The notes below the pieces were generated by a model. It made no database searches, was not told where the DNA came from, and was given only the letters and a program-made list of their open reading frames with translations. From Methanogenium sp. MK-MG (lineage in GTDB: Archaea > Halobacteriota > Methanomicrobia > Methanomicrobiales > Methanomicrobiaceae): a stretch of DNA of 62,801 nt. The stretch is from positions 1 through 62,801 of the forward strand of contig NZ_JAAAWJ010000004.1 in assembly GCF_009914725.1 (NCBI RefSeq). The letters are read 5' to 3'. Made by a program: the position numbers and the translations under genes. This document shows, piece after piece, positions 1 to 62,801 of the stretch. Within the stretch, counting starts at the first letter, position 1. Each line of letters begins with the position of its first letter.

Positions 1-183
1 TCCCGATTCTTCACCTTTTTTCCAGATGCGGTCTCTGCTGCGGGAAAAATAATGTGCATATCCTGTGGACCGGGACAGAGAAAGGGCTTCAGCATTTGCA
101 TATGCAAGCATCAGTACACGCCCGGTCTCTGCATCCTGTGCAATCACAGGAACAAGTCCTGAATTATTGTAATTAATATCCAT
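1..183 (-). CDS. hisI: Phosphoribosyl-AMP cyclohydrolase HisI (5' part only)
   Basis: This is the N-terminal 61 codons of a histidine biosynthesis enzyme, cut by the window edge. The family hydrolyses the ring of phosphoribosyl-AMP in the third step of histidine synthesis, using Zn and Mg. The translated start reads [19 protein letters not shown], followed by [12 protein letters not shown] and [17 protein letters not shown], which match the conserved VLMLAYMN, Y(Y/F)SRSR and LWKKGE(T/S)SG blocks of PRA-CH. The ATG lies four bases past the stop of the upstream A24 peptidase gene, so the two may be co-transcribed. The C-terminal metal site is outside the window. Confidence 0.9.
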
Positions 184-186
184 CTA

Positions 187-990
187 TCAGACAACTCCCG
201 ATAGTGCCTGTATTATTATTGTCATAATATCACCAATAAATATTGCAGATAGAAATCCTGCGCAAATGGGGAGGATGAACGGGACGCCATAGGAGATCCA
301 GACGGTTCCTGCTTTCCTGTAGAGTCTCAGCTCCTCTTTGTATTCCTCAGGATTTCGTTTAAAATCTCTGGTATACAGTCTTCGCTCTCCACGGATCATT
401 CTCCGAATCGCTTCTGTGAATGAAAGGTAGCGGCGCGTCACCGCACCATCTTCCTCTTCAGTGAACTCCTCCATTACAAAACCGAATTCATCCTGAATGG
501 TATTTCCGGCAACCGGAAAACCCACAAACATGTAGCGAAGGGGGCCATGATTTTTCCGGAGGCAGTTAATGGCAAATATACCCAGAGGCGTCACAAGGTT
601 GAGAAGAACTGCATTCATCATTACAGACAGGGGGAAGAACGCGATGATCGGGTAACCTGCATACGGTTCAACGGGGAAGACAGGTATACATGTAGTAATG
701 AAGATCATCGCCCATGCATCTGCACCTCCAAAGAGATGCAGGTAGGCCGAGGCCACATAATAAAATGCACAGAGCATCGCTGACAAAAATAACAGGCCCA
801 GTGCAAACCGCGGGGAATCGCCGAATAATCCTGCATACGTGAGCACCGCCATCGGAAGTGCAATAACAAGCATGGGATACCATGTCTTAAACGGAACCCT
901 GCGTTCCCGCAGATCCAGAACCGATGCGTAGAGCAGGGTCAGGGCAATGGCCACTGAAGAGATGATCAGTGTCTGGTAGATCATACTCAT
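187..990 (-). CDS. A24 family (type IV prepilin / preflagellin) peptidase
   Basis: This is a 267-residue polytopic membrane aspartyl protease. The family cuts class III signal peptides from archaeal pilins and archaellins on the cytoplasmic face. Two catalytic aspartates are visible: D26 in VLDLRERRVP and D91 in the GGAD motif (the GxGD site of A24 enzymes). Hydrophobic segments lie near residues 5-24, 40-55, 64-86, 92-105, 115-140 and at the C-terminus. About 90 residues of charged soluble sequence precede the last helix, an arrangement seen in archaeal FlaK/EppA-like members. No pilin or archaellin gene is adjacent, so the substrate is unknown. The ATG sits inside a CATATGAGTA motif that recurs elsewhere in the window. 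Confidence 0.85.
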   Translation of the reverse strand: MSMIYQTLIISSVAIALTLLYASVLDLRERRVPFKTWYPMLVIALPMAVLTYAGLFGDSPRFALGLLFLSAMLCAFYYVASAYLHLFGGADAWAMIFITTCIPVFPVEPYAGYPIIAFFPLSVMMNAVLLNLVTPLGIFAINCLRKNHGPLRYMFVGFPVAGNTIQDEFGFVMEEFTEEEDGAVTRRYLSFTEAIRRMIRGERRLYTRDFKRNPEEYKEELRLYRKAGTVWISYGVPFILPICAGFLSAIFIGDIMTIIIQALSGVV

Positions 991-1168
991 ATGTTGTCTG
1001 TAGTATCATTTTAATGCATAATCATGATCGGGCTGCATGCAGAAGTGACAGGCGTTCGTGAATATCAACAATGATTCTCACAAAAATAATCAGGATAATA
1101 CGTCCGGACCGATCAGATAACCTGTCAGTTGTTGTCGCATTCAGAAAACCGGTTCTAAAAAGGAGTTA

Positions 1169-1241
1169 CGCCCAGGACGGAATTCGAATCCGTGTCGCAG
1201 CCGTGACAGGGCTGCATGATAGGCCCCTACACTACCTGGGC
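1169..1241 (-). tRNA. tRNA-Asp (GTC)
   Basis: The minus strand folds as a cloverleaf. The acceptor pairs GCCCAGG with CCTGGGC. The anticodon stem GCAGC/GCTGC encloses a loop with anticodon GTC, and the T arm is ACGGATTCGAATTCCGT-like. The discriminator is G73, as expected for Asp. CCA is not encoded. Confidence 0.95.
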
Positions 1242-1266
1242 AATTCGCACGCACGCTTTTGACAAG

Positions 1267-1373
1267 TCCCGCCTCCCGGAATCGAACCGGGGACATCGCG
1301 GTAGCCGCGCAGTTACCGTCATCCGGTACACTATACTACAGCCGCGCACTCTACCAGTCTGAGTTAAGGCGGG
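1267..1373 (-). tRNA. tRNA-Tyr (GTA) with a 33-nt intron
   Basis: The acceptor pairs CCCGCCT with AGGCGGG and discriminator A73, giving the C1-G72 pair typical of archaeal tRNA-Tyr. The anticodon stem is CGCGG/CCGCG. The loop begins CTGTAG and resumes with A before CCGCG, so a 33-nt insert follows position 37, the canonical archaeal intron site cut by the splicing endonuclease at a bulge-helix-bulge. Exons total 74 nt. It lies 25 bp from tRNA-Asp in the same orientation. Confidence 0.93.
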
Positions 1374-1536
1374 CATTGCGCCGTGGTGCTCTACAATATA
1401 CGACACATCTTGCCTTATAGTTTGTGTTTTGAACCGGGAATGCCACCATTTCATCCGACCCAATCATTATATTCGCGCCAGACATATAGAGGAATCATGT
1501 CTCAAAAACAATACGAGACCGGGACAGTCGCAGGAG

Positions 1537-3069
1537 ATGCGGCAGGTCGCTTTCTTCGGCGACTCGAAACGTATTCAGAATAGAGTAACTGTTTTTGACA
1601 CCACCCTCAGGGATGGCGAACAGACACCAGGCGTGTCATTTACCCGTGATGAAAAGATTAGCATCGCACATCAGCTTTCAGAGATTGGTGTTCATGTCAT
1701 TGAAGCCGGATTCCCCGCATCGTCTGCAGATGAGAAAGAGTTTGTAAAACAGATCGCCTCAGAAGGACTAAAGAGCAGTATCTGCGGCCTCGCGCGGGCA
1801 ACAAGGGCGGACGTAGAGGCCTGCGCAGACTGCGGTGTGGATATGATTCATGTCTTCATCCCGACTTCAGAGGTGCAGCGGGTGCATACCATTAGAAAAA
1901 CTCACGAAGAGGTCGTTGACATCACAAGGTCAGTCGTCCGCTTTGCCCGCGACCGTGCAGACCAGGTGATGTTTTCGGCGATGGATGCCACACGCACCGG
2001 AATGGCTGAACTTACTGAAGTATACCGGGTGGCAGTAGACGCGGGGGCGACAATTATCAATGTGCCCGACACCGTGGGGGTGGCATCCCCGTCATCCATG
2101 AGAGCACTCGTATCCAGCCTTGCAGAAAGTATTGCCTGCCCGATTGATGTGCACTGCCACAATGACTTCGGTATGGCAGTTGCAAACACCATCTCGGCTG
2201 TGGAGGGGGGTGCCTCCCAAGTGCAGGTGACGGTCAACGGAATGGGCGAACGGGCCGGCAACGCTGACATCGCGCAGACGGTGATGGCACTGGAGTCCAT
2301 ATATGGCATCAGGACAGGAATCAGCACCGAACGACTGGTTGAGACGTCACGGATGGTTTCACACTTCTCAGGCATCTCTGTTGGCCCCACACAACCGGTC
2401 GTAGGGGATAATGCGTTTGCCCATGAAAGTGGCATACACGCACAGGGGGTGCTCGCAGAAGCGAGCACCTTTGAACCCGGCATCATGACGCCGGAGATGG
2501 TCGGGCACCGCAGGAGACTGAAACTGGGCAAACATGTCGGCCGTCATGCCGTCGCACGCATGCTCTCTGATGCGCATATCGTCGCAAAAGAGAGTGAACT
2601 GGATGAGATTGTGGCACAGGTTAAAGAGATCTCAAACCGCGGCAGAAAAGTGACGGAGAACGATCTCTATGGGATCGCAGATACGGTCATCGGCGGGGCA
2701 GGTGTCGAAAAGATCATCGTCCTCAATGACATCGCAGTTATAAACGGAAATCACATCATGGCAACCGCCACCGTCAGGGCGAGTGTGGATGGAAAAGAGA
2801 CGGTGTGCTGCAGAATCGGGAACGGGCCGGTCGATGCTGCCATGAAGGCGGTCATTGGCATCGTCCCGGAAGTGCTCGTGTTAAAGGAGTTTTCAGTATC
2901 CGCCATGTCGGGGGGGAGTGATGCCATTGGCCATGTATCCATTGCTGTCGAGGATGCCAAAGGCAGAATCTATGATGCCGGGGCCTCATCAGACGATATC
3001 GTCCTTGCATCAGCAGAGGCGATGATTAATGCACTGAACCTTGTCTACAGGCTGAAAAAAGGAGAATAA
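1537..3069 (+). CDS. leuA: 2-isopropylmalate synthase family protein (LeuA/CimA type)
   Basis: This enzyme condenses acetyl-CoA with a 2-oxoacid: 2-oxoisovalerate for leucine in LeuA, pyruvate for isoleucine in CimA. The 510 residues show the HMGL-like TIM barrel with FDTTLRDGEQTPGV near the N-terminus (metal and substrate site), the metal-binding HCHND near residues 205-209, and NGMGERAGNAD. A central (K)HVGRHAV segment follows, then a C-terminal LeuA regulatory domain of about 130 residues, which the homocitrate synthase AksA usually lacks. The start is uncertain: the ATG at 1537 matches where conservation begins. An ATG at 1497 with a better ribosome site (GAGG) is in another frame. The stop is flush against the convergent prefoldin gene. 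LeuA versus CimA cannot be settled by eye. Confidence 0.88.
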   Translation: MRQVAFFGDSKRIQNRVTVFDTTLRDGEQTPGVSFTRDEKISIAHQLSEIGVHVIEAGFPASSADEKEFVKQIASEGLKSSICGLARATRADVEACADCGVDMIHVFIPTSEVQRVHTIRKTHEEVVDITRSVVRFARDRADQVMFSAMDATRTGMAELTEVYRVAVDAGATIINVPDTVGVASPSSMRALVSSLAESIACPIDVHCHNDFGMAVANTISAVEGGASQVQVTVNGMGERAGNADIAQTVMALESIYGIRTGISTERLVETSRMVSHFSGISVGPTQPVVGDNAFAHESGIHAQGVLAEASTFEPGIMTPEMVGHRRRLKLGKHVGRHAVARMLSDAHIVAKESELDEIVAQVKEISNRGRKVTENDLYGIADTVIGGAGVEKIIVLNDIAVINGNHIMATATVRASVDGKETVCCRIGNGPVDAAMKAVIGIVPEVLVLKEFSVSAMSGGSDAIGHVSIAVEDAKGRIYDAGASSDDIVLASAEAMINALNLVYRLKKGE

Positions 3070-3432
3070 TCAGTTTATTGAGGGTGCATTGGCACCCTCA
3101 AGCGCACCCTTTATCTGGGCCTGGAGCTGCTCAAACTTTGTGGTGAGCGCTTTTTCCTGCTTTTCAAGTGATTTAATTCTGAGTTCAAATGTCTCGACCT
3201 TATCTGTCAGGTCGGCGATGACCTTCTTGCGATCCTGCTTCATCATCACGGTTCCGATGGTGACATAGACATCCGAGTCCTCAGAGGTGCCTCCAAGCTC
3301 GGTTTCTGCCTTGCGGGCCTCTTTTGCCATCATCTCAAATTGTGATTTCTGCTGAATAATGGTTCCAAGCTGCTGCTGAACCTGCTGGATCATTGCAATC
3401 TGATTCTGTATTTTAGGTGAAACGCCATTCAT
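3070..3432 (-). CDS. pfdB: Prefoldin subunit beta
   Basis: This is the beta subunit of the archaeal prefoldin hexamer, a jellyfish-shaped cytosolic chaperone that hands unfolded proteins to the thermosome. The 120 residues form an N-terminal coil (IQNQIAMIQQVQQQLGTIIQQKSQFE), a short beta hairpin around residues 50-65 (VYVTIGTVMMKQ) and a C-terminal coil ending at about residue 113, the standard beta-class layout. It is the last gene of the minus-strand superoperon and overlaps pcc1 by ATGA, so the two are probably translationally coupled. Its stop abuts the convergent leuA stop. Confidence 0.93.
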   Translation of the reverse strand: MNGVSPKIQNQIAMIQQVQQQLGTIIQQKSQFEMMAKEARKAETELGGTSEDSDVYVTIGTVMMKQDRKKVIADLTDKVETFELRIKSLEKQEKALTTKFEQLQAQIKGALEGANAPSIN

Positions 3433-3689
3433 TTCAATACTTCCTGCATCTCTTCTGCAATCATAATTATCCGGAGATATGAATTCACTGCCGCCCTGAG
3501 TGCGGAGATGTCCTCCCCTTCCACAGACAGAAAAAGTCTCCCGTCCGTCTCTTGGGAGAGTGAGGCAGATGAACGCCCCATGTCTCCCATCTCCGGAAGT
3601 GCAGCCGCATATACCACGTCAGGACTGCTTGTCCTGATGTGAAACGCTGCCCTGTGTTCCCTGTGGTTTTTCTGCGATTCTGAGGACAT
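3429..3689 (-). CDS. KEOPS complex subunit Pcc1
   Basis: This is an 86-residue Pcc1-like subunit of KEOPS, which makes threonylcarbamoyl-adenosine at position 37 of ANN-decoding tRNAs; Pcc1 provides the dimerisation platform for Kae1. Visible features are the family's compact order: a beta strand (HRAAFHIRT), a helix with ALPE, a strand pair (RLFLSVEGEDISALRAAVNSYLR) and a final amphipathic helix (IIMIAEEMQEVL). The ATG at 3689 is used because no later start codon precedes the conserved strand, which makes the gene overlap the upstream Brix gene by about 70 bases. Earlier ATGs at 3707 and 3725 would overlap even more. Confidence 0.8.
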   Translation of the reverse strand: MSSESQKNHREHRAAFHIRTSSPDVVYAAALPEMGDMGRSSASLSQETDGRLFLSVEGEDISALRAAVNSYLRIIMIAEEMQEVLK

Positions 3690-4065
3690 ATCCTTTTGCC
3701 TGTGCTCCATGGAACAGGATCTCATTCACACCGGCATCCGTAAGAGAGATATCAAGGCACTCCGCCAGTTCATGATACATCTTCTCGCTGCCTGTGCGAA
3801 GTCCCTTTTCAAGAGGCACGTCCCGGCGGGACACGGTAAATCCCGATAGAAATATCCCGGATACCGAATCGCCGGAAACATACGTCTCAATCAGAGTTTT
3901 TCTCCCCCTTCGTGAGACGACCAAAACGGGATCTCCCCAGGATAATACTTCATCAACCCCTGCCTTCCCACGGGGGGAATATTTTCCCCCCAGTGCAAAT
4001 GCAAGGTCCTTTCCCAGAGTCCTCAGTTCCGGAGCCGGTTTCCGTGATGTTGTAACAAGCTTCAT
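3619..4065 (-). CDS. Brix domain ribosome biogenesis protein
   Basis: This 148-residue protein resembles archaeal Imp4/Brix proteins, which act in large-subunit or small-subunit rRNA assembly. The N-terminus [20 protein letters not shown] is the typical Brix start (TTSRxPsxxxRxlaKdL). It is followed by a conserved G..S..L region and the F(L/I)SGFT-type strand in the middle. It is shorter than eukaryotic Brix proteins, as usual in archaea. The ATG overlaps the rpoP stop as ATGA, and the 3' end overlaps pcc1. This position between rpoP and pcc1 is a known archaeal arrangement. Confidence 0.8.
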
Positions 4066-4193
4066 CGGGCCTTGAGGGATTTTATCCCTGCCCCGCGCTC
4101 TTTAAAGAGAATTCGGTGACCACAGTAAGGGCAACGGACATTGACGTCCACCTCGACCTTCTGCTTGCACCGGGCACACTTGTATCCAGACAC
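4062..4193 (-). CDS. rpoP: DNA-directed RNA polymerase subunit P
   Basis: This 43-residue zinc protein is the archaeal counterpart of eukaryotic Rpb12 and helps assemble the RpoD/RpoL platform of RNA polymerase. Translation from GTG gives [13 protein letters not shown], then [17 protein letters not shown], with the CxxC...CxxC zinc ribbon and the conserved YCGxRIL(F/Y)K ending. A GTG start is chosen because it gives the family's usual length of about 44 residues. It lies ten bases after rpl37ae and overlaps the Brix gene start. Confidence 0.93.
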
Positions 4194-4203
4194 GACGGAG
4201 TCA

Positions 4204-4494
4204 CTACTCCTTGATCAGTGAGCGTTCGATGGTACGAAGTGCAACCTTCAGATTTGGTGTCTGCGGCGCATATGCACCACCAGCAAACTTGAAACCGCAC
4301 TTGCGGCATTCCCAGATACCGGTTCCCTTGCGGGCAACCGCCTGTGTGTCACAGCGCGGACAGACATGTTTCGCGCGTGAAACTGTCTCAATTTCGTTGA
4401 CACGCTTTCTAAGGAATCGGCCATAGCGTGGTCCGAATCTGCCTGCACTTCCTGTAATACGTCCTTTTGCTCTCTGGTTTCTCTTTTTAGCCAT
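4204..4494 (-). CDS. rpl37ae: 50S ribosomal protein L37Ae
   Basis: This is a 96-residue zinc-ribbon protein of the large ribosomal subunit. The N-terminal basic stretch contains [18 protein letters not shown]. The zinc ribbon follows as CPRCD near residues 45-49 and [13 protein letters not shown] near residues 63-75, giving the C2-C2 pattern of L37Ae/L43. A likely separate promoter lies in the short gap upstream (TATA-like run at 4519-4528). The order L37Ae-rpoP is conserved in archaea. Confidence 0.96.
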
Positions 4495-4518
4495 GTAATA
4501 TTGCCCCTGATATGTCTG

Positions 4519-4528
4519 TATATATTTA
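4519..4528 (-). promoter_or_regulatory. TATA-like box for rpl37ae
   Basis: On the minus strand the gap between SBDS and rpl37ae reads AGTAAATATATACAG, a good archaeal TATA element. Its centre is about 30 bases upstream of the rpl37ae ATG, predicting an almost leaderless transcript. An internal promoter here would let the ribosomal and polymerase part be made independently of the upstream genes. Confidence 0.5.
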
Positions 4529-4541
4529 CTCTCAACCTTTA

Positions 4542-5243
4542 TTAATCCTGATCAAGAATCTTCAGTTCAGCGTCCCCTTTTGTGAGACGGTTGATGAGGG
4601 AGTAGAATTCCTCCTGTATGCCCGCGGGGATGCGCACAACACAGATCCATGACCCGTCATTCTGCCACTGATCCTGCTCGATGGTTGTTGCTGTGCGAAG
4701 TTCACCATACGCCTTCGGCGCATAATCAGCAGGAATCTTCACTGCAAATTTCATCTCAGCAAACTTAATCGGGATTAACGGCCGTAATGCCTTTACGACA
4801 TTCTTTACCTGCTCATCAACATGTTTGAACGGGTCCACACTGACCTTCGCCTGCTCCATCGCCATCTCAATACGCTGGCGCGGATGGGGAAGTTTTGTCT
4901 GGGGATTGATCGCATTCCGGGAGATGAATGTCACAATCTGATTCCGCTTGTCCTCAGTCATCCGTTTCCGCTGTTCTGCGGTCAGGTGAATCTCCCCTTT
5001 CCTGATAATACGCTCGGCAATCGCTTCGAATTCAACTGTATCAAATACCTTTTTCAGCGTCTCCTCAGGTGATTTTTCAGCTTTTGACGAATTTTCAAAG
5101 ACATACAGTGCTGCCACTGCATCCTCTACCGGAATATCGTCACCCTGTCGGATAGCAGCTGCTATGTCAGGGTCAACGAGTATCTCGAACCGTTCACCAT
5201 GGCTCTCAAGCCGTGCGACAACTGCCTGGTCAAGCGGAATCAT
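4542..5243 (-). CDS. Ribosome assembly factor SBDS
   Basis: This is a 233-residue homologue of the Shwachman-Bodian-Diamond protein, which with EF-2/EFL1-type GTPases releases the anti-association factor aIF6 from new 50S subunits. Domain I carries [19 protein letters not shown] and the conserved VF(E/D)NSSKAEK segment. Domain II includes [13 protein letters not shown] and [20 protein letters not shown], and domain III is a ferredoxin-like fold ending at [15 protein letters not shown]. All three domains are present. In many archaea exosome genes rrp4, rrp41 and rrp42 follow SBDS, but here rpl37ae does. Confidence 0.95.
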
Positions 5244-5259
5244 ATCTCAGGTCCCCTGC

Positions 5260-6003
5260 CTACTCTTCGGTAGCCTGTTCCGGTTCAAACGTGGTGGTAT
5301 ATTCACTGACTTCTGACTTGGTCATCTTCCTGAACATGCCGGTATCGAGAGGTATGATGCCAATCTCAACATTGTCCACGTCAAATTTCCCTTCCGTTGC
5401 AGCATACAATGCTTCAAGGCCAAGGTTGATTGATTCAGCACAATCCATGTCATCGCTGTACTTCTCATCAAAGACCTTCATAACAGCAGGACGGCCGGTG
5501 CCGATTCCCGTTGCCTTGTATTCCAGCAGGGTGCCGGACGGGTCTGTCTCAAAGAGGCGGGGAGCTCCGTCGCTTACACCTGCAATCAGGAGTGCAGTGC
5601 CATACGGGCGGGCGCCGCCGAACTGCGTATATGTCTGCATATGGTCGCAGAGTTTCTTTGAGAGCGTCTCAATGTCTATTGATTCATTATACGAGACACG
5701 GTTCACCTGGCATTCCACACGGGCCCGGTCAACAAGCGCCCGTGCATCTCCGACAAGACCCGAGGATGCAACGGCAACGTGGCCGTCAATCTTGAAAATT
5801 TTCTCAATTGATGTTTGTTCAAGGAGACGGGAGCTGACCCGCTTATCCACAATGAGAACAACTCCTTCTTTGCATTTTATACCTAAGGCTGTTGTCCCCC
5901 TCTTTACTGCTTCACGGGCATACTCTACCTGGTACAGTCTGCCGTCAGGGCTGAACACAGTAATAGCCCTGTCATATCCCATTTGTGCCTGCATTGGCTG
6001 CAT
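5260..6003 (-). CDS. psmA: Proteasome subunit alpha
   Basis: This is the 247-residue alpha subunit of the archaeal 20S proteasome. Its rings gate the chamber and dock regulatory ATPases such as PAN. The N-terminal gate and signature read [20 protein letters not shown], matching the alpha-type YDR and proteasome_A_N motif. RGTTALGIK and the [18 protein letters not shown] region follow. No N-terminal threonine protease site is expected for an alpha subunit and none is seen. The C-terminal tail is acidic. The ATG overlaps the rnp2 stop by one base (TGATG-type coupling in reverse order). Confidence 0.96.
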
Positions 6004-6485
6004 CAGAAATCCTCCAAATCATCTGTATTTAGGTACAGTGCTGTTGTTTGTTTAATACCCTGTTGAACTAAATCAACCTTTTGACCTGATATCCCGAGAA
6101 TCCGGTAGGTATTGTTGCCGATTTCACAATTGCCCTCATCAGAGGGCAAAGGACGGGGCGTGATCTTTTTCTTCAGTCCATGAATGGTACCGGAGGTGGC
6201 AAACGGGTGCAACGCAACTGGGGCGCCCTCCACATTCGTCACGGTTGCAAGGACTGTCTCTACATCCGGTTCGGTACCCCGTATACAGCGTATGATAACA
6301 ACGCCCCTGTCACAGGATATGACACTGGTGCGCATTGCTGCGGCAGTGCTGTCGCCAAACAACGATGCCTCACACCCCAGAATCGCATAATGCATATCCC
6401 GTGCCGAGGCAGGGCACCACTGCGGCACCATCTCTGCTGCAATGTAGCGCCAGTTTGGCCGCTGTGTCGGTGGCAGGGGTCTCAT
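6003..6485 (-). CDS. rnp2: Ribonuclease P protein component 2 (Pop5 family)
   Basis: This is a 160-residue Pop5/Rpp14-like protein that pairs with Rnp3 and binds the catalytic domain of RNase P RNA for tRNA 5' maturation. The start [20 protein letters not shown] matches the usual L(P/R)ER.RYI.FE pattern loosely. Conserved later segments include [18 protein letters not shown] and the [21 protein letters not shown] strand-helix. The residues after about 115 form a longer tail than the minimal family. It overlaps rnp3 upstream by four bases and psmA downstream by one. Confidence 0.85.
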
Positions 6486-7126
6486 CCGATCACCTCCGCC
6501 GCCCGGGCGGGCGACATCAGTGCTGCCGGGGTGGCGAGGGCTTCACATACCTGTTCCTCATCAAGCCCTGCCACCTTTCCCAGGAGACTGAATGCCCGGG
6601 TAGACCGCAGGTCGGTGAGGGAGTGCCCGCCGGAGGAGATGGTAAGCATAAATTCATATTTTTGGGACAAACGCCCGATTTCACGATACCGCTCCAGTGC
6701 CCGCTGTCTTCGCGGGCCGGACTCCCTGATGATACGCGAGAGGTCAATATCCACGGCAACACCCCGGTCTGCAGCCATCCGTGCACTGACATGATCAAAG
6801 GCCCGCTTGTCCGTATGGTAAATCCCCCGGAGAATATGCAGGGAGACATTCCCCAGAATCGTCCGGTTCAGGGCGGCATCTCCCGCATGAACCATCACAA
6901 TGTCGGCCTTTGGTGCATTCCGGAGTGCATCCCTGCAGGACTTCACGGAATTTGCGGTGATCTCTGCCCCCGAAAGGAAGCGGACATTACCTACCGTGCA
7001 GCCCGCAGGAATACCAACAGCAACTGCACCGTTAAAACCCCGCCGCTCAAGCTCGTCTGCGAGTCTCCGGAGAGTGGTATTCCCCACCGGGTACGGATAG
7101 ATACATGCATCAGCAGTCTTCATCAT
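6482..7126 (-). CDS. rnp3: Ribonuclease P protein component 3 (Rpp30 family)
   Basis: This is a 214-residue TIM-barrel protein of the Rpp30 family, partner of Rnp2 in RNase P. The start ADACIYPYPVGNTTLRRLAD, the ADIVMVHAGDAALNR strand and DRGVAVDIDLSRII are typical of the PHP-like Rpp30 barrel. An ATG at 7126 (or the adjacent ATG at 7123) is preferred over an upstream in-frame start at 7291 because it follows a purine-rich GGGGTG site and removes a non-homologous extension that would overlap rpl15e. The gene order rpl15e-rnp3-rnp2-psmA is a conserved archaeal block. Confidence 0.88.
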   Translation of the reverse strand: MMKTADACIYPYPVGNTTLRRLADELERRGFNGAVAVGIPAGCTVGNVRFLSGAEITANSVKSCRDALRNAPKADIVMVHAGDAALNRTILGNVSLHILRGIYHTDKRAFDHVSARMAADRGVAVDIDLSRIIRESGPRRQRALERYREIGRLSQKYEFMLTISSGGHSLTDLRSTRAFSLLGKVAGLDEEQVCEALATPAALMSPARAAEVIG

Positions 7127-7214
7127 AAAACACCCCTGCGGCAGAAATAAATCATTCGTGTCAGCCGGAAACTGCCGCATTTGTCCCGGCAAAACAGCTG
7201 AAAAAGAAAAAGGG

Positions 7215-7805
7215 TTATTTCCCTTTGTTTCCGTTTGAACGGATACTTGGACGGGTGTGTTCTGTTCCCTTTCCGCGTTTGCGCATGCCACGTCCTTTCA
7301 TACCGGCACTGGTCAGTCCGCGCTCGGCACGGCCACGGTGAACCGGGTCTGCCATCCATCCGAGGTGCGGGTCATTGACAATTGCCGGGTGGTGCCCGTC
7401 AACGAGAATAACTTCATACCACTTCTGGCGACCGTCCTGCCCAACCCAGTATGAGTTCAGCACTTCCATGTTGCGGAACCTGCGGCAGGCACGCTCTTCA
7501 GCAATCCGCTGGATACTCTTTCCTGCGGTTGCACGGCGCATGCCCATGCGGTTTGTCCGGCGTCCACGGATGTAGCGGGACTTCCTTCGGCCACCACGGC
7601 GAATGCCGACACGTGCCACAATGATACCCTGCTTTGCACGGTATCCGAGGGTGCGTGCGCGGTCGATACGGGTTGGGCGCTCAATGCGCACAACACTGCC
7701 TTCACGTCTCCAGATCTGCATCCGGTTCCACAGAAGCTGTTTGACTTCTGACTGGTCTGGTCTTTTCCATGCCTCACGGACATAGGAGTACATTGATTTT
7801 GACAT
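7215..7805 (-). CDS. rpl15e: 50S ribosomal protein L15e
   Basis: This is a 196-residue, strongly basic archaeal/eukaryotic-type protein of the large subunit. It reads [16 protein letters not shown] at the start, then [20 protein letters not shown], the conserved (Y/K)QGIV.R.R.RRGGR core, and [20 protein letters not shown] with the invariant WV.QD...K(F/W)(Y/F)EVI. The C-terminus is rich in Gly, Lys and Arg. It is the first gene of the minus-strand superoperon; the gap to moaC (7806-7930) holds its promoter. Confidence 0.96.
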
Positions 7806-7930
7806 TGGTTTTCACCTAAAGGTTCAGCCATCCGTTATGTATGGCCACATCCCTTTTTCCAGCGGGTATACACCCGGCGGTTCTCATATATTTGATCTTT
7901 GGCTATTAAAAGATCTGGGGTGATACAGGT

Positions 7931-8395
7931 TCAGGACTTTCGCTTCTCGGTGACGCGGATACCCTCGATAGATGTCTCCGGATACTGCCCGTCCTCGTCT
8001 TTTTCAGCGGATTTGACCATATCCCATATGGTGAGAAGCGCCACACTGACACCGGTCAGGGCTTCCATCTCCACACCGGTCCGGCCGTATGTCCGCACGG
8101 CCACCTCTGCTGTGATAAACCCGTCACCATCATGGAAATCCACATCGACACCGCCAACCGGCAGAGGATGACACATCGGAATCAGTGACGAGGTCTGTTT
8201 TACCGCCTGTATGGCAGCGATTCGTGCTGTTGCAAGCACATTCCCCTTGATGGCCTCTCCTGCACGGATGGCTTCAAGCGTCTCAGGACGGAGGTGAATC
8301 CGGCCTTCCGCCCGTGCGAGGCGATGCACATCATCCTTCTGCGTCACATCCACCATATAGGCACGGTCATTATTGATATGAGAAAATTCGGGCAT
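7931..8395 (-). CDS. moaC: Cyclic pyranopterin monophosphate synthase MoaC
   Basis: This 154-residue enzyme turns the MoaA product into cyclic pyranopterin monophosphate in molybdopterin synthesis. It would serve the Mo/W-pterin formyl-methanofuran dehydrogenases of methanogens. Visible motifs are [20 protein letters not shown] at the start, [19 protein letters not shown], the active-site loop [11 protein letters not shown] near residues 72-82, and [20 protein letters not shown] near 107-126. Length is normal for archaeal MoaC. It stands 48 bases downstream of the NAD(P)HX repair gene, on the same strand. Confidence 0.96.
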
Positions 8396-8443
8396 ACTGT
8401 TTTTACTGCTCCTGCCCCGGCCATTAACATGCCGGATATGCTG

Positions 8444-9892
8444 TCAGAATGCTTCGTTATGATCTGACTTATCATTACGCCCGCCTTTCGCACCCGATAT
8501 GACCGGAGGAATCTGTGCGAGAAGATCGGTAGCAGCAAGACCGTCGCCCAAATTAACCAGCAATTCTCCGGCACAGCCATTGATATAGGCACCGAGGGCT
8601 GCTGCCTCAAATGCGGGGAGATGACAGAAGAGTGCCCCCACAATGCCTGCAAGGACATCTCCGGTGCCGCCGACGGTCATATGCGGGGTGCCGCTGCGGC
8701 TGAAGCGTACACGACCGGTGTCAGATATGACATCAACCGGCCCTTTGGCGAGTGTGACTCCGGCAGGCCCGTGATCACGCACCATACGACCCCGTCCGGC
8801 AGGGTCATCCGGCAGACGGCAGCCCGTCATACGCAAAAACTCCCCCGCATGGGGTGTATATATTGACATGTCTGCAACCGGCAGGGGCTGCCGGAGGGCA
8901 TCCGCATCAAAGACCGCCCGGCCCATGTATGCGGCAATGTCTGTGATGACGCCATGGCTCTCCACCCCCAGGCCGCACCCGCATACCGTGACATCTGCAC
9001 GCGTTGCAAGCCCTGCCAGCCGGTCGGTATCCTCTTCACGGATCACTCTCCCTTCGGTCTGTTCCACGATGAGGTCCGGACAGGGCAGCATATTCGGGGT
9101 CGCCACCCGGACGATATCCGCCCCCGCCCGGATGGCTGCCATACCTGCGAGATATGGTGCCCCCTGGTACGGGCCGCCGCCGATGACCAGCACTTCGCCG
9201 CCCGCACCCTTGTGGCTGCCCTGCCCTTTTGCCGGCAGGAAAAGCAGGTCGCCAGGACCCGTGAAACACTCCGCCTCATCGGGAATGCCGATGTCGATTA
9301 CCACGGGCTCTCCTCCCTTTGCACGGTGAAATGAGCAGACTACAGAGGCAGGCAGGCCGGGAGTCGGGGTATCTGCGGCCACGACCGGGACACCGGCATC
9401 ACGCACGACCCTCACACAGGTGGCGTATGGCTCCCTGAGTCCGCCGGTGATGCCGGTGCCCAGCATGGCATCGATGATGACGTCTGCTGAAGAGATACGG
9501 TCCCTGCATGTCCGAACGGCATCCGGAGTCTCAGCGATGATGACTGACACACCGCAGTGAGAGAGTGCATGACAGTTCCGGGCTGCTTCCTCTGTCCGTA
9601 TATCACGCGAGAGGGAGATCACTGTAACATTACAGTCACGGCAGAGATGGCGGGCCGCCACAAACCCGTCACCGCCATTGTTGCCTTTCCCGCAGAGCAC
9701 CACCACATGGCCGGGGGACATGCCTCTCACATAGTCAGCAAGGCCTTTTCCCGCACTCTCCATCAGCTGAACGGCAGACACCCCCAGCGCCTGTGCATTG
9801 GCGTCAACTGCCCGCATCCTCTCCGGGCTGATGCAGCCCGTCTCCAGAAATTCACGGAATTCCACCGCATACTGCCAGGGATTCATCTTCAT
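8444..9892 (-). CDS. nnr: Bifunctional NAD(P)H-hydrate epimerase / ADP-dependent dehydratase
   Basis: This 482-residue metabolite-repair enzyme restores hydrated NAD(P)H. The N-terminal YjeF_N domain (about residues 20-220) contains VVLCGKGNNGGDGFVAARHL, which binds the epimer. The C-terminal ribokinase-like dehydratase domain (about 235-465) has TPHAGEFLRMTG, TLAKGPVDVISDTG and the nucleotide-site GGTGDVLAGIVGALF. Both halves look complete, giving the fused form common in prokaryotes. It is transcribed toward moaC and divergently from the DHH gene, with about 100 bases between the two starts. Confidence 0.93.
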   Translation of the reverse strand: MKMNPWQYAVEFREFLETGCISPERMRAVDANAQALGVSAVQLMESAGKGLADYVRGMSPGHVVVLCGKGNNGGDGFVAARHLCRDCNVTVISLSRDIRTEEAARNCHALSHCGVSVIIAETPDAVRTCRDRISSADVIIDAMLGTGITGGLREPYATCVRVVRDAGVPVVAADTPTPGLPASVVCSFHRAKGGEPVVIDIGIPDEAECFTGPGDLLFLPAKGQGSHKGAGGEVLVIGGGPYQGAPYLAGMAAIRAGADIVRVATPNMLPCPDLIVEQTEGRVIREEDTDRLAGLATRADVTVCGCGLGVESHGVITDIAAYMGRAVFDADALRQPLPVADMSIYTPHAGEFLRMTGCRLPDDPAGRGRMVRDHGPAGVTLAKGPVDVISDTGRVRFSRSGTPHMTVGGTGDVLAGIVGALFCHLPAFEAAALGAYINGCAGELLVNLGDGLAATDLLAQIPPVISGAKGGRNDKSDHNEAF

Positions 9893-9996
9893 GACACCTG
9901 CTATACTCCTATCTGACTCTTTTGCCGTTCTTCCTCATTAACATTCCATCATGATGGCATCCTTCATCAAAGAGCAATGACAACCACTACACAGCA

Positions 9997-11382
9997 ATGA
10001 CGTTTCAAGATGATGTCCGGGCAGTCGCCCGGCAGATACAGGATGCAGACGCAGTCACCGTAATATCCCATATCGATGCAGACGGCATCACCAGCGAAGC
10101 AATCATGATGCAGGCATGCAAAGATGCACACATTCCTGTACAGAGCGTCTTCGTACGTCAGCTTGAGCCCATGACCATGAAATATGTGCCTGAAGACAGC
10201 AGCCTGAAAGTCTTCATCGACCTCGGGGCGGGGCAGCAGAACCTGCTGGAGGAACGGGGCATGGGCACTGAAGATGTGGCCATTATCGACCATCATGTCG
10301 CACAGAACGTGGACACTCCCTACCTGCAGGCAAACGGTCAGCCCTATGGCTACACCCAGCTCTCGGCGGCAGGTGTCGGGTATCTCGTCGCAAAGGAGAT
10401 GAACCCGGGACACCCGCATCTTGGCGTGCTTGCACAGAATGCCGTCGTCGGAAATGTTGGCGATATGATGGCACGGGAGCACTGTGGTCTGACAGGGCCT
10501 GCACGGGAAATTGCGGCAGACGGGGAGCGGGCAGGCACAATAAAAATAGTGCAGCAGGAACTGAACTGCTACGGCATATCCACCCGCCCCCTCAGGGTCT
10601 GCCTCACGTTCAGCGACGACCCGTTCATACCGGGCATATCCAATAACGAGCAGAAAGCGGAGGCATTTCTCAGGAAACTGGAGATAGAGGAGCGGACCGC
10701 GGGCGGCAGGCAGCGGGTATGGGAGGACCTTAACCAGGATGAGAAGTCTGCCATCATCAACGGCCTCGCACAGCAGATGCTTGCAACCGGGCAGGACATC
10801 TCACGCCTTCTCTCTGAACACTACATCTTCCCGGACGAAGAGAGAGGGACGCCGCTCAGGAATGCATCCGAGTATGCGACCATGCTCAATGCCTGCGGCC
10901 GCTGGGCCAAACCAAGAGTGGGGAGTGCGGTCTGTGCCGGTGACCGGGCACAGGCATACCGTGAAGGAGAGGAGATGCTGCGCCACCACAAGAGGATCAT
11001 CCGGGAGATGATGGAGTACATCCTTGACACCGGCACCACGGTACTGAGCCACATGCAGCACATCCATGTCGGCGACCGGTTCCCTGACACCATCGTCGGT
11101 ATCGGGGCGGGTATGGCACTCTCCAAACTGGACTACGAGAAACCGATTATGATCCTCTGCTACCTCAATGACGACCCTGAACTGGTCAAGGTCTCCATGC
11201 GGACCAATACTCGCATGGTGGAACGGGGCATTGACCTGCAGGCCGCACTCATCGCGGCATCCGAAGAGATCGGTGGTGGCGGCGGAGGACATAAGATAGC
11301 TGCGGGAGCATATATTCCACGGAATGCCGAAGAGGGGTTTGCAGAACGTGTCAACAGAATTATCGCAGAACAGCGCAGTTAA
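9997..11382 (+). CDS. DHH family phosphoesterase (RecJ-like, archaeal)
   Basis: This 461-residue protein is of the archaeal RecJ/GAN group, single-strand nucleases or nanoRNases linked to replication and repair. The DHH domain shows VISHIDADGI near residues 23-32 (metal site), FIDLGAGQ, and IIDHHVAQN near 90-98. The C-terminal DHHA1 domain ends with IGGGGGGHKIAAGAYIP, the GGGH..A(A)G substrate-binding signature. The 3' end overlaps the PUA-domain gene, and NAC and TrmI follow, making a four-gene operon in information processing. Whether it is a replisome nuclease or an oligonucleotide phosphatase cannot be told from sequence alone. Confidence 0.88.
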   Translation: MTFQDDVRAVARQIQDADAVTVISHIDADGITSEAIMMQACKDAHIPVQSVFVRQLEPMTMKYVPEDSSLKVFIDLGAGQQNLLEERGMGTEDVAIIDHHVAQNVDTPYLQANGQPYGYTQLSAAGVGYLVAKEMNPGHPHLGVLAQNAVVGNVGDMMAREHCGLTGPAREIAADGERAGTIKIVQQELNCYGISTRPLRVCLTFSDDPFIPGISNNEQKAEAFLRKLEIEERTAGGRQRVWEDLNQDEKSAIINGLAQQMLATGQDISRLLSEHYIFPDEERGTPLRNASEYATMLNACGRWAKPRVGSAVCAGDRAQAYREGEEMLRHHKRIIREMMEYILDTGTTVLSHMQHIHVGDRFPDTIVGIGAGMALSKLDYEKPIMILCYLNDDPELVKVSMRTNTRMVERGIDLQAALIAASEEIGGGGGGHKIAAGAYIPRNAEEGFAERVNRIIAEQRS

Positions 11383-11827
11383 CCGCGTCCGGACGATCGC
11401 GGATTATCAGTTCGGGAGAGGGGCAGGAGTTGCCCTCTTCTCCGATGAATGTACATTCAGACTCTCCACCACCAAGCGAATACGCTATGTGATGCTGGAC
11501 AAGGTGCGTATCGCAACAGTCCGGGCACATGACGGACGTTTTACCCTTTCCATTGAAGGAGCAGAACGCCTCTGGCGCTGTCTGCCCGCGCCCGTCTACC
11601 GGGTGTCTGTCACCGAAGAGGTGGCGGAGTTCATGATGAAAGGGAAGAATGCCATGGCAAAACATGTCACCGCAGCTGACCCGGGCATTATGGCGGGAGA
11701 TGAAGTCCTCGTTGTCACAGGCGATGATCAGCTCATCGCTACCGGGAATGCGCTTCTCTCGGGTGATGAGATGATGGCATTTAATTATGGTGGAGCAGTA
11801 CAGGTACGGTCAGGAAGGTTGATCTAA
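11348..11827 (+). CDS. PUA domain-containing RNA-binding protein
   Basis: This protein of about 159 residues ends in a PUA domain (about residues 82-159). It reads KNAMAKHVTAADPGIMAGDEVLVV then LIATGNALLSGDEM, the classic AKHV...D..I..GD.V.V....(L)(I/V)A.G.A.LS. pattern. The N-terminal half (YQFGRGAGVALF...RLSTTKRIRYVML) resembles the pre-PUA region of archaeal tRNA-guanine transglycosylase-related proteins, but no catalytic domain is present. The GTG at 11348 is chosen for a GAAGAGGGG ribosome site about ten bases upstream; the gene overlaps the DHH gene by 35 bases. A role in rRNA or tRNA modification is likely but unproven. Confidence 0.75.
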   Translation: MSTELSQNSAVNRVRTIADYQFGRGAGVALFSDECTFRLSTTKRIRYVMLDKVRIATVRAHDGRFTLSIEGAERLWRCLPAPVYRVSVTEEVAEFMMKGKNAMAKHVTAADPGIMAGDEVLVVTGDDQLIATGNALLSGDEMMAFNYGGAVQVRSGRLI

Positions 11828-12169
11828 ATGATGCCCGGAGTTAACCCAAAAAAGATGAAACAGATGATGAAACAGCTCGGCATGAAGATGGAGGACATCG
11901 AAGGTGTCGAACGTGTGGTCATCCATACAACCGAAGGAGAATATGTCTTTGAGCCGGCAGAGGTCGTCGTCACCACGATGCAGGGCACAAAGACCTACCA
12001 GCTGCAGGGCAGTGAACCGGTATTCACCCCGAAAGCAATAGAAATTCCGGATGATGACGTGCAGCTTGTTGCAGAACAGGCGCAGGTCTCCCATGACGAA
12101 GCGCGTGCCGCACTCAAAGAGGCAAAGGGCGAGATTGCAGAGGCAATTATCAGGCTCACCAGCGCATGA
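11828..12169 (+). CDS. nac: Nascent polypeptide-associated complex protein (alphaNAC)
   Basis: This 113-residue archaeal NAC homodimer subunit binds ribosomes and shields emerging chains. It begins MMPGVNPKKMKQMMKQLGM, the standard archaeal NAC start, followed by the NAC beta-sandwich (ERVVIHTTEGEYVFEPAEV). The C-terminal UBA-like domain is DVQLVAEQAQVSHDEARAAL, then KGEIAEAIIRL. It begins directly after the PUA gene stop and overlaps the methyltransferase gene as ATGA. Confidence 0.95.
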   Translation: MMPGVNPKKMKQMMKQLGMKMEDIEGVERVVIHTTEGEYVFEPAEVVVTTMQGTKTYQLQGSEPVFTPKAIEIPDDDVQLVAEQAQVSHDEARAALKEAKGEIAEAIIRLTSA

Positions 12170-12894
12170 TCAGTAATGGCCAGCGGGTTCTTCTCATATG
12201 GGAAGGAAAGGAGTATTACGTACGTGCAGGCGAAGGGACCCTGAGTACTGACAAGGGTATCATTGACCTGAATGCCCTCCTGGATGCAGCGCCGGGCGAG
12301 ACCATAGAGACGCACCTGGGCATACCGTTTTATATCCGGATTCCCCGGCCGACTGATTTCTTCTCCCATGCCCGGCGCACCGGCGCACCGATGCTTCCGA
12401 AGGATATCGGCATGGTCTGTGCATTGACCGGCATGAACAGGGATGACGATGTTCTGGATGCGGGAACCGGCAGCGGGATTGCCTCAATTTTCTTCGGTGG
12501 TATTGCAAAGACCGTCACCACCTATGAGATACGCGAGGAATTTGCCAAAGTATGTCGGAAAAACATCCAGGAGGCAGGCCTTGAGAACGTGGAGGTCATT
12601 GCAGGCGATATGCTTGATGCAGAAGGCAGCTATGACGTCGTCCATCTTGACCTGCAGATCACAGAGGCGCATATCCGCCATGCACACGCCCTCCTGAGGC
12701 CGGGCGGTTATCTTGTCACCTACACGCCGTTTCTTGAACAGACGTTCATTGTGATGGACACAGCAGAACCGCTCTTCACCGATGTCGTCTGTCACGAACT
12801 TATCGGGCGTGAACTGACGCGGACAAAGCGGGGAACCCGTCCGTCAACGCGCGTAAGCCACAGCGGATATATCACCGTTGCCCGGAAGGAATAG
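12166..12894 (+). CDS. tRNA (adenine-N1)-methyltransferase, TrmI family
   Basis: This is a 242-residue SAM enzyme that methylates adenine 57/58 in the tRNA T loop. An N-terminal small beta domain (WEGKEYYVRAGEGTLSTDKG and RPTDFFSHARRTGAPMLPKDIG) precedes a Rossmann fold. That fold has motif I VLDAGTGSGIASIFFGGIA near residues 93-111, acidic YEIR, and DVVHLDLQ in the motif IV region. The C-terminus TRPSTRVSHSGYITVARK is characteristic of TrmI. It is the last gene of the DHH-PUA-NAC operon, with a T-rich end just after the stop. Confidence 0.9.
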   Translation: MISNGQRVLLIWEGKEYYVRAGEGTLSTDKGIIDLNALLDAAPGETIETHLGIPFYIRIPRPTDFFSHARRTGAPMLPKDIGMVCALTGMNRDDDVLDAGTGSGIASIFFGGIAKTVTTYEIREEFAKVCRKNIQEAGLENVEVIAGDMLDAEGSYDVVHLDLQITEAHIRHAHALLRPGGYLVTYTPFLEQTFIVMDTAEPLFTDVVCHELIGRELTRTKRGTRPSTRVSHSGYITVARKE

Positions 12895-12972
12895 TACTTT
12901 CCGGCCTTTTTTGTTTTGAATATATCTTTCCTGCAGGATACTTCTATTACCCAGAATCACACATTACTGACT

Positions 12973-13065
12973 ATGGAGGAGATCGCAGACAGAGATGCCT
13001 GGTGCATTTCCCTGCGTATGTTTTTCATTATTTTTTTGCCGCTACAACCGGAGGCGGGCCTCTGA
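12973..13065 (+). CDS. Possible 30-residue leader peptide upstream of pyrB
   Basis: An ATG at 12973 opens 30 codons reading MEEIADRDAWCISLRMFFII and ending with TGA that overlaps the pyrB ATG as TGATG. A TATA-like GAATATATC near 12917-12925 would place a transcript start about 25-30 bases before this ATG. The coupling suggests a translated leader, but I see no attenuator structure and the peptide matches no family I recognise. It may instead be a chance reading frame in the 5' leader. Confidence 0.3.
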   Translation: MEEIADRDAWCISLRMFFIIFLPLQPEAGL

Positions 13066-13958
13066 TGAAACATATCATATCAATAAAGGACTTTGGCAGG
13101 GAGGAGATTGACAGTCTTCTTGCCCGGGCAGGTGCCATTGATGCAGCACCGCAGATACGACAGACATTAGCCGGAAAACAAGTCGCACTCCTCTTCTTTG
13201 AGCCCAGTACGCGGACACGGATGTCATTTGCATCTGCGGTCTCACGGCTTGGGGGGACGACAATCACCGTCGACAGTGTCGAAGGCAGTTCAATATCAAA
13301 AGGTGAGACACTGGCTGATACCGTGCGGGTGGTGAGCAGTTATGTGGATGCCATTGTCCTGCGCCACCCAAAGGAGGGGGCGGCCCGCCTGGCAAGTGAG
13401 TTTGCATCGGTGCCGGTGATCAATGCGGGGGACGGGGCAGGGCAGCACCCGTCTCAGACCCTGCTGGACCTCTATACCATCCGCCAGTCCATGCCCCTGG
13501 AAGGCATCCATATCGGCCTTCTGGGCGATCTCAGGTACGGCCGGACCGCTCATTCGCTTGCTTATGCCCTCTCTAATTATGATGTCACACTGCACACCAT
13601 CGCACCTCCTACCCTTGAACTGCCGGAGAGTCTTGTGGCTGAACTGCACAGACGCGGATGCACGGTGCAGGAGCATGAAGATATCACGAGTCTCATCCCT
13701 GAACTGGATGTGATATACGCCACACGGATTCAGCGGGAACGCTTCCCGGACGCGGCATCCTACTACAATGTAGGGGAAAGTTACCGTATCACGCCTGAGA
13801 TACTGGAAGGGCACAAAGATGGTATGATCGTCCTTCACCCCCTGCCGCGGGCAGGGGAGATAGACCCCCGTGTCGATGCGATGCCCTGTGCGCGCTACTT
13901 TGAACAGGCACGCAATGGTGTGCCCGTGAGAATGGCAATGCTTGAAGAGGTGTTCTGA
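13065..13958 (+). CDS. pyrB: Aspartate carbamoyltransferase catalytic subunit
   Basis: This 297-residue enzyme joins carbamoyl phosphate and aspartate in the committed step of pyrimidine synthesis. The carbamoyl-phosphate loop FEPSTRTRMSFASAVSRLGG lies near residues 45-64. HPSQTLLDLYTIRQ follows near 126-139, and HPLPRAGEID near 260-269 binds both substrates. The start at 13065 gives MKHIISIKDF with a GGAGG site about nine bases upstream; the longer in-frame extension has no homology. pyrI follows after two bases. Confidence 0.96.
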   Translation: MKHIISIKDFGREEIDSLLARAGAIDAAPQIRQTLAGKQVALLFFEPSTRTRMSFASAVSRLGGTTITVDSVEGSSISKGETLADTVRVVSSYVDAIVLRHPKEGAARLASEFASVPVINAGDGAGQHPSQTLLDLYTIRQSMPLEGIHIGLLGDLRYGRTAHSLAYALSNYDVTLHTIAPPTLELPESLVAELHRRGCTVQEHEDITSLIPELDVIYATRIQRERFPDAASYYNVGESYRITPEILEGHKDGMIVLHPLPRAGEIDPRVDAMPCARYFEQARNGVPVRMAMLEEVF

Positions 13959-13960
13959 GA

Positions 13961-14431
13961 ATGAAAGATAAACCGCAGGGCCTTCTGATAAGCCCCATTA
14001 AAGACGGAACCGTTATTGACCATATCCGGGCCGGCGCCGCACTCACGGTACTGCGGGTGCTGGGCATCACCGGTCAGACGGATGAGGAACTCTCCATTGC
14101 CACCAATGTGACCTCCATGACTGGGGGGCAGGAAGGCAGAAAGGATATCGTCAAAGTGAGCAAGAGGGAACTCTTGAAAGAAGAGGTGGACAGAATCGCC
14201 CTCATATCACCTCATGCCACCATCAACATCATCCGGGACTATATTGTGGTGGAGAAGAAAGGGGTCGAGATACCAAAACACCTCTCCGGCATTGTACGCT
14301 GCACCAATGCCGGGTGCATCACCAATGCCAATGAACCTATTAAAAGTTCATTTGAAGTCACAGAGGCAGGCCTTCACTGCCTCTACTGTGACACGGTCAT
14401 CACCACGGATATCGAAAGCCATATCATCTGA
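13961..14431 (+). CDS. pyrI: Aspartate carbamoyltransferase regulatory subunit
   Basis: This 156-residue subunit binds CTP/ATP and controls PyrB in the 6+6 holoenzyme. The allosteric domain starts LLISPIKDGTVIDHIRAGAA, with KDGTVIDH as the nucleotide site. The C-terminal zinc domain has RCTNAGCITNANEPI and LHCLYCDT, giving the C-x4-C...C-x2-C site that contacts PyrB. The last eight bases overlap the convergent coaD gene. Confidence 0.96.
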   Translation: MKDKPQGLLISPIKDGTVIDHIRAGAALTVLRVLGITGQTDEELSIATNVTSMTGGQEGRKDIVKVSKRELLKEEVDRIALISPHATINIIRDYIVVEKKGVEIPKHLSGIVRCTNAGCITNANEPIKSSFEVTEAGLHCLYCDTVITTDIESHII

Positions 14432-14882
14432 TCATCCGCCCGTGGTCATCGATCTCGCCCCGGTGTATCCGGGTGCTTGATATCCATCTGCCGTCATCGG
14501 CGAGTACACAGGTGATCTGATGGATGTCCACCTTCTTTCTGCCGCGTTCTTTTCTCAGACGGTTTATTTCAAGACTCACCGGAAATGTCTCCTCACTGAC
14601 GACGAGAGCATCAAAATCCGTGTCAAGGGTGGCACCATACCGGTCATTCAGGGAGATGACATTCCAGGTTGCCGAATACCCGGACTCCCGGATAAAGGCG
14701 ATAAGGCCCTCTTTGCGCTCTTCATACGGTGCAATCGGATGAATCTTTCCGCCAGCGAATGTATCTGTGGAAAGGCCGATGATAACATGCCCGTTTTTCC
14801 CGGCAAGCTCAAATGAACGGGAAATGAGCTTTTTGTGGCCGTCGTGGAGTGGGCTGAATGTGCCCCCTACCATAATCTTCAT
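14424..14882 (-). CDS. coaD: Phosphopantetheine adenylyltransferase (archaeal type)
   Basis: This 152-residue nucleotidyltransferase forms dephospho-CoA from 4'-phosphopantetheine and ATP. The (H/T)xGH site is GGTFSPLHDGHKKLISRSFE near residues 6-25. The second signature ISSTRI is near residues 134-139 (SSTRIHRGEID). Archaeal PPATs are distinct from bacterial CoaD but share these motifs. It is convergent with pyrI and divergent from the carbonic anhydrase gene. Confidence 0.92.
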   Translation of the reverse strand: MKIMVGGTFSPLHDGHKKLISRSFELAGKNGHVIIGLSTDTFAGGKIHPIAPYEERKEGLIAFIRESGYSATWNVISLNDRYGATLDTDFDALVVSEETFPVSLEINRLRKERGRKKVDIHQITCVLADDGRWISSTRIHRGEIDDHGRMIR

Positions 14883-14912
14883 TGGAGCGTGAGGTTATAC
14901 ATATACCTTATT

Positions 14913-15404
14913 ATGAATAGCGATACTTCTGCCGGAACACCTGCATTTATTGCCGGAAATGCAACTGTGACTGGAGATGTCAGCATCGCAGATGATGTCA
15001 GCATCTGGTACGGTGCAGTCATCAGGGCCGATAAAGACCGGATCGCCATCCTCAGTGGTTCAAATATACAGGACAATGCGGTTGTTCACACCACCACCGG
15101 GTGCCCGGTTACCATTGGCAAAGATGTATCTGTCGGCCATGGTGCCATCATTCATGGTGCAACAATACGGGACAGGGTGCTGGTCGGTATGGGTGCCATC
15201 GTGATGAATAACGCAGTCATCGGAGAAGACTGTGTCATTGCCGCAGGGTCTGTTGTGACCGAAGGAAAAGAGATACCCCCTCGGTCCCTTGTGATGGGTG
15301 TGCCGGGCAAAGTCATACGGGAGGTATCGGAGGAACAAGTCAGTCACATCCTGCAGAATGCCCGTTCCTACGTCAAACTCGGGAGGGAGACTTACAATGT
15401 CTGA
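14913..15404 (+). CDS. Gamma carbonic anhydrase family protein
   Basis: This is a 163-residue left-handed beta-helix protein of the Cam/CamH/PaaY group. Hexapeptide repeats run through GNATVTGDVSIADDVSIWYG and onward. Metal-ligand histidines appear in VVHTTTGCP and VGHGAIIHGATI, the H...GHGAxxHG spacing of the family. The C-terminal helix (EVSEEQVSHILQNARSYVKLG) is normal. It lacks the acidic loop of prototype Cam, so a different substrate is possible. It opens an operon with the HdrA-like, MtnA and DUF116 genes, overlapping the HdrA-like gene by eight bases. Confidence 0.85.
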   Translation: MNSDTSAGTPAFIAGNATVTGDVSIADDVSIWYGAVIRADKDRIAILSGSNIQDNAVVHTTTGCPVTIGKDVSVGHGAIIHGATIRDRVLVGMGAIVMNNAVIGEDCVIAAGSVVTEGKEIPPRSLVMGVPGKVIREVSEEQVSHILQNARSYVKLGRETYNV

Positions 15405-16671
15405 AGTGGCAGTCATCGGCGGCGGCGTGGCCGGCATACAGGCAGCCCTCGACATTGCAGACCATGGTGTCAGGGTGCACCTGATTGAACGCGAACCGTC
15501 CATCGGGGGCCATATGGCCCAGCTGGACAAGACATTCCCCACAAACGACTGTTCGATGTGTATTCTCTCCCCGAAGATGGTGGATGTGGCCCGCCACCCG
15601 AATGTGGTGATCCATACCCTCACTGAGGTCACCGGTATCACAGGAGAGGTCGGCCGTTTCACAATAACAGCCGTCCGCCACCCGCGGTATGTCGATGAGA
15701 ATACCTGCAACGGCTGCGGGGACTGCACCGACATCTGCCCGGTGGAGGTCTATAATACATTTGATGCAGGAGTGGGCGTCAGGAAGGCCATCTACAAGCC
15801 GCATCCGCAGGTAGTCCCAAACATCACCATACGTGACGCAGTGCACTGCATTGACTGCGGCCTCTGCTATGACATCTGCGGCAGGGACGCCATCCTCCGG
15901 GAAGAGGAAGAACAGGAGGTCACGCTCCATGTGGCCTCTGTTGTCATTGCGACCGGCTACCGGACCTTTGATGCAGAGAAGAAGACAGCATTCGGGTATC
16001 TTCGCCACCCGGATGTGATCACCAGCCTTGAGTTTGAGCGGCTGATCAATGCAAGCGGCCCCACCGGCGGGAAAATAAAGCGCCTCTCTGACGGAACATC
16101 TCCCGACCATATCGTCTTTATCCAGTGTTTCGGGTCCCGTGACCTCCCTGCAAAGCGGCCGTACTGCTCAGGTGTCTGCTGCATGTATGCCATAAAGAAC
16201 GCAATTCTCATCAAAGAAAAGAACCCGGATACAACGGTTACCATCTGCTATATGGATATCCGTGCCTACGGGAAGGGATACGAGGAATACTATGTACGGG
16301 CACAGGAACTGGGGGTTCGCTTCCTGAGGGGCCGTCCGGGAGAGATTATCCGGACAACAGATGGCATGGTGCTTCCGGTGGAAGACACGGAGAGATCAGA
16401 GCTGGAGAGACTGGAACCCGGACTGGTGGTGCTCTCTGTGGGCCTTGAACCGGCAGACGGGGCGGCAGAACTTGCAGAAATGTTCGGTATCGAACGGGAT
16501 GAAAACGGTTTCTTTGAGCAAAAAGAGATGAAATGCGCCCCGGTCGAAACTGTTCGTCCGGGCATCTACATCGCAGGTGCTGCTGTTGCGCCAAAGGATA
16601 TCCCGGATTGTGTGACACAGGGAGAGGCAGCGGCAATGCGGGCATTCCTGGACGCAGCCGCTGCAGAATAA
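15397..16671 (+). CDS. Short HdrA-like FAD/iron-sulfur protein
   Basis: This 424-residue relative of heterodisulfide reductase subunit A, the flavin subunit of electron-bifurcating complexes, has an N-terminal dinucleotide fold VAVIGGGVAGIQAALDIADHG. The HdrA-specific cysteine region DCSMCILSPKMVDVARHPNV follows, then two ferredoxin motifs, CNGCGDCTDICPVEV and CIDCGLCYDICGRDA. The second motif has a single-Cys ending without the usual Pro. SGVCCMYAIKNAILIKE is the HdrA flavin-region signature. At 424 residues it is well short of canonical methanogen HdrA, and the C-terminal ferredoxin domain is missing. No hdrB or hdrC is adjacent. The partner and reaction are unknown. Confidence 0.85.
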   Translation: MSEVAVIGGGVAGIQAALDIADHGVRVHLIEREPSIGGHMAQLDKTFPTNDCSMCILSPKMVDVARHPNVVIHTLTEVTGITGEVGRFTITAVRHPRYVDENTCNGCGDCTDICPVEVYNTFDAGVGVRKAIYKPHPQVVPNITIRDAVHCIDCGLCYDICGRDAILREEEEQEVTLHVASVVIATGYRTFDAEKKTAFGYLRHPDVITSLEFERLINASGPTGGKIKRLSDGTSPDHIVFIQCFGSRDLPAKRPYCSGVCCMYAIKNAILIKEKNPDTTVTICYMDIRAYGKGYEEYYVRAQELGVRFLRGRPGEIIRTTDGMVLPVEDTERSELERLEPGLVVLSVGLEPADGAAELAEMFGIERDENGFFEQKEMKCAPVETVRPGIYIAGAAVAPKDIPDCVTQGEAAAMRAFLDAAAAE

Positions 16672-16681
16672 GGAGGCAGGC

Positions 16682-17719
16682 ATGCGAACAATCACATGGG
16701 ACACGGGGGCACAAGGCCTCATCTATATCAACCAGACCCGTCTGCCTGCAGAACGGGCAACCGTGGAGACGCATTCCGTGACACGCCTGGCAGACGGTAT
16801 CCGACAGCTTGAAGTCCGCGGAGCACCCGCACTGGGCGTCGCCGGGGGCTACGGGGTGGTTCTCTCCTGTCTTTCGCACCGGAAGGAAGTGGCAGGGCAG
16901 GCATTCCGGGATGCGGTAGAAATGGATGCGGAATATCTCCGGGCGACACGGCCGACCGCGGTCAATCTGGGCTGGGGCATCGACCGGGTGCTGCAGACTG
17001 CCATGCGGGAAGAGACACCTGCAGCTGCGTGTGACGCGGCGCTGCGGGAGGCACAGGCCATTGAAGCGGAGGATATCACCCTTTGCCACCGTATCGGCGA
17101 ATACGGTGCTGCTCTGCTGCCTGATACCTGCACCGTTCTGACCCACTGCAATGCAGGAGCCCTTGCCTGTGTCGAATGGGGCACTGCACTGGGCGTCATC
17201 CGCTCTGCTGTTGAGGCGGGAAAACGCGTTTCTGTGCTCTCCTGTGAGACACGTCCCCTGAACCAGGGATCGCGCCTCACGGCATATGAACTGCAGGCAG
17301 ACGGTATACCTGTTAAAACCATTCCCGACTCTGCAGCAGCGCACCTGATGCGCAGGGGCATGATTGATGCAGTAGTGGTCGGTGCTGACCGGATAACTCC
17401 GGATGCGGTCTTCAATAAGGTAGGGACCTATATGCATGCCATCTGTGCGCACCACCACTCCATCCCCTTCTATGTGGCAGCCCCCTACTCCACTCTTGAC
17501 ACCAGCGGGACTGAAGCGGATGTAACAATTGAGGAACGTGCCCGTGACGAATTGGCGGTCTGCGGCGGCCGCCAGCTGATGCCGGATGGGGTGGGAACGG
17601 TAAATCCCGCCTTTGACGCCACCCCGCTCTCCCTGGTGACGGCCATCATCACTGACCGTGGTGTCTTCCGGTACCCGTACGGCGAGCTCACGGGAATGTA
17701 CAGCAAGGACCGGACATGA
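16682..17719 (+). CDS. mtnA: S-methyl-5-thioribose-1-phosphate isomerase
   Basis: This 345-residue enzyme belongs to the aIF2B-related isomerases and converts methylthioribose-1-phosphate to the ribulose form in methionine salvage. Diagnostic blocks are LEVRGAPALGVAGGYGVV near residues 43-60, THCNAGALACVEWGTALGVI near 152-171 with the catalytic Cys, ETRPLNQGSRLTAYEL, and VVGADRITPDAVFNKVGTY with the catalytic Asp. It overlaps the DUF116 gene by ATGA. A ribose-1,5-bisphosphate isomerase is the main alternative, but the GADRI..(D).NKVGTY pattern fits MtnA better. Confidence 0.88.
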   Translation: MRTITWDTGAQGLIYINQTRLPAERATVETHSVTRLADGIRQLEVRGAPALGVAGGYGVVLSCLSHRKEVAGQAFRDAVEMDAEYLRATRPTAVNLGWGIDRVLQTAMREETPAAACDAALREAQAIEAEDITLCHRIGEYGAALLPDTCTVLTHCNAGALACVEWGTALGVIRSAVEAGKRVSVLSCETRPLNQGSRLTAYELQADGIPVKTIPDSAAAHLMRRGMIDAVVVGADRITPDAVFNKVGTYMHAICAHHHSIPFYVAAPYSTLDTSGTEADVTIEERARDELAVCGGRQLMPDGVGTVNPAFDATPLSLVTAIITDRGVFRYPYGELTGMYSKDRT

Positions 17720-18423
17720 GCTCAAAATACCTTGAGCCGATGGCTGTTGTTGGTACTCCATGGTGGGATCAGCTGATCTACCTCATTGGTGAGGTAACCC
17801 TTGTTGTCCTACTGTTGATGATCATCGTCCCGCTCATCGTGACGGCCATCATCTTCCTCTCCATCCATAACCGCCATTTCTATGCCCCCCGGCTCCTTAA
17901 GGCGGGACTGGTGATGTCGGAAGGAATGAGCAAGGCGATATGCCGGTTTTTCGGGCTGGAAGATCAGGAGCTGACGGCATTTTTTATCCGGCTGCATAAC
18001 ACCCTCTCTACCACATCGTTTGGGGCAGTCCCGGTTGAAGAACGGGCGATATTTATTCCGCAATGCCTGAGGGCAGCAGACTGCCCGGCACACCTCACCC
18101 CCGAAGGGCTTGTCTGCAGGCGCTGCGGAAGATGTGAGGTTGGTGAGAATATTGACCGTCTCGAAGAGATTGGATATCGTGTATGGATTGCACCCGGGTC
18201 AACACTCATCAAACGGATGTTCAAGAAATATGATCCAAAGGCAATCATTGGTGTCGGATGCCTGATGGAGGTCAAGGAGGGTATTGATATGTGTGACAAG
18301 GCAGGCGTTGTCGCAATGGGTGTCGTCACCATAAAAGACGGGTGTGTGGAGACACTGGTCAACTGGCCGGATGTATATGATGTTGCCCTGCTGGGCACGG
18401 AAGAGAAGAAACAGGCCACTTAA
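17716..18423 (+). CDS. DUF116 domain membrane protein
   Basis: This 235-residue protein of unknown function has one long hydrophobic segment at about residues 21-49, then a cytosolic cysteine-rich domain. Cysteines lie in IPQCLRAADCPAHL, CRRCGRCE, GVGCLMEVKEG, MCDKAG and DGCVETL, the DUF116 pattern that probably holds an Fe-S or metal site. Its location after the HdrA-like gene and mtnA suggests a membrane redox role, which is inference. The stop overlaps the convergent bactofilin-like gene. Confidence 0.85.
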   Translation: MSSKYLEPMAVVGTPWWDQLIYLIGEVTLVVLLLMIIVPLIVTAIIFLSIHNRHFYAPRLLKAGLVMSEGMSKAICRFFGLEDQELTAFFIRLHNTLSTTSFGAVPVEERAIFIPQCLRAADCPAHLTPEGLVCRRCGRCEVGENIDRLEEIGYRVWIAPGSTLIKRMFKKYDPKAIIGVGCLMEVKEGIDMCDKAGVVAMGVVTIKDGCVETLVNWPDVYDVALLGTEEKKQAT

Positions 18424-18836
18424 GGGCCGTTTCCAACCACTTTTACGTTTCTTCCGGTCAGTTTTCCGGATTTAATCTTACCGCACACAAATATCGTTTC
18501 GTTAGATGAGACATCACCCACCTGCACGCCCTGGCGCAGCGTGATATCCCCTCCTGCATGCAGACTCCGGATATGGGCTCCGTCACAGACTGTTACATTC
18601 TCTGCGACACTGAGGAGGCCCTTGATGCGCACCTGATTCCCGATGACTGCATTCCTACAGGTGATGTCTCCTCCCACCGTAGAACGCGGCCCAAGTTCAA
18701 GGGTGCCGTCCACATCGAGGTGCCCCCAGAAGTGGGTATCAGAAGCTACAATAAAATTGCCGGATATCTTCACATTACCGTCAAAGAAGGATCCCTTTGG
18801 TGCAATAAAATTGTCTCCCTGCCGGTAAACTTTCAT
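18420..18836 (-). CDS. Polymer-forming (bactofilin-like) beta-helix protein
   Basis: This protein of about 138 residues has repeating short beta-strand turns. Examples are GSFFDGNVKISGNFIVASDT, then HLDVDGTLELGPRSTVGGDI, then ALHAGGDITLRQGVQVGDVS-like steps, as in the bactofilin/polymer-forming family. No catalytic His of an acyltransferase is evident. The ATG at 18836 (MKVYRQGDNF) is preferred to one seven codons upstream because the conserved part begins there. It may form filaments or a surface scaffold; its role in archaea is not established. Confidence 0.7.
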   Translation of the reverse strand: MKVYRQGDNFIAPKGSFFDGNVKISGNFIVASDTHFWGHLDVDGTLELGPRSTVGGDITCRNAVIGNQVRIKGLLSVAENVTVCDGAHIRSLHAGGDITLRQGVQVGDVSSNETIFVCGKIKSGKLTGRNVKVVGNGP

Positions 18837-18893
18837 TGAATAAAACTCACATTTCAAAGATTATTAATTATACTCTCTGCTCCTGTTACAGGT

Positions 18894-19736
18894 TTATCCG
18901 ATCAGGGCCCGGAAGATAAATATTGCGAGTGCAGCAAACATTCCTGTTTTGAGCAGTTTTGTCGCGCCTGAGTCTCTGACACAGGCAGATGTCGCACACC
19001 TGACTGAAGATGCCGCCGCAGAAAGGATGACCAGATCCGCCAGAGCAATCATGGCAAGATACCACCCGTCCCACCAGGGCACAATGGGCAGAAGACTGAG
19101 AACCACCGCCCCTGCCGCAAGGACTGCTGCTATCCGGCATGAGGCGAGGACACCGGTGATCATCGGGAGGGTGCTGGCCCCTCCTTCCCGGTCACCCTCG
19201 ATATCCTCTGCATCCTTCAGGATCTCGCGTGCCGTCATCGGTAAGAAGACGATGCCCGCGAGCGGGAGATTCAAAAGGAGGCCGTCCAGGCCCGCGGCGG
19301 CACCGCCAAAGAGGAAGATGCTGCCTGCCAGATACGAGACCACGAGGTTTCCTGCCAGCGGCACACCCTTCAGCCGGGCCGCATAGGCCACCAAAAGAAC
19401 AGAGTTGAGGCAGGCGATGCCAAAACAGGCCGGGTGGACGAGTGCCGCACAGGCGATACCTGCGAGGAAGAGGATGGCACTATAGATTGCCGCACCTCTC
19501 ATACTGACGGCACCGGAGGGAATCGGCCGGTCAGGGCGGTTAATTGCATCAATATCGCGGTCACAATAGTCATTGACTGCATTTCCCGCGCCGGTAATGC
19601 AGAATACCGACAGAACGAGCAGGAACATAACGGGAGTCACCTCCACTCCTGCGACAAGCACTCCAAGCAGTACGGCAATGCCTGCGACAAGTGCATTAAC
19701 CGGGCGTATGATCTGCAGATACCCGTGAAGACCCAT
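18894..19736 (-). CDS. Geranylgeranylglycerol-phosphate geranylgeranyltransferase (UbiA family)
   Basis: This 280-residue integral membrane prenyltransferase adds the second geranylgeranyl chain in archaeal ether lipid synthesis. About eight to nine hydrophobic segments are present. The two Asp-rich motifs are NAVNDYCDRDIDAINRPDRP near residues 51-70 and EILKDAEDIEGDREGGASTL near 165-184, which bind Mg-diphosphate. Other UbiA enzymes are possible, but this length and the N(D)YxDxxID.IN.PDRPIPSG block are those of archaeal DGGGP synthase. Confidence 0.9.
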   Translation of the reverse strand: MGLHGYLQIIRPVNALVAGIAVLLGVLVAGVEVTPVMFLLVLSVFCITGAGNAVNDYCDRDIDAINRPDRPIPSGAVSMRGAAIYSAILFLAGIACAALVHPACFGIACLNSVLLVAYAARLKGVPLAGNLVVSYLAGSIFLFGGAAAGLDGLLLNLPLAGIVFLPMTAREILKDAEDIEGDREGGASTLPMITGVLASCRIAAVLAAGAVVLSLLPIVPWWDGWYLAMIALADLVILSAAASSVRCATSACVRDSGATKLLKTGMFAALAIFIFRALIG

Positions 19737-19792
19737 GTACGGAGGTATTGCCGTTCATTTCGGATTAAATTTGTCAAAAACAAAATCGAGAA

Positions 19793-19867
19793 CGGGCTTG
19801 AGGGGATTTGAACCCCTGATCATTAACTTAGGAGGCTAACGCCTTATCCAGGCTAGGCCACAAGCCC
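19793..19867 (-). tRNA. tRNA-Arg (CCT)
   Basis: The minus strand gives acceptor GGGCTTG/CAAGCCC and a D arm. The anticodon stem TTAGC/GTTAA has one G-U pair and encloses CTCCTAA, anticodon CCT. The T arm is GGGGTTCAAATCCCC and the discriminator is G. CCA is not encoded. Confidence 0.94.
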
Positions 19868-19932
19868 ACTTGTGCCCATAATACTCAACATCAGAAGGTA
19901 TAATATTTCCGAACCACCACGTTTCAGATGCG

Positions 19933-21051
19933 ATGAGCGACAGAGAGGTTATGGAAGGGAGTACACGGTTTTTTATACCCGAACAGGACGAGAACAGTTC
20001 ATTCCCGCCCGGAAGTGCGCCGGTCTTCTTTAATGACCGGATGCGGCTGAACCGTGACAGCACGAACTACCTTCTCCGTCAGCTGGAGGTGTCATCATAC
20101 TTTGACGCCATGGCCGCATCCGGCGTCCGTGGCCTGAGGGTGGCACACGAACGGGGCATCCCGGTCACGATCAATGACTACAGTCTGGAGGCAGCCGCCC
20201 TGATCCGGAAGAACGCGGCCCTGTATCCGGAGAGTGGTATCACGGTTACAGAAGAGGACTGCAGGGCGGTGATGCTGAGACAGCGGTTTGATGTCGTTGA
20301 CCTCGATCCGTTTGGCACACCCGCACCCTTTGTGGATATCGCGGCCACCAGCGCACGCCACTACCTCTTTGTCACCGCAACCGACACCGCTCCCCTCTGC
20401 GGGGCACACCTGAAGGCAGGCATACGCCGCTATGGTGCCCGCCCGATGAATAATGAATACCATAGCGAGGTGGGTCTGCGCCTGCTTCTGGGATTTGTCG
20501 TGCGCGAGACCGTAAAATACGACCGCGGCGTTGAACCGCTCTTCTGCTTTGCACGGGAGCACTTCGTCCGCCTCCATCTGCGTATGACAAACGGTGCGGG
20601 CAGGGGGGACAAGGCGCTCAAAAACATGGGGTATATCCACCAGTGCCCCGCATGCCCGTGGCATACGGCCGAGACTGCCTTACTCCCGTCCGTGCAGGAA
20701 TGCCCGGAGTGCGGTGCCAAAATGAGTAGGATTGGCCCCCTCTGGGTGGGCCCCATCAACAACCATGAGGTGCTCGAACAGCTGGCAGCGGATCTGGAGG
20801 CAGACGGGCAGGGAGATAGTGTGCTCGCACGGTTGGTCACCCTGCTGGATGAAGAGCTGCCCACCCCGGCGTTCTACAATTACCACCGGCTTGCCAAACT
20901 CTGGCACACCTCACCGTCTCCGATGGAGACAGTCATTGCCGCCATCCGTGATGCAGGATATCAGGCATCACGAACCCATTATGACGGGCGGGGAATAAAA
21001 ACAGATGCACCCCTGTCTGTGCTCAGGGATACGGTATCTACGCGCGAGTAA
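19933..21051 (+). CDS. trm1: tRNA (guanine26-N2)-dimethyltransferase Trm1
   Basis: This 372-residue SAM enzyme dimethylates G26 of tRNA. Conserved blocks are EGSTRFFIPEQDE, VFFNDRMRLNRDSTNYLLRQ, the catalytic DLDPFGTPAPFVDIAATSAR near residues 119-138, and a zinc site from CPACPWH near 238 and CPECGAKMSRIGPLWVGPI near 257. Length is normal for archaeal Trm1. The last 14 bases overlap the convergent GTPase gene. Confidence 0.95.
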   Translation: MSDREVMEGSTRFFIPEQDENSSFPPGSAPVFFNDRMRLNRDSTNYLLRQLEVSSYFDAMAASGVRGLRVAHERGIPVTINDYSLEAAALIRKNAALYPESGITVTEEDCRAVMLRQRFDVVDLDPFGTPAPFVDIAATSARHYLFVTATDTAPLCGAHLKAGIRRYGARPMNNEYHSEVGLRLLLGFVVRETVKYDRGVEPLFCFAREHFVRLHLRMTNGAGRGDKALKNMGYIHQCPACPWHTAETALLPSVQECPECGAKMSRIGPLWVGPINNHEVLEQLAADLEADGQGDSVLARLVTLLDEELPTPAFYNYHRLAKLWHTSPSPMETVIAAIRDAGYQASRTHYDGRGIKTDAPLSVLRDTVSTRE

Positions 21052-22150
21052 CAATGGTCAGGATATCGCCGTCAATGAGTCTGTGTGACAGGCCGACCCG
21101 CTGGGCGTCATGCTTCACTGACGGGCCCCACACTTTTGCGTAGCGGAATTTCTCGACAAAGTCACGGTGAAGTTTCATGCAGACCGCCTCCACGGTTGCC
21201 GGTTCGCGGATGATCAGCGGTTCTTCCAGATCCGCCTTGCCGCCCACCGGCTTCATGTAGATGCGGATGAAACCCAGTTGATCAAATACCTCATCCTTGA
21301 GGGTTTCAATGTTGTATCCGCTGACGGCAGAGAGAAGAATGGGCGGGCGGCCAAAGCGCTCCGTTACATCTATATCGATCTGGGCCAGGGTCTCTTTGTC
21401 GACCAGGTCGACCTTGTTGACGGCAAAGAACGCAGGCACATAGACACGGTTGCCAAACATCGCGTCAATAAAGTCGTCCTGGGTCACCTCTCCACGGATC
21501 AGGATATCGGCATTTACAATCTTGTTATCTGCAAGAAGGGGACGGATATCATCGATATCAAGGCCAGTATTTCCGACCGTGTTGAACCGGAGACCGCCGT
21601 ACCCCCTCTTCGATATGGTGATGTCCGGTTTTTCTTTATTGAGGCGTATGCCGGCATCATAGAGTTCCCTGATGAGGACATTGATGTGCTTTTCATTGTA
21701 GACATCACCCAGAAGCAGGATGAGGTCAGCACCACGTACGACGCCGATCACTTCCTTGCCTCGCCCCTTTCCCATTGCAGCTCCTGCAATCAGGCCGGGG
21801 ATATCCAGAATCTGGATGTTTGCACCTTTGTGTTCCATGGAACCGGGCACAACCGTAAGGGTGGTGAATGCATATGATGCAGACGCACTCTCCGTGTTGG
21901 TCAGTTTATTCAGGAGTGTGGACTTACCGACAGACGGAAAACCAACGAGGACAACGGTCCCGTCACCGGATTTCTTCACTGAAAATCCTTCACCACCGCC
22001 GGCGGAGGCCATGGCACGGGAGACGGCATCATCTTTGAGACGGGCAATCTTTCCTTTGAGCTTTCCGATATGCCCGGAGGTCGCCTTGTTATATTTGGTA
22101 TTGCGAATCTCGTCTTCTATTGCTTTGATTTCGTCTTCAATTGTGGCCAT
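21038..22150 (-). CDS. DRG/Obg-family GTP-binding protein with TGS domain
   Basis: This is a 370-residue translation-associated GTPase. A helical N-terminal region (IEDEIKAIEDEIRNTKYNKA) precedes the G domain with P-loop GFPSVGKSTLLNKLT near residues 70-84, switch DIPGLIAGAAMGKGRGKEV and NKVD near 245. A C-terminal TGS domain (LEEPLIIREPATVEAVCMKL and HRLIDGDILTIVTRA) follows. This arrangement is that of DRG proteins. A perfect inverted repeat sits just upstream of the ATG. Confidence 0.92.
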   Translation of the reverse strand: MATIEDEIKAIEDEIRNTKYNKATSGHIGKLKGKIARLKDDAVSRAMASAGGGEGFSVKKSGDGTVVLVGFPSVGKSTLLNKLTNTESASASYAFTTLTVVPGSMEHKGANIQILDIPGLIAGAAMGKGRGKEVIGVVRGADLILLLGDVYNEKHINVLIRELYDAGIRLNKEKPDITISKRGYGGLRFNTVGNTGLDIDDIRPLLADNKIVNADILIRGEVTQDDFIDAMFGNRVYVPAFFAVNKVDLVDKETLAQIDIDVTERFGRPPILLSAVSGYNIETLKDEVFDQLGFIRIYMKPVGGKADLEEPLIIREPATVEAVCMKLHRDFVEKFRYAKVWGPSVKHDAQRVGLSHRLIDGDILTIVTRA

Positions 22151-22175
22151 TGGTGGTGCTATACATATCGGCGGG

Positions 22176-22195
22176 ACACTACTTATGGGTAGTGT
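22176..22195 (-). promoter_or_regulatory. Inverted repeat upstream of the DRG-type GTPase
   Basis: The sequence ACACTAC-TTATGG-GTAGTGT is a perfect 7-bp inverted repeat with a 6-base centre. It lies 26-45 bases before the GTPase ATG, where the TATA box and its flanks would be. It could be an operator for a dimeric regulator or a short leader hairpin. Confidence 0.35.
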
Positions 22196-22467
22196 ATCTG
22201 CCGGTTTTTCTACAGACCGCCTGCCATCACAGAAATCCGCACGATGGGATCTTTTCCGGATACAAGGCCCAGATTAGGGTTGTAATGCTCGGGACCTCCC
22301 TGACCTGATACAAACCCCTCATCATTTCCCGTCATCACCTGGATACGGTTTTGAAGAGATACAATACCCCGCAGGCAGCAGGGATAATGCGATAGTGACG
22401 GACAGAAATTACTGACTTTTCGCGTGCATTCGATGAATGCTGCTCCTGTGCTGCACTCAGGGCAGGT
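22196..22467. other. Gap between the ATP synthase operon end and the GTPase promoter
   Basis: Together with the repeat just above, this makes about 320 bases with no supportable gene. It contains the 3' end region of the ATP synthase transcript and no recognisable RNA. A 74-codon frame on the minus strand (22335-22559) reads across the small atp gene in another frame and is not credible. Confidence 0.5.
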
Positions 22468-22569
22468 TCATACCAGAACGAGCAGGAATACCATCCCGCC
22501 AATTGCAAGAACTGCAGCGCCTGCCAGCTGAAGCAGAAAGAAGATACGGGCATAATCATCGGAACTCAC
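22468..22569 (-). CDS. Tiny hydrophobic polypeptide ending the ATP synthase operon (AhaG-like position)
   Basis: A GTG overlapping the atpD stop as GTGA opens 33 codons reading [20 protein letters not shown] and continuing LAIGGMVFLLVLV, one membrane helix preceded by a short acidic head. The stop-start overlap is the same type of coupling used between other genes in this operon. Methanosarcina has a small hydrophobic gene, ahaG, at the same place after ahaD, with unknown function. Homology is not claimed from sequence; position, size class and membrane character agree. It is too short for routine gene calling. Confidence 0.6.
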   Translation of the reverse strand: MSSDDYARIFFLLQLAGAAVLAIGGMVFLLVLV

Positions 22570-23216
22570 AGCAAAAGCCCTCCGGAACGGGACATCTTTG
22601 CCCGTTTTCTCCTGAAGATGTCTTCCCGCTCCATCTCTTCAAGATAGTCCTCGATGTAGGCGGCGGTGTCATACAGCGAGGGAATCAGGATGTTTGCCAA
22701 GGCATTGACCCTCCGCCGGGTCACGGCGATCTGATCTGCAAGACGCACGAGGGACCCTTCGAGTTCTGCAAGGCTGATGGCGGCCTTCACCGCCTCCTCG
22801 CACTGCCGGTATGCCGCATCCAGATGGGTGGACGGCATGGCAAGCGGATACCCCGGTTCACGGCGATCACGGAAGGGTTCGGGCAGGGCGATGGCGGGAA
22901 CCGGGGTGCCCATCACGGTGACGGTGCCCATCTCAATCTCCTCTGCAGGTTTCGTCAGAGAGATGGCTTCTTCCAGCCCGCGCTGGCCCATGAGCATTCC
23001 GGCACGCTGCAGGGGCAGGTATGCAACAGCGAAGGCAGCCTCGGTCTCCCTGCGCAGACCCTCGCGTCTCTCCCGGAGACGGAAGAACTCCATCACCATC
23101 GTATCAAGCTTCTCCTGCAGGAGTTCATGCCCCTTCTCCGCCACCACGATCCGTTTTCTGATCTTCAGGAGTTCAATCCGGGTGGGCCGGACACCACGGA
23201 TTTTCTGCCTGCTCAC
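22566..23216 (-). CDS. atpD: A-type ATP synthase subunit D
   Basis: This 216-residue central rotor stalk subunit links the A3B3 head to the membrane ring through F and C. The N-terminal [29 protein letters not shown] is the start of the long coiled coil, and the matching C-terminal helix includes [26 protein letters not shown]. Both antiparallel helices are intact. It overlaps atpB by four bases (ATGA) and the small hydrophobic gene by GTGA. Confidence 0.95.
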
Positions 23217-24601
23217 TGCCCATCACCGCCACGATATGTCTCAATCAGGTCTGTCGGGATACGGTTGAGTTCTTCCTCCGGGAAGAGGCAGAGGAGTTTC
23301 CAGGCAGTGTCAAGACTCTCCGTAATGGTGCGCCCCACGGCACGCCCCTGCCCGATGAATTCACGTTCAAACCGTGCGGCAAACGTAAGGTACCGCCGGT
23401 CCGTTTCACTGAGCCCCTCATCACCGATGACCGTTACCAGACTCTCCAGACGCCTCCCCTTTGCATAGGCGGCATACAACTGATCTGAGACCGCCCCGTG
23501 ATCTTCCCGGGTCTTTCCCTTCCCGATACCCCCTGCCATCAGGCGGGAGAGGGAGGGGAGGACGTCAATGGGCGGGTAGATGCCCTTGCGATAGAGGTCA
23601 CGGGAGAGGACAATCTGCCCCTCGGTGATGTAGCCTGTCAGATCAGGCACCGGATGGGTGATGTCGTCATCCGGCATGGAGATGATGGGCAGCTGGGTAA
23701 TCGACCCCTTCCTATCGTGAATACGCCCGGCCCGTTCAAAGATGGAGGCAAGGTCCGTATACATATATCCGGGATACCCCCGGCGGGCAGGAACCTCGTC
23801 ACGGGCGGCGGAGACCTCACGCAGCGCTTCACAGTAGGCAGTGATATCCTGGAGGATGACAAGGACGTGCATCCCGCGGTCAAAGGCGAGATATTCTGCG
23901 GTGGTCAGGGCAAGGCGGGGGGTGATGATACGTTCTATTGCGGGGTCATCGGCACGGTTGATGAAGAGGACCGCATGCTCCAGGGCACCGGTATCCTCGA
24001 ATTCATCCAGAAAGAACTGTGCATCCTCATTTGTGATTCCCATCGCGCCAAAGACGATGGCAAACTCCTCGTGATCCCTCAGGACACGGGCCTGCCGGGC
24101 AATCTGGGCGGCAAGCATGGAATGCGGCAGTCCCGCACCGGAAAATATCGGCAGTTTCTGCCCCCGCACGAGGGTATTCATGCCGTCGATTGCCGATATG
24201 CCGGTCTCGATACAGTCTTCCGGGTAGGCACGTGCGGTCGGGTTGACCGCTGACCCGGCGATGTCCTGCACCTTTCCGGGAATAACCGGCCCGCCGCCGT
24301 CAGCCGGTGCGGCAGACCCGTCAAATACCCGGCCGATGATCTCGGGACTGACGACCATGCGCATAGGATATCCGGTAAACCGGACCGATGTGATCTCGGT
24401 GTCAAGTGCCTGTGTCCCGCCGAACACCTGAATGATGGCGACATCTGAGCGGCTCTCCAGCACCTCCCCCAGGCGTCTTTCGCCGTCAGGCAGACGGATC
24501 TCCACCACTTCGCCATATGTTGCATCGCCGACACCGGAGACAGCCATCAGGGGGCCTGCCACCCGGACAACCGAGGTGTACTCCCGTGCAGGTGAGGTCA
24601 T
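23213..24601 (-). CDS. atpB: A-type ATP synthase subunit B
   Basis: This 462-residue non-catalytic nucleotide-binding subunit of the head lacks a Walker A lysine, having [20 protein letters not shown] near residues 148-167, as expected for [21 protein letters not shown] and [18 protein letters not shown] are standard B-subunit blocks. The N-terminal beta barrel ([20 protein letters not shown]) is complete. Both ends overlap neighbouring genes by four bases. Confidence 0.97.
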
Positions 24602-26361
24602 GTTATCCCTCCGCCAGGGTTATGGAACGCTTCTTTCATCCTGCGTTCCGTCTCCTCAAAATACTCCCTGAAGTCGGCATCCGGGACAGCACCGAGGCGC
24701 AGCAGGCGTTTTGCTACCGGCATGTCTGCAATCGCAGAGACCGGCATGCCGCCTGCAACCGCCGCCTTCCCGTAGCGGGCGTAATCGGTGATGAGCTGCA
24801 TCATCATATACTGCTTATCCGGGGCGCAGAAGGTATCTGCCGGGTCAAAGGCATACTGGATCAAAAAGGACTCCCGGATATACTCCGCGACATGCAGGGA
24901 GAGTTTGTCGTCCTCCGGCAGCACGTCAGGCCCCACCAGCTGGACAATCTCCTCGAGTTCACTCTCTTTCTGGAGGGTAGCCATCATGCTTCTGCGCATC
25001 TCCCCCCATCTGTCACCCGCATGCTCATTCCACCATGCCTCGACATCATCCGGATAGAGGGAGTAGGATGTGAGCCAGTTGACCGCGGGAAAGTGGCGTT
25101 CATGGGCAAGGTCTGCGTCCAGTGCCCAGAATACCCGGACGACCCGGAGGGTATTCTGGGTGACCGGTTCTGAGAAGTCCCCGCCCGGTGGCGAGACGGC
25201 ACCGATGACAGAGACAGAACCCGTCCTGTTGGACGGACCCAGCACACGAACGTTTCCTGCCCGTTCATAGAAGCACGCAAGCCGGGAGGCGAGATAGGCC
25301 GGATATCCGTGCTCACCCGGCATCTCCTCAAGACGCCCGGATATCTCCCGCATCGCCTCTGCCCAGCGGGAGGTGGAGTCAGCCATCAGGGCCACGTCAT
25401 AGCCCATGTCACGGTAATACTCGGCGATGGTGATGCCGGTATAAACAGAGGCCTCCCGTGCGGCAACCGGCATATTTGAGGTGTTGCCGATGAGAACGGT
25501 CCTCCCCATCAGCGGCTCCCCGCTCTTCGGGTCAGTGAGGGCCGGAAACTGGCGCAGCACGTCTGCGAGTTCATTGCCCCGCTCCCCGCAGCCCACATAG
25601 ACGATGATGTCAGCATCCGACCACTTCGCCAGCTGATGCTGGACCACGGTCTTTCCGGCCCCGAACGGTCCGGGCACCGCAGCCGTCCCGCCTTTGACAA
25701 TGGGGAAGAAGGAATCGATGACCCGCTGCCCGGTTATCAGGGGGTCAGCGGGTTTCAGTTTCTCTGCGACCGGTCGCGCCACCCGCACCGGCCAGCGGCG
25801 GAGCATGGCAACCGGCTGCTCTTTTCCGTCACTGCTGAGCACAGTGGCAATATCAGCTGTCACGGTATACTCTCCGGCACCTGCCACACGGGCAAGGGTG
25901 CCTGCCATGCCATGCGGGACGAGAATGGAATGCGTAAACCTGCCTTCCTCTACCGTGCCGATAATTGTGCCGGGTGTTGCCGCAGTGCCCGGTGCTGCCG
26001 CCGGGGTGAATGGGTATGTGCACTTCCGGTCAAGGGCAGGGAACGAGGCGCCGCGGACGATGAATGCACCCATCTCTTCACGTATCACTTCAAGCGGACG
26101 CTGAATGCCGTCATAGACCATACCCAGAAGGCCGGGACCCAGTTCAACGGAGAGCGGGGCACCGGTCCGTCCCACCGGTTCGCCCGGGGCAAGGCCGGTG
26201 GTATCCTCATACACCTGAATGGTCGCCACATCCTCAGAGAGGCCGATTATTTCGCCTATCAGGGCGGCCTCTCCCACATGGACCACCTCATACATGAGTG
26301 CCCCACGCATACTGTCCGCCTCCACCACCGGACCTGTGATGCGGATGATGCGCCCGGTCAC
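24598..26361 (-). CDS. atpA: A-type ATP synthase subunit A (catalytic)
   Basis: This is the 587-residue catalytic subunit. The beta barrel is followed by the non-homologous bulge insertion typical of A subunits (about residues 110-190). Walker A follows as [20 protein letters not shown] near residue 230, then [16 protein letters not shown] with the catalytic Glu, and [20 protein letters not shown]. The C-terminal helical domain is present. It overlaps atpF by ATGA. Confidence 0.97.
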
Positions 26362-26669
26362 CGGTCCGCCCCCGGCATATGCCTGCCTGCGACCTTTCTG
26401 ACCGCTGCAGAGACCGCATCCTCGCCATGGACCGGCCCTTCCGGTCCGGGAATGCCGATGACAACCGGATATGCCTTCCGCGGGGGAGAGACTGAAATCT
26501 CTTTCAGATACCGGTCTAGCACACAGACGACACCGGTGTCTGGGTGCTCCAGCACCTCTTCGAGGGCGCGGCGTGCCTCCTCTGCATCACGGCAGGGAAT
26601 GGTGTCAGAGATACCTCCCGCCCTGCAGGCGGACACCATCATACGGTCACCGATTGCGATGATATTCAT
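26358..26669 (-). CDS. atpF: A-type ATP synthase subunit F
   Basis: This 103-residue small rotor subunit binds D in the central stalk. It has an alpha/beta N-terminal domain (IIAIGDRMMVSACRAGGI), with GVVCVLDRYLKEI and the conserved PVVIGIPGPEG loop, then a C-terminal helix that contacts the head. Length is normal. It overlaps both flanking atp genes by four bases. Confidence 0.93.
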   Translation of the reverse strand: MNIIAIGDRMMVSACRAGGISDTIPCRDAEEARRALEEVLEHPDTGVVCVLDRYLKEISVSPPRKAYPVVIGIPGPEGPVHGEDAVSAAVRKVAGRHMPGADR

Positions 26670-27856
26670 TCTCTCATCTCCTCCAGCACAAGTAGCCGTT
26701 CAATCTCTTCAGGTGGCAGGGAGGCGGCAACCCCTCCTGCGATCGCCTGCATATTCTGCACCTCATATCCAAGTGCGACGATATAGCGGAGTAAAGGGCC
26801 GCTCTCCAGATGATACTGATTTGACACCGCACGGACGGAATCAAGCATGCACTGATCAAGGGCTGCCTCAAGCACCGGTATATTCTCATCCCTGGCAGTC
26901 TCGGGATGACGGGAGAGATAAGGTTCATACTGTGTCCCTGCAAGTGCCTGTATGAGGTCCGGCAGGGAACCGGCCCGCTTCGCATGCTCAAACCGGTCAC
27001 CGGTGAGTTCAAATCCTCCATTCGGGATGAGATGGCTGCCGGTCTCTTCCCGCCCCATATCAAACGAGAGGGCACGGATCAATGCCCGGATGTTTGCAAT
27101 ATCAATCATCCGGCCGGCAGTCTCTGTGACGGGAGGTGAGAGGGATATGTCCACACTCCGGGCCGCAAGAGAGAGCTTCTCCAGCAGGGCGGTCTGCACC
27201 AGTGCAGAGAAACGGGCAGGATCACCTGATGCCGTGCGGTATGCGGCGGTAAGCACCGGTCCGAAGGGTGTCTGGGCAAACCTGTTGAGCGCATCCTCAG
27301 GCCCTGCGGCATGGACCGCCCTGTGGACCAGTTCCGGTGTTAACGACCCTGCGGGAGATGTCTGTTGCTCAAGGTCTCCGGGAGAGACATTCCCGGCCCT
27401 GCCCATAATAATCCATGCGGCTTCCCGTGCAACAAGCATCCCCCCGTATGTCGCAAAGAAGTGGCGCACACTGTCCGGCACATTCTCACTGAGGCTCATC
27501 ACCTTCCCGTAATAATACCCGCGGATGGCCTGTTCTGCGATGTCAATATCCATCTCTCCTGCCGACGGGAAGGTGTGGCCGGCGGCCCGGAAGCGGTCAA
27601 AGAGATCGTGGAGGGTATGTGCCTCACGCACGACTGCAACCGTCACCGGGTCCACCATCGGATTGCCAATCGCCCGCACCCGTGCATCCGGCCGGGCGAA
27701 GACCGCAATATTCAGGATGATGCGAAAGTATCCGGCCGATGCCGCGAGCATCAGGCCAATGAGGATGGATATGGCGAGGGCCGCAACGAGGAGTGCTGTT
27801 GCACCGTCCCCGGAGAGCAGGCCGGAGAATATGGATGAGAGGGAGATGTCAGTCAT
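26666..27856 (-). CDS. atpC: A-type ATP synthase subunit C with N-terminal membrane helix
   Basis: This 396-residue funnel-shaped subunit joins the rotor ring to D/F. The C-subunit body begins about residue 45 with FARPDARVRAIGNPMV, comparable to the family's ARVRA start, and carries on with helical repeats such as IDIANIRALIRALSFDMGRE and ENIPVLEAALDQCML. Unusually, about 45 residues precede it and contain one strong hydrophobic helix (ALLVAALAISILIGLMLAAS). The start at 27856 is chosen because it gives MTDISLSS and overlaps atpE by only eight bases. The extra helix may anchor C in the membrane next to the large K ring. Confidence 0.88.
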   Translation of the reverse strand: MTDISLSSIFSGLLSGDGATALLVAALAISILIGLMLAASAGYFRIILNIAVFARPDARVRAIGNPMVDPVTVAVVREAHTLHDLFDRFRAAGHTFPSAGEMDIDIAEQAIRGYYYGKVMSLSENVPDSVRHFFATYGGMLVAREAAWIIMGRAGNVSPGDLEQQTSPAGSLTPELVHRAVHAAGPEDALNRFAQTPFGPVLTAAYRTASGDPARFSALVQTALLEKLSLAARSVDISLSPPVTETAGRMIDIANIRALIRALSFDMGREETGSHLIPNGGFELTGDRFEHAKRAGSLPDLIQALAGTQYEPYLSRHPETARDENIPVLEAALDQCMLDSVRAVSNQYHLESGPLLRYIVALGYEVQNMQAIAGGVAASLPPEEIERLLVLEEMRE

Positions 27857-28445
27857 GGCCGCCAAAGAGTATATGCGCTGTTTCACGGGTCAGGCGCCCC
27901 CGCATCCGTTCGCATCTGGCAGAGAAACGCTGGTCGCACCGGTGCATCCGGCAGGTGACCACAATTCCGCCACCGCTGCGGTCTGTGCTCTCCTCACGCA
28001 GCAGGGCAGCGGTGACGTCCGGGAATGCCACGAGTGCTGCTTCTGCGGCATCCTGATCCTCCTCCCGGAAGAGCACCTCGTGCTTTCCTTGCCCGATGAC
28101 CTCCTGCCCTTCTGCGATCAGGTGGCGCAGCACATCAGTATACACAGGCATGTGGGGAAGGAGAGCCAGGTGCTCTTTTGCCCCGGTAAAGCACCGGGTG
28201 ATGCCCTCCTCCCGTGCCTTCCGCACTCCGCCCCGTGCTGCGAGCTGTGCCCGTGCGAGAATCTTTCTCCGCCGGTTCTCCGCCTCTTGTCTGCCGTCAG
28301 CAGAGATGGTGGTGTATGCCGCCTCTGCTGCGATCTCGCCCTCACGCTGGATATGGGACACCTCACCTTCTGCCGCATGCAGTATCCGGGCGGCTTCTGC
28401 GGCTGCATCTGCATTCATCCGTGCAATGATCTCTTCCACACCCAT
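27849..28445 (-). CDS. atpE: A-type ATP synthase subunit E
   Basis: This 198-residue peripheral-stalk subunit pairs with H. The N-terminal helix is GVEEIIARMNADAAAEAARI, continuing as a long charged coiled coil to about residue 110. The C-terminal alpha/beta domain contains VLFREEDQDAAEAALVAFPD and the GGIVVTCRMHRCDQRFSARC segment that matches the conserved GG.......I..(N)(T/R)...R stretch of E subunits. It begins directly before atpK ends in transcription order. Confidence 0.92.
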   Translation of the reverse strand: MGVEEIIARMNADAAAEAARILHAAEGEVSHIQREGEIAAEAAYTTISADGRQEAENRRRKILARAQLAARGGVRKAREEGITRCFTGAKEHLALLPHMPVYTDVLRHLIAEGQEVIGQGKHEVLFREEDQDAAEAALVAFPDVTAALLREESTDRSGGGIVVTCRMHRCDQRFSARCERMRGRLTRETAHILFGGHD

Positions 28446-29627
28446 TCACGCACCCCCGAAGAGCCCGATGCCGAACATGATTAACACAGCGATCAAGAGC
28501 CCGAATATCGCAAAGGTCTCTGCCATTACGGCAAAGACGAGGCTTGCCCCCATCGCATCACGCCGCTGTGCAGTGGCGCCGATGCCTGAGGCGGCAGTCA
28601 TCCCCTGACCGATGGCAGAGAGACCTGCAAGACCGACGGCGAACCCGGCACCGATGGCGGCAAGGCCTGCTGCAGCCGTTGCCGTGACATCACGGGTGAT
28701 CATGCCAGTGAAGGCCATCACAAGGATGGCAACCAAAAGGCCGTATATTGCCTGCGTCTCCGGTATGACGGTGAAGACCAGTGCCTTCCCGAACATCTCC
28801 TCTTTCTCTGCGGTGGCTGCAATGCCTGCTGATGCCGCAATGCCCTGGCCGATGGCGGATATGCCTGCAAAGCCCACGGCAAATCCGCAGGCGATGGCGG
28901 CAAACCCTGCGGCAAGAGTGGCGGTGATGTCATGGGTGATCATGCCGGTGAAGACCATGATGAGGATGGCAACCAAAAGGCCGTATATCGCCTGTGTCTC
29001 GGGTATCACCGAGAAGACCAGGTTCTTCCCGAAACTCTCTTCATGCTCGGCGGTTGTCGCCGTGCCCGCCGCAGCGGCAATACCCTGGCCGATGGCGGAT
29101 ATGCCGGCAAGCCCGACGGCAAACCCACACCCAATGGCGGCAAAGCCGAGGGCAAGATTTCGGGTCGGTTCTCCGGCAATCATGCCGGTGAAGGCCATGA
29201 TAAGGATGGCAACCAGGAGGCCGTATATCGCCTGCGTCTCCGGTATCACCGAGAAGACCAGACTCTTGCCAAAGCTTTCTTCATGCTCGGCGGAGGCAGC
29301 AGACCCTGCCGCAGCGGCGATGCCCTGGCCGATGGCAGAGAGTCCGGCGATGCCCACCGCAAGACCGCATCCGATGGCGGCAAGGCCGGTCGCTTCGGTC
29401 GCCGCCGCGTCCCCGGTCAAAAGTCCGCTGAAGGCCATGATGAGAATGGCGACCAGGAGGCCGTATATCGCCTGCGTCTCCGGGATGACGGCAAAGATCA
29501 GGCTCCTGCCCATTGCAGAGTCGTGCTCGGCGGTGGCGGCAATGCCTGCGGATGCCGCAATGCCCTGCCCAATCGCCGAAAAGCCGGAGATGCCGGTCGC
29601 AAGGCCCGCACCAACTGCGGCAAGGCC
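28446..29627 (-). repeat. Tandem repeat of about 240 bp inside atpK
   Basis: Five consecutive units (residues 90-169, 170-249, 250-329, 330-409 and 410-482) are exactly 80 codons apart. Stretches around the PETQAIYG codons are nearly identical at DNA level between units, for example the runs near 28981, 29221 and 29461 on the plus strand. This points to recent tandem duplication or ongoing gene conversion. Confidence 0.9.
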
Positions 29628-29894
29628 GAGGGGAAGGGGCACAGCCCCGCCCCCGCCGCCGATGACACCGGTTGAAAGAAGAATGAGAACCGCGACAAGG
29701 AGACCGTACATGCCCTGGGTCTGAGGCACGGCCTGGAAGACCAGTGCCCGCCCAAACTTCTCCGGCCGGACCGCGATGACACCAGCACCGGTGGCACCGG
29801 CGATGCCGACACCGATGCCTGAGCCAATGGCGGAGAGACCGACGGCAAGACCGGCTCCGGTCACGGCAAGAATGGTACCTGCATCAACGACCAT
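28446..29894 (-). CDS. atpK: A-type ATP synthase subunit K, six fused hairpins (rotor proteolipid)
   Basis: This is the 482-residue membrane rotor subunit. It consists of six helical hairpins; hairpins 2-6 recur every 80 residues. The helix-1 motif is SAIGQG with Gln at 110, 190, 270, 350 and 430. The helix-2 motif is IPETQAIYGLLVAILIM with Glu at 139, 219, 299 and 379, and MAETFAIFGLLIAVL with Glu459 in the last hairpin. Hairpin 1 differs, having SAIGSG (Ser25) and VPQTQGMYG (Gln58), so it lacks both predicted ligands. That gives five ion sites for twelve helices. The ETQ and Gln set resembles archaeal Na+-binding rings, so Na+ coupling is possible. The ATG at 29894 (MVVDAGTILA) is preferred to an upstream in-frame start. 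Most archaeal K subunits have one to three hairpins. Confidence 0.95.
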   Translation of the reverse strand: MVVDAGTILAVTGAGLAVGLSAIGSGIGVGIAGATGAGVIAVRPEKFGRALVFQAVPQTQGMYGLLVAVLILLSTGVIGGGGGAVPLPLGLAAVGAGLATGISGFSAIGQGIAASAGIAATAEHDSAMGRSLIFAVIPETQAIYGLLVAILIMAFSGLLTGDAAATEATGLAAIGCGLAVGIAGLSAIGQGIAAAAGSAASAEHEESFGKSLVFSVIPETQAIYGLLVAILIMAFTGMIAGEPTRNLALGFAAIGCGFAVGLAGISAIGQGIAAAAGTATTAEHEESFGKNLVFSVIPETQAIYGLLVAILIMVFTGMITHDITATLAAGFAAIACGFAVGFAGISAIGQGIAASAGIAATAEKEEMFGKALVFTVIPETQAIYGLLVAILVMAFTGMITRDVTATAAAGLAAIGAGFAVGLAGLSAIGQGMTAASGIGATAQRRDAMGASLVFAVMAETFAIFGLLIAVLIMFGIGLFGGA

Positions 29895-31857
29895 CGCATT
29901 CCTCCTGCGGCATCGTATGTGTCCGCTGTGCTGCAAAGGGGGAAAACGCTCTCCCGCCTGCGTCAAAGAACCGCCCGAAAAACTCTACATACTGGAGGCG
30001 GAGTGCATGGATGAATCCCCCAAGGCACTGGAGGACCAGGTTTGCCGCATGCCCGGCAACAGCAAAGAGAATGCCAACGATAAAAAAGACCGGGCCGATT
30101 CCCATAATCATCCCCGAGAGGATGTTGATCATCATTGCAATGCCGCCCGTGGCAAGGGCAAGTGCAAGGATACGAGTATAGCTGAGCCAGTCCCCGAGGT
30201 AGCCGGTGAGAGAGAAAAAACCGAGCGGACCGTTATCTTTCAGGATACCAATGATAGCAACCACACCACCGACCCAGGCGAGTGTGGTGGTGAGGGATGA
30301 GAATGTGGCCCACCCAAAGAACGAGAGAATGAGAACTGCCGCACAGGGCTGAAGCAGAAACCAGGTGCATTCAGAATAGAGCATTTGTCGGCGTTCACCA
30401 CACCGGAGATGTTCTGATGCAGCAATCACAAAACCGAGGTTGAGGTGGGCGATGCCGATGGCAAGCGCCAGAAGGAGAAGAGAAAGAGGATCATTGAGAG
30501 GTTCGATGACCGTAAACGGCAGTGTGATGCCGAAGAAGGCCGGCAGGTTGCCGAAGAAACTTCCCATCAGGAGACCAGAGACGGTGCCCGCCACACCACA
30601 GGCACAGAGTACAATTGCAAGGTCGCGGGTGGTTCCCTGTGTATGCCCGGCCCCGTGGAGGAGCAGGGCTGCGATGAGGAAGAGAAGGATGCCATACCCG
30701 GCATCGCCGAGCATGAGGCCGAAGGTGAGAACGAGTACCGGCGCAAGGAAGAGTGTGGGATCTATTTTGCCATACGCCGGCATCCCGAACATGGCGGTGA
30801 GAAACCCGTACGGTGCCAGCCAGTGGGGGTGGTCAAAGGCCGACGGCACTGTGCCTGTTGCAGGTGCTGCGGTGCAGAAGGAAAGATCGCCTGCTGAACG
30901 GTCGCAGAGTGCCCGTATGCGCGGCAGGTCACGTGTTTTGGCCCATCCCTGCATGACCGTCAGAGAACCGGTCTTTCCAAAGAGAGGGGAGGCATCCTCA
31001 CGCTCCCGCATGACTCTCAGCTCCTCTGCCATCGCCTCAAGCGGCATAAGATGGGTCAGTGCCAGATGTTCAAGGGAGGTGTGGATCTCTTTTTGTTGCT
31101 GTTGGAGCCGGTTTCGTTCGGCTTGTATGGCTGTGATGCCTGCTGATGCCGTGCCTTCAGTCGTCTCCGGGGCAAACTCCCGGAATGCAAGTGCCCGGAG
31201 CACCCGGTCTGCATCTGCTGACGCATCCGGGTGCGTGATGGTGACGACGGTGGCCGGTCGGTCTCCTGCGCCGCAGAGGAGAAATGGCACAGCAAGCCCG
31301 GGCATCCCTTCTCTCAGATGTGCCTCAATATCTGCACATTCACTGGCCAGGATGATGCCGGCCCGTACCTCCAGAAGGCCCGCTTTGCCAAACCGGCCGG
31401 GTTCGATGCCAAACGGAAGCAGCAGGCGGAGCATTCCCTCTTCCTCTTCCAGCCGTGTCAGGCGTTCTGCTGCGGCAGTATCACGGGTATGCAGGGCAAG
31501 TATGGTGTCTGTTATCTCTGAGAAACGAACCGCTTCTTCGAGGGCAGATGCGGCATCGGTGACAGGAAATGATATTTTTTCATCTGTCGGAGGGGAAAAT
31601 AGTGCGACAACCGGGTTTTTCTCCGGGGTGATTGCCGTAAGGATCTCAACGGCCCGTTCAAGACGGGACCGGGCCCCGGCAATGTCAGGGATGGCCGGTG
31701 ACCGCCGGCACGGAGTGACAAGCTCGCGGAGCTGTGCTTCATCAGCGACAGGTCGTAGTTCAACGGCCCCTGCCTCGTGCATGGCGGCGACCATCGCATT
31801 TCGCCCGGCAGCGTGCACCCCCACGGTGAGCCTGACCATCTCAGCGGGTCTGAGCAT
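29884..31857 (-). CDS. atpI: A-type ATP synthase subunit I (a subunit)
   Basis: This 657-residue membrane stator forms the ion half-channels against the K ring. The N-terminal cytosolic half (about residues 1-340) has two alpha/beta lobes joined by coiled coil (GITAIQAERNRLQQQQKEIH). The C-terminal half has about seven to eight helices starting with LFLAPVLVLTFGLMLGDAGYG. It includes YTRILALALATGGIAMMINI with the essential Arg of the ion channel and FIHALRLQYVEFFGRFFDAG near the end. An alternative start six codons later (MVRLTVGVH) is possible. It overlaps atpK by eleven bases. Confidence 0.95.
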   Translation of the reverse strand: MLRPAEMVRLTVGVHAAGRNAMVAAMHEAGAVELRPVADEAQLRELVTPCRRSPAIPDIAGARSRLERAVEILTAITPEKNPVVALFSPPTDEKISFPVTDAASALEEAVRFSEITDTILALHTRDTAAAERLTRLEEEEGMLRLLLPFGIEPGRFGKAGLLEVRAGIILASECADIEAHLREGMPGLAVPFLLCGAGDRPATVVTITHPDASADADRVLRALAFREFAPETTEGTASAGITAIQAERNRLQQQQKEIHTSLEHLALTHLMPLEAMAEELRVMREREDASPLFGKTGSLTVMQGWAKTRDLPRIRALCDRSAGDLSFCTAAPATGTVPSAFDHPHWLAPYGFLTAMFGMPAYGKIDPTLFLAPVLVLTFGLMLGDAGYGILLFLIAALLLHGAGHTQGTTRDLAIVLCACGVAGTVSGLLMGSFFGNLPAFFGITLPFTVIEPLNDPLSLLLLALAIGIAHLNLGFVIAASEHLRCGERRQMLYSECTWFLLQPCAAVLILSFFGWATFSSLTTTLAWVGGVVAIIGILKDNGPLGFFSLTGYLGDWLSYTRILALALATGGIAMMINILSGMIMGIGPVFFIVGILFAVAGHAANLVLQCLGGFIHALRLQYVEFFGRFFDAGGRAFSPFAAQRTHTMPQEECDGR

Positions 31858-32167
31858 ACCCGGTCACCTCCCCAATAACAAAAGTGATGGCCTCATCAAG
31901 CCTGGCGTCGGTCACTTCCCGGATAACTGCGATCTCCTCTGCTGCCGCCGCATGAATCCTCGCTGCCTCTGCTGCCGCCTCTTCTTCCACAGCGGTGATC
32001 TGTGCCGCCACTTCAGCCCCGGCCCGCTCTCTGGCGTCTGTTGCAGCCGACCGGGCATCGGCATGAGCCTGACTGATGCGGGCATCCGCCTCAGCGCGTG
32101 CCCGTTCGATTACCGCAAGCGCCGCTGCCTCTGCCTCCTGGATATGGACTATTTCCTGGAATGGCAC
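31841..32167 (-). CDS. atpH: A-type ATP synthase subunit H
   Basis: This 108-residue, almost fully helical and Ala/Glu-rich protein forms the peripheral stalk coiled coil with E. It shows right-handed coiled-coil-type composition (AAALAVIERARAEADARISQ onward) with no other domain, and a C-terminal TDARLDEAITFVIGEV matching the conserved end of H/G subunits. The GTG start is chosen because AGGAGGGG lies about six bases upstream. It is the first gene of the operon; a TATA-like AATACTTAATG on the minus strand lies near 32200-32211. Confidence 0.9.
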   Translation of the reverse strand: MPFQEIVHIQEAEAAALAVIERARAEADARISQAHADARSAATDARERAGAEVAAQITAVEEEAAAEAARIHAAAAEEIAVIREVTDARLDEAITFVIGEVTGYAQTR

Positions 32168-32381
32168 ACAACCCCTCCTGTGTGTTGATATCCCCGCCAG
32201 TCATTAAGTATTTCGCCCCTGCGGAGAGTGGGTGGGTGTTTTTCAGGAGGAACAGACAGGAACGGGTTGTCATCGGGAGGTCGGTTGATTCAGCAGGTTT
32301 GGCCGGATCGACCAGAACTCAAATGTCAAATGCGTATATTTAAGTAAGAATCAGACCTATCTTAGTAGGCACCACTACATT

Positions 32382-32456
32382 GCTGATATAGTGTAGTCCG
32401 GCCAATCATGTCGGCCTCTCACGCCGACGACTGGGGTTCGAATCCCCATATCAGCA
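32382..32456 (+). tRNA. tRNA-Glu (CTC)
   Basis: The acceptor pairs GCTGATA with TATCAGC and discriminator A. The anticodon stem TCGGC/GCCGA encloses CTCTCAC with anticodon CTC, and the T arm is TGGGGTTCGAATCCCCA. An AT-rich promoter (TATATTTAAG) precedes it near 32335-32345. It is divergent from the ATP synthase operon. Confidence 0.95.
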
Positions 32457-32856
32457 TATTGAAGCTATTTTGTTGTTCTTTTGATGATTTATGCCTTTAT
32501 TGAATTCTATTTGCGATTCGTATGATTGGTGACTAATTCTTTTTTTCCGTATCCTCTGTTTGTTCATTGCGCGGATTCGTAATTCAGCAATTTATTCGGT
32601 CGGCTGCATTCATGAAACAAATCGTTGAGCCTATCGGTGGAGTTTGAATTTGCAGTCGCATAAATATTAGGGAATATTTAAAATAATCCAGAATTGTGAT
32701 CAGGGACCCCTTCGGCTGTGAAGATAAGAACCCGGATGTGGATGCATTCGTGGATCAGATCATCGCAGCATTTTGATTCATGGGGGCAGGAGAGAAGACA
32801 CATGGTAGTCCGGTCAAAATATTTCCACATACTGCATCACAATATCCATACTACTC
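32457..32856. other. AT-rich gap downstream of tRNA-Glu
   Basis: Four hundred bases, mostly AT-rich at the left. T-runs just after the tRNA (TTGTTGTTCTTTT) may terminate it. A TATA-like AATATTTAAAATAA lies at 32672-32685, ahead of the short reading frame at 32696. I see no RNA fold or repeat. Confidence 0.5.
32696..32776 (+). CDS. Possible 26-residue leaderless peptide
   Basis: A GTG at 32696 opens MIRDPFGCEDKNPDVDAFVD followed by QIIAAF and TGA. The composition (acidic, with a helical end) looks like protein rather than random sequence. A TATA-like element about 20 bases upstream would give a leaderless message. It could equally be the last piece of a lost larger gene. I do not recognise a family. 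Confidence 0.25.
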   Translation: MIRDPFGCEDKNPDVDAFVDQIIAAF

Positions 32857-33678
32857 TCATCTTTTTCCCGGATCATCCTGGCGCAGTGAATCGGGAAGCC
32901 CGGTCCCGATAGCAGGGTCGAGAAGTTTGAAGAGTGTTGCCATCATGAACGACATAACCGGCATTTTTATGACCGTTCCGAGGATTTTCCCGGGAGAGGT
33001 TGAAACTGAGATCGCCTCTCTCCCATCTACAATCATGAAAAACTGATCTTCATGTTCTCGTATGGAAATATCTCCCGGTAAATCCACAGACTGAAGTTCA
33101 TCGAAAAAAGCGTTCAGTCTCTCACCGGGTTCATGTACGTGAAGGCGTATGTTCCGGTGAAATTCTTTATTTTCGGAGAGAATGGTGACATTCACCCGTT
33201 TGTGCACCTTTTTTATTTCAGGAATAGTCTTGCGTAGAAATTCAGGATCGTCAGCGAAGATGATAATCTCATCTTTTGCATTCAGTATGAGGGTTTTCAC
33301 CCTGTTTCTGACTCCCCACTCACTGTGAATAGACCAGAATGGTGTCTCTAACTTTGTCTCAAAATGCAGTTTACTCAGGGTTGCAATGGATGCATCAATC
33401 TGTTCATTGAATGTCCCCTTTAAAGAACCGATCACCTCTCCTGGATTAACCGCCTGATAATAGGCAGGCGTGCCTTCCTGCACCTTCACATATCCCTTGT
33501 CTGCCAGACCTTTCAGAACAGAATAAATTCTTCCATGAGGGACGCCACTTTTCTCATGAATTTCGCGTGCTGTGGCAATGCCAAATCCCACAAGTGCCAC
33601 ATACGCCTTTGCCTGATACCCGGTAAATCCCAGAGACTGAAGGGTCGGGACAATGGAATCCACATCTGCAACTCCCAT
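32857..33678 (-). CDS. TrmB family transcriptional regulator
   Basis: This 273-residue regulator has an N-terminal winged helix-turn-helix (about residues 8-75: LQSLGFTGYQAKAYVALVGF, then REIHEKSGVPHGRIYSVLKG and KGYVKVQEG), as in TrmB/MarR-like regulators. A coiled linker leads to a C-terminal phospholipase-D-like sensor region (about 110-245: VKTLILNAKDEIIIFADDPE and FFMIVDGREAISVSTSP). It lacks the catalytic HKD motif, as usual for TrmB sensors. It lies next to the molybdate/tungstate-type transporter but faces away from it, so regulation of that operon is only a guess. Confidence 0.88.
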   Translation of the reverse strand: MGVADVDSIVPTLQSLGFTGYQAKAYVALVGFGIATAREIHEKSGVPHGRIYSVLKGLADKGYVKVQEGTPAYYQAVNPGEVIGSLKGTFNEQIDASIATLSKLHFETKLETPFWSIHSEWGVRNRVKTLILNAKDEIIIFADDPEFLRKTIPEIKKVHKRVNVTILSENKEFHRNIRLHVHEPGERLNAFFDELQSVDLPGDISIREHEDQFFMIVDGREAISVSTSPGKILGTVIKMPVMSFMMATLFKLLDPAIGTGLPDSLRQDDPGKR

Positions 33679-33690
33679 AGTTGTAGGTAG

Positions 33691-33698
33691 TATATATC
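33691..33698 (+). promoter_or_regulatory. TATA box for the gene at 33745
   Basis: TATATATC lies between the two divergent genes. Its centre predicts a plus-strand transcript start near 33720. That would exclude an ATG at 33715 and favour the TTG at 33745, which has GAGGAG about ten bases upstream. Confidence 0.45.
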
Positions 33699-33744
33699 AA
33701 ACAATCATCAACGTATGTATGGCCACCGTGAGGAGAGAGTCCAT

Positions 33745-34167
33745 TTGACCACACCAGACATACCCACTACAATTACCATTCCCCATTATTCAGACCACAG
33801 GACGCATGAGATCTGGTCAGATGCAGGAATTATACCGCCTCTTGACATCAGGAACTATATTGAGTGTCTCCATTGGAATTTCATGGAAAATGAAGAAAAG
33901 ATCTCCCAGGGAATACAACAGATGCCTCTGGAGAGTGTTGATATAGACTCTGACTGCATCGCCATTGTATCAAGAGAAAAACTCATGCAGTTCAGCAGGA
34001 GCTGCGGGATCCCCACCCATGGCGTCTCCGACGCGGAACTGGCCATCCATATCATCCAGAGCCTGATCAATGATTATTCTCAGGAAAAAACAGTAAAAAT
34101 CAATCCTGTGAACCACAGGCATGGCATACATTCACCTGTTTCACATCCAGGATGCACGGAGTATTGA
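33745..34167 (+). CDS. Hypothetical protein, 140 residues
   Basis: I do not recognise this protein. From the TTG start it reads MTTPDIPTTITIPHYSDHRT, then a mixed alpha/beta body. It has a helical segment (IIPPLDIRNYIECLHWNFME), a strand-like DSDCIAIVSREKLMQFSRSC and a helix VSDAELAIHIIQSLINDY. No membrane helix, signal or zinc motif is seen. The tail is His-rich. A longer version from ATG 33715 is possible but lies before the predicted transcript start. It is divergent from trmB and upstream of the transporter. Confidence 0.5.
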   Translation: MTTPDIPTTITIPHYSDHRTHEIWSDAGIIPPLDIRNYIECLHWNFMENEEKISQGIQQMPLESVDIDSDCIAIVSREKLMQFSRSCGIPTHGVSDAELAIHIIQSLINDYSQEKTVKINPVNHRHGIHSPVSHPGCTEY

Positions 34168-34457
34168 TCTGCATATGCTCCCTATAGAAATCCCGCAGGG
34201 AATGCATGAAAGGAGATGACATCCTTTCCAACAGGTGCACTATCCGGACGAACAAAGAGGACACAACTATTTTGGAGGGTGAAAAACCCACTGATGTGGG
34301 AATTATGCGAACTTAATCAGAGATATTCATACATCTGTCACCGGCGGATCATTACCCTGCAACCATCGTTCCGGATGAGAACTCAGGTAAATGTCATCTA
34401 TTTAACCCTGAAACCATTCAACCCCCTTTTTATTCAGGAAATCAAACATATGAACAT

Positions 34458-35282
34458 ATGAGTCGTAAATATCTCCCGGCAGTGCTCTTAATCGTAGCAC
34501 TTGCCTGTTGTATGGCCTGCGGATGCACATCCGAGGCCACACCGGCAGACACCACCCCTGTTGCAGGAGTCTCTGAATCAGCTGAATCCCTGATCGTCTA
34601 CTGCGGTGCAGGCCTACGTGAACCAATGGATGAGGTTGCACAGGTCTATCAGGAAAAGACCGGCACTGAGATTAAATACACGTACAGTGGATCAGCACAG
34701 CTGCTCTCACAGATTGAACTTCTCCAGGAAGGCGACTGTTACATGCCCGGTGCAAAGTCATACATCGACTCCGCAGCAGAGAAGGGTTTCATCAATTCCA
34801 GCAAGAAGACCGTCTACCATGCGCTTGCCATCGCTGTGGCACCCGGCAACCCGAAGGATATCACCACCCTTGATGACCTGACAAAAGACGGCGTCCGTGT
34901 CGCAATCGGCGAACCGACAGGCCCTGCCGTAGGAAAGGCATCAAAGAAGATGCTAGAGAAGGCCGGTTACTGGGAAGACATACAGGGCAACATCGTGGTA
35001 CAGTCCGGCACGGTCAATGAACTCATGGTATACATGAACATGGATCAGACAGATGCTGCTATCATCTGGGAAGATTTACTCGATAACTCAGACCTTGTCA
35101 AAGTCGACATTCCGGTTGATGAAGGATTCATCAAAGTGATCCCCATCGGCACGCTCTCATTCTCAGAGAATCCAGAGGGTGCACAGGCATTTGCTGACTT
35201 TGTCTCATCTGACGAAGGCAAGGCCATCTTTGTGAAGCACGGATTCGAAACCTATCCCTGTGCAAAATACGGGGATGCATAA
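34458..35282 (+). CDS. Molybdate/tungstate-type ABC transporter substrate-binding protein (first copy)
   Basis: This 274-residue secreted lipoprotein starts with a membrane segment (YLPAVLLIVALACCMACGC) ending in a lipobox-like cysteine and a Thr/Ala/Pro linker, so it is anchored outside the cell. The mature part has the ModA-like fold: LIVYCGAGLREPMDEVAQVY near residue 49, then YTYSGSAQLLSQIELLQEGD, with a Ser/Gly oxyanion site, and VRVAIGEPTGPAVGKASKKM. It is very similar to the next gene. A TATA-like CTATTTAAC lies at 34398-34406. Sulfate-type binding cannot be excluded. Confidence 0.85.
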   Translation: MSRKYLPAVLLIVALACCMACGCTSEATPADTTPVAGVSESAESLIVYCGAGLREPMDEVAQVYQEKTGTEIKYTYSGSAQLLSQIELLQEGDCYMPGAKSYIDSAAEKGFINSSKKTVYHALAIAVAPGNPKDITTLDDLTKDGVRVAIGEPTGPAVGKASKKMLEKAGYWEDIQGNIVVQSGTVNELMVYMNMDQTDAAIIWEDLLDNSDLVKVDIPVDEGFIKVIPIGTLSFSENPEGAQAFADFVSSDEGKAIFVKHGFETYPCAKYGDA

Positions 35283-35482
35283 CTCTTTTTCAATTTTTTT
35301 TGACCATACCATTCTCCCCTGATATAAGACAGAGATACCATCCTCAATTCCTCGTACAGGTCAAAATTGTTCCATCCGTCTGAACCTGTCCGTTTTCGGA
35401 CATTATATGAACCCCGGGTGTCAGAAAACACATTATAAATACATTTAATTTACATGATTAACACACTCACAAATCAACCATC

Positions 35483-35491
35483 TTTTAAAAA
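35483..35491 (+). promoter_or_regulatory. TATA box for the second binding-protein gene
   Basis: TTTTAAAAA lies about 27 bases before the ATG at 35515, predicting a nearly leaderless message and separate expression of the second copy. Another AT-rich element, CATTATAAATAC, lies at 35430-35441. Confidence 0.45.
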
Positions 35492-35514
35492 CCCACTGCC
35501 CAGTTAATGAACAT

Positions 35515-36333
35515 ATGAGTAAAAAATACTGGGCATTCGCTGCCATCATTGCAGCCTTCTGCCTCTGTATGGTATGCGGATGCACATCCGAGGCATCACT
35601 TACTCCGGATGGAGGACAGATTACCACCGAAGACAAATCACTGATTGTCTACTCCGGCGCAGGACTGCGCGATCCAATGGACGAGATTGCACAGGTCTAC
35701 CAGGAGAAGACCGGCACTGAGATTAAATACACGTACAGCGGCTCAGCACAGCTGCTCTCACAGATGGAACTTCTACAGAAAGGGGACTGTTACATGCCCG
35801 GTGCAAAGGCATACATCGACTCCGCAGCAGAGAAGGGATTTATCAACAGCAGTGAGGATGTCGTCTATCACGTGCTGGCCATAGCAGTAGAACCCGGCAA
35901 CCCGAAGAATATCACCAGCCTCAAAGACCTCACCGAGGATGGTGTAACGGTTGCCATAGGTGAACCAACTGGAAATGCTGTCGGAAAAGCCACCCAGAAA
36001 ATCTATGAGAAGGCAGGCCTCTGGGATGACCTGCAGGACAACATCGTTGTGCGATCAGGGACCGTTAACGAACTTCTTGTATACATGAACATGGACCAGG
36101 CAGATGCCGCCATCATATGGGAAGACCTCCTCGGCAACTCAGACGTCGAACAGGTAGACATTCCCCATGAGGAAGGGTTTGTCAAGGTCATCCCGGTGGG
36201 CACCCTGACGTTCTCCGACAAACCGGCAGAAGCACAGGCATTTGCTGACTTTATCGCATCAGACGAAGGCAAGGCCATCTTTGTAAAGCACGGATTTGAG
36301 ACATACCCGTCTGCAAAATACGGGGATGCCTGA
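35515..36333 (+). CDS. Molybdate/tungstate-type ABC transporter substrate-binding protein (second copy)
   Basis: This 272-residue tandem paralogue of the preceding gene has the same architecture: MSKKYWAFAAIIAAFCLCMV, a lipobox-like CGC, then LIVYSGAGLRDPMDEIAQVY. The two mature proteins share most residues, including long identical blocks such as EKTGTEIKYTYSGSAQLLSQ. The region before the mature domain differs, and one Cys near the N-terminus of the mature domain is Ser here. Separate promoters suggest different conditions of use. The permease and ATPase genes follow after trmO. Confidence 0.85.
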   Translation: MSKKYWAFAAIIAAFCLCMVCGCTSEASLTPDGGQITTEDKSLIVYSGAGLRDPMDEIAQVYQEKTGTEIKYTYSGSAQLLSQMELLQKGDCYMPGAKAYIDSAAEKGFINSSEDVVYHVLAIAVEPGNPKNITSLKDLTEDGVTVAIGEPTGNAVGKATQKIYEKAGLWDDLQDNIVVRSGTVNELLVYMNMDQADAAIIWEDLLGNSDVEQVDIPHEEGFVKVIPVGTLTFSDKPAEAQAFADFIASDEGKAIFVKHGFETYPSAKYGDA

Positions 36334-36387
36334 ATATTCATTTTTTAAAACTGAATCAAACAAAAATCAGATGAGAGGCAAATAAGT

Positions 36388-36903
36388 ATGACAGACATCG
36401 TATTCAGACCAATTGGAATTATCCACTCCGAACACACGGAACATGAGAACACCCCGATTCAGGGGATATTTAACCCGTCACGGGGCCGGGTGGAAGTATT
36501 TGAGGAATTCGCAGAAGGTCTGCGTGACATCGAATCCTTCTCACACCTGATCTTAATATATCACTTTGACCGTGCAACCGGGAAGAACCTGACCCAGAAG
36601 CCATTCTTGGACGGTGAGAAAGAACGCGGCATCTTTGCCATTCGCCACTTCAACCGCCCAAACCCCATTGGACTATCTATCGTGAGACTTCTGGACGTGC
36701 ACGACAACATACTGGAGATAGAGCAGGTGGACATCCTTGATGGGACACCGATTCTTGACATCAAGCCGTATGTGCACCAGTTTGACCACCGAGAGGAGGT
36801 CGAAAACGGATGGGTGGACAATACCCACATGGACGACATTGGTGCATGGAATGCCACCCCGAAAGGACTCAGGGACAAGGGGAGGGCTAAGCATGAAAAG
36901 TGA
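36388..36903 (+). CDS. tRNA m6t6A37 methyltransferase TrmO family
   Basis: This 171-residue protein is of the TrmO/TsaA (UPF0066) beta-barrel family, which methylates threonylcarbamoyl-adenosine at position 37 of certain tRNAs using SAM. Family motifs are RPIGIIHSEH at the start, a central SHLILIYHFDRA, and FAIRHFNRPNPIGLSIVRLL near residues 84-103 with the invariant RPNPIG. GTPILDIKPYVHQFD follows. It sits between the binding proteins and permease of the transporter and overlaps the permease gene by eleven bases, so it is part of that operon. A role connected to metal uptake is not obvious. Confidence 0.88.
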   Translation: MTDIVFRPIGIIHSEHTEHENTPIQGIFNPSRGRVEVFEEFAEGLRDIESFSHLILIYHFDRATGKNLTQKPFLDGEKERGIFAIRHFNRPNPIGLSIVRLLDVHDNILEIEQVDILDGTPILDIKPYVHQFDHREEVENGWVDNTHMDDIGAWNATPKGLRDKGRAKHEK

Positions 36904-37690
36904 CCTGCGGCGAAACTGGGTGAAGGTCATTAGCATCTCAGTGGCCCTTGTGCTCACTGGCTTTATCATCGCCCTTCTGCTCCTTGTGGTGACGCACCCT
37001 GACCCTGCCGCAGTGGTTGAATCACTGATGAGTAAGGAAATTCAGTTTGCAATCTACCTCAGCCTTGTCACATCCATCATATCCACTCTTCTGTGCGTAC
37101 TCATCGCAGTGCCCGCAGCCTATGCACTGGCCAGGTATGATTTCTGGGGAAAAAGTTTCGTGAGCACGATTCTTGATCTTCCTCTCGCCCTGCCCCCGCT
37201 TGTGGCAGGTGTGGGACTGTTGCTCTTCTTTGGGACAACTCCCATCGGCGATTTCCTTGAATCAATAGGCATTGTCTTTGTCTTTACCCCCCTTGGAATT
37301 ATCATCGCCCAGTTCTTCGTGAACATGCCGTTTATGCTGCGGATTATGCGTTCAACATTCACCGACATCTCCCCCCGGTATGAATATGTGGCCTGTACAC
37401 TCGGGTGCACCAACCTCCAGGCCATCTGGCGGGTGACCATTCCAATGGCAGTCAATGGATTTCTCGCAGGCGCTGTTATCACATGGGCAAAAGGCATCGG
37501 TGAATTCGGTGCCGCCCTGATGATTGCCGGTGCAACGCGGATGAAGACCGAGACACTGCCCATTTCGCTCTTTTTAAACATGTCCTGCGGTGAGCTGGAG
37601 ATGGCCATATCTGCTGCAATCATTCTTATGGTGATATCATTGGTATCCCTCTATGTCTTTGAATACTTCGGAGGATCGGCGAAATTCTAA
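36893..37690 (+). CDS. Molybdate/tungstate-type ABC transporter permease
   Basis: This is a 265-residue inner-membrane permease with about six helices, the first at residues 12-33. The EAA loop that docks the ATPase is EYVACTLGCTNLQAIWRVTI followed by AKGIGEFGAALMIAG near residues 165-215, typical of ModB/WtpB. The start at 36893 (MKSDLRRNW) follows GGGAGGG; a longer in-frame extension lies inside trmO in another frame. The ATPase gene follows after 14 bases. Confidence 0.9.
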   Translation: MKSDLRRNWVKVISISVALVLTGFIIALLLLVVTHPDPAAVVESLMSKEIQFAIYLSLVTSIISTLLCVLIAVPAAYALARYDFWGKSFVSTILDLPLALPPLVAGVGLLLFFGTTPIGDFLESIGIVFVFTPLGIIIAQFFVNMPFMLRIMRSTFTDISPRYEYVACTLGCTNLQAIWRVTIPMAVNGFLAGAVITWAKGIGEFGAALMIAGATRMKTETLPISLFLNMSCGELEMAISAAIILMVISLVSLYVFEYFGGSAKF

Positions 37691-37704
37691 AACCGGTGAA
37701 CATC

Positions 37705-38763
37705 ATGCTAACGATAGAACATATTTCAAAAGATTTAGGTGAGTTCATCCTTGACGATGTCTCCCTCAGAGTCGAAGACGGAGAGTACTTTGTCATCATC
37801 GGGCCCACCGGTGCCGGCAAGACCATTCTTCTGGAGACCATTGCCGGGGTATACCCCCCTGACTCAGGCACCGTCGTCCTCGATGGCCGCGATGTGACCT
37901 TTGTGCCTCCCCGTGAACGAAACATCACGATGGTTTACCAGGACTACATGCTCTTCCCCCACCTGACGGTTGAGGAGAATATAGGATTTGGCCTGAAGAA
38001 CCGGAAACTTCCGCCGGACGAGATTGCGCAGAAAGTGAGGGATGTGGCAGAAATATTTGGCATCGGACACCTGCTCCACCGCTACCCGAACACCCTCTCC
38101 GGCGGAGAACAACAGCGTGCGGCAATCTCACGGGCAATCGTCCTCGAACCCTCCATCCTGCTGCTGGACGAACCCCTGAGTGCACTGGACGGCCAGACGC
38201 GTGAGCGCCTCAGGATTGAATTAAAACGCCTGCATGCCACTTATAAAACAACAATCATCCACATCACGCATAACTTTGAGGAGGTATTTTCCCTTGCCTC
38301 ACGGGTGGCAGTGATGCACCAGGGAAAAATCATGCAGGTCGGGACATCCGACGAGGTATTCCGGCACCCTAATTCTGAGTTTATTGCAGAGTTTGTCGGT
38401 GTGCAGAACATCTTCCGGGGCACCTGCATGGTAACAGACGGCCTTTCCGAGATCACAGTGAAAGGAACAGATGGCCCTCACCTCATCTGTTCGTCTCTCT
38501 GCGCGGGCAATACCGATGTCACAGCCACCATCCGGCCGGAAGACATCATGGTCTCCTGCACCAGAGTTGAGTCCACCGCACGGAATTCCTTTGCAGGCAC
38601 CATCACCGATGTGGCAGACAACGGCTCGATGGTACGGATTGCCGTAGATACCGGCCTGCCCTTTATTGCTGCAGTTACCCGGCAGGGATGGTACTCCCTT
38701 GGTGCAGAGATCGGCGACACGGTATATCTTACCGTGATGGCACAGTCTGTGCATATTTTCTGA
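37705..38763 (+). CDS. Molybdate/tungstate-type ABC transporter ATP-binding protein
   Basis: This 352-residue ATPase has Walker A IIGPTGAGKTILLETIAG near residues 32-49, a Q-loop (MVYQDYMLFPH), signature LSGGEQQRAAISRA, Walker B ILLLDEPLSALDGQ and an H-switch (IIHITHNFEE). The C-terminal part (about 240-350) is an OB/TOBE-like domain (VTATIRPEDIMVS and FAGTITDVADNGSMVRIAVD), which in such transporters can bind oxyanion for regulation. The ATG at 37705 with GGTGA five bases upstream is preferred to GTG at 37696. Confidence 0.93.
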   Translation: MLTIEHISKDLGEFILDDVSLRVEDGEYFVIIGPTGAGKTILLETIAGVYPPDSGTVVLDGRDVTFVPPRERNITMVYQDYMLFPHLTVEENIGFGLKNRKLPPDEIAQKVRDVAEIFGIGHLLHRYPNTLSGGEQQRAAISRAIVLEPSILLLDEPLSALDGQTRERLRIELKRLHATYKTTIIHITHNFEEVFSLASRVAVMHQGKIMQVGTSDEVFRHPNSEFIAEFVGVQNIFRGTCMVTDGLSEITVKGTDGPHLICSSLCAGNTDVTATIRPEDIMVSCTRVESTARNSFAGTITDVADNGSMVRIAVDTGLPFIAAVTRQGWYSLGAEIGDTVYLTVMAQSVHIF

Positions 38764-39182
38764 TATTTTACCCTCCCATCCATTTATTACTCATATGTTC
38801 TTTATGTGCGGCACCTCCCGGAACCACTCCTGAAAACCCCGTACAGAACCACGAATGCACACACCATGCACCCTGATCTGCGCATATGAATCCCGGCACC
38901 CGCCTGTATATCCCCTGTCTGCCGCCGGCAATTTAAAACACTGTGGGGCGTAACGGGTTCATTTATGGCAAAATTAGATATATTGAGTTAATTTCATAAT
39001 GTAAATTGAAAATTAAAACATGCGTTAATTGGATCAATTCAAAAAATAAAGATATTAAGGCGATAGAATCTGATTTAAATGCCAATTATCTGATCAATCA
39101 GATTTCTGCACGAATATAATCAACCAAACCATTAAATCTTCAATTAAATGATGTATTAATACAACATTATGTCGGAGCAGAC
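38764..39182. other. Long AT-rich regulatory gap
   Basis: About 420 bases without a supportable gene. The right half is very AT-rich. It contains a reverse-oriented CATATGAGTAATAA motif at 38784-38797 and the ATCTGAT operator set near 39068-39103. Possible TATA elements lie near 39140-39160 ahead of the next gene. Confidence 0.5.
39068..39103 (+). promoter_or_regulatory. Three ATCTGAT half-sites, two forming a palindrome
   Basis: ATCTGATCAATCAGAT at 39088-39103 is a 7-2-7 inverted repeat. A third half-site, ATCTGAT at 39068-39074, lies exactly 20 bases (about two helical turns) upstream on the same strand. This spacing suggests cooperative binding of a dimeric regulator about 80-115 bases ahead of the AdoMet decarboxylase-like gene. 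Confidence 0.5.
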
Positions 39183-39596
39183 ATGGAACAGGTAGCAGTA
39201 GTATCCACATCTGATGAGGGGATCATCAGACAATTCAGAGAGTCAGACGCTTGGGGTCTTGCGACCGCAGTCGACCTTAAGAAATGTAACCCGGAAATAA
39301 TCCGGGATGCGGAAAAGATTCGTGATTTCGTAGCACAGCTGTGTGAACTCATTGACATGAAACCATTTGGTGAAACACAGGTCGTCCATTTCGGTCCAAA
39401 TGAGCGGGTTGCCGGATATTCCATGACCCAGCTGATTGAAACCTCGCTGATATCAGGCCACTTTGCCAATGACACAAACGCGGCATACCTTGATATCTTC
39501 AGCTGCAAGGAATACCCTCCCGAGATCATGGGAGAATTCTGTAAAGATTTCTTCGAAGCTGAATCCTGTGGTATACAGGTTTTGTTCAGAAATTAA
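39183..39596 (+). CDS. S-adenosylmethionine decarboxylase-like protein
   Basis: This 137-residue protein resembles the small pyruvoyl AdoMet decarboxylases that supply aminopropyl groups for polyamines. In Thermotoga-type enzymes Ser63, His68 and Cys83 form the cleavage and catalytic set. Here TSLISGHF and AAYLDIFSCKE place S88, H93 and C108 with exactly the same spacing. The residue before the Ser is Thr rather than the usual Glu, so self-cleavage is uncertain. The N-terminal half is divergent. GGAG lies seven bases before the ATG. It could be a diverged paralogue with another role. Confidence 0.65.
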   Translation: MEQVAVVSTSDEGIIRQFRESDAWGLATAVDLKKCNPEIIRDAEKIRDFVAQLCELIDMKPFGETQVVHFGPNERVAGYSMTQLIETSLISGHFANDTNAAYLDIFSCKEYPPEIMGEFCKDFFEAESCGIQVLFRN

Positions 39597-39993
39597 ATAC
39601 GGCCGGGATGGCTCGTATTCTCATTTTTTTGCAGGGGACACTCCTGCACATACCGTTTTTTTAATCAAACCCGTCTTCTGCACTGTTCATTACACATTAC
39701 AGAGATGTTTCTATCCATTACGGGATATTGCGCACTTCTGTGTACACCAGGGTTTCTGCCGGATACATGCATCCGGAATCATCCCGCACCTATACCAAAA
39801 AGATGCCAGGGAAAAAATAAAAGAAATGATAAGTGAATCTGAAGCCTGGAGCAGACTTAAATCATACGGGAGGAATTGATTTGCGGTGAATTCCCCTCGC
39901 ATGCGGAGGTGTTGAATGGGGGTGTTCTCATCCCCATCTGTTACTTGACCGGTTCTGTTCAAAAACACCCGCCGGGCAGGGTGAAAGTATTCT
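39597..39993. other. Gap with only weak reading frames
   Basis: About 400 bases. A T-run (TTTTTTTGC) just after 39624 may end the preceding transcript. A plus-strand frame ends in a protein-like EKIKEMISESEAW segment near 39810-39879 but has no supported start; it may be a gene remnant. Nothing else is recognised. Confidence 0.4.
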
Positions 39994-40197
39994 TCAGCCA
40001 GGAGCTACTATACATCTGACGCCAAACCTCTCACCATACCGGAATACACCGGTGGTTCTGGTATATTCATCGTCCTGGTCGCCGGTCCCGGACGGCACAA
40101 ACTGCCAAATGTCCCCAGTGTAATTCGGTGCGCCAAAGAAACTCGCAACAAGCACTACAAAGATGCCAATCCTCCCCTGACGTGAACGTTTACCCAT
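39994..40197 (-). CDS. Possible small protein with one hydrophobic segment
   Basis: This 67-codon frame starts MGKRSRQGRIGIFVVLVASF, a basic head followed by a short hydrophobic stretch, then a soluble tail (GDIWQFVPSGTGDQDDEYTR). It could be a small secreted or membrane protein. The ribosome site is weak and I know no family, so coding status is uncertain. Confidence 0.35.
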   Translation of the reverse strand: MGKRSRQGRIGIFVVLVASFFGAPNYTGDIWQFVPSGTGDQDDEYTRTTGVFRYGERFGVRCIVAPG

Positions 40198-40255
40198 CTC
40201 TACATAATCAGGGAGGCAGATAAAAAAGGATGCATATCCCGGCTGCTATCCCGGG

Positions 40256-40981
40256 TTAATACATATCACGGGAGACAAACGTCTCTTCAAACCGGCCATT
40301 GCAGAAGACCATGACCGGCACTGCTTCACCGTGGCAGAAGTTCTGCATCGCAAGATCATATGTCCGGCGGACATACCGGAGCCCCTCTTCTTCAAAAAGA
40401 ACAATGAGTGCCCGGAAGAATAGGATCTGATGATCCAGGTATTCCTTTTCGTAGCGTATTGTCTCTTCTGCCGCTGCTGACGCGTCTTCAGTGGTCATGG
40501 GCACCTGGTACTCGCCATGGGTGTTCAGGCCGGAGATATGGCACAGGCGCAGGTCTCCGGATGCATCCGCCTCCCGATGCAGCATATATGGATATACCCG
40601 GCAGATTAAGGGCCGGTCTGCATAGATACGGCACCAGCCGGATTCGTTAAGAAACGTGCAGACGTTTCCGTCCTTTGTCTTCAGGGCATACCCGGACACA
40701 AAGAACCGGCCGTTCTGGTCACATGCCTCAAAATACGGTGCAGGCACCACTACATCCGGATGTGCTTCTCTGATGCGGTGCAGATCCTCATCAAGTAAAA
40801 ATACATGGTCATTGACTGCCTTCGTGCAGCAGCGGCCGCAACATGTGCAGGAAAAACCGGTCTCGCGGACGATCTCAGCATACTCACCCATCGGATATTC
40901 TTCAAGAAGCTCACGCTCCTCTTCCAGTCCACTCAGCTGTCTATGAAGCACTGCCTTTGAGATTCTCTCACCTGGAGACAT
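40256..40981 (-). CDS. YkgJ family cysteine cluster protein
   Basis: This protein of about 241 residues contains the YkgJ Zn/Fe-S chelating pattern. FSCTCCGRCCTKAVNDHVFL near residues 43-62, KDGNVCTFLNESGWCRIYAD and RPLICRVYPYMLH give the CxxCxxCC...C...C..Y..RP..CR.YP signature. Function of the family is not well defined; oxidoreductase-type metal binding is likely. The ATG at 40981 (MSPGERISK) is used; an in-frame start 16 codons earlier is possible. It is divergent from the DNA methyltransferase. Confidence 0.85.
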   Translation of the reverse strand: MSPGERISKAVLHRQLSGLEEERELLEEYPMGEYAEIVRETGFSCTCCGRCCTKAVNDHVFLLDEDLHRIREAHPDVVVPAPYFEACDQNGRFFVSGYALKTKDGNVCTFLNESGWCRIYADRPLICRVYPYMLHREADASGDLRLCHISGLNTHGEYQVPMTTEDASAAAEETIRYEKEYLDHQILFFRALIVLFEEEGLRYVRRTYDLAMQNFCHGEAVPVMVFCNGRFEETFVSRDMY

Positions 40982-41089
40982 GTTTCTTTCTGAAAATACT
41001 TCCACCTTTCTTTGTGGGCAGGCATTCACCGATCATGTCTCATAAATCTGATGAGTGGAAAATATACCAGACAGAAACCGGGCGTGTAC

Positions 41090-41926
41090 ATGAATATGCC
41101 GTCATACATTGAGACTGACCGGATTTACCGGATGGACTGCCTTGAGGGCATGAAACTGATGCAAAGCGGCACTGTGGATATCGTTGTCACATCGCCTCCC
41201 TACAATATAGGCAAACCATATGCAACCCATGATGACACCATGCCCTATGACGAATATCTGGACTGGATGCACCGCATAGCGCATGAATCACGCCGCATCC
41301 TTCGCAATGACGGCTCTTTTTTTCTGAATGTCGGCGGAAAACCCCGTGAACCATGGGTGCCCTATGATGTCATGCAGGAATTCAGGGAGGATTACATCCT
41401 CCAGAATGTGATACACTGGGTGAAGTCTGTCTCCATTGCAAAGGAAGACGCAGGCAACTATGGGGCCATCAGGGATGACATATCAGTCGGGCACTATCAG
41501 CCGGTAAATTCTGACCGGTTTCTGAGCCAGTGCCATGAACATATCTTCCATTTCACCCCGGCAGGCACAACAAAACTGGATAAACTTGCAGTCGGGGTAA
41601 AATATCAGGACAAGACCAATATCGGCCGCTGGAAACAGGCAACACAGGACCTGCGTGACCGGGGCAATGTCTGGTTTATTCCCTACAAAACTATCCGTTC
41701 ATCCCGCCCGCACCCCGCCAGTTTCCCGGAGAAACTTCCGGAGATGTGCATCCGCCTGCACGGACATACCCCTGATACCCTCGTCTGTGACCCCTTCATG
41801 GGCATCGGTAATACCGCCCTTGCATGCGTCACCCTCGGTGTGCACTACATCGGATTTGATATAGACCCGGAATACTGTGACTGTGCAGAGGAACGGATAC
41901 GAAGGCGCGCCATGTCGGGAACATGA
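41090..41926 (+). CDS. Orphan site-specific DNA methyltransferase (N4-cytosine/N6-adenine type)
   Basis: This 278-residue methyltransferase carries catalytic motif IV TSPPYNIG at residues 34-41, before the SAM motif I region DPFMGIGNTALACVTLG near 242-258, which is the beta-class order. TSPPY is most common in N4-cytosine enzymes. The C-terminal GFDIDPEYC is the motif II-like acidic strand. No target-recognition insert of large size and no restriction endonuclease are nearby, so it is an orphan. The ATG at 41090 is chosen; another ATG two codons later is possible. A permease gene starts right after the stop. Confidence 0.85.
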   Translation: MNMPSYIETDRIYRMDCLEGMKLMQSGTVDIVVTSPPYNIGKPYATHDDTMPYDEYLDWMHRIAHESRRILRNDGSFFLNVGGKPREPWVPYDVMQEFREDYILQNVIHWVKSVSIAKEDAGNYGAIRDDISVGHYQPVNSDRFLSQCHEHIFHFTPAGTTKLDKLAVGVKYQDKTNIGRWKQATQDLRDRGNVWFIPYKTIRSSRPHPASFPEKLPEMCIRLHGHTPDTLVCDPFMGIGNTALACVTLGVHYIGFDIDPEYCDCAEERIRRRAMSGT

Positions 41927-41927
41927 G

Positions 41928-43163
41928 ATGGCCCCTATAATCGCACTCATTCTTACAATTGCGATAATCGCCGTCGTGGCCTCCAGGCATGCCATCCCGC
42001 CGTTTATCACCCTCACGGGAGGGGCCCTGTTTTTTGCACTGCTCACCGGCATGGGCGAGAGTGCGGTTTTGGCATTTACGGGCGGTGCCGGGGCACTCTT
42101 TGCGCTCCTCGGGATACCGGTATACTGTGGATCCGTCATCGCCAAATTCCTGAGCAGAGACGGCGGTGCAGAACGCATTGTGGAGGATATCGGGCGGTTT
42201 GCCCACCGGCCGGTCTCCGCCGCCGCCCTCTCCGGCTACCTGCTCTCAGTCCCGATGATGTGCTGCATCACACCCTTTATCGTCCTCACACCGGTGCTTG
42301 CGGGTATCCGCAGAAGACTGCACTGCACCACTTCACTTTACTATGCAGCCGCATGCGGGTCAGTCATATCGTTTGTTTTTATCTACCCTCTTCCGGTCAC
42401 TTATGCGATTACAAACAGTCTGCAGCCGGGGGATTTTGTCGCCGGCAGTTACCTGCAGGTCGCACTGCCCCTCTCACTCATTGCACTCATCATTGTTGCA
42501 TACCTCTCCGTGCGAAATCATGCATGCAGCATTAGCAGCCCGAATAGTAAAGAAACAGCGCCCGGCAGTCGCAGGCAGGCATGGATTCCGGTTATTCTGC
42601 CGGTCGCCTGTCTTGCTGTCGGCCACATCATCGCACCCCTCTCCATTCTCGCAAACATCAATATCGCACTATTTGCAGGTCTCTGCGGCGCCATTATCCT
42701 CTCGCCGGCAGCATCCCGCGTTCCGGCACTGGAATCAGGTACGAAACATGCCGGCATCATCATCTTTGATCTCTGCGGTGCAGGCGGCCTTGGGGCAGTG
42801 GTCGCAGCAGAAGGAGGAATTGCTGCTGCCCTGCCGTCACTCACTCCCCTCCTTCCGGCAATCCTCATACCCTTTGTCATCGCAGCCCTCTTCCAGGCCG
42901 CACAGGGCTCAAGGGTCGTATCAGCGGTCATCACCGCATCACTGCTTGCAGGAACTGAGATCATGGCCACCGTCCCCGCCCTGCCTCTCGTCCTGATGAC
43001 AGCAGCAGGATGCATGATGTTCAGTTTTGTAACAGATCCCTTCTTCTGGCTGATACGCCGGACAACAGGCGATAGTCTGCGGGACGTATGTATGCACTAC
43101 ACCGTACCCCTGTTCTGTGCAGGAACGATAACCGCCGGCATCACTCTGTTCATCTTCGGCTGA
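41928..43163 (+). CDS. GntP-type / ion-transporter-like permease
   Basis: This 411-residue polytopic membrane protein has about 11-12 hydrophobic segments. Its start IIALILTIAIIAVVASRHAI, the re-entrant GMGESAVLAFTGGAGALFAL and the later AAEGGIAAALPSLTPLLPAI, PFVIAALFQAAQGSRVVSAV and MMFSFVTDPFFWLI resemble gluconate/H+ symporters. In that family AAQGS...A is part of the conserved core. The substrate is unknown; sugar acids would be surprising in a methanogen. It starts one base after the methyltransferase stop. Confidence 0.75.
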   Translation: MAPIIALILTIAIIAVVASRHAIPPFITLTGGALFFALLTGMGESAVLAFTGGAGALFALLGIPVYCGSVIAKFLSRDGGAERIVEDIGRFAHRPVSAAALSGYLLSVPMMCCITPFIVLTPVLAGIRRRLHCTTSLYYAAACGSVISFVFIYPLPVTYAITNSLQPGDFVAGSYLQVALPLSLIALIIVAYLSVRNHACSISSPNSKETAPGSRRQAWIPVILPVACLAVGHIIAPLSILANINIALFAGLCGAIILSPAASRVPALESGTKHAGIIIFDLCGAGGLGAVVAAEGGIAAALPSLTPLLPAILIPFVIAALFQAAQGSRVVSAVITASLLAGTEIMATVPALPLVLMTAAGCMMFSFVTDPFFWLIRRTTGDSLRDVCMHYTVPLFCAGTITAGITLFIFG

Positions 43164-43165
43164 AA

Positions 43166-44656
43166 TCAAAACTCAGGCAGGACGGAGACGAACAGAAAGA
43201 TCTCTTCTCTTATGTCACCTGCACTCAGCAGTACCCGTCCCTTCTGGAATCCATTGCTACTCATATTGCCGGTATTGAGGGTGACATGCACGCCTCCCTC
43301 ACCTTCAACCGGGACCGCAGCGTTCGCAATCTCAATCCAGGGAACATCAGAGGTCACATGAATCAGGAGCGGACCATCCCCAGTTACCGTCACCGGCAGA
43401 CGGCAGGGGATGGTGATTCCACGGGCCACATCATGCATGGTCAGATGGGGTTCGGGAAGCAGAATGGCAGAATGGTTGGCCGGTGTATCCGTGACTCCCA
43501 CATCAGATTCCGGCACGCGATGTGCTGTTGCATCATATGTCTCATCCGGGACACAGAGAGGGGAAGAAAGAGACGGCGGGGAGACGGAGGATAAGGCCGG
43601 AACGATCTCCTGCCCCCCATTGCACCAGGGACATGCCGCAAGATGGCCTCCAAACCAGTGGTTTGCGTTCACTCTGCAGTGTTTCATTGCCAGAATTTCT
43701 GAGAGGAGGCAGTCCTTCCACTCCCCGGCAGAAGGACGACGGTTTGGTTCTGTTATTCCATCAACAAAGCACCGTGAAAAGAGACGCCGGAGAGACGGAG
43801 GTATGATATGGTAATCCGGTGCAAAGGAAGGCGGGTGAATACTGTTGTCAGGTGAGGCAAAGGCAAACACCCCGTTCTGTATCTTCTGTTCAATGTATGG
43901 GAGGGCAGAGACATCCTCGCCCTCCGCCTGAAACGGATGGACGCCTCTCATGAGAAGTCTGAAGATCATCACCGCGAGCCCGAAGCGATCGCTATAATAC
44001 CGGTCAGGGTGCTCCTCTGCAAAATCCACTCCCTGAAGTTCAGGCGGCAGGTATTCCCCGGTTCCTGCAACGGACGGGAATACCCGGCCTGAGGCGGAGT
44101 CACGAATTTGAAATGATTCACAGTCGATGACAGCGACCGCGGCTGTGTGGGCAATGAGAATATTACTGCCGGAAAAATCACCCACACAGTGTCCGTGCCG
44201 GTGAATATCATCGGTTATGGTTGCAATATTGTAGACTGCAGTGAGCAGATACCGCCAGGAAAAGGCACCGCCAAACTCCCTGCTACACTCCTGCGGATCA
44301 TAATAGCAGTGCGCTTCCCGGAAGAGGCCAGTATCAACAAGAGGCATACTATAGCCAATAAAATTCCTGCTCCCAAGGGGCGAATCAAAGAGCACAGAGA
44401 CCGGCCATGCCAGCACAACAGATCCATGCTTCTCCCTGTGATTAATAATACCCGCGTCCGGCGGATTTGCCACCATTGCCGTAATCTTCTGAAAGAGTGT
44501 CGCAGTGAGGTGGTTTTCATGGAATATCCTGGCACAGTATCCAGGGTTGCTGTCGATACAAAAGATCTCACCCTCATTGCCGGTTTTAATTAGGTCCGCG
44601 AGGCTGACTGCTGCCCCGGACACATCATACACACTACGTTTATCCAGTATCTTCAC
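43166..44656 (-). CDS. TerY-P-type protein kinase with zinc finger and Ig-like tail
   Basis: This 496-residue protein has a kinase-like domain (about residues 20-310). Its catalytic loop is GHCVGDFSGSNILIA with D160 and N165, and the metal motif VIDCESFQI has D178, as in kinases of TerY-phosphatase-kinase sets. The nucleotide loop is degenerate: GNEGEIF lacks the full Gly pattern, and the usual Lys is Arg43 in YCARIFHE. A zinc-finger-like HLAACPWCNGG follows near 345-360, then a Ser/Pro linker, then a C-terminal beta-rich domain (TIPCRLPVTVTGDGPLLIHV). No TerY or PP2C gene is adjacent. Confidence 0.78.
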   Translation of the reverse strand: MKILDKRSVYDVSGAAVSLADLIKTGNEGEIFCIDSNPGYCARIFHENHLTATLFQKITAMVANPPDAGIINHREKHGSVVLAWPVSVLFDSPLGSRNFIGYSMPLVDTGLFREAHCYYDPQECSREFGGAFSWRYLLTAVYNIATITDDIHRHGHCVGDFSGSNILIAHTAAVAVIDCESFQIRDSASGRVFPSVAGTGEYLPPELQGVDFAEEHPDRYYSDRFGLAVMIFRLLMRGVHPFQAEGEDVSALPYIEQKIQNGVFAFASPDNSIHPPSFAPDYHIIPPSLRRLFSRCFVDGITEPNRRPSAGEWKDCLLSEILAMKHCRVNANHWFGGHLAACPWCNGGQEIVPALSSVSPPSLSSPLCVPDETYDATAHRVPESDVGVTDTPANHSAILLPEPHLTMHDVARGITIPCRLPVTVTGDGPLLIHVTSDVPWIEIANAAVPVEGEGGVHVTLNTGNMSSNGFQKGRVLLSAGDIREEIFLFVSVLPEF

Positions 44657-44863
44657 CTCTCCCCTGATCTGATACTACAACAACCAGAGTCTTATCATCT
44701 TCTGAAAAGGTAATGAACTTATCTGATGAAAGAAGGCCTGTGAGATAGCCGGGTCACCCTCCGGCGTAGCTGCAGGATACAAACACTATCCCGGAAACAA
44801 CAGACCCGTTGACTGAATATTTGACCGTGGCCTCAAAAAATTACTAAAAACCAGACACTGCTC

Positions 44864-45721
44864 TCACCCCAGTTCAAATGAAGTGACACCGAAGATCTCC
44901 TGCAGCGGAAGCGCCGGTACGTGCCGGGAATACATTCTTGCGGTTCCGAAGACCTCCTCCATATGTCTTTCACGGGCCATTGCCACCGCAGCAGTGTTTG
45001 GTTCAGGTGTATCAAAGAAGAAGACGTCTCCTGCAATTGATTCAGTGAGACCATCGACAAGACTCTCTGCAATATCGGGTGTATCGGCAAAGACCGGGCC
45101 GATTTTATATCCCTCAAAACAGCGGCGAATCACCCCATACCCGCCGATGGATTCATCCGGATAAATAAACGCCAGTGCCAGTGTTTTATCCCGTGAGATC
45201 CATTTTTCCACAAACCTGCTGCGAGCTGCAGGAAAATGCTGCCTGTCATACGCTGACAGTGCATCCAGGGGCAGTCCTGTTGCAGGTACCAGATCCGGCT
45301 GTGCACGCCCTTCTGCAATACCCTGCCAGCGGATATTCCGGTACGCATAGATGAGGCCGGCATTCTCTGCATACTTGTTCTGCATCTCAAAGACGCCGTC
45401 TCCGCCGAAATTTCTCTCTCCTGCATGGCACATACCATGATTCCAGAGTTTCCAGCCGGCGCCGTGTCCACGGGCACTCTCACGGATGATATAAAAACCC
45501 CCAAAGGAGAATGACGAGTCATAATTGGTCACCACCAGTGTGCCGGTAATCTCTCCGGCCTGCTCTGCCACAAACCAGCCATCCGGGTCCACTGCATAAT
45601 GGCACTCTCCGTCGTGGATGCCGGGGTTCCATCCCTCCCGCCGTGCCCATTCAATGAATACGGGGACGTCGTCTTTTGTGGCATTGCGTATCTGCACATC
45701 GGTTCTGTCTCTTCTGGTCAT
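44864..45721 (-). CDS. GNAT family N-acetyltransferase
   Basis: This 285-residue protein starts with IRNATKDDVPVFIEWARREG and carries the acetyl-CoA loop RESARGHGAGWKLWNHGM near residues 81-98, the R-x-x-G-x-G/A site. The second half (about 150-285) is another GNAT-like lobe (LALAFIYPDESIGGYGVIRR, then IGPVFADTPDIAESLV) as in YitH/two-domain acetyltransferases. Substrate unknown. Confidence 0.85.
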   Translation of the reverse strand: MTRRDRTDVQIRNATKDDVPVFIEWARREGWNPGIHDGECHYAVDPDGWFVAEQAGEITGTLVVTNYDSSFSFGGFYIIRESARGHGAGWKLWNHGMCHAGERNFGGDGVFEMQNKYAENAGLIYAYRNIRWQGIAEGRAQPDLVPATGLPLDALSAYDRQHFPAARSRFVEKWISRDKTLALAFIYPDESIGGYGVIRRCFEGYKIGPVFADTPDIAESLVDGLTESIAGDVFFFDTPEPNTAAVAMARERHMEEVFGTARMYSRHVPALPLQEIFGVTSFELG

Positions 45722-45959
45722 GTCGTATTATCCGGATAGTATCCCGGACCCTCTTTATCAGATACCGGTATGTCATGCAGTTCTCGCAGCCACAGAATAC
45801 CCATATACCTGAAAAGAATAAGGACCAACAAGCCATTTCAGCCTTATGAAATCATGCTGCCTGTCTTCGGGTGGCACAGGGCCCGTTTTCACCACCCCAT
45901 TGCCGACATCACCAACTCCATGCGTGAATTTTTTCATCTCATAAAACGGATTTGATATA

Positions 45960-46286
45960 ATGAAAGGCTGCAGACCGGGAGATATTATTCTTGCACCGTT
46001 CCGCCTGGGAAACAGCACATATCCACGTCCTCTTGTGATACTCTCTGTGGCAGAAGAGGGAGATATGCAGGTCTGCCCGGTAACATCCCGCCCTCCGTCG
46101 GACAGCCCTGCCCTTGAATGCTCCATCCATCATTTCCGGGAAGGCGGCCTCGACCTCTTTGAAGACAGCTATATCCTGATCCATAAACGAGGGACAATCA
46201 GCGAACGGTCCATACGGTATAAAAAAGGGACACTTGAACCGGATTATTTCAGGACAGTCCTGGAGAACGTTCATTCATTACGATAG
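45960..46286 (+). CDS. MazF/PemK-like endoribonuclease toxin family protein
   Basis: This 108-residue protein opens with RPGDIILAPFRLGNSTYPRP followed by LVILS, matching the family's GD(I/V)(V/I)..PF......(K)RP.(L/V)(V/I)LS start. It has a later D(L/F)...SYI..(H)K.....(S/R)S....G.L segment with the Ser/Thr loop. MazF enzymes cut mRNA at short sites. No credible antitoxin gene is adjacent: the short frame just upstream (45770-45955) is basic and does not look like an antitoxin. It may be a solitary or inactive member. Confidence 0.7.
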   Translation: MKGCRPGDIILAPFRLGNSTYPRPLVILSVAEEGDMQVCPVTSRPPSDSPALECSIHHFREGGLDLFEDSYILIHKRGTISERSIRYKKGTLEPDYFRTVLENVHSLR

Positions 46287-46365
46287 CTGCCCGGTGAAAA
46301 AACAGACATAATGTGGAGAGATGGGGCACATCCCGTCATCATCCTTTACGCACCTGGTTACTGAT

Positions 46366-46650
46366 TCAGGCAAAACATGTTATCCAGAGGTTATTCAGCC
46401 AGGAAGCAGTGACTTGAAAAAAACGGGAATGATGCCCGAAGAGTCCCCGTCTGCCATTTTCTGCAGCTGCCACCCCTTCAAAGCGTGCCTGCTCCTGTTC
46501 CATCGCCTGCACCTGTTCTCTGAGAATAGCCGCAGTCTCCGGGTCACAGCCACACTCATCTATCAAGCGGTTCATCTCTTCTGTACGGACACGGTTCTGG
46601 ACCACGTGCTGCATCATGGCATCTGCGGATGCATGGTCGCCCCCAAACAA
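46366..46650 (-). CDS. Small helical protein abutting a TnpB remnant (start possibly altered)
   Basis: This 94-codon frame starting at TTG reads MFGGDHASADAMMQHVVQNR, then an acidic helix (EEMNRLIDECGCDPETAAIL, REQVQAMEQEQARFEGVAAA) that looks genuinely coding. I recognise no named family. The first codons coincide exactly with the edge of the TnpB-derived sequence on the other strand. The native start may therefore have been replaced on insertion, leaving TTG. The last 20 or so residues after RRGLFG are of different character and may be read-through. Confidence 0.55.
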   Translation of the reverse strand: MFGGDHASADAMMQHVVQNRVRTEEMNRLIDECGCDPETAAILREQVQAMEQEQARFEGVAAAENGRRGLFGHHSRFFQVTASWLNNLWITCFA

Positions 46651-46870
46651 AAGCAGTGTTCTGAGTGTGGGTTCATCGGCAAAGAGAACTGGAAAAATCA
46701 GTCAGAATTTGTATGTCTGGAATGTGGATATTCTGAAAACGCCGATATCAACACGGCAAAAAACATCTCTTTTAGGGCTGCTGTCAACCAGCCTGTTGCA
46801 CTCCGCTCCTCTGGTATTAAAGTGGAGAGTTGGAAGGGCAAGCCCACAACTTTAGTCGTGTGTAGTTGAC
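46645..46870 (+). mobile_element. IS200/IS605-type remnant: 3' end of tnpB with right-end hairpin
   Basis: The plus strand encodes the last 74 codons of a TnpB-like RNA-guided nuclease. They contain the zinc ribbon KQCSECGFIGKEN and FVCLECGYSENADINTAKNI, with the final RuvC Asp in DINTAKN. The terminal GKPTTLVVCS follows. The DNA then reads AAGCCCACAACTTTAGTCG and TGTG..., the imperfect hairpin typical of the right end of archaeal IS605 elements and of the overlapping guide RNA scaffold. The N-terminal RuvC parts, tnpA and left end are absent, so this is a decayed fragment. The longer frame upstream of 46645 is antisense to the neighbouring small gene. Confidence 0.8.
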
Positions 46871-46910
46871 TGCAGCACAGGAGGACAGACCTGACATGTT
46901 TCGATGCACA

Positions 46911-46930
46911 GATATATGGCCATATGAGTA
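46911..46930 (+). promoter_or_regulatory. Promoter of the NifX/MRP operon with CATATGAGTA motif
   Basis: GATATATGG at 46911-46919 is a TATA-like element about 25 bases before the probable transcript start near 46940. CATATGAGTA at 46921-46930 sits between them. GGAG at 46943-46946 then serves the ATG at 46957. Confidence 0.45.
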
Positions 46931-46956
46931 AAATTCATTGACGGAGAATATCAGTT

Positions 46957-47295
46957 ATGAAAATATGTATCACATCAAAAGGTGATTCACCAGAATCAGT
47001 TCCGGAAAACCGCTTCGGAAGGACCCCGTTCTTTGTCGTCTACAACGATGAAACTGGAGAGATCATCGAGGTCATCAATAATACAAGCGCAAATGACGCA
47101 AGTGGTGTCGGGCCAAAGGTTGTCCAGATGCTCGTCTCAAAGGGCGTCAACGTGGTTGTCACCGGACAGGTCGGCGGCAATGCCAACAAGGGCCTTGAAG
47201 TCGCAGGCATCCCCACCTATGCATTCGGCGAGGCAAAGACCGTTGCAGAGGCATATGCGGCATACAAAGCAGGAACACTGACCCGTATCGTCTAA
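46957..47295 (+). CDS. NifX/NifB-type dinitrogenase iron-molybdenum cofactor family protein
   Basis: This 112-residue protein has the RNase H-like NifX fold, which carries Fe-S or FeMo-type clusters. It reads KICITSKGDSPESVPENRFG, then FVVYNDETGEIIEVINN and VVVTGQVGGNANKGLEVAGI, with the GP.....L...GV..(V/I)(V/I)TG..G.NA...L pattern. No nif structural genes are nearby, so a general Fe-S role is more likely than nitrogen fixation. It opens a five-gene operon with two MRP ATPases, DUF134 and DUF5320. Confidence 0.9.
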   Translation: MKICITSKGDSPESVPENRFGRTPFFVVYNDETGEIIEVINNTSANDASGVGPKVVQMLVSKGVNVVVTGQVGGNANKGLEVAGIPTYAFGEAKTVAEAYAAYKAGTLTRIV

Positions 47296-47323
47296 AAGGA
47301 GTGACGATTCCATTACTACCGGA

Positions 47324-48175
47324 ATGAAGATAGTCGTAGCAAGCGGCAAAGGCGGCACCGGCAAGACCATGGTCTCTGTTAACCTCGCATGGGCAGTGTC
47401 ACAGTCACAGGAAACACATCTGATAGACTGTGATGCTGAAGAACCGAACGTCCATCTCTTCTATCCCGGCGGGAAGGATGAAGGACCGGTAACCGTAAAG
47501 GTGCCTGAGGTTGACAGCGAAAAATGCACCCTCTGCGGTGCATGCGGCGAATTCTGCCGGTATGGAGCAATATCTGTCCTCACAGAATCAGTGATGTTTC
47601 AGGCACATCTCTGCCACTCATGTGGTGGATGCATGCTGTCCTGCCCGGTGGATGCCATTACCGAGGTTCCCCGCAGGATTGGAATGATCACACGAGGCGA
47701 GCCCACACCCACCCTCACGGTGATATCAGGCATTCTTGATGAAGGTGAGATTGCAGCACCGGCTGTTATTAAGGCAGCAAAAGAGGCTGGAGAATGGGAC
47801 GGTGTATCAGTCCTTGACGGCCCGCCCGGCACTGCCTGCCCGGTTATTGAGACGATGGAGGGCGCTGATGTCTGTATTCTTGTTACCGAATCAACACCCT
47901 CAGGCCTTGCTGACCTCAGGCGGGCAGCACGCCTCACAGAGGCATTTGGCATCCCCGCAGGAGTTGTCATCAACCGGAGTGACAATGAGGACTCATCGAC
48001 ACTTGCATTCTGCGCAGAAGAAGGACTGCCGGTTCTCTTAACCATTCCCTTTGACCGTGAAATTGCTGCCATACAGAACAGGGGTGCCATCCTCTGCTCC
48101 GAAAAGGAAGAGTGGATAGAGGCATTTACCCAGCTGTACGAGGATACCGTTGCTATCGCAGGAGGCATCTTATGA
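47324..48175 (+). CDS. MRP/CooC-like P-loop ATPase with ferredoxin insert (first)
   Basis: This 283-residue MinD-type ATPase has deviant Walker A ASGKGGTGKTMVSVNLAWA near residues 6-24. Between residues about 60 and 115 it carries two [4Fe-4S] motifs, CTLCGACGEFCRYGA and CHSCGGCMLSCPVDA. LDGPPGTACPVIETMEGAD is the Walker B region. Such proteins are thought to build or insert Fe-S clusters. It overlaps the next gene, a similar protein, by ATGA. The pairing of two paralogues suggests a heterodimer. Confidence 0.92.
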   Translation: MKIVVASGKGGTGKTMVSVNLAWAVSQSQETHLIDCDAEEPNVHLFYPGGKDEGPVTVKVPEVDSEKCTLCGACGEFCRYGAISVLTESVMFQAHLCHSCGGCMLSCPVDAITEVPRRIGMITRGEPTPTLTVISGILDEGEIAAPAVIKAAKEAGEWDGVSVLDGPPGTACPVIETMEGADVCILVTESTPSGLADLRRAARLTEAFGIPAGVVINRSDNEDSSTLAFCAEEGLPVLLTIPFDREIAAIQNRGAILCSEKEEWIEAFTQLYEDTVAIAGGIL

Positions 48176-49047
48176 AGACCATCGCAGTGATGAGCGGTAA
48201 AGGTGGCACCGGTAAGACCATGGTCGCCGCTGGATTTTCCGTCTTTTCAGATGAAAAGCTGCTTCTTGCAGACTGTGATGTCGATGCAGCAAACCTCAGT
48301 CTGCTTTTAGAGACATCAAATACAGAATGCCGCCCGTTCATGGGGCTGGAGTGTGCAGCCATTGACCAGACCAAATGTGTCGGATGTGGTATCTGTCAGG
48401 TTTACTGCCGGTTCTCTGCGATCAGTCAGGGAGATGACGGAATCTTTTGCATCAACCCCCTGAAATGTGAGGGCTGCGGTGTATGCTCCCTTGTATGCAG
48501 GGAGGGTGCAGTCGTTATTTCCGAACGGCAAAGCGGAGAGGTCTGTCGTTCTGACACCCCGCATGGGCCTCTCTTCCATGCAGAACTCTTCCCCGGCTCC
48601 GGTACCAGCGGCCGGCTGGTCTTTGAGGTCAAAAAGGACGCACTGAACGATGAACCAAATGTCCCGGCATTTCTGATAGACGGGCCGCCGGGAATTGGCT
48701 GCCCGGTGATCTCTGCTATCAGCGGTGTGGACGCCGTTGTCCTTGTGACTGAACCCGGCATATCAGCCCTCCATGACCTCAGGCGGCTTGTCACCATCTG
48801 CAGACAGTTTGGCGTCCAGATGTTTTTGGTGCTCAATAAAGCAGACCTTGACGAGGAACGCGCAGAGTATGTCAGGAGATACTGTGCAGATGAAAAAATA
48901 GAGATCATCGGAACCATTCCCTTTGACCCGGCGGTCATTGAGGCCGCACGGCGTGGAGAATCTGTCGCAGGCATGGACACACCGGCTGCGGAGAGTCTAA
49001 AGAAATCTTGGAAGGCCCTCTCTGCTGCGATGGGGATTTCGCAATGA
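48172..49047 (+). CDS. MRP/CooC-like P-loop ATPase with ferredoxin insert (second)
   Basis: This 291-residue paralogue of the preceding gene has Walker A MSGKGGTGKTMVAAGFSVFS near residues 7-26. Its cysteine motifs are CVGCGICQVYCRFSA and CEGCGVCSLVCREGA, where the last Cys is followed by Arg rather than Pro. LIDGPPGIGCPVISAISGVD is the Walker B region. The start at 48172 is coupled to the previous stop (ATGA) with GGAGG about eight bases upstream. It overlaps the DUF134 gene by four bases. Confidence 0.92.
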   Translation: MKTIAVMSGKGGTGKTMVAAGFSVFSDEKLLLADCDVDAANLSLLLETSNTECRPFMGLECAAIDQTKCVGCGICQVYCRFSAISQGDDGIFCINPLKCEGCGVCSLVCREGAVVISERQSGEVCRSDTPHGPLFHAELFPGSGTSGRLVFEVKKDALNDEPNVPAFLIDGPPGIGCPVISAISGVDAVVLVTEPGISALHDLRRLVTICRQFGVQMFLVLNKADLDEERAEYVRRYCADEKIEIIGTIPFDPAVIEAARRGESVAGMDTPAAESLKKSWKALSAAMGISQ

Positions 49048-49427
49048 ATTGCGGTGGCGGAAGTGGAAACCGACGACGCGGCCGCCCACGCCGTGCCAGA
49101 ATGATAGAGACCGAAGGCATGTGGCGGTGTTATGCCCCCTGCTGTGGAAGAGGCCAGCGCCCCCAGGAGACAGTCACCCTCCTTCCCGAAGAACTGGAGG
49201 CATTCAGGCTGGTCGACAGTGAGGGTCTGAACCAGGAATCTGCTGCAGAACGGATGCAGGTCTCCCGGCGAACACTCTGGCGGGACGTCCATACCGCCCG
49301 CAGGAAGGTGGCCGATGCCCTCTCAGAAGGAAAGGTCATTGTCATCTCAGAGTGTGGACACACCGATCCTGATGCCTGCATTCTCTTTGATCTGAAGACT
49401 GAAACACTGCCGCAACCGGAAGAGTAA
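49044..49427 (+). CDS. DUF134 family DNA-binding protein
   Basis: This 127-residue predicted regulator has a Gly/Arg-rich N-terminus (GGGSGNRRRGRPRRARMIET), then LLPEELEAFRLVDSEGLNQE and a helix-turn-helix in SAAERMQVSRRTLWRDVHTA near residues 67-86. This is the DUF134 layout, with sigma-70 region 4-like recognition. It commonly travels with NifX and MRP genes and probably controls them; this is inference from context. Confidence 0.9.
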   Translation: MNCGGGSGNRRRGRPRRARMIETEGMWRCYAPCCGRGQRPQETVTLLPEELEAFRLVDSEGLNQESAAERMQVSRRTLWRDVHTARRKVADALSEGKVIVISECGHTDPDACILFDLKTETLPQPEE

Positions 49428-49474
49428 TTATGCACATATGAGTAATAATGATCTGTAAAACAGGAGTGATAAAA

Positions 49475-49705
49475 ATGCCAGGATTTGATGGAACCGGGCC
49501 CGGCGGACGTGGGGCACGGACAGGCCGTGGGATGGGGCGTTGCCCCCCTGCGGGAACAGTCGCACCAGAAGAAGGAGCAGCAGCCGGCGAGCAGGAGACT
49601 GTAACTCCTGCACCTGCCTACCAGTTTGGTATGGGAGGAGGATTCGGCATGGGCCGTGGCCGGGGTTGCGGCCGGGGTTTTGGCCGTGGATTCGGACGCA
49701 GGTAA
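49475..49705 (+). CDS. DUF5320-type Gly/Arg-rich small protein
   Basis: This 76-residue protein begins MPGFDGTGPGGRGARTGRGM, the invariant MP(G/R)(F/G)DGTGP.G.G..TGRG.G.C start of DUF5320. It ends in Gly-Arg-Phe repeats (GMGGGFGMGRGRGCGRGFGR). A short Ala/Glu linker lies between. GGAGTG lies nine bases upstream of the ATG. The family accompanies NifX-like proteins; the cysteines may bind metal. Function unknown. Confidence 0.88.
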   Translation: MPGFDGTGPGGRGARTGRGMGRCPPAGTVAPEEGAAAGEQETVTPAPAYQFGMGGGFGMGRGRGCGRGFGRGFGRR

Positions 49706-49849
49706 CCGGAATCAAAAAACAACCGGGGAGCACGATTTCCCGGGAAACCAGATTTTGCAGGGAATGTGTCTGCATCACCTCTCATCTTTTTTTATCGTCA
49801 GACAAGTTCCATATCATTAAACCCAAACACGTGCCAGGTACGTATATTC

Positions 49850-50683
49850 ATGAAGTCACGCACTACGCAGATACTTCCTATTGCCATAATTATTCTTCTC
49901 ATCGCCATCATTGCCTGCCTTATCTATGTCCCTGGATTGATGCATACGGATACGCCGCAGGCCAGTGCACCAGACGACCGTGATACACTCTACCAGGTAT
50001 CAACCATAAACGCACTCCTCCAGAGCGTATATGACGGCATTGTTCCCATAGGGGAGGTCAGACAACACGGCGACACTGCCATAGGGACTATTGATGCCCT
50101 TGACGGGGAGTTGATCGGGGTGGACGGTGAGTATTATGTCATCTGTTCGGATGGTGTGGCATATCCGCTTGAAGACACCACAACCACCCCGTTTGTCTCT
50201 GCCACATTCTTTGATTCTGACATCACCATCCCTGCTGGTACAATTGCAAATATCAGTCAGTTTGAAGACCAGCTGGAATCGGGGCTTCCGTCTGCAAATA
50301 TGGTCTACGCCATCCGCATTGACGGCACGTTTGACTATGTAATGACACGGAGCGTGCCAAAACAATCCCGGCCGTACCCGAAACTCGCAGAGGTGGTAAA
50401 AGAACAGAATGAGTTTGAATTCTACAATGCCACCGGCACCATCGTGGGATTCTGGTCACCTGAATTTGTGGGAGGCCTCAATGTGCCGGGATACCACATT
50501 CACTTCATCACGGGTGACCGCACCGCAGGTGGGCATGTACTGGACTTCCGGATGACAAGTGGGGACATTGAAGTCGATATCACCCCTGATCTTTACATTG
50601 TTCTCCCCACAGAGGGTGATTTTTACCAGGTCAACCTTACCGAAGACCTGGGTTCGGCACTGGAATCCGTTGAGAAGAACTAA
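49850..50683 (+). CDS. Alpha-acetolactate decarboxylase with N-terminal membrane anchor
   Basis: This 277-residue protein has a membrane segment at about residues 8-29 (ILPIAIIILLIAIIACLIYV), so the enzyme probably faces outside. The catalytic domain matches acetolactate decarboxylase, which turns acetolactate into acetoin. It has YQVSTINALLQSVYDGIVPI, then GTIDALDGELIGVDGEYYVI, and the zinc site GYHIHFITGDRTAGGHVLDF with three His in HxH...H spacing. The C-terminal strand is intact. Most relatives are bacterial. The ATG at 49850 is chosen because it directly precedes the signal-like segment. A T-run after the stop is a likely terminator. Confidence 0.88.
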   Translation: MKSRTTQILPIAIIILLIAIIACLIYVPGLMHTDTPQASAPDDRDTLYQVSTINALLQSVYDGIVPIGEVRQHGDTAIGTIDALDGELIGVDGEYYVICSDGVAYPLEDTTTTPFVSATFFDSDITIPAGTIANISQFEDQLESGLPSANMVYAIRIDGTFDYVMTRSVPKQSRPYPKLAEVVKEQNEFEFYNATGTIVGFWSPEFVGGLNVPGYHIHFITGDRTAGGHVLDFRMTSGDIEVDITPDLYIVLPTEGDFYQVNLTEDLGSALESVEKN

Positions 50684-51089
50684 TCATTCTCTTTTTTAAG
50701 CTCTCTATGAGATACACCTAAAGTCTAAATACTGTATTTCTTCATGCACAATGTTCTGGTGCATCACGGTCAATGTGACAATTACTTCCAGATCTTTTTG
50801 AAAGCATCATCTACACGCAGACAGGAACGAGAACAAAATCCAACAGGAAATAAAATGAAAAGAAAGGAGCAGATCTGATTTATTCTGCTGTGACCTCTGC
50901 GGGCAAAATATCCGGTAGCCTACGGAGTAGATAAAGTGAACTAGGAAAACAAGCCTCCGGCTCATTACCGGGGGGGATTTTTACAATTTTTGTAAAGAGA
51001 CGGCTGACGTTGCAACGCCTCTGCCATGTTCACCGAATGATATCCGCGATAGTTAATGTCCCGGATACCGGAGCGGCAAAAAAAGAAGA
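50684..51089. other. Gap between budA-like gene and RRM gene
   Basis: About 400 bases. TCTTTTTTAAG just after 50690 is a probable archaeal terminator. Short palindrome-poor AT-rich sequence follows, and no reading frame is convincing. A GC-rich CCGGGGGGGAT run lies at about 50968. Confidence 0.45.
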
Positions 51090-51350
51090 TTAGTATCTTC
51101 TGTATTCGGTGCGCGGTCTCTGAGGACGTGCTTCATCGATTCTAAGTGTGCGGCCTTCGAAGTCGGTCTCATTGAGAGCTTCCATTGCCTTCTCTGCCTC
51201 TTCAACGGTGCCCATCTCAACGAACCCAAATCCTTTGCGCTCAATGACACGGACGTCCTTAACATCGCCAAAATCTTCAAATATTTCTTTGAGTTGAGCT
51301 TCCGTAACTGAATACGTAAGATTGCCAACGTATAACTTGCTGCTTTCCAT
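51090..51350 (-). CDS. RRM-domain RNA-binding protein
   Basis: This 86-residue protein is a single RNA recognition motif, like the small RRM proteins of methanogens and cyanobacteria. RNP2 is KLYVGNLTYSV near residues 5-15 and RNP1 is KGFGFVEMG near residues 39-47, with the helix TEAQLKEIFEDFGDVKDVRV between. The C-terminal tail EARPQRPRTEYRRY is Arg-rich. Such proteins are often cold-responsive; the long 5' gap may hold regulatory sequence. Confidence 0.95.
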   Translation of the reverse strand: MESSKLYVGNLTYSVTEAQLKEIFEDFGDVKDVRVIERKGFGFVEMGTVEEAEKAMEALNETDFEGRTLRIDEARPQRPRTEYRRY

Positions 51351-51894
51351 TTAAGTACTCCAATCTGGGATTGTATCTCAGATAGTATATATTATCTTGA
51401 CGCTCATCTGTTATATTATGTCCTGCTGTCCCACGTGAAATTATGTACTGACAAACGGACAAATCAGTGCATTATTGTGCCACCCGGACTTGTTTCTGCA
51501 TGCCTGACAATTCAGAAAGAACATGATCATGGCAAAAAATGCGGGCAGAATTCCGGACAGATTCTCATACAGGACAATTTATGGCGGGTTTTTATGGTGG
51601 ACTCCGGGTTCTGAAACACAAATACTGGCATCTCTGCACGCGTATATGACCATTCCGATGATGGAGTATGTGACAGGCTGGCTGGTATCTCAGAGGCGCA
51701 CCACAGGATATAGAGTTCCATAAACCACATCCAGAATGTGGGGATATGGAAGGAAGATGAACAGACGTCCTGTCTCTCCCATGCGATACAAAAATACGAG
51801 TTCTGTATGGGTAGCAGACCAATTCATATAACCCCGTTCCCCGCGACAGATAGTTTTTTATATGTTGGTGCAGCAGTAGGGGACGGTGAGAATC
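51351..51894. other. Gap upstream of RRM gene and small repeat protein
   Basis: About 540 bases shared by two divergent promoters. On the minus strand an AT-rich stretch (GATAATATATAC) near 51386-51397 is a likely TATA for the RRM gene. Reading frames of 61-76 codons here lack ribosome sites and are not convincing. Confidence 0.45.
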
Positions 51895-52086
51895 ATGATC
51901 TGTATGGGATATGCAAACATTTCAAGTGAAAACAGTGAAAAGCTGAAGGCAATTGAAAAAGAGATGGGCGTGACCCTTCTGGCCTATGAAGTTCCAACCT
52001 ACTCCAACCTGAATGAAGATGACCTGAAAAGAATCAAAGACCTTGAAAAAGATCTGGGCATGTCACTGGTTGCATACGAAGTGTGA
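51895..52086 (+). CDS. 63-residue protein made of two similar halves
   Basis: I know no family. The protein reads MICMGYANISSENSEKLKAI, then EKEMGVTLLAYEVPTYSNLN, then EDDLKRIKDLEKDLGMSLVA and YEV. The segment LKAIEKEMGVTLLAYEV recurs as IKDLEKDLGMSLVAYEV, a helix-turn-strand unit used twice. It is acidic and soluble. TTTTTATATG at 51855-51864 is a TATA element, and GGTGAG lies five bases before the ATG. These features make it a genuine small gene. Confidence 0.75.
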   Translation: MICMGYANISSENSEKLKAIEKEMGVTLLAYEVPTYSNLNEDDLKRIKDLEKDLGMSLVAYEV

Positions 52087-52379
52087 TCTGGTCAGATTCA
52101 TTCATTTTTAGAAGATGCTCTGGCAATTTGTATCATAATACACCGGTGTTCTGACATTTCCATTAGAGTCCCCGGGAGAGATTTCCGTGTATATGAGACG
52201 GGAAACCACTGCACATTCTTTCCTCAACTCCTCGTCATCATTGATACTCTCTGTCAGTATCATCATGTTTATGGGGGTCACACAACAAAGAATCATTTAC
52301 TCAACCAAAATATTAACTCAAATAAATTGTATGTCTCCATTCGTACACTGAACGGACATACACAAAAAGAACCATCCAA

Positions 52380-53039
52380 ATGTCAGACACAAAGAAAAAA
52401 TTCGACAAAAAAGGCGCCCGCAATATGGATGAGATCGCAAAAACCATCTTTGCCCCGATATACCCGGTCATTGCAGAGAAGATCATCGGGAAGTCCGGGA
52501 TTACTAAAGGCACCTGTATTGACCTTGGCAGCGGCCCGGCGTCACTGGCAATTGCTGTCGCACAGCAGTCAGACCTCTCGGTCATTGCGCTGGACTACTC
52601 GGATGATATGCATGAATCAGCATCGCGCAATATCAAAGAAGCAGGTCTCTCTGAGCGGATACGTCTCCTTTGTGGTGATGTGCATGCCATGCCCCTTGAT
52701 GACGACTCAGCTGACCTCATCATCAGTCGGGGATCCATGTTCTTCTGGAATGACATCCACACTGCCTTCCGGGAGATATATCGTGTATTAAAACCCGGTG
52801 GCATGACCTACATCGGTGGCGGGTTTGGCAACAAAGAACTGCGGGATGAGATTTCAGCTACTATGATCAAAAAGAATCCGGACTGGAAGGAATTTAACCG
52901 AAAGAACATCTCACCTGAGAATGCGGAGCGGTTCCAGATCATGCTTGATGAAATAGGCGTGCCGAAGTACGAGATCATCCTCGGGGATGAAGGGTTCTGG
53001 ATTGTTATATCAAAGACGGCAGGCAACCCTCTGGCTTGA
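52380..53039 (+). CDS. Class I SAM-dependent methyltransferase
   Basis: This 219-residue protein has a Rossmann fold with motif I CIDLGSGPASLAIAVAQQSD near residues 46-65, acidic ALDYSDDM, and LIISRGSMFFWND, then REIYRVLKPGGMTYIGGGFG. It resembles UbiE/arsenite-type small-molecule methyltransferases. Substrate unknown. The N-terminus MSDTKKKFDKKGARNMDEIA is typical of a group of methanogen methyltransferases sometimes near corrinoid or metal genes; no such neighbour is seen here. Confidence 0.85.
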   Translation: MSDTKKKFDKKGARNMDEIAKTIFAPIYPVIAEKIIGKSGITKGTCIDLGSGPASLAIAVAQQSDLSVIALDYSDDMHESASRNIKEAGLSERIRLLCGDVHAMPLDDDSADLIISRGSMFFWNDIHTAFREIYRVLKPGGMTYIGGGFGNKELRDEISATMIKKNPDWKEFNRKNISPENAERFQIMLDEIGVPKYEIILGDEGFWIVISKTAGNPLA

Positions 53040-53654
53040 ATACCCCTGTCTGAGAAGAGGCAGAGTATGCAACCGCCGGCTTTCAAATACCGGTGAAGTC
53101 GGCTGAGCAGGTGATGACCCGCACAGGAGTGTCAGGAAAACAGGGCCATATTAAAATCCTGGCGTCATCTCAGATGATGAACGGTTCTGCACCACTGTCT
53201 CCGGAGATTCCGTCTGGCCGAAGAGCAGGGTCATGAAAAACAGTGATGGGCATCGTACACCAATGCACCGTTATGCTGGTCTGACATCCCGTTAGGCACA
53301 CATACGATCACCGGCATTCCATGGACTCTAAACGGTCATCTATCAGTATTACTGGAGTGATAGTGACATGGGTGCTCTCACACAGGAGTTTTCCGTAAAA
53401 TTCTACCATTATGTGCGACCTGACCGCTGATCATATTCAGCAGATACAAAATATCAGAACTATTTCCTGTTGTACCATATAATTCCGTTTTTTTTCAAAA
53501 AATCCCTGTATTTAAGTTAGTATGAACAATATCCCGTGATAATACCCTCCTGAAATGAGATGACGTGGTAAATACAACATTTAAGCCATTTGCAGCCAAA
53601 AATGACGAATTTAATGGCGATTATCTGCCCTTATGTTCCCTTCATCCGGCATAG
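53040..53654. other. Intergenic region before the six-gene operon
   Basis: About 615 bases with no supportable gene. A T-rich run (CCGTTTTTTTTCAAAAAATCC) near 53488-53508 may be a terminator. TATTTAAGTTAG near 53510-53521 could be a promoter for an unannotated RNA, but I see no clear fold. Confidence 0.45.
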
Positions 53655-53663
53655 ATATAAATA
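53655..53663 (+). promoter_or_regulatory. Strong TATA box of the six-gene operon
   Basis: ATATAAATA is close to the archaeal consensus. It places the transcript start near 53685, only a few bases before the ATG at 53689, so the first gene is probably translated from a nearly leaderless message. Confidence 0.6.
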
Positions 53664-53688
53664 GAATCGTCCCTTGATCCGTCATCGT

Positions 53689-54129
53689 ATGGAAGGGATA
53701 GAGTTAATCATCCAGACTCGGGCATTCCCCAGCCATGGGCGGGCCCGCGTCCATGAATCAGTATTGCCCTTTCTTGGGGTAAAAGAAGGGGAAGCCATTG
53801 AGGTGTATAACATTCCTCTGAGCGAAGATGAAAAACCAAAACAGGTCATAGTCAGCATCTACGCTGATGCAATGGTCGAAAAGGGGGTGATACGAATAAG
53901 TCCGGAAGATATTGCAAAACTTGCTGCAGCGGAGGGCGACACGGTCAACGTGCAGCGAAAAGTTCCCATTACGGAAGTTATCAGTAAAAAGGTGGGCAGG
54001 ACAGGAAAGGCTGTCCAGGAAGGGGCTGGTCATGTGGGGGAAAGTATTGAAAAAGGCGCAAAAGAGGTCAGCGCAAAGATCATGCCAGGCAAAGAAAAAG
54101 ATGAACCCGAACCCGGGCCCGAGGAGTGA
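53689..54129 (+). CDS. Cdc48-N-like beta-barrel protein with amphipathic tail
   Basis: This 146-residue protein resembles the double-psi beta barrel of the Cdc48/VAT N-domain over residues 1-95. It has LIIQTRAFPSHGRARVHESV, then LPFLGVKEGEAIEVYN, and in the second half EKGVIRISPEDIAKLAAAEG followed by DTVNVQRKVP. This copies the two-fold 'GR..(V).....LGV..GE.IEV' and '+G.IRI......AG...GD.V.V' pattern. No AAA ATPase domain follows. Residues about 96-133 (VISKKVGRTGKAVQEGAGHV, GESIEKGAKEVSAKI) look like a Lys/Glu amphipathic helix with an 11-residue rhythm, which could bind membrane or another coil. The end is acidic and Pro-rich. Fold assignment is by eye. Confidence 0.65.
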   Translation: MEGIELIIQTRAFPSHGRARVHESVLPFLGVKEGEAIEVYNIPLSEDEKPKQVIVSIYADAMVEKGVIRISPEDIAKLAAAEGDTVNVQRKVPITEVISKKVGRTGKAVQEGAGHVGESIEKGAKEVSAKIMPGKEKDEPEPGPEE

Positions 54130-54137
54130 GTGGGAAA

Positions 54138-54539
54138 ATGGCCACAGAGTCATTTGCTCTTGAATGGTGGTCGTGGTTTCAGTCGCTTTTGTGGGTCATA
54201 CTCATCTTTATTGGTCTCATCATTATCTTTTACATCATCAGGGAGATACACGATGCAAAAGTGACACCCCGGCTCGCAGAGATTGAACTGGAGAAAGAGA
54301 AACTGCAGTTGATGAAACTCGATTATGCCCACAGGGGCCAGCCATTCTTCCGTGTCCCTCCGGAAAAACTGGAGGAGATAAACATCCTTGACCAGGAGAA
54401 TCTCAGAATGGAGGCTGACATCTTTGCGAAACAGAACGCTGTTGACCGGAGAATCCAGCGGCTGGAAAATTCAGTGAAGAGCACAAAACTGGATCATATG
54501 GTTGAAAAAATAAAAGACGAGGAGAGAAAAATCCGGTGA
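54138..54539 (+). CDS. Membrane-anchored coiled-coil protein
   Basis: This 133-residue protein of no known family has a short aromatic head (ESFALEWWSWFQSL) and one membrane helix (LLWVILIFIGLIIIFYIIRE, about residues 15-35). A long charged helix follows (LAEIELEKEKLQLMKLDYAH) and a second coil (RRIQRLENSVKSTKLDHMVE) near the C-terminus. A Pro-rich hinge, FRVPPEKLEEI, separates the coils. The ATG at 54138 is preferred because GAGGAGTGA lies nine bases upstream; a GTG at 54126 overlapping the previous stop is the alternative. It is the second gene of the operon. Confidence 0.7.
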   Translation: MATESFALEWWSWFQSLLWVILIFIGLIIIFYIIREIHDAKVTPRLAEIELEKEKLQLMKLDYAHRGQPFFRVPPEKLEEINILDQENLRMEADIFAKQNAVDRRIQRLENSVKSTKLDHMVEKIKDEERKIR

Positions 54540-54545
54540 TGAAAT

Positions 54546-54851
54546 ATGTATGAAACAGAAGTTTCCGGGACACAACAAAAGACCTCATTTACCGAATCAC
54601 TGGCATCAGTCCCCCAGGCCATTGACAGAAAGCTGCCCTCTATGGATAAACGCCTGGGCGAGTACCTTGATGCCCATATCGCACCCCTCATATCAGAATG
54701 GGGACTTGTCACACGCTTTACCCTGGAGGATCTTGAACACCGCCTTGATGCGGTCAGTACAGATATTAGTGGCCTGGAGAAGGAGAAAGTCACACTTAAA
54801 GACAGGGCATCTGCCCTTGAACAGGCCCTGCGTGAAGTGGAGGAGAGATGA
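54546..54851 (+). CDS. YLD-EW module protein, soluble paralogue 1
   Basis: This 101-residue protein of unknown function has residues 32-60 reading MDKRLGEYLDAHIAPLISEW, then GLVTRF. A heptad coiled coil follows (LEHRLDAVSTDISGLEKEKV, ASALEQALREVEER). The motif YLDxHxxxxxxEWxL recurs in the two following genes. The N-terminal 30 residues are polar. It starts six bases after the previous stop with GGTGATG upstream, and its TGA overlaps the next ATG. Confidence 0.7.
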   Translation: MYETEVSGTQQKTSFTESLASVPQAIDRKLPSMDKRLGEYLDAHIAPLISEWGLVTRFTLEDLEHRLDAVSTDISGLEKEKVTLKDRASALEQALREVEER

Positions 54852-55075
54852 TGGCAGGATTTGACGATTACATGAATACCTATCTTGACCGCAGGATGAA
54901 GGATATCATTGGAGAGTGGAATCTGGGCACGATGCAGGATTTTGGAGATTATCGGAGTCGTCTGCGCCTGGTAGAGACTGACATACGGGAGATGGGGCAG
55001 TTCACACAGGATGCTGATGCAAAACTCACCGATATGGAACAGAGGCTTGAGAAAGTCAGGGAGGAGAAGCGATGA
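54848..55075 (+). CDS. YLD-EW module protein, soluble paralogue 2 (minimal form)
   Basis: This 75-residue protein is only the shared module: GFDDYMNTYLDRRMKDIIGE, then WNLGTMQDFGDYRSRLRLVE and a coiled end (KLTDMEQRLEKVREEKR). It aligns without gaps to its neighbours over YLDxxxxxxxxEWxL. Two adjacent ATGs (54848 and 54851) are possible starts. Overlaps of four bases on both sides indicate coupled translation at matched levels. Confidence 0.7.
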   Translation: MMAGFDDYMNTYLDRRMKDIIGEWNLGTMQDFGDYRSRLRLVETDIREMGQFTQDADAKLTDMEQRLEKVREEKR

Positions 55076-55413
55076 CCATAACTGAGGTTCTCCTGACAAT
55101 CATCGTCATTGCAATCATCGCATTCATTCTCTATTACTATTTCAGAGGATCATCCGGGCATGTGTCAATCAGCCGTCCGATGGAAAGCCGGGTGGACGAG
55201 TATCTGGACCGCCACTTTGAACATATGGTTGAAGAATGGTCCCTGATGGATACATACCAGGTACGAACATTTCGTGAACACAATGACCCGGCGCTCACAG
55301 AAGAAGAAAACCGGATGAATGGCCTGAAAGAATTCAGGCATGAAATGACGGATACCCTTGCAGGCCTGGAGGAGCGTCTGAATGTTTTGGAAAGAGAAAC
55401 CCGCAGTGAATAA
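55072..55413 (+). CDS. YLD-EW module protein, membrane-anchored paralogue
   Basis: This 113-residue protein has an N-terminal membrane helix (EVLLTIIVIAIIAFILYYYF, residues 5-24) followed by a Gly/Ser linker. The module MESRVDEYLDRHFEHMVEEW then SL begins at about residue 37, and a coil (MTDTLAGLEERLNVLERETR) ends the protein. This is the third copy of the YLD-EW unit and the only one tied to the membrane, so it may recruit the two soluble copies. The 3' end overlaps the zinc-finger gene by 32 bases. Confidence 0.7.
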   Translation: MTITEVLLTIIVIAIIAFILYYYFRGSSGHVSISRPMESRVDEYLDRHFEHMVEEWSLMDTYQVRTFREHNDPALTEEENRMNGLKEFRHEMTDTLAGLEERLNVLERETRSE

Positions 55414-55705
55414 CCGGGCCCATAAACCGGAACTGTTTTACTCACGCCTGAAAGGGGACATCCCTTCGATGCGGAAACAGGGTGAACCTCCGCATAAGGA
55501 CCCATCCTCCTTCTCAAAGCATTACTGTGATCTCTGCAACGATACCTTTTCCCTCACCGTGTTACGCCAGTGCACCCTCTGCGGCAGATGGGCCTGTTCG
55601 TCCTGCTGGACACAGGAATTCTATGTCTGCAACTCCTGTCATGGCACCTATAAACTCCATATTCAGCCATTGCTGCAGTCTGGTTCTGTTGAAAACAAGG
55701 AATGA
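55382..55705 (+). CDS. FYVE-like zinc-finger protein
   Basis: This 107-residue protein has a polar N-terminus of about 45 residues (including KPELFYSRLKGDIPSMRKQG) and then an eight-cysteine finger: CDLCNDTFSLTVLRQCTLCG, RWACSSCWTQEFYVCNSCHG. The spacing C-x2-C-x12-C-x2-C-x4-C-x2-C-x8-C-x2-C and the FS.TV.R..C..CG core closely resemble eukaryotic FYVE fingers. The phosphoinositide-binding basic RHHC patch is absent. It could also be an independent cross-brace or a pair of zinc ribbons. It is the last gene of the operon; the start is inferred from an ATG in frame with the conserved part. Confidence 0.65.
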   Translation: MFWKEKPAVNNRAHKPELFYSRLKGDIPSMRKQGEPPHKDPSSFSKHYCDLCNDTFSLTVLRQCTLCGRWACSSCWTQEFYVCNSCHGTYKLHIQPLLQSGSVENKE

Positions 55706-55934
55706 CTTACTGCACGGAGATCATATCCATCCATACGGTTCGTTGAATGAACCGGGGAATTACGCAGGTTCCCATCACGGCCTGCCGGACAATTCCCGGC
55801 CGAAACGGCCCGTTATCCGTAGGTGACACATACAAAAAAAGGAAGGATCATTTCAGACCGCCGGATATTCTGCCAGAATATGTCCCACACATCAAAAAGC
55901 AGAATGGTGCATTCAACCATGTGTGCCCTTCCCG

Positions 55935-56543
55935 TTACCCAAAGTGATAGGCAGGAAGTACTGCCGGTGACGGGCCGCCTGCCATAACAACAGCCGCAGT
56001 TTCCCGGGTGAGAGTCAGGAGTTCTTCACGATTCATGACCGCGTCTGGTGCATCCCCCACCTCACATCCGCGAACCGGATACATCTTCTCAAATCCGAGC
56101 TGCATGAATGTCGTGTTGTACTTGCGCATCATATCATTCAGGTGTTCCCGGGGCATGTTCTGCGTCACCACAAAGACCATCCTTTTTCCGGCAGAAATCC
56201 GCATGTTACACTCACCTTCAGTGTAGCCGAAGAACCCGTACCAACGGTCCAGGCATGCCTTCAGAAGCCAGGATATGTCACGGAAATAGACCGGTGTTGC
56301 AAGAAGCACGGTATCTGCTGCAGCGATGGCCTCAAGCACCGGCGTGAGTTCATCGTCAAGAATGCAGGCGTCAGCCCGTCCGTCCTTGCAGGCCATACAT
56401 CCAATGCATCCCCTGAACTTCATCGTCCGCAGACAGAAACGTTCCACCACGGCCCCCCGTCTCTCTGCTTCAAGGAGAAACTCCTCGGCGAGGGCATCAC
56501 TGTTCCCGTTCCGTGGACTCCCGAATACTGCCGCACATTTCAT
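55935..56543 (-). CDS. NADPH-dependent FMN reductase / flavodoxin-like protein
   Basis: This is a 202-residue flavoprotein of the iron-sulfur flavoprotein/FMN reductase group. The FMN phosphate loop is GSPRNGNSDALAEEFLLEAE near residues 8-27. RGCIGCMACKDGRADACILD near 44-63 carries four cysteines that may hold an Fe-S cluster, as in Isf proteins, and VLLATPVYFRDIS is the second FMN loop. It lies just downstream of the broken epoxyqueuosine reductase-like gene on the same strand. Confidence 0.88.
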   Translation of the reverse strand: MKCAAVFGSPRNGNSDALAEEFLLEAERRGAVVERFCLRTMKFRGCIGCMACKDGRADACILDDELTPVLEAIAAADTVLLATPVYFRDISWLLKACLDRWYGFFGYTEGECNMRISAGKRMVFVVTQNMPREHLNDMMRKYNTTFMQLGFEKMYPVRGCEVGDAPDAVMNREELLTLTRETAAVVMAGGPSPAVLPAYHFG

Positions 56544-56544
56544 C

Positions 56545-57332
56545 TCATTTCACATCCTCCGGTTGCAGGGCTATCATCCCCTGGTGTCGCCCAGTGCGGA
56601 GACAAAGGACGGGAGACGGGAAAAAGGATGCGGTGCAGAACAGTTCACAGTTTCTGCAATGCCGAACCGACTCTTTTTGTGTAGTATCAGAAGTTCGTGA
56701 AGCAACTGACGCCTTGTCTGCATCCATCCGGGAGAGGCACCGTTCACGGCTGTAATGTCCGCCGGGAAATGCCTGTTGCGGACAGTGTTTCTGACACGGC
56801 CGGCCGCATTTGATACAGGGCGACAGGCATTCACGAAGCGGCAGCGCCTCCACTTCAAGGTCTGTCCATAACGCCCGGAAGCGTATCCGCGGGCCAAAAC
56901 CGGGCACGATGACCAGATTATTCCTCCCAAACATGCCCAGACCGGCGAGCACTGCCGCATCTTTCAAATAGATGCCGCCGTCAGATACAGCATACGGTAT
57001 GTCGTGGGCCTCCCGGCCGTGCACCTCACGAAGCCACCGTGAGAGAGCAGTTGTCATCCCGTAGAGTATCCGGTCTCCGGGTGTGCTTCTGCCCTCCTCC
57101 CACCAGTCCATCTCCGGGTGTTCAGGGTCGTGATACAGCCCGAGGACAATGACCCGACCCAAAATCAACGGGCCAGCCCCTGCGGCCCGGCACTCTGTGC
57201 GGATGGGCAGTCACTGAGCAGGCGTGCCGGAACAACACCTGCCACACTCGCACCGAGAGCGAGGGCTTTGGCAAGGACTGCGTCCATGATCCGACGTTCT
57301 CGTTCTTTTCCCTGTGCGTCCTCAGGCTTCAT
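56545..57332 (-). pseudogene. Epoxyqueuosine reductase-like 4Fe-4S protein, split by a frameshift
   Basis: The N-terminal part (57165-57332) reads MKPEDAQGKERERRIMDAVL, then ALGASVAGVVPARLLSDCPS, and stops. The second part (56545-57168), one base out of phase, reads LILGRVIVLGLYHDPEHPEM, then SDGGIYLKDAAVLAGLGMFG and RNNLVIVPGFGPRIRFRALW, with ferredoxin motif CIKCGRPCQKHC. Together they match QueG-like proteins. The shift falls near a run of four C (57177-57180, plus strand); one more base there would join the halves. This could be a sequencing error, a real mutation or a slippery site. Without HEAT repeats it is a short QueG-like form, probably with another substrate. Confidence 0.75.
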
Positions 57333-57446
57333 ATCATCCCGGGTGCTGCATAGGGCTTTTCAGAGAAATATGTGTTGCTGAAGAAGAACAAAACTGCACC
57401 TGATAGTACCGGTTGCTGTAAGAAAAATGGATTAATTCAGGAAATC

Positions 57447-57668
57447 CTAATCAGAACCGCCGAGGTCTTCAAAGAATTTCATTCCCGCCGGTGCGTGCTG
57501 CCCTACTTCCTCATAGAAGTATTTCACGTAATCCGGGTCTGAATCCTCAATCGACTGCTGGATGGTGCGCACCAGCCAAGTGGGCAGAATCTCATTTTGA
57601 TCCAGAGAGTTCATAATTACAACAACTGCTTCATCCACATCGGTATTATTTTTCCATCTGTATCCCAT
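57447..57668 (-). CDS. Small hypothetical protein, 73 residues
   Basis: I know no family. It reads MGYRWKNNTDVDEAVVVIMN, then LPTWLVRTIQQSIEDSDPDY and VKYFYEEVGQHAPAGMKFFE. It is acidic and helical, with no membrane segment or cysteine. A clear ribosome site (GAGGTG) precedes the ATG, and coding-type composition makes it likely real. No neighbour suggests a role. Confidence 0.65.
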   Translation of the reverse strand: MGYRWKNNTDVDEAVVVIMNSLDQNEILPTWLVRTIQQSIEDSDPDYVKYFYEEVGQHAPAGMKFFEDLGGSD

Positions 57669-57888
57669 GACGTATCACCTCTTATCCTGAGGGGGTATAA
57701 TGTGAAAGCCCTATAAATAGGTAGCGGCGACTACGGGGGACAGAGAGAACAGAGGAGCGGAATCATATCCAAACAAGTATTACTGACAGTGCAGCCACCT
57801 CCTTCTGGGGCAGAGCACAGTATTTTGGCAAAATTATATGATGGGCCGGGATTGTGAGATTTACCAAATTACCGGGCACCAGATCTAT

Positions 57889-58461
57889 CTACACCTGTAG
57901 GGCTGGACCGCCGTCATCCCTCCAGTCAGCACTTTGATAGATCAGGTTCAGTGCTCCGGCAAGCCGTTCGCAGAGAAGGTCAGACCAGATTCTCGCAATG
58001 CCCGACTGAATATCCTCTGCATCCGTGAATCGTTCAGAAGAGGAACTGAGATCATCAATCTCTGCCTGAAAATCAGGGTCTGCTTCAATTGAAGTAAAAC
58101 AGTCTGCTATGACCTGCGGTGCCGGCCACCCGCCTGCACCCGGTTTCATGGAATACAGACCCGTTCTCCCGACAACACGGATCTCTTTGAGTGAGAAGAA
58201 GGACGCCTCTTTGAGATCCCGTTTCGTAAAGGAACGATCTGACGGATGGTTATGGGTGAGAATGCAGTCTGTGATCCGCTCCTTTATCTCTTCTGGGATA
58301 ACAGTGAAGAACCCGTTTCCGGTGTCAACGGCATGTAATGTCAGTATGGAAACACCCTCTTCAGAGAAGATGCCCGTCATCTCCGCATCAGTCAGGTGCC
58401 TGATTTTGCGTTCAAACCGGAGAATCTCCGGGTGGACCGCAAAAACAGTGTCTGTATTCAT
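57889..58461 (-). CDS. Protein with a JAMM-like HxHPS...D motif
   Basis: This 190-residue protein has a strand-helix core with CILTHNHPSDRSFTKRDLKE: H70, H72, Pro73-Ser74 and D82. That matches the HxHPS(x)nD metal site of JAB/MPN-type and phage-associated putative proteases, preceded by VSILTLHAVDTGNGFFTVIP. RTGLYSMKPGAGGWP follows. The C-terminal 70 residues are helical and unknown. The ATG at 58461 has GAGG five bases upstream. Possible roles are deubiquitinase-like peptidase or toxin; neither is shown. Confidence 0.6.
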   Translation of the reverse strand: MNTDTVFAVHPEILRFERKIRHLTDAEMTGIFSEEGVSILTLHAVDTGNGFFTVIPEEIKERITDCILTHNHPSDRSFTKRDLKEASFFSLKEIRVVGRTGLYSMKPGAGGWPAPQVIADCFTSIEADPDFQAEIDDLSSSSERFTDAEDIQSGIARIWSDLLCERLAGALNLIYQSADWRDDGGPALQV

Positions 58462-58869
58462 GATGTCCTCATGGTGTTCTCCGGTGTGAGGGCGCACACC
58501 TCACTTCACCACCATCGTTCCGGATACACGGGCGGGCATCCGCATCATACATCTGCATTCCATTTGTTTGTCGGTTTCAGGTGGGTACTATCCGTCGTAT
58601 GCTATTCAATGATTGTGGCAGAATACCGAACAGATACAAAAACGATGTGATCAAGGGGGATTATTCCCGGATAATCCGGATGTGACTGCAGTATATCAGC
58701 ACTCTACATCGGTTTTGAAGCAAGGAACACATGAACGTGTGAAGTCCCGGACATCTTCCTGCTCACACATCAGACCACCCAATCCAATCTTTAAAAACAG
58801 GTGACGGAATACCTTCAGCCCATATGGGCAGGTCTCAATCACGATACGAAATGCAAATCATTCAAATGA
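58462..58869. other. Gap between JAMM-like gene and REC-PAS gene
   Basis: About 400 bases with no convincing gene. TCTTTAAAAACAGG near 58788-58801 is TATA-like on the plus strand but nothing follows it in that direction. Confidence 0.4.
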
Positions 58870-60075
58870 TTACAGCAGTGTGTCTTCCCCATTTCCGGAC
58901 TCAGTAATTCCGTCTATAACGATCAGAGCTCCAAAAACGGATCCATCCCCGGAGAACGGTGATATGTAACCCCTGAACTGGATGGTTTTCCCCCATTTTG
59001 ACCGGTATCTGACATGCATGGAATTTTCCTGCACCCCCGTTTCGAGAGCCCGTTTCAGAATATCAGAAAGACCGGCATCTTGCAGGGGGGGAAATGTCAG
59101 AAGATTTATTTTCCGGGTCTCCTCTATTCCGGGCGACTCCAGTATCTCCAGCATCTTCGGATTGACATAGTCAATGGTTCCTTCCCGATCACAGGTGATA
59201 ATACCAACAGGAGAGTTCTCTGCCAGGGATCGATAGCGTTCCTCACTCTTGCACAGGGCCTCCTCTGCCTGCTTACGCCAGGTGATGTCCCGTGATACAC
59301 CAAGCACTCCGGTCGGATGTCCATGAACATCGCGCAGACAGCGGACTGAGTTCTCCACCCAGACAGTGGAACCGTCCTTACAATACTCCTCTGTCTCAAA
59401 GAGAATGGTTCGGTTCGGGTCAGCAGTCCCGGTTGCTTCAAGTGCCAGTTCTTCCTGAAACCGTCGCACCACCCGCTCACAGGATGTCGGAGTCATCTTC
59501 TCTTCAAGGGACTGGGCCAGATCCTCTTCAGCCGTGAAACCCCGCATTTTTTTCCCCGACGGACTGACATAGGTCAGGTTAAATTCCATATCAAACATCC
59601 AGATATTGTCTGCAACATTATCTGCGATGAACCGGTATCGCTCCTCACTCCGCCGCAATGCCTCCTCTGCTCTCCGGTGGGACACCGCGTACTTGATCTT
59701 GTTGATAAGTTCAGCAAACTGTGACCGGGGATCACCGCCTTTCTGAATATAAAAATCGGCTCCATTGTTGAGCGCCTCAATGACTACATCTTTGCGACCC
59801 CTGCCGGTAAAGATCAGGAATGGAATGGCATTCCCTTCACCCCTGAGATATTTGAGAAATTCGATCCCATTCATATCCGGCATCTCGTAGTCAGATATGA
59901 TCGCATCAAATGGTTCCTCTGCAAGTATCCGTATTGCCTCCGCCGCACTGGTTGCTGTAATAACGGTAAAAGTGCCGGAATGCTCCAGATACAGTTTGCT
60001 CAGTTCAAGAAGTGCAGGTTCATCATCCACGTATAAAAGGGAGATTGCCTGTGATTCTGTACCTGCAGATACCAT
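58870..60075 (-). CDS. Response regulator receiver-PAS-PAS protein without kinase domain
   Basis: This 401-residue signalling protein has a receiver domain (residues 12-130): acidic pair D17/D18 in LLYVDDEP, phospho-acceptor D62 in IISDYEMPDMNG, T90 and K112. Two PAS domains follow: about 150-265 (YRFIADNVADNIWMFDMEFN) with a PAC tail (GVLGVSRDITWRKQAEEAL), and about 275-390 (YRSLAENSPVGIITCDREGT). No histidine kinase or output domain follows, so it must act by protein contacts. The start at MVSAGTESQAIS is preferred over an upstream in-frame ATG. Such REC-PAS proteins are common in Methanomicrobiales. Confidence 0.85.
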   Translation of the reverse strand: MVSAGTESQAISLLYVDDEPALLELSKLYLEHSGTFTVITATSAAEAIRILAEEPFDAIISDYEMPDMNGIEFLKYLRGEGNAIPFLIFTGRGRKDVVIEALNNGADFYIQKGGDPRSQFAELINKIKYAVSHRRAEEALRRSEERYRFIADNVADNIWMFDMEFNLTYVSPSGKKMRGFTAEEDLAQSLEEKMTPTSCERVVRRFQEELALEATGTADPNRTILFETEEYCKDGSTVWVENSVRCLRDVHGHPTGVLGVSRDITWRKQAEEALCKSEERYRSLAENSPVGIITCDREGTIDYVNPKMLEILESPGIEETRKINLLTFPPLQDAGLSDILKRALETGVQENSMHVRYRSKWGKTIQFRGYISPFSGDGSVFGALIVIDGITESGNGEDTLL

Positions 60076-60251
60076 CCATAACGGTTTTTCGGTATAGTCT
60101 ATAATTGTATGGAAAATATTCTGAAAACCATATTTATGTGGGGCCATTTATGAAATAAAGGATGCACTGTAGAAATCCAAATTATTCGCCCCATCCGGTA
60201 TCAAACCGTGTATCCAGCAGCGGGGAATTCATTCTGATAATTAGGACCGGA

Positions 60252-60380
60252 ATGAAAGACCTCACAGGAAAGTGTGACAAAACCATGCGCAGTCTCAATG
60301 CAGAATTTGACATTGATAAGCGTGACGCACGGGCAATCGCAAGAGATTATCTGGTCGCAGAAGGACTGATTTCCGGCTGA
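60252..60380 (+). CDS. Possible 42-residue basic small protein
   Basis: The frame MKDLTGKCDKTMRSLNAEFD continues IDKRDARAIARDYLVAEGLI and SG. It is helical and charged and looks coding. GGACCGGA just upstream is a weak ribosome site. A longer in-frame version from 60162 is less protein-like. No family recognised. Confidence 0.45.
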   Translation: MKDLTGKCDKTMRSLNAEFDIDKRDARAIARDYLVAEGLISG

Positions 60381-60420
60381 CAACAAAACGGAATCAGGAG
60401 ACCGAATCTGAAAAAACAAT

Positions 60421-60465
60421 AGGGGTAAACACACACAGAAGAGGACGCAGAGGAGAAACAGTGCC
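60421..60465 (+). repeat. Imperfect direct repeat, copy A (downstream of the MFS gene)
   Basis: The sequence runs GGGGTAAACACACACAGAAG, then AGGACGCAGAGGAGAAACAG. It matches copy B at 61806-61850 with a few substitutions and one indel, in the same orientation. The pair brackets the MFS gene. Confidence 0.7.
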
Positions 60466-60502
60466 CCCGCAGACTTCCTGTGCCCTGTCTCCATTCACTG
60501 CC

Positions 60503-61753
60503 TTATCCATTCACTCCCCTTTCTGCCGGCCGCTTCCTGCTCCGAACCACGAGGAGCCAGAACGGAACCAGAGCTGCCAGTGCGAGGAGACCGGAGATGA
60601 TGAATATGGCATCAACGCCACAGGATACCAGAATTACGCCGAATATTAGTGGGGGGATGGTGATTCCCATACTGACCACGGTATTGAAGGCCCCCATTGC
60701 AACGCCCTGTCCAAGCTCCCGTCCATCGATTGCCACCACCGCCGTTGCCGCAGAGATGGCCATTGCATTTCCTACACCAATGCAGAGTGCAATCAGGCCG
60801 ACAACGAAAACATTCCTGACGAATGGAATTACAAGGGTGCCAGCGGATAACAGCAGCGTCCCACCCACCACAAACCAGAATTTTTTGTGCCGGTCGACCA
60901 GTCGGCCGAAATATCCGAGGCTCATCCCCATGGACAGCACCTCGACTGCAATAATCAGTCCGATTACTGTGGTTGAGAAGTGATCTTCATTCGCCGCAAG
61001 GACTGGGAGAAAGACCATGAAGGCAGCATAAGGGAAGCAGTTGATGAAACGATAGAAGAGCGAAGCCTGCATCCGCCTGTGGAGAAATGCCTTCCAGATA
61101 CTGGGGGACTTATGATATTCCGGTTTCGAATCAGGGAGATACCGGATACATAGCAAACATGGGATAAATGACAGCACAGCCATGAGCAGAAAGACCGCAC
61201 TCAACCCTGACAGGTGGTACAGGGCACCACCAATCAGGGGGCCTGCTCCCATTCCCAGATAGAACACGTTGGAGAGGCGCCCCTGGTATTGCCCTTCCAT
61301 CCCCTGAGGCGTGAGATCCCCTACATAGGCCATCGCGATCGGCCCGATCATCGCCGAGGCGATCCCATGGACGAACCGGATCACAAAGAGTTCACAGACC
61401 GAACCTGCGAAGATATAACAGAGCGATACAACAGTATAGAGTGCAAGCCCTGCCGAAATTAACCATTTTCTGCCATGCCTGTCGGAGTAATTCGCGATGG
61501 CAGGAGTGAACATGATGCGGGAGAGACCGTAGCCCGCGAAGAGAGCTCCGACCCAGAAGTGGCTGGCCCCGAAATTGTCAACAAAAATTGGCAGCAGGGG
61601 AATGACAATTCCCAGACCCAGCATTCCAAGAAAGACTGCAACAAGGAGGATGTACATCGGCCCCCGGAAAAACTCTTCGCCCATAACGGATTGATATGCT
61701 ATTTTGGCGGCATGAAGGTTTTGATCAGAAAAGAAAGGTGCCGAATCAGCCAT
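60503..61753 (-). CDS. MFS transporter
   Basis: This 416-residue major facilitator protein has about twelve helices. The loop 2-3 signature is NYSDRHGRKWLI (the GxxxDRxGR(K/R) motif), and a related DRHKKFW occurs in the second half, showing the two-fold build. The start at 61753 (MADSAPFFSD) gives a 22-residue head; MGEEFFRGPM at 61684 is an alternative. The group resembles drug/efflux transporters. It is flanked by direct repeats, which may mark acquisition or mobility. Confidence 0.88.
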   Translation of the reverse strand: MADSAPFFSDQNLHAAKIAYQSVMGEEFFRGPMYILLVAVFLGMLGLGIVIPLLPIFVDNFGASHFWVGALFAGYGLSRIMFTPAIANYSDRHGRKWLISAGLALYTVVSLCYIFAGSVCELFVIRFVHGIASAMIGPIAMAYVGDLTPQGMEGQYQGRLSNVFYLGMGAGPLIGGALYHLSGLSAVFLLMAVLSFIPCLLCIRYLPDSKPEYHKSPSIWKAFLHRRMQASLFYRFINCFPYAAFMVFLPVLAANEDHFSTTVIGLIIAVEVLSMGMSLGYFGRLVDRHKKFWFVVGGTLLLSAGTLVIPFVRNVFVVGLIALCIGVGNAMAISAATAVVAIDGRELGQGVAMGAFNTVVSMGITIPPLIFGVILVSCGVDAIFIISGLLALAALVPFWLLVVRSRKRPAERGVNG

Positions 61754-61805
61754 ATTTTCCCGAAAACAAATATATTGAAAAGAGAGACTCCCCGAAGAGA
61801 TAATC

Positions 61806-61850
61806 AACAAGGGTAAAACACAAAGAAGAGCACGCAGAGAAGAAACAGCC
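61806..61850 (+). repeat. Imperfect direct repeat, copy B (upstream of the MFS gene)
   Basis: The sequence runs AGGGTAAAACACAAAGAAGA, then GCACGCAGAGAAGAAACAGC. See copy A at 60421-60465. Both are purine-rich on this strand and lack obvious terminal inversion. Confidence 0.7.
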
Positions 61851-62007
61851 TGAAATGTAAAACATCGTCCAAAAATGTGGCAATTCGCTACTTATATGCT
61901 GTGATCTCTCTGCTGCTCAGGAATATCCGGGCCACACTGCAGTGGAAATACTTTTCTCCAATAAAGAGAGGGCCAAAAACTGTTGATGAGGACCGGTTCA
62001 GATTCAG

Positions 62008-62801
62008 TCAGTCAGTTATCCGGAAGAGTTTGTCACCTGGTCTGAGTGGAACCGGTATTTTTATTCCGCAGTTCTCTCCTTTCCCTGCGGAAGCAACTGA
62101 TTCGTGATTGATCTGGATTTCCTGGATGGCACTGTAGTGCGCAGACGTTTTTTTGCCGTAGATTAAAATTTTGTCGCCGATATTTACCTCACCCGCACGG
62201 ATGGCAAATTCTGCCACCCGGATTTTATTGTAATAGTTTACCACTTCGCCGCAGTAGGATTTTGACTCTGTTGCGGCAGGACCACGGCTGATCCAGTCTG
62301 TATCGAGACCTTTGTAAAAACCCTCTGAAAACCCTCTGTTGTAGGTCTTTGCGAGCTCTTCTTTGAGCATGCCGACAAGCCCGGGGGTATAAACTCCTGC
62401 AGCTATTGCGTCGAGGGCCTTTCGGTAACAGGATACGGTTGTTTTCACATATTCAGGAGGCCTGATTCTCCCTTCAATTTTAAACGAACTGATGCCTGCG
62501 TCAATCAGGCCGGGAAGTATACCGACTGAGCAGAGATCCTTTGGGCTGAGGACATAATTGTGGCCCAGAATATATGTGTTGTCCTCGTCTTCCACATCGG
62601 TAATTTTGTAGAGTCTTCGGCAGGGCTGTATGCACTGCCCACGGTTTGCGGATTTACCGAATGTTTCGCCGGACAGAAAACACCTGCCGGATACACTCAC
62701 GCACATCGCACCGTGAACAAAGGTCTCTATCTCACAGTGCAGTCCGTCACGTTTCGCCTGTCTGCTGATGTCAGCGATCTCATCCAGAGAACATTCCCGT
62801 G
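62008..62801 (-). CDS. Peptidase U32 family protein (5' end outside the window)
   Basis: At least 264 codons of a U32 protein, open at the window edge. The visible N-terminal part reads RECSLDEIADISRQAKRDGL, then CEIETFVHGAMCVSVSGRCF, and RGQCIQPCRRLYKI, the conserved E.F.HGA.C...SGRC.LS......(N)RG.C.QPCR signature. GISSFKIEGRIRPPEYVKTT follows. The C-terminal part is the beta-barrel tail (KILIYGKKTSAHYSAIQEIQ). Family members act as collagenase-like peptidases or, in TrhP/RlhA, in RNA hydroxylation; the cysteine set favours the RNA-modification type. Confidence 0.9.
   Translation of the reverse strand, partial: RECSLDEIADISRQAKRDGLHCEIETFVHGAMCVSVSGRCFLSGETFGKSANRGQCIQPCRRLYKITDVEDEDNTYILGHNYVLSPKDLCSVGILPGLIDAGISSFKIEGRIRPPEYVKTTVSCYRKALDAIAAGVYTPGLVGMLKEELAKTYNRGFSEGFYKGLDTDWISRGPAATESKSYCGEVVNYYNKIRVAEFAIRAGEVNIGDKILIYGKKTSAHYSAIQEIQINHESVASAGKGENCGIKIPVPLRPGDKLFRITD

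Follow-up and report, generated by a model that had tools for sequence, protein, structure and literature searches.

Methanogenium sp. MK-MG carries a block of six closely packed genes (g1 to g6) whose products combine a Cdc48-type barrel, membrane-anchored coiled coils and a cysteine-rich finger, and the locus raises the question of what these proteins form together and what such an assembly would do for the cell. The block lies within a stretch of 62,801 nucleotides of contig NZ_JAAAWJ010000004.1, analysed here as a whole and termed the window. An earlier sequence-only reading had described six plus-strand ORFs at 53689-55705 behind a TATA box, and all six were confirmed at those coordinates. 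The features of the locus are as follows.

53655-53664, + strand: TATA-like box ATATAAATAG, candidate promoter
53689-54129, + strand: g1, ORF
53689..53973, + strand: g1 residues 1-95, double-psi beta-barrel, Nn half of the Cdc48/p97/VAT N-domain
53974..54129, + strand: g1 C-terminal amphipathic tail with 11-residue (hendecad) periodicity
54138-54539, + strand: g2, one membrane helix near the N-terminus (about residues 14-36), then a coiled coil on the cytoplasmic side
54546-54851, + strand: g3, soluble YLD-EW module protein
54848-55075, + strand: g4, soluble, shortest YLD-EW module protein
55072-55413, + strand: g5, YLD-EW module protein with membrane anchor (TM at about residues 3-25)
55382-55705, + strand: g6, Prok-RING_2 (PF14445) Cys4-Cys4 binuclear finger

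Organization and distribution of the six-gene block

Forty neighbourhoods of the finger gene g6, each of 10 kb (some shorter, at contig ends) and drawn from 17 genera, were compared, or 41 loci with the window. In this gene-neighbourhood survey, which the sequence-only reading had proposed and to which we added the distribution across the order, all six genes retained the same order and orientation in 40 of 40 related loci, an arrangement far beyond chance, and the genes flanking the block were common to close relatives only. Intergenic distances from g1 to g6 in the window are +8, +6, -4, -4 and -32 nt, the last three spacings thus linking four genes by three overlaps, in agreement with the tight packing and the four joined genes noted earlier. 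The ATGA overlap of g3 with g4 is present in 31 of the 41 loci and that of g4 with g5 in 33, and g5 and g6 overlap by 23-50 nt in every one. About 25 nt separate the TATA-like box ATATAAATAG from the first ATG, a position that makes it likely, as a prediction from sequence, that the transcript is leaderless or nearly so; AT-rich boxes occur at about -30 from the g1 start in many of the 41 loci.

Two genes upstream of the operon were also noted. A SAM-dependent methyltransferase (52380-53039, + strand) is kept only in close Methanogenium relatives, and a small RRM-like RNA-binding protein, identified by eye (MESSKLYVGNLTY...), is encoded at 51090-51350 (- strand); a protein of the latter kind is unusual in an archaeon.

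The finger gene (PF14445) was found above the family cut-off in 90 of 232 genomes of the class and at E <= 0.001 in 57 of 135 good genomes, with the cluster present in approximately 42% of good Methanomicrobiales genomes. Strong finger matches in the phylum sample were confined to Methanomicrobiales, those elsewhere being weak, and by such searches the cluster appears to be scarcely present beyond that order. Failure of the genes to co-occur in relatives had been set beforehand as a refutation of the sequence-only reading, and no such failure was observed: the g5 profile also detects 90 of the 232 genomes, and g5 and g6 coincide in 88 of the 90 genomes of each. The g1 profile retrieves nearly the same set of genomes as the finger, and the exceptions to co-occurrence of g1, g5 and g6, where inspected, are mostly truncated contigs or contig ends. 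Genera mostly hold together in a tree built from the concatenated proteins, in which members from the Methanomicrobiaceae nest among another family.

Clusters comprising g1 to g5 without the finger occur in one genus (genomes G220, G222 and G229) and in G125, and partial finger-less copies are present in G203; g1 to g5 therefore constitute the core, with g6 an add-on in at least some settings. Several further copies are recorded as individual observations. Genome G171 bears two g1 genes without g2 to g6 (L106, L107), one of them apparently truncated at its TrkA_C end. A complete operon (L077, G202:C196) falls inside the Methanogenium clade, though its genome is from another genus, and represents either contamination or recent transfer. 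In Methanogenium sp. MK-MG itself, contig C16 (3330-3545, L002) contains a decayed g1 fragment with several stops and about 80% DNA identity, adjoining an oleate-hydratase-like gene (named by eye); as a fragment with stops, it was rejected as a second system.

The component proteins

The first protein, g1, was expected from the earlier reading to be a Cdc48-N-like barrel lacking an ATPase and followed by an amphipathic tail, and both parts of that description were borne out. CDC48_N (PF02359) matches 38 of the 41 g1 members, the window protein scoring 29.9 bits, under the Pfam cut-off of 35.1. An AF2 model of g1 is confident over residues 1-90 (barrel blocks mostly at pLDDT 84-95) and low after residue 100 or so; its best PDB matches by Foldseek are all Cdc48/p97 N-domains or VAT barrels, with E down to 4e-8 and a target TM-score of 0.85 against barrel-only structures. 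On this basis g1 comprises the Nn half only: the model covers about 95 residues and matches the barrel alone, no complete Nn+Nc N-domain was found in g1, and no AAA match was obtained in any of the six proteins. Outside the operon, g1 is most closely related to the N-domains of two proteins named by eye, a Cdc48-like ATPase of 815 residues and a phosphorylase-like protein of 526 residues. The tail has a hydrophobic-moment peak at 96-100 degrees, corresponding to 11-residue periodicity, and Pfam Apolipoprotein matches occur in 11 g1 members and ApoLp-III matches in five (of 41), features by which it is predicted to rest on lipid. Sequence searches of the PDB contributed nothing beyond Cdc48-type barrels, apolipoproteins and coiled coils.

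At the other end of the block, the eight-cysteine finger predicted earlier is conserved with fixed spacing. The window g6 matches Prok-RING_2 (PF14445) at E 9e-24 (83.9 bits against a cut-off of 22.4), and all 41 g6 members match the family, the best at 2.6e-38; the Prok-RING families reportedly originate with Burroughs, Iyer and Aravind in 2011. The spacing C-x2-C-x11-C-x2-C-x4-C-x2-C-x7-C-x2-C holds in 40 of 41 members, which have eight Cys, no His ligand, and C-x4-C between ligands 4 and 5. Measured against the RING definition, a C3HC4 or C3H2C3 cross-brace with a His ligand and RING spacing, g6 fails. The top fold matches of g6 are FYVE domains of Hrs, ZFYVE proteins, Vps27 and EEA1, the best at a non-significant E of 0.08; a RING-labelled structure first appears at rank 25 (the Slp4 finger, of Rab-effector type) and a classical RING at rank 46. 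FYVE_2 matches 23 of the 41 members, with the window protein below cut-off, and the basic RRHHCR phosphoinositide motif of FYVE is absent from the g6 sequences. In spacing and predicted fold, g6 would thus stand closer to FYVE/PHD fingers than to RING E3s, the fold matches themselves not being significant. A TFIIE match of g6 was weak and local (E 0.0025) and was set aside.

These properties of g1 and g6 bear directly on a reading of the operon as a ubiquitin-like E3 or Cdc48-linked degradation module, ERAD-like in kind, in which g6 would be a RING E3, g1 would bind substrates or the Cdc48 ATPase, and the anchors would place both at the membrane. The filing of g6 under Prok-RING_2 speaks for it, as do the Cdc48 N type of the g1 barrel and the identity of its best outside homologue, the N-domain of a Cdc48-like ATPase. 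The ligands and spacing of g6 nevertheless defeat the RING E3 reading, and the finger is missing from the duplicate clusters; g1 lacks the Nc half, Nc and Nn together forming the UBX groove of p97; and a scan of the flanking proteins, for which only the commonest families were listed, brought no E1-, E2- or Ubl-like gene to notice. We judge such a module improbable. The Cdc48-adaptor analogy drawn in the sequence-only reading is weakened on the same grounds, as the barrel is present but is an Nn half only, with no ATPase and no ubiquitin-type partner noticed nearby.

Between g1 and g6 lie the proteins that would tie the complex to the membrane. A single N-terminal membrane helix is present in g2 and in g5, in 41 of 41 members of each, and no TM segment in g1, g3, g4 or g6, so that the two anchors originally proposed are the only ones. 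Positive charge is greater after the helix than before it in all 41 members of both families, by which the C-terminus of g2 and g5 is predicted to lie inside. The conserved part of g2 is its C-terminal half.

That g3, g4 and g5 are paralogues, one of them membrane-anchored, was upheld by their profiles, which detect one another at about 1e-6 to 1e-13, and by a combined alignment, in which the shared module consists of [YF]-x-D, eight residues, [ED]-W, and then a coiled coil. Full-length module matches in the phylum sample were obtained only from genomes with the cluster, usually three per genome. Outside the order, matches are limited to the coiled-coil half of the profile, which is generic, and fall mostly in long ORFs; these were set aside. 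Weak matches of the archaellum protein FlaC, at coiled-coil level, were likewise rejected. Pfam, NCBIfam and PADLOC matches of g2 to g5 proved to be coiled-coil or membrane-helix noise only. The earlier reading, which recognized no known pathway in any of the proteins, is corrected for g6, a member of PF14445, and its interpretation is partly supported.

Neighbouring genes and possible roles

Compact arrangement, fixed gene content and order, two anchors at the inner face and shared modules fit a stoichiometric, membrane-tethered assembly. Indications of its role come mainly from genes nearby. DUF308/HdeD was the commonest flanking Pfam family (seven of 135 flanking proteins), and an HdeD/DUF308 homologue lies within about 4 kb of the operon in seven of 17 genera, in several different arrangements; none occurs near the operon in the window or in several genera. 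Among 18 closed or nearly closed genomes, having 2-6 HdeD genes each, HdeD falls within 4.5 kb of the finger in six versus 0.20 expected, all six from two genera, a statistic that takes genera as independent and is to that extent approximate. We know of no demonstrated function for HdeD-type proteins in methanogens. A membrane-linked metallophosphoesterase also recurs as a neighbour in several genera, as does a DUF2238-like membrane protein (named by eye; the one tested had no Pfam match).

The finger-less g1-g5 clusters of one genus (L113, corresponding to G222:C14:1-19000, with L114 and L115) reside in an island of envelope-stress-like character that also includes metallophosphoesterase, a ClC channel, DUF2150, a PLD-type cardiolipin-synthase-like protein, HdeD, DUF937, PspA, PspAB and HtpX (M48). 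PspA lies about 7.5 kb from the cluster in G222 and G229, and the contig piece of G220 ends before PspA; the finger-less fragment in G203 adjoins an HtpX-like gene. This island goes back in essence to a single evolutionary event and concerns the copy without the finger. Homology searches of the fetched flanks of finger-bearing operons yielded no PspA, HtpX or PspAB, and no PspA was found among the six proteins or in the genome of Methanogenium sp. MK-MG. Across the class, PspA is present in 16 of 232 genomes and neither tracks nor opposes the operon, a lack of pattern for which it was rejected as an alternative or obligate partner.

From the membrane-stress neighbours, HdeD and the PspA island, the assembly may serve to preserve membrane integrity under stress. 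Our preferred explanation, to which we assign slightly less than an even chance, is that one operon specifies a hetero-oligomeric scaffold at the cytoplasmic face of the membrane, most likely serving to withstand or repair membrane (envelope) stress; its operon and membrane components are much safer than the stress component. Gene content and order, the overlaps, the anchors and coiled coils of g2 and g5, the YLD-EW module, the barrel and tail of g1 and the C4C4 finger of g6 are established by computation. Mechanistically, g3, g4 and g5 would bundle through their YLD-EW coiled coils, and g5 would hold that bundle at the membrane beside g2. The g1 protein may sit on the lipid surface by its tail and present the barrel as a binding platform, with g6 as a putative optional adaptor made together with g5. 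Judging from its neighbours, the assembly may share a part in membrane homeostasis with HdeD-type proteins; its partners in one genus might also include PspA, HtpX and the lipid-synthase-like enzyme. Archaeal sensing and repair of damage to ether-lipid membranes is poorly known, and six defined genes are now testable, cultured strains included. If the explanation is correct, the Methanomicrobiales own a membrane-maintenance machine that occurs in over 40% of good genomes, has stayed together as a unit amid changing flanks, and is without a homologue in bacterial Psp/Lia or archaeal ESCRT systems.

Conceivable, if on balance unlikely, is that the operon defines a new archaeal sub-membrane assembly built on a heteromeric YLD-EW module, in which the barrel and apolipoprotein-like helix of g1, with the FYVE-like finger, would form a membrane recruitment device. 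A Cdc48-type barrel, an apolipoprotein-like helix and a FYVE-like finger are usually discussed in the context of eukaryotic membrane traffic, and this reading, if true, would mean that archaea employ components otherwise familiar from membrane traffic and quality control in eukaryotes.

As improbable as the degradation module, in our estimation, is a membrane-remodelling or trafficking machine analogous to ESCRT and acting in vesicle formation or division. Coiled-coil subunits on a membrane, an amphipathic helix and a FYVE-like finger would suit it, and a precedent exists in the Cdc48-N barrels found in an archaeal ESCRT-like Vps4 ATPase (PMC11188069); yet the six proteins include no ESCRT-III/Snf7, Vps4 or any ATPase, and an operon restricted to one order and absent from more than half of genomes is therefore unneeded for division.

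The TrkA_C domain that follows the g1 tail in eight of 41 proteins (L050, L059-L061 and L070-L073, in two clades of the concatenated tree) is possibly a ligand sensor. Together with the ClC channel in the island of the duplicate, it could point to an osmo- or ion-sensing regulator, with TrkA_C as the ligand-sensing part and the membrane complex gating or recruiting a transporter; most g1 proteins, including that of the window, nonetheless lack TrkA_C, and no conserved channel was found in the flanks of the six-gene form, which leaves this regulator very doubtful. Still less credible is the coat of an intracellular body (lipid, polyester or gas-filled) with g1 as a phasin or perilipin. The apolipoprotein-like g1 tails are compatible with it, and 16 of 75 module sequences give weak, coiled-coil-level phasin matches; these are coiled-coil noise (82 families were matched in all), two subunits are anchored by true membrane helices, and no polyester or storage genes recur nearby. 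An anti-virus defence system, suggested by patchy presence across genomes, is judged most improbable, the sole PADLOC match being weak (PbeC, E 0.004, over a coiled-coil stretch), inheritance being mostly genus-coherent, and no relatives having been found in viral contigs.

Comparison with known systems

No description emerged from literature searches on PF14445, Prok-RING and RING proteins of the Methanomicrobiales, and none of the papers searched names PF14445; an earlier mention of the operon is possible, and the finger family itself has been catalogued already. Parts of the system can be set beside known counterparts. The finger g6 is a clear member of Prok-RING_2 (PF14445), but its ligand spacing and predicted fold are nearer FYVE/PHD, and no ubiquitin-type partner was noticed nearby. 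With FYVE and Rab-effector fingers (FYVE, FYVE_2) it shares the C4C4 spacing and a C-x2-C-G-x3-C-x2-C core, but lacks the RRHHCR motif, and the fold matches to these fingers are not significant. With the Cdc48/p97/VAT N-domain (CDC48_N, PF02359), g1 shares the double-psi barrel fold, but it has the Nn half only, fused to an amphipathic tail in place of the AAA+ ATPase; with no ATPase and half an N-domain, the operon is therefore not a Cdc48 machine. One variant of archaeal ESCRT (PMC11188069) likewise has a Cdc48-N-type barrel and coiled coils at the membrane, whereas the six-gene operon is without ESCRT-III, Vps4 or a winged-helix protein and, having no Snf7 or Vps4, is not ESCRT.

There is a likeness in general plan to the PSP, Lia and YdjFGHI systems, whose operons also combine bitopic membrane proteins of small size with coiled coils in the cytoplasm and a partner that binds zinc, and the duplicate copy sits in a PspA-PspAB-HtpX island. 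Under the terms searched, nothing comparable appeared in a PSP survey (PMC11237479): Cdc48, HtpX, HdeD, FYVE and words beginning 'Methano' do not occur there, and the few 'ring' occurrences inspected refer to plots. The operon contains no homologue of PspA, PspB, PspC, Toastrack or Band-7 and, lacking PspA, is not a PSP system; by analogy, it would resemble Psp/Lia or YdjFGHI in its proposed action, with no component homologous to theirs.
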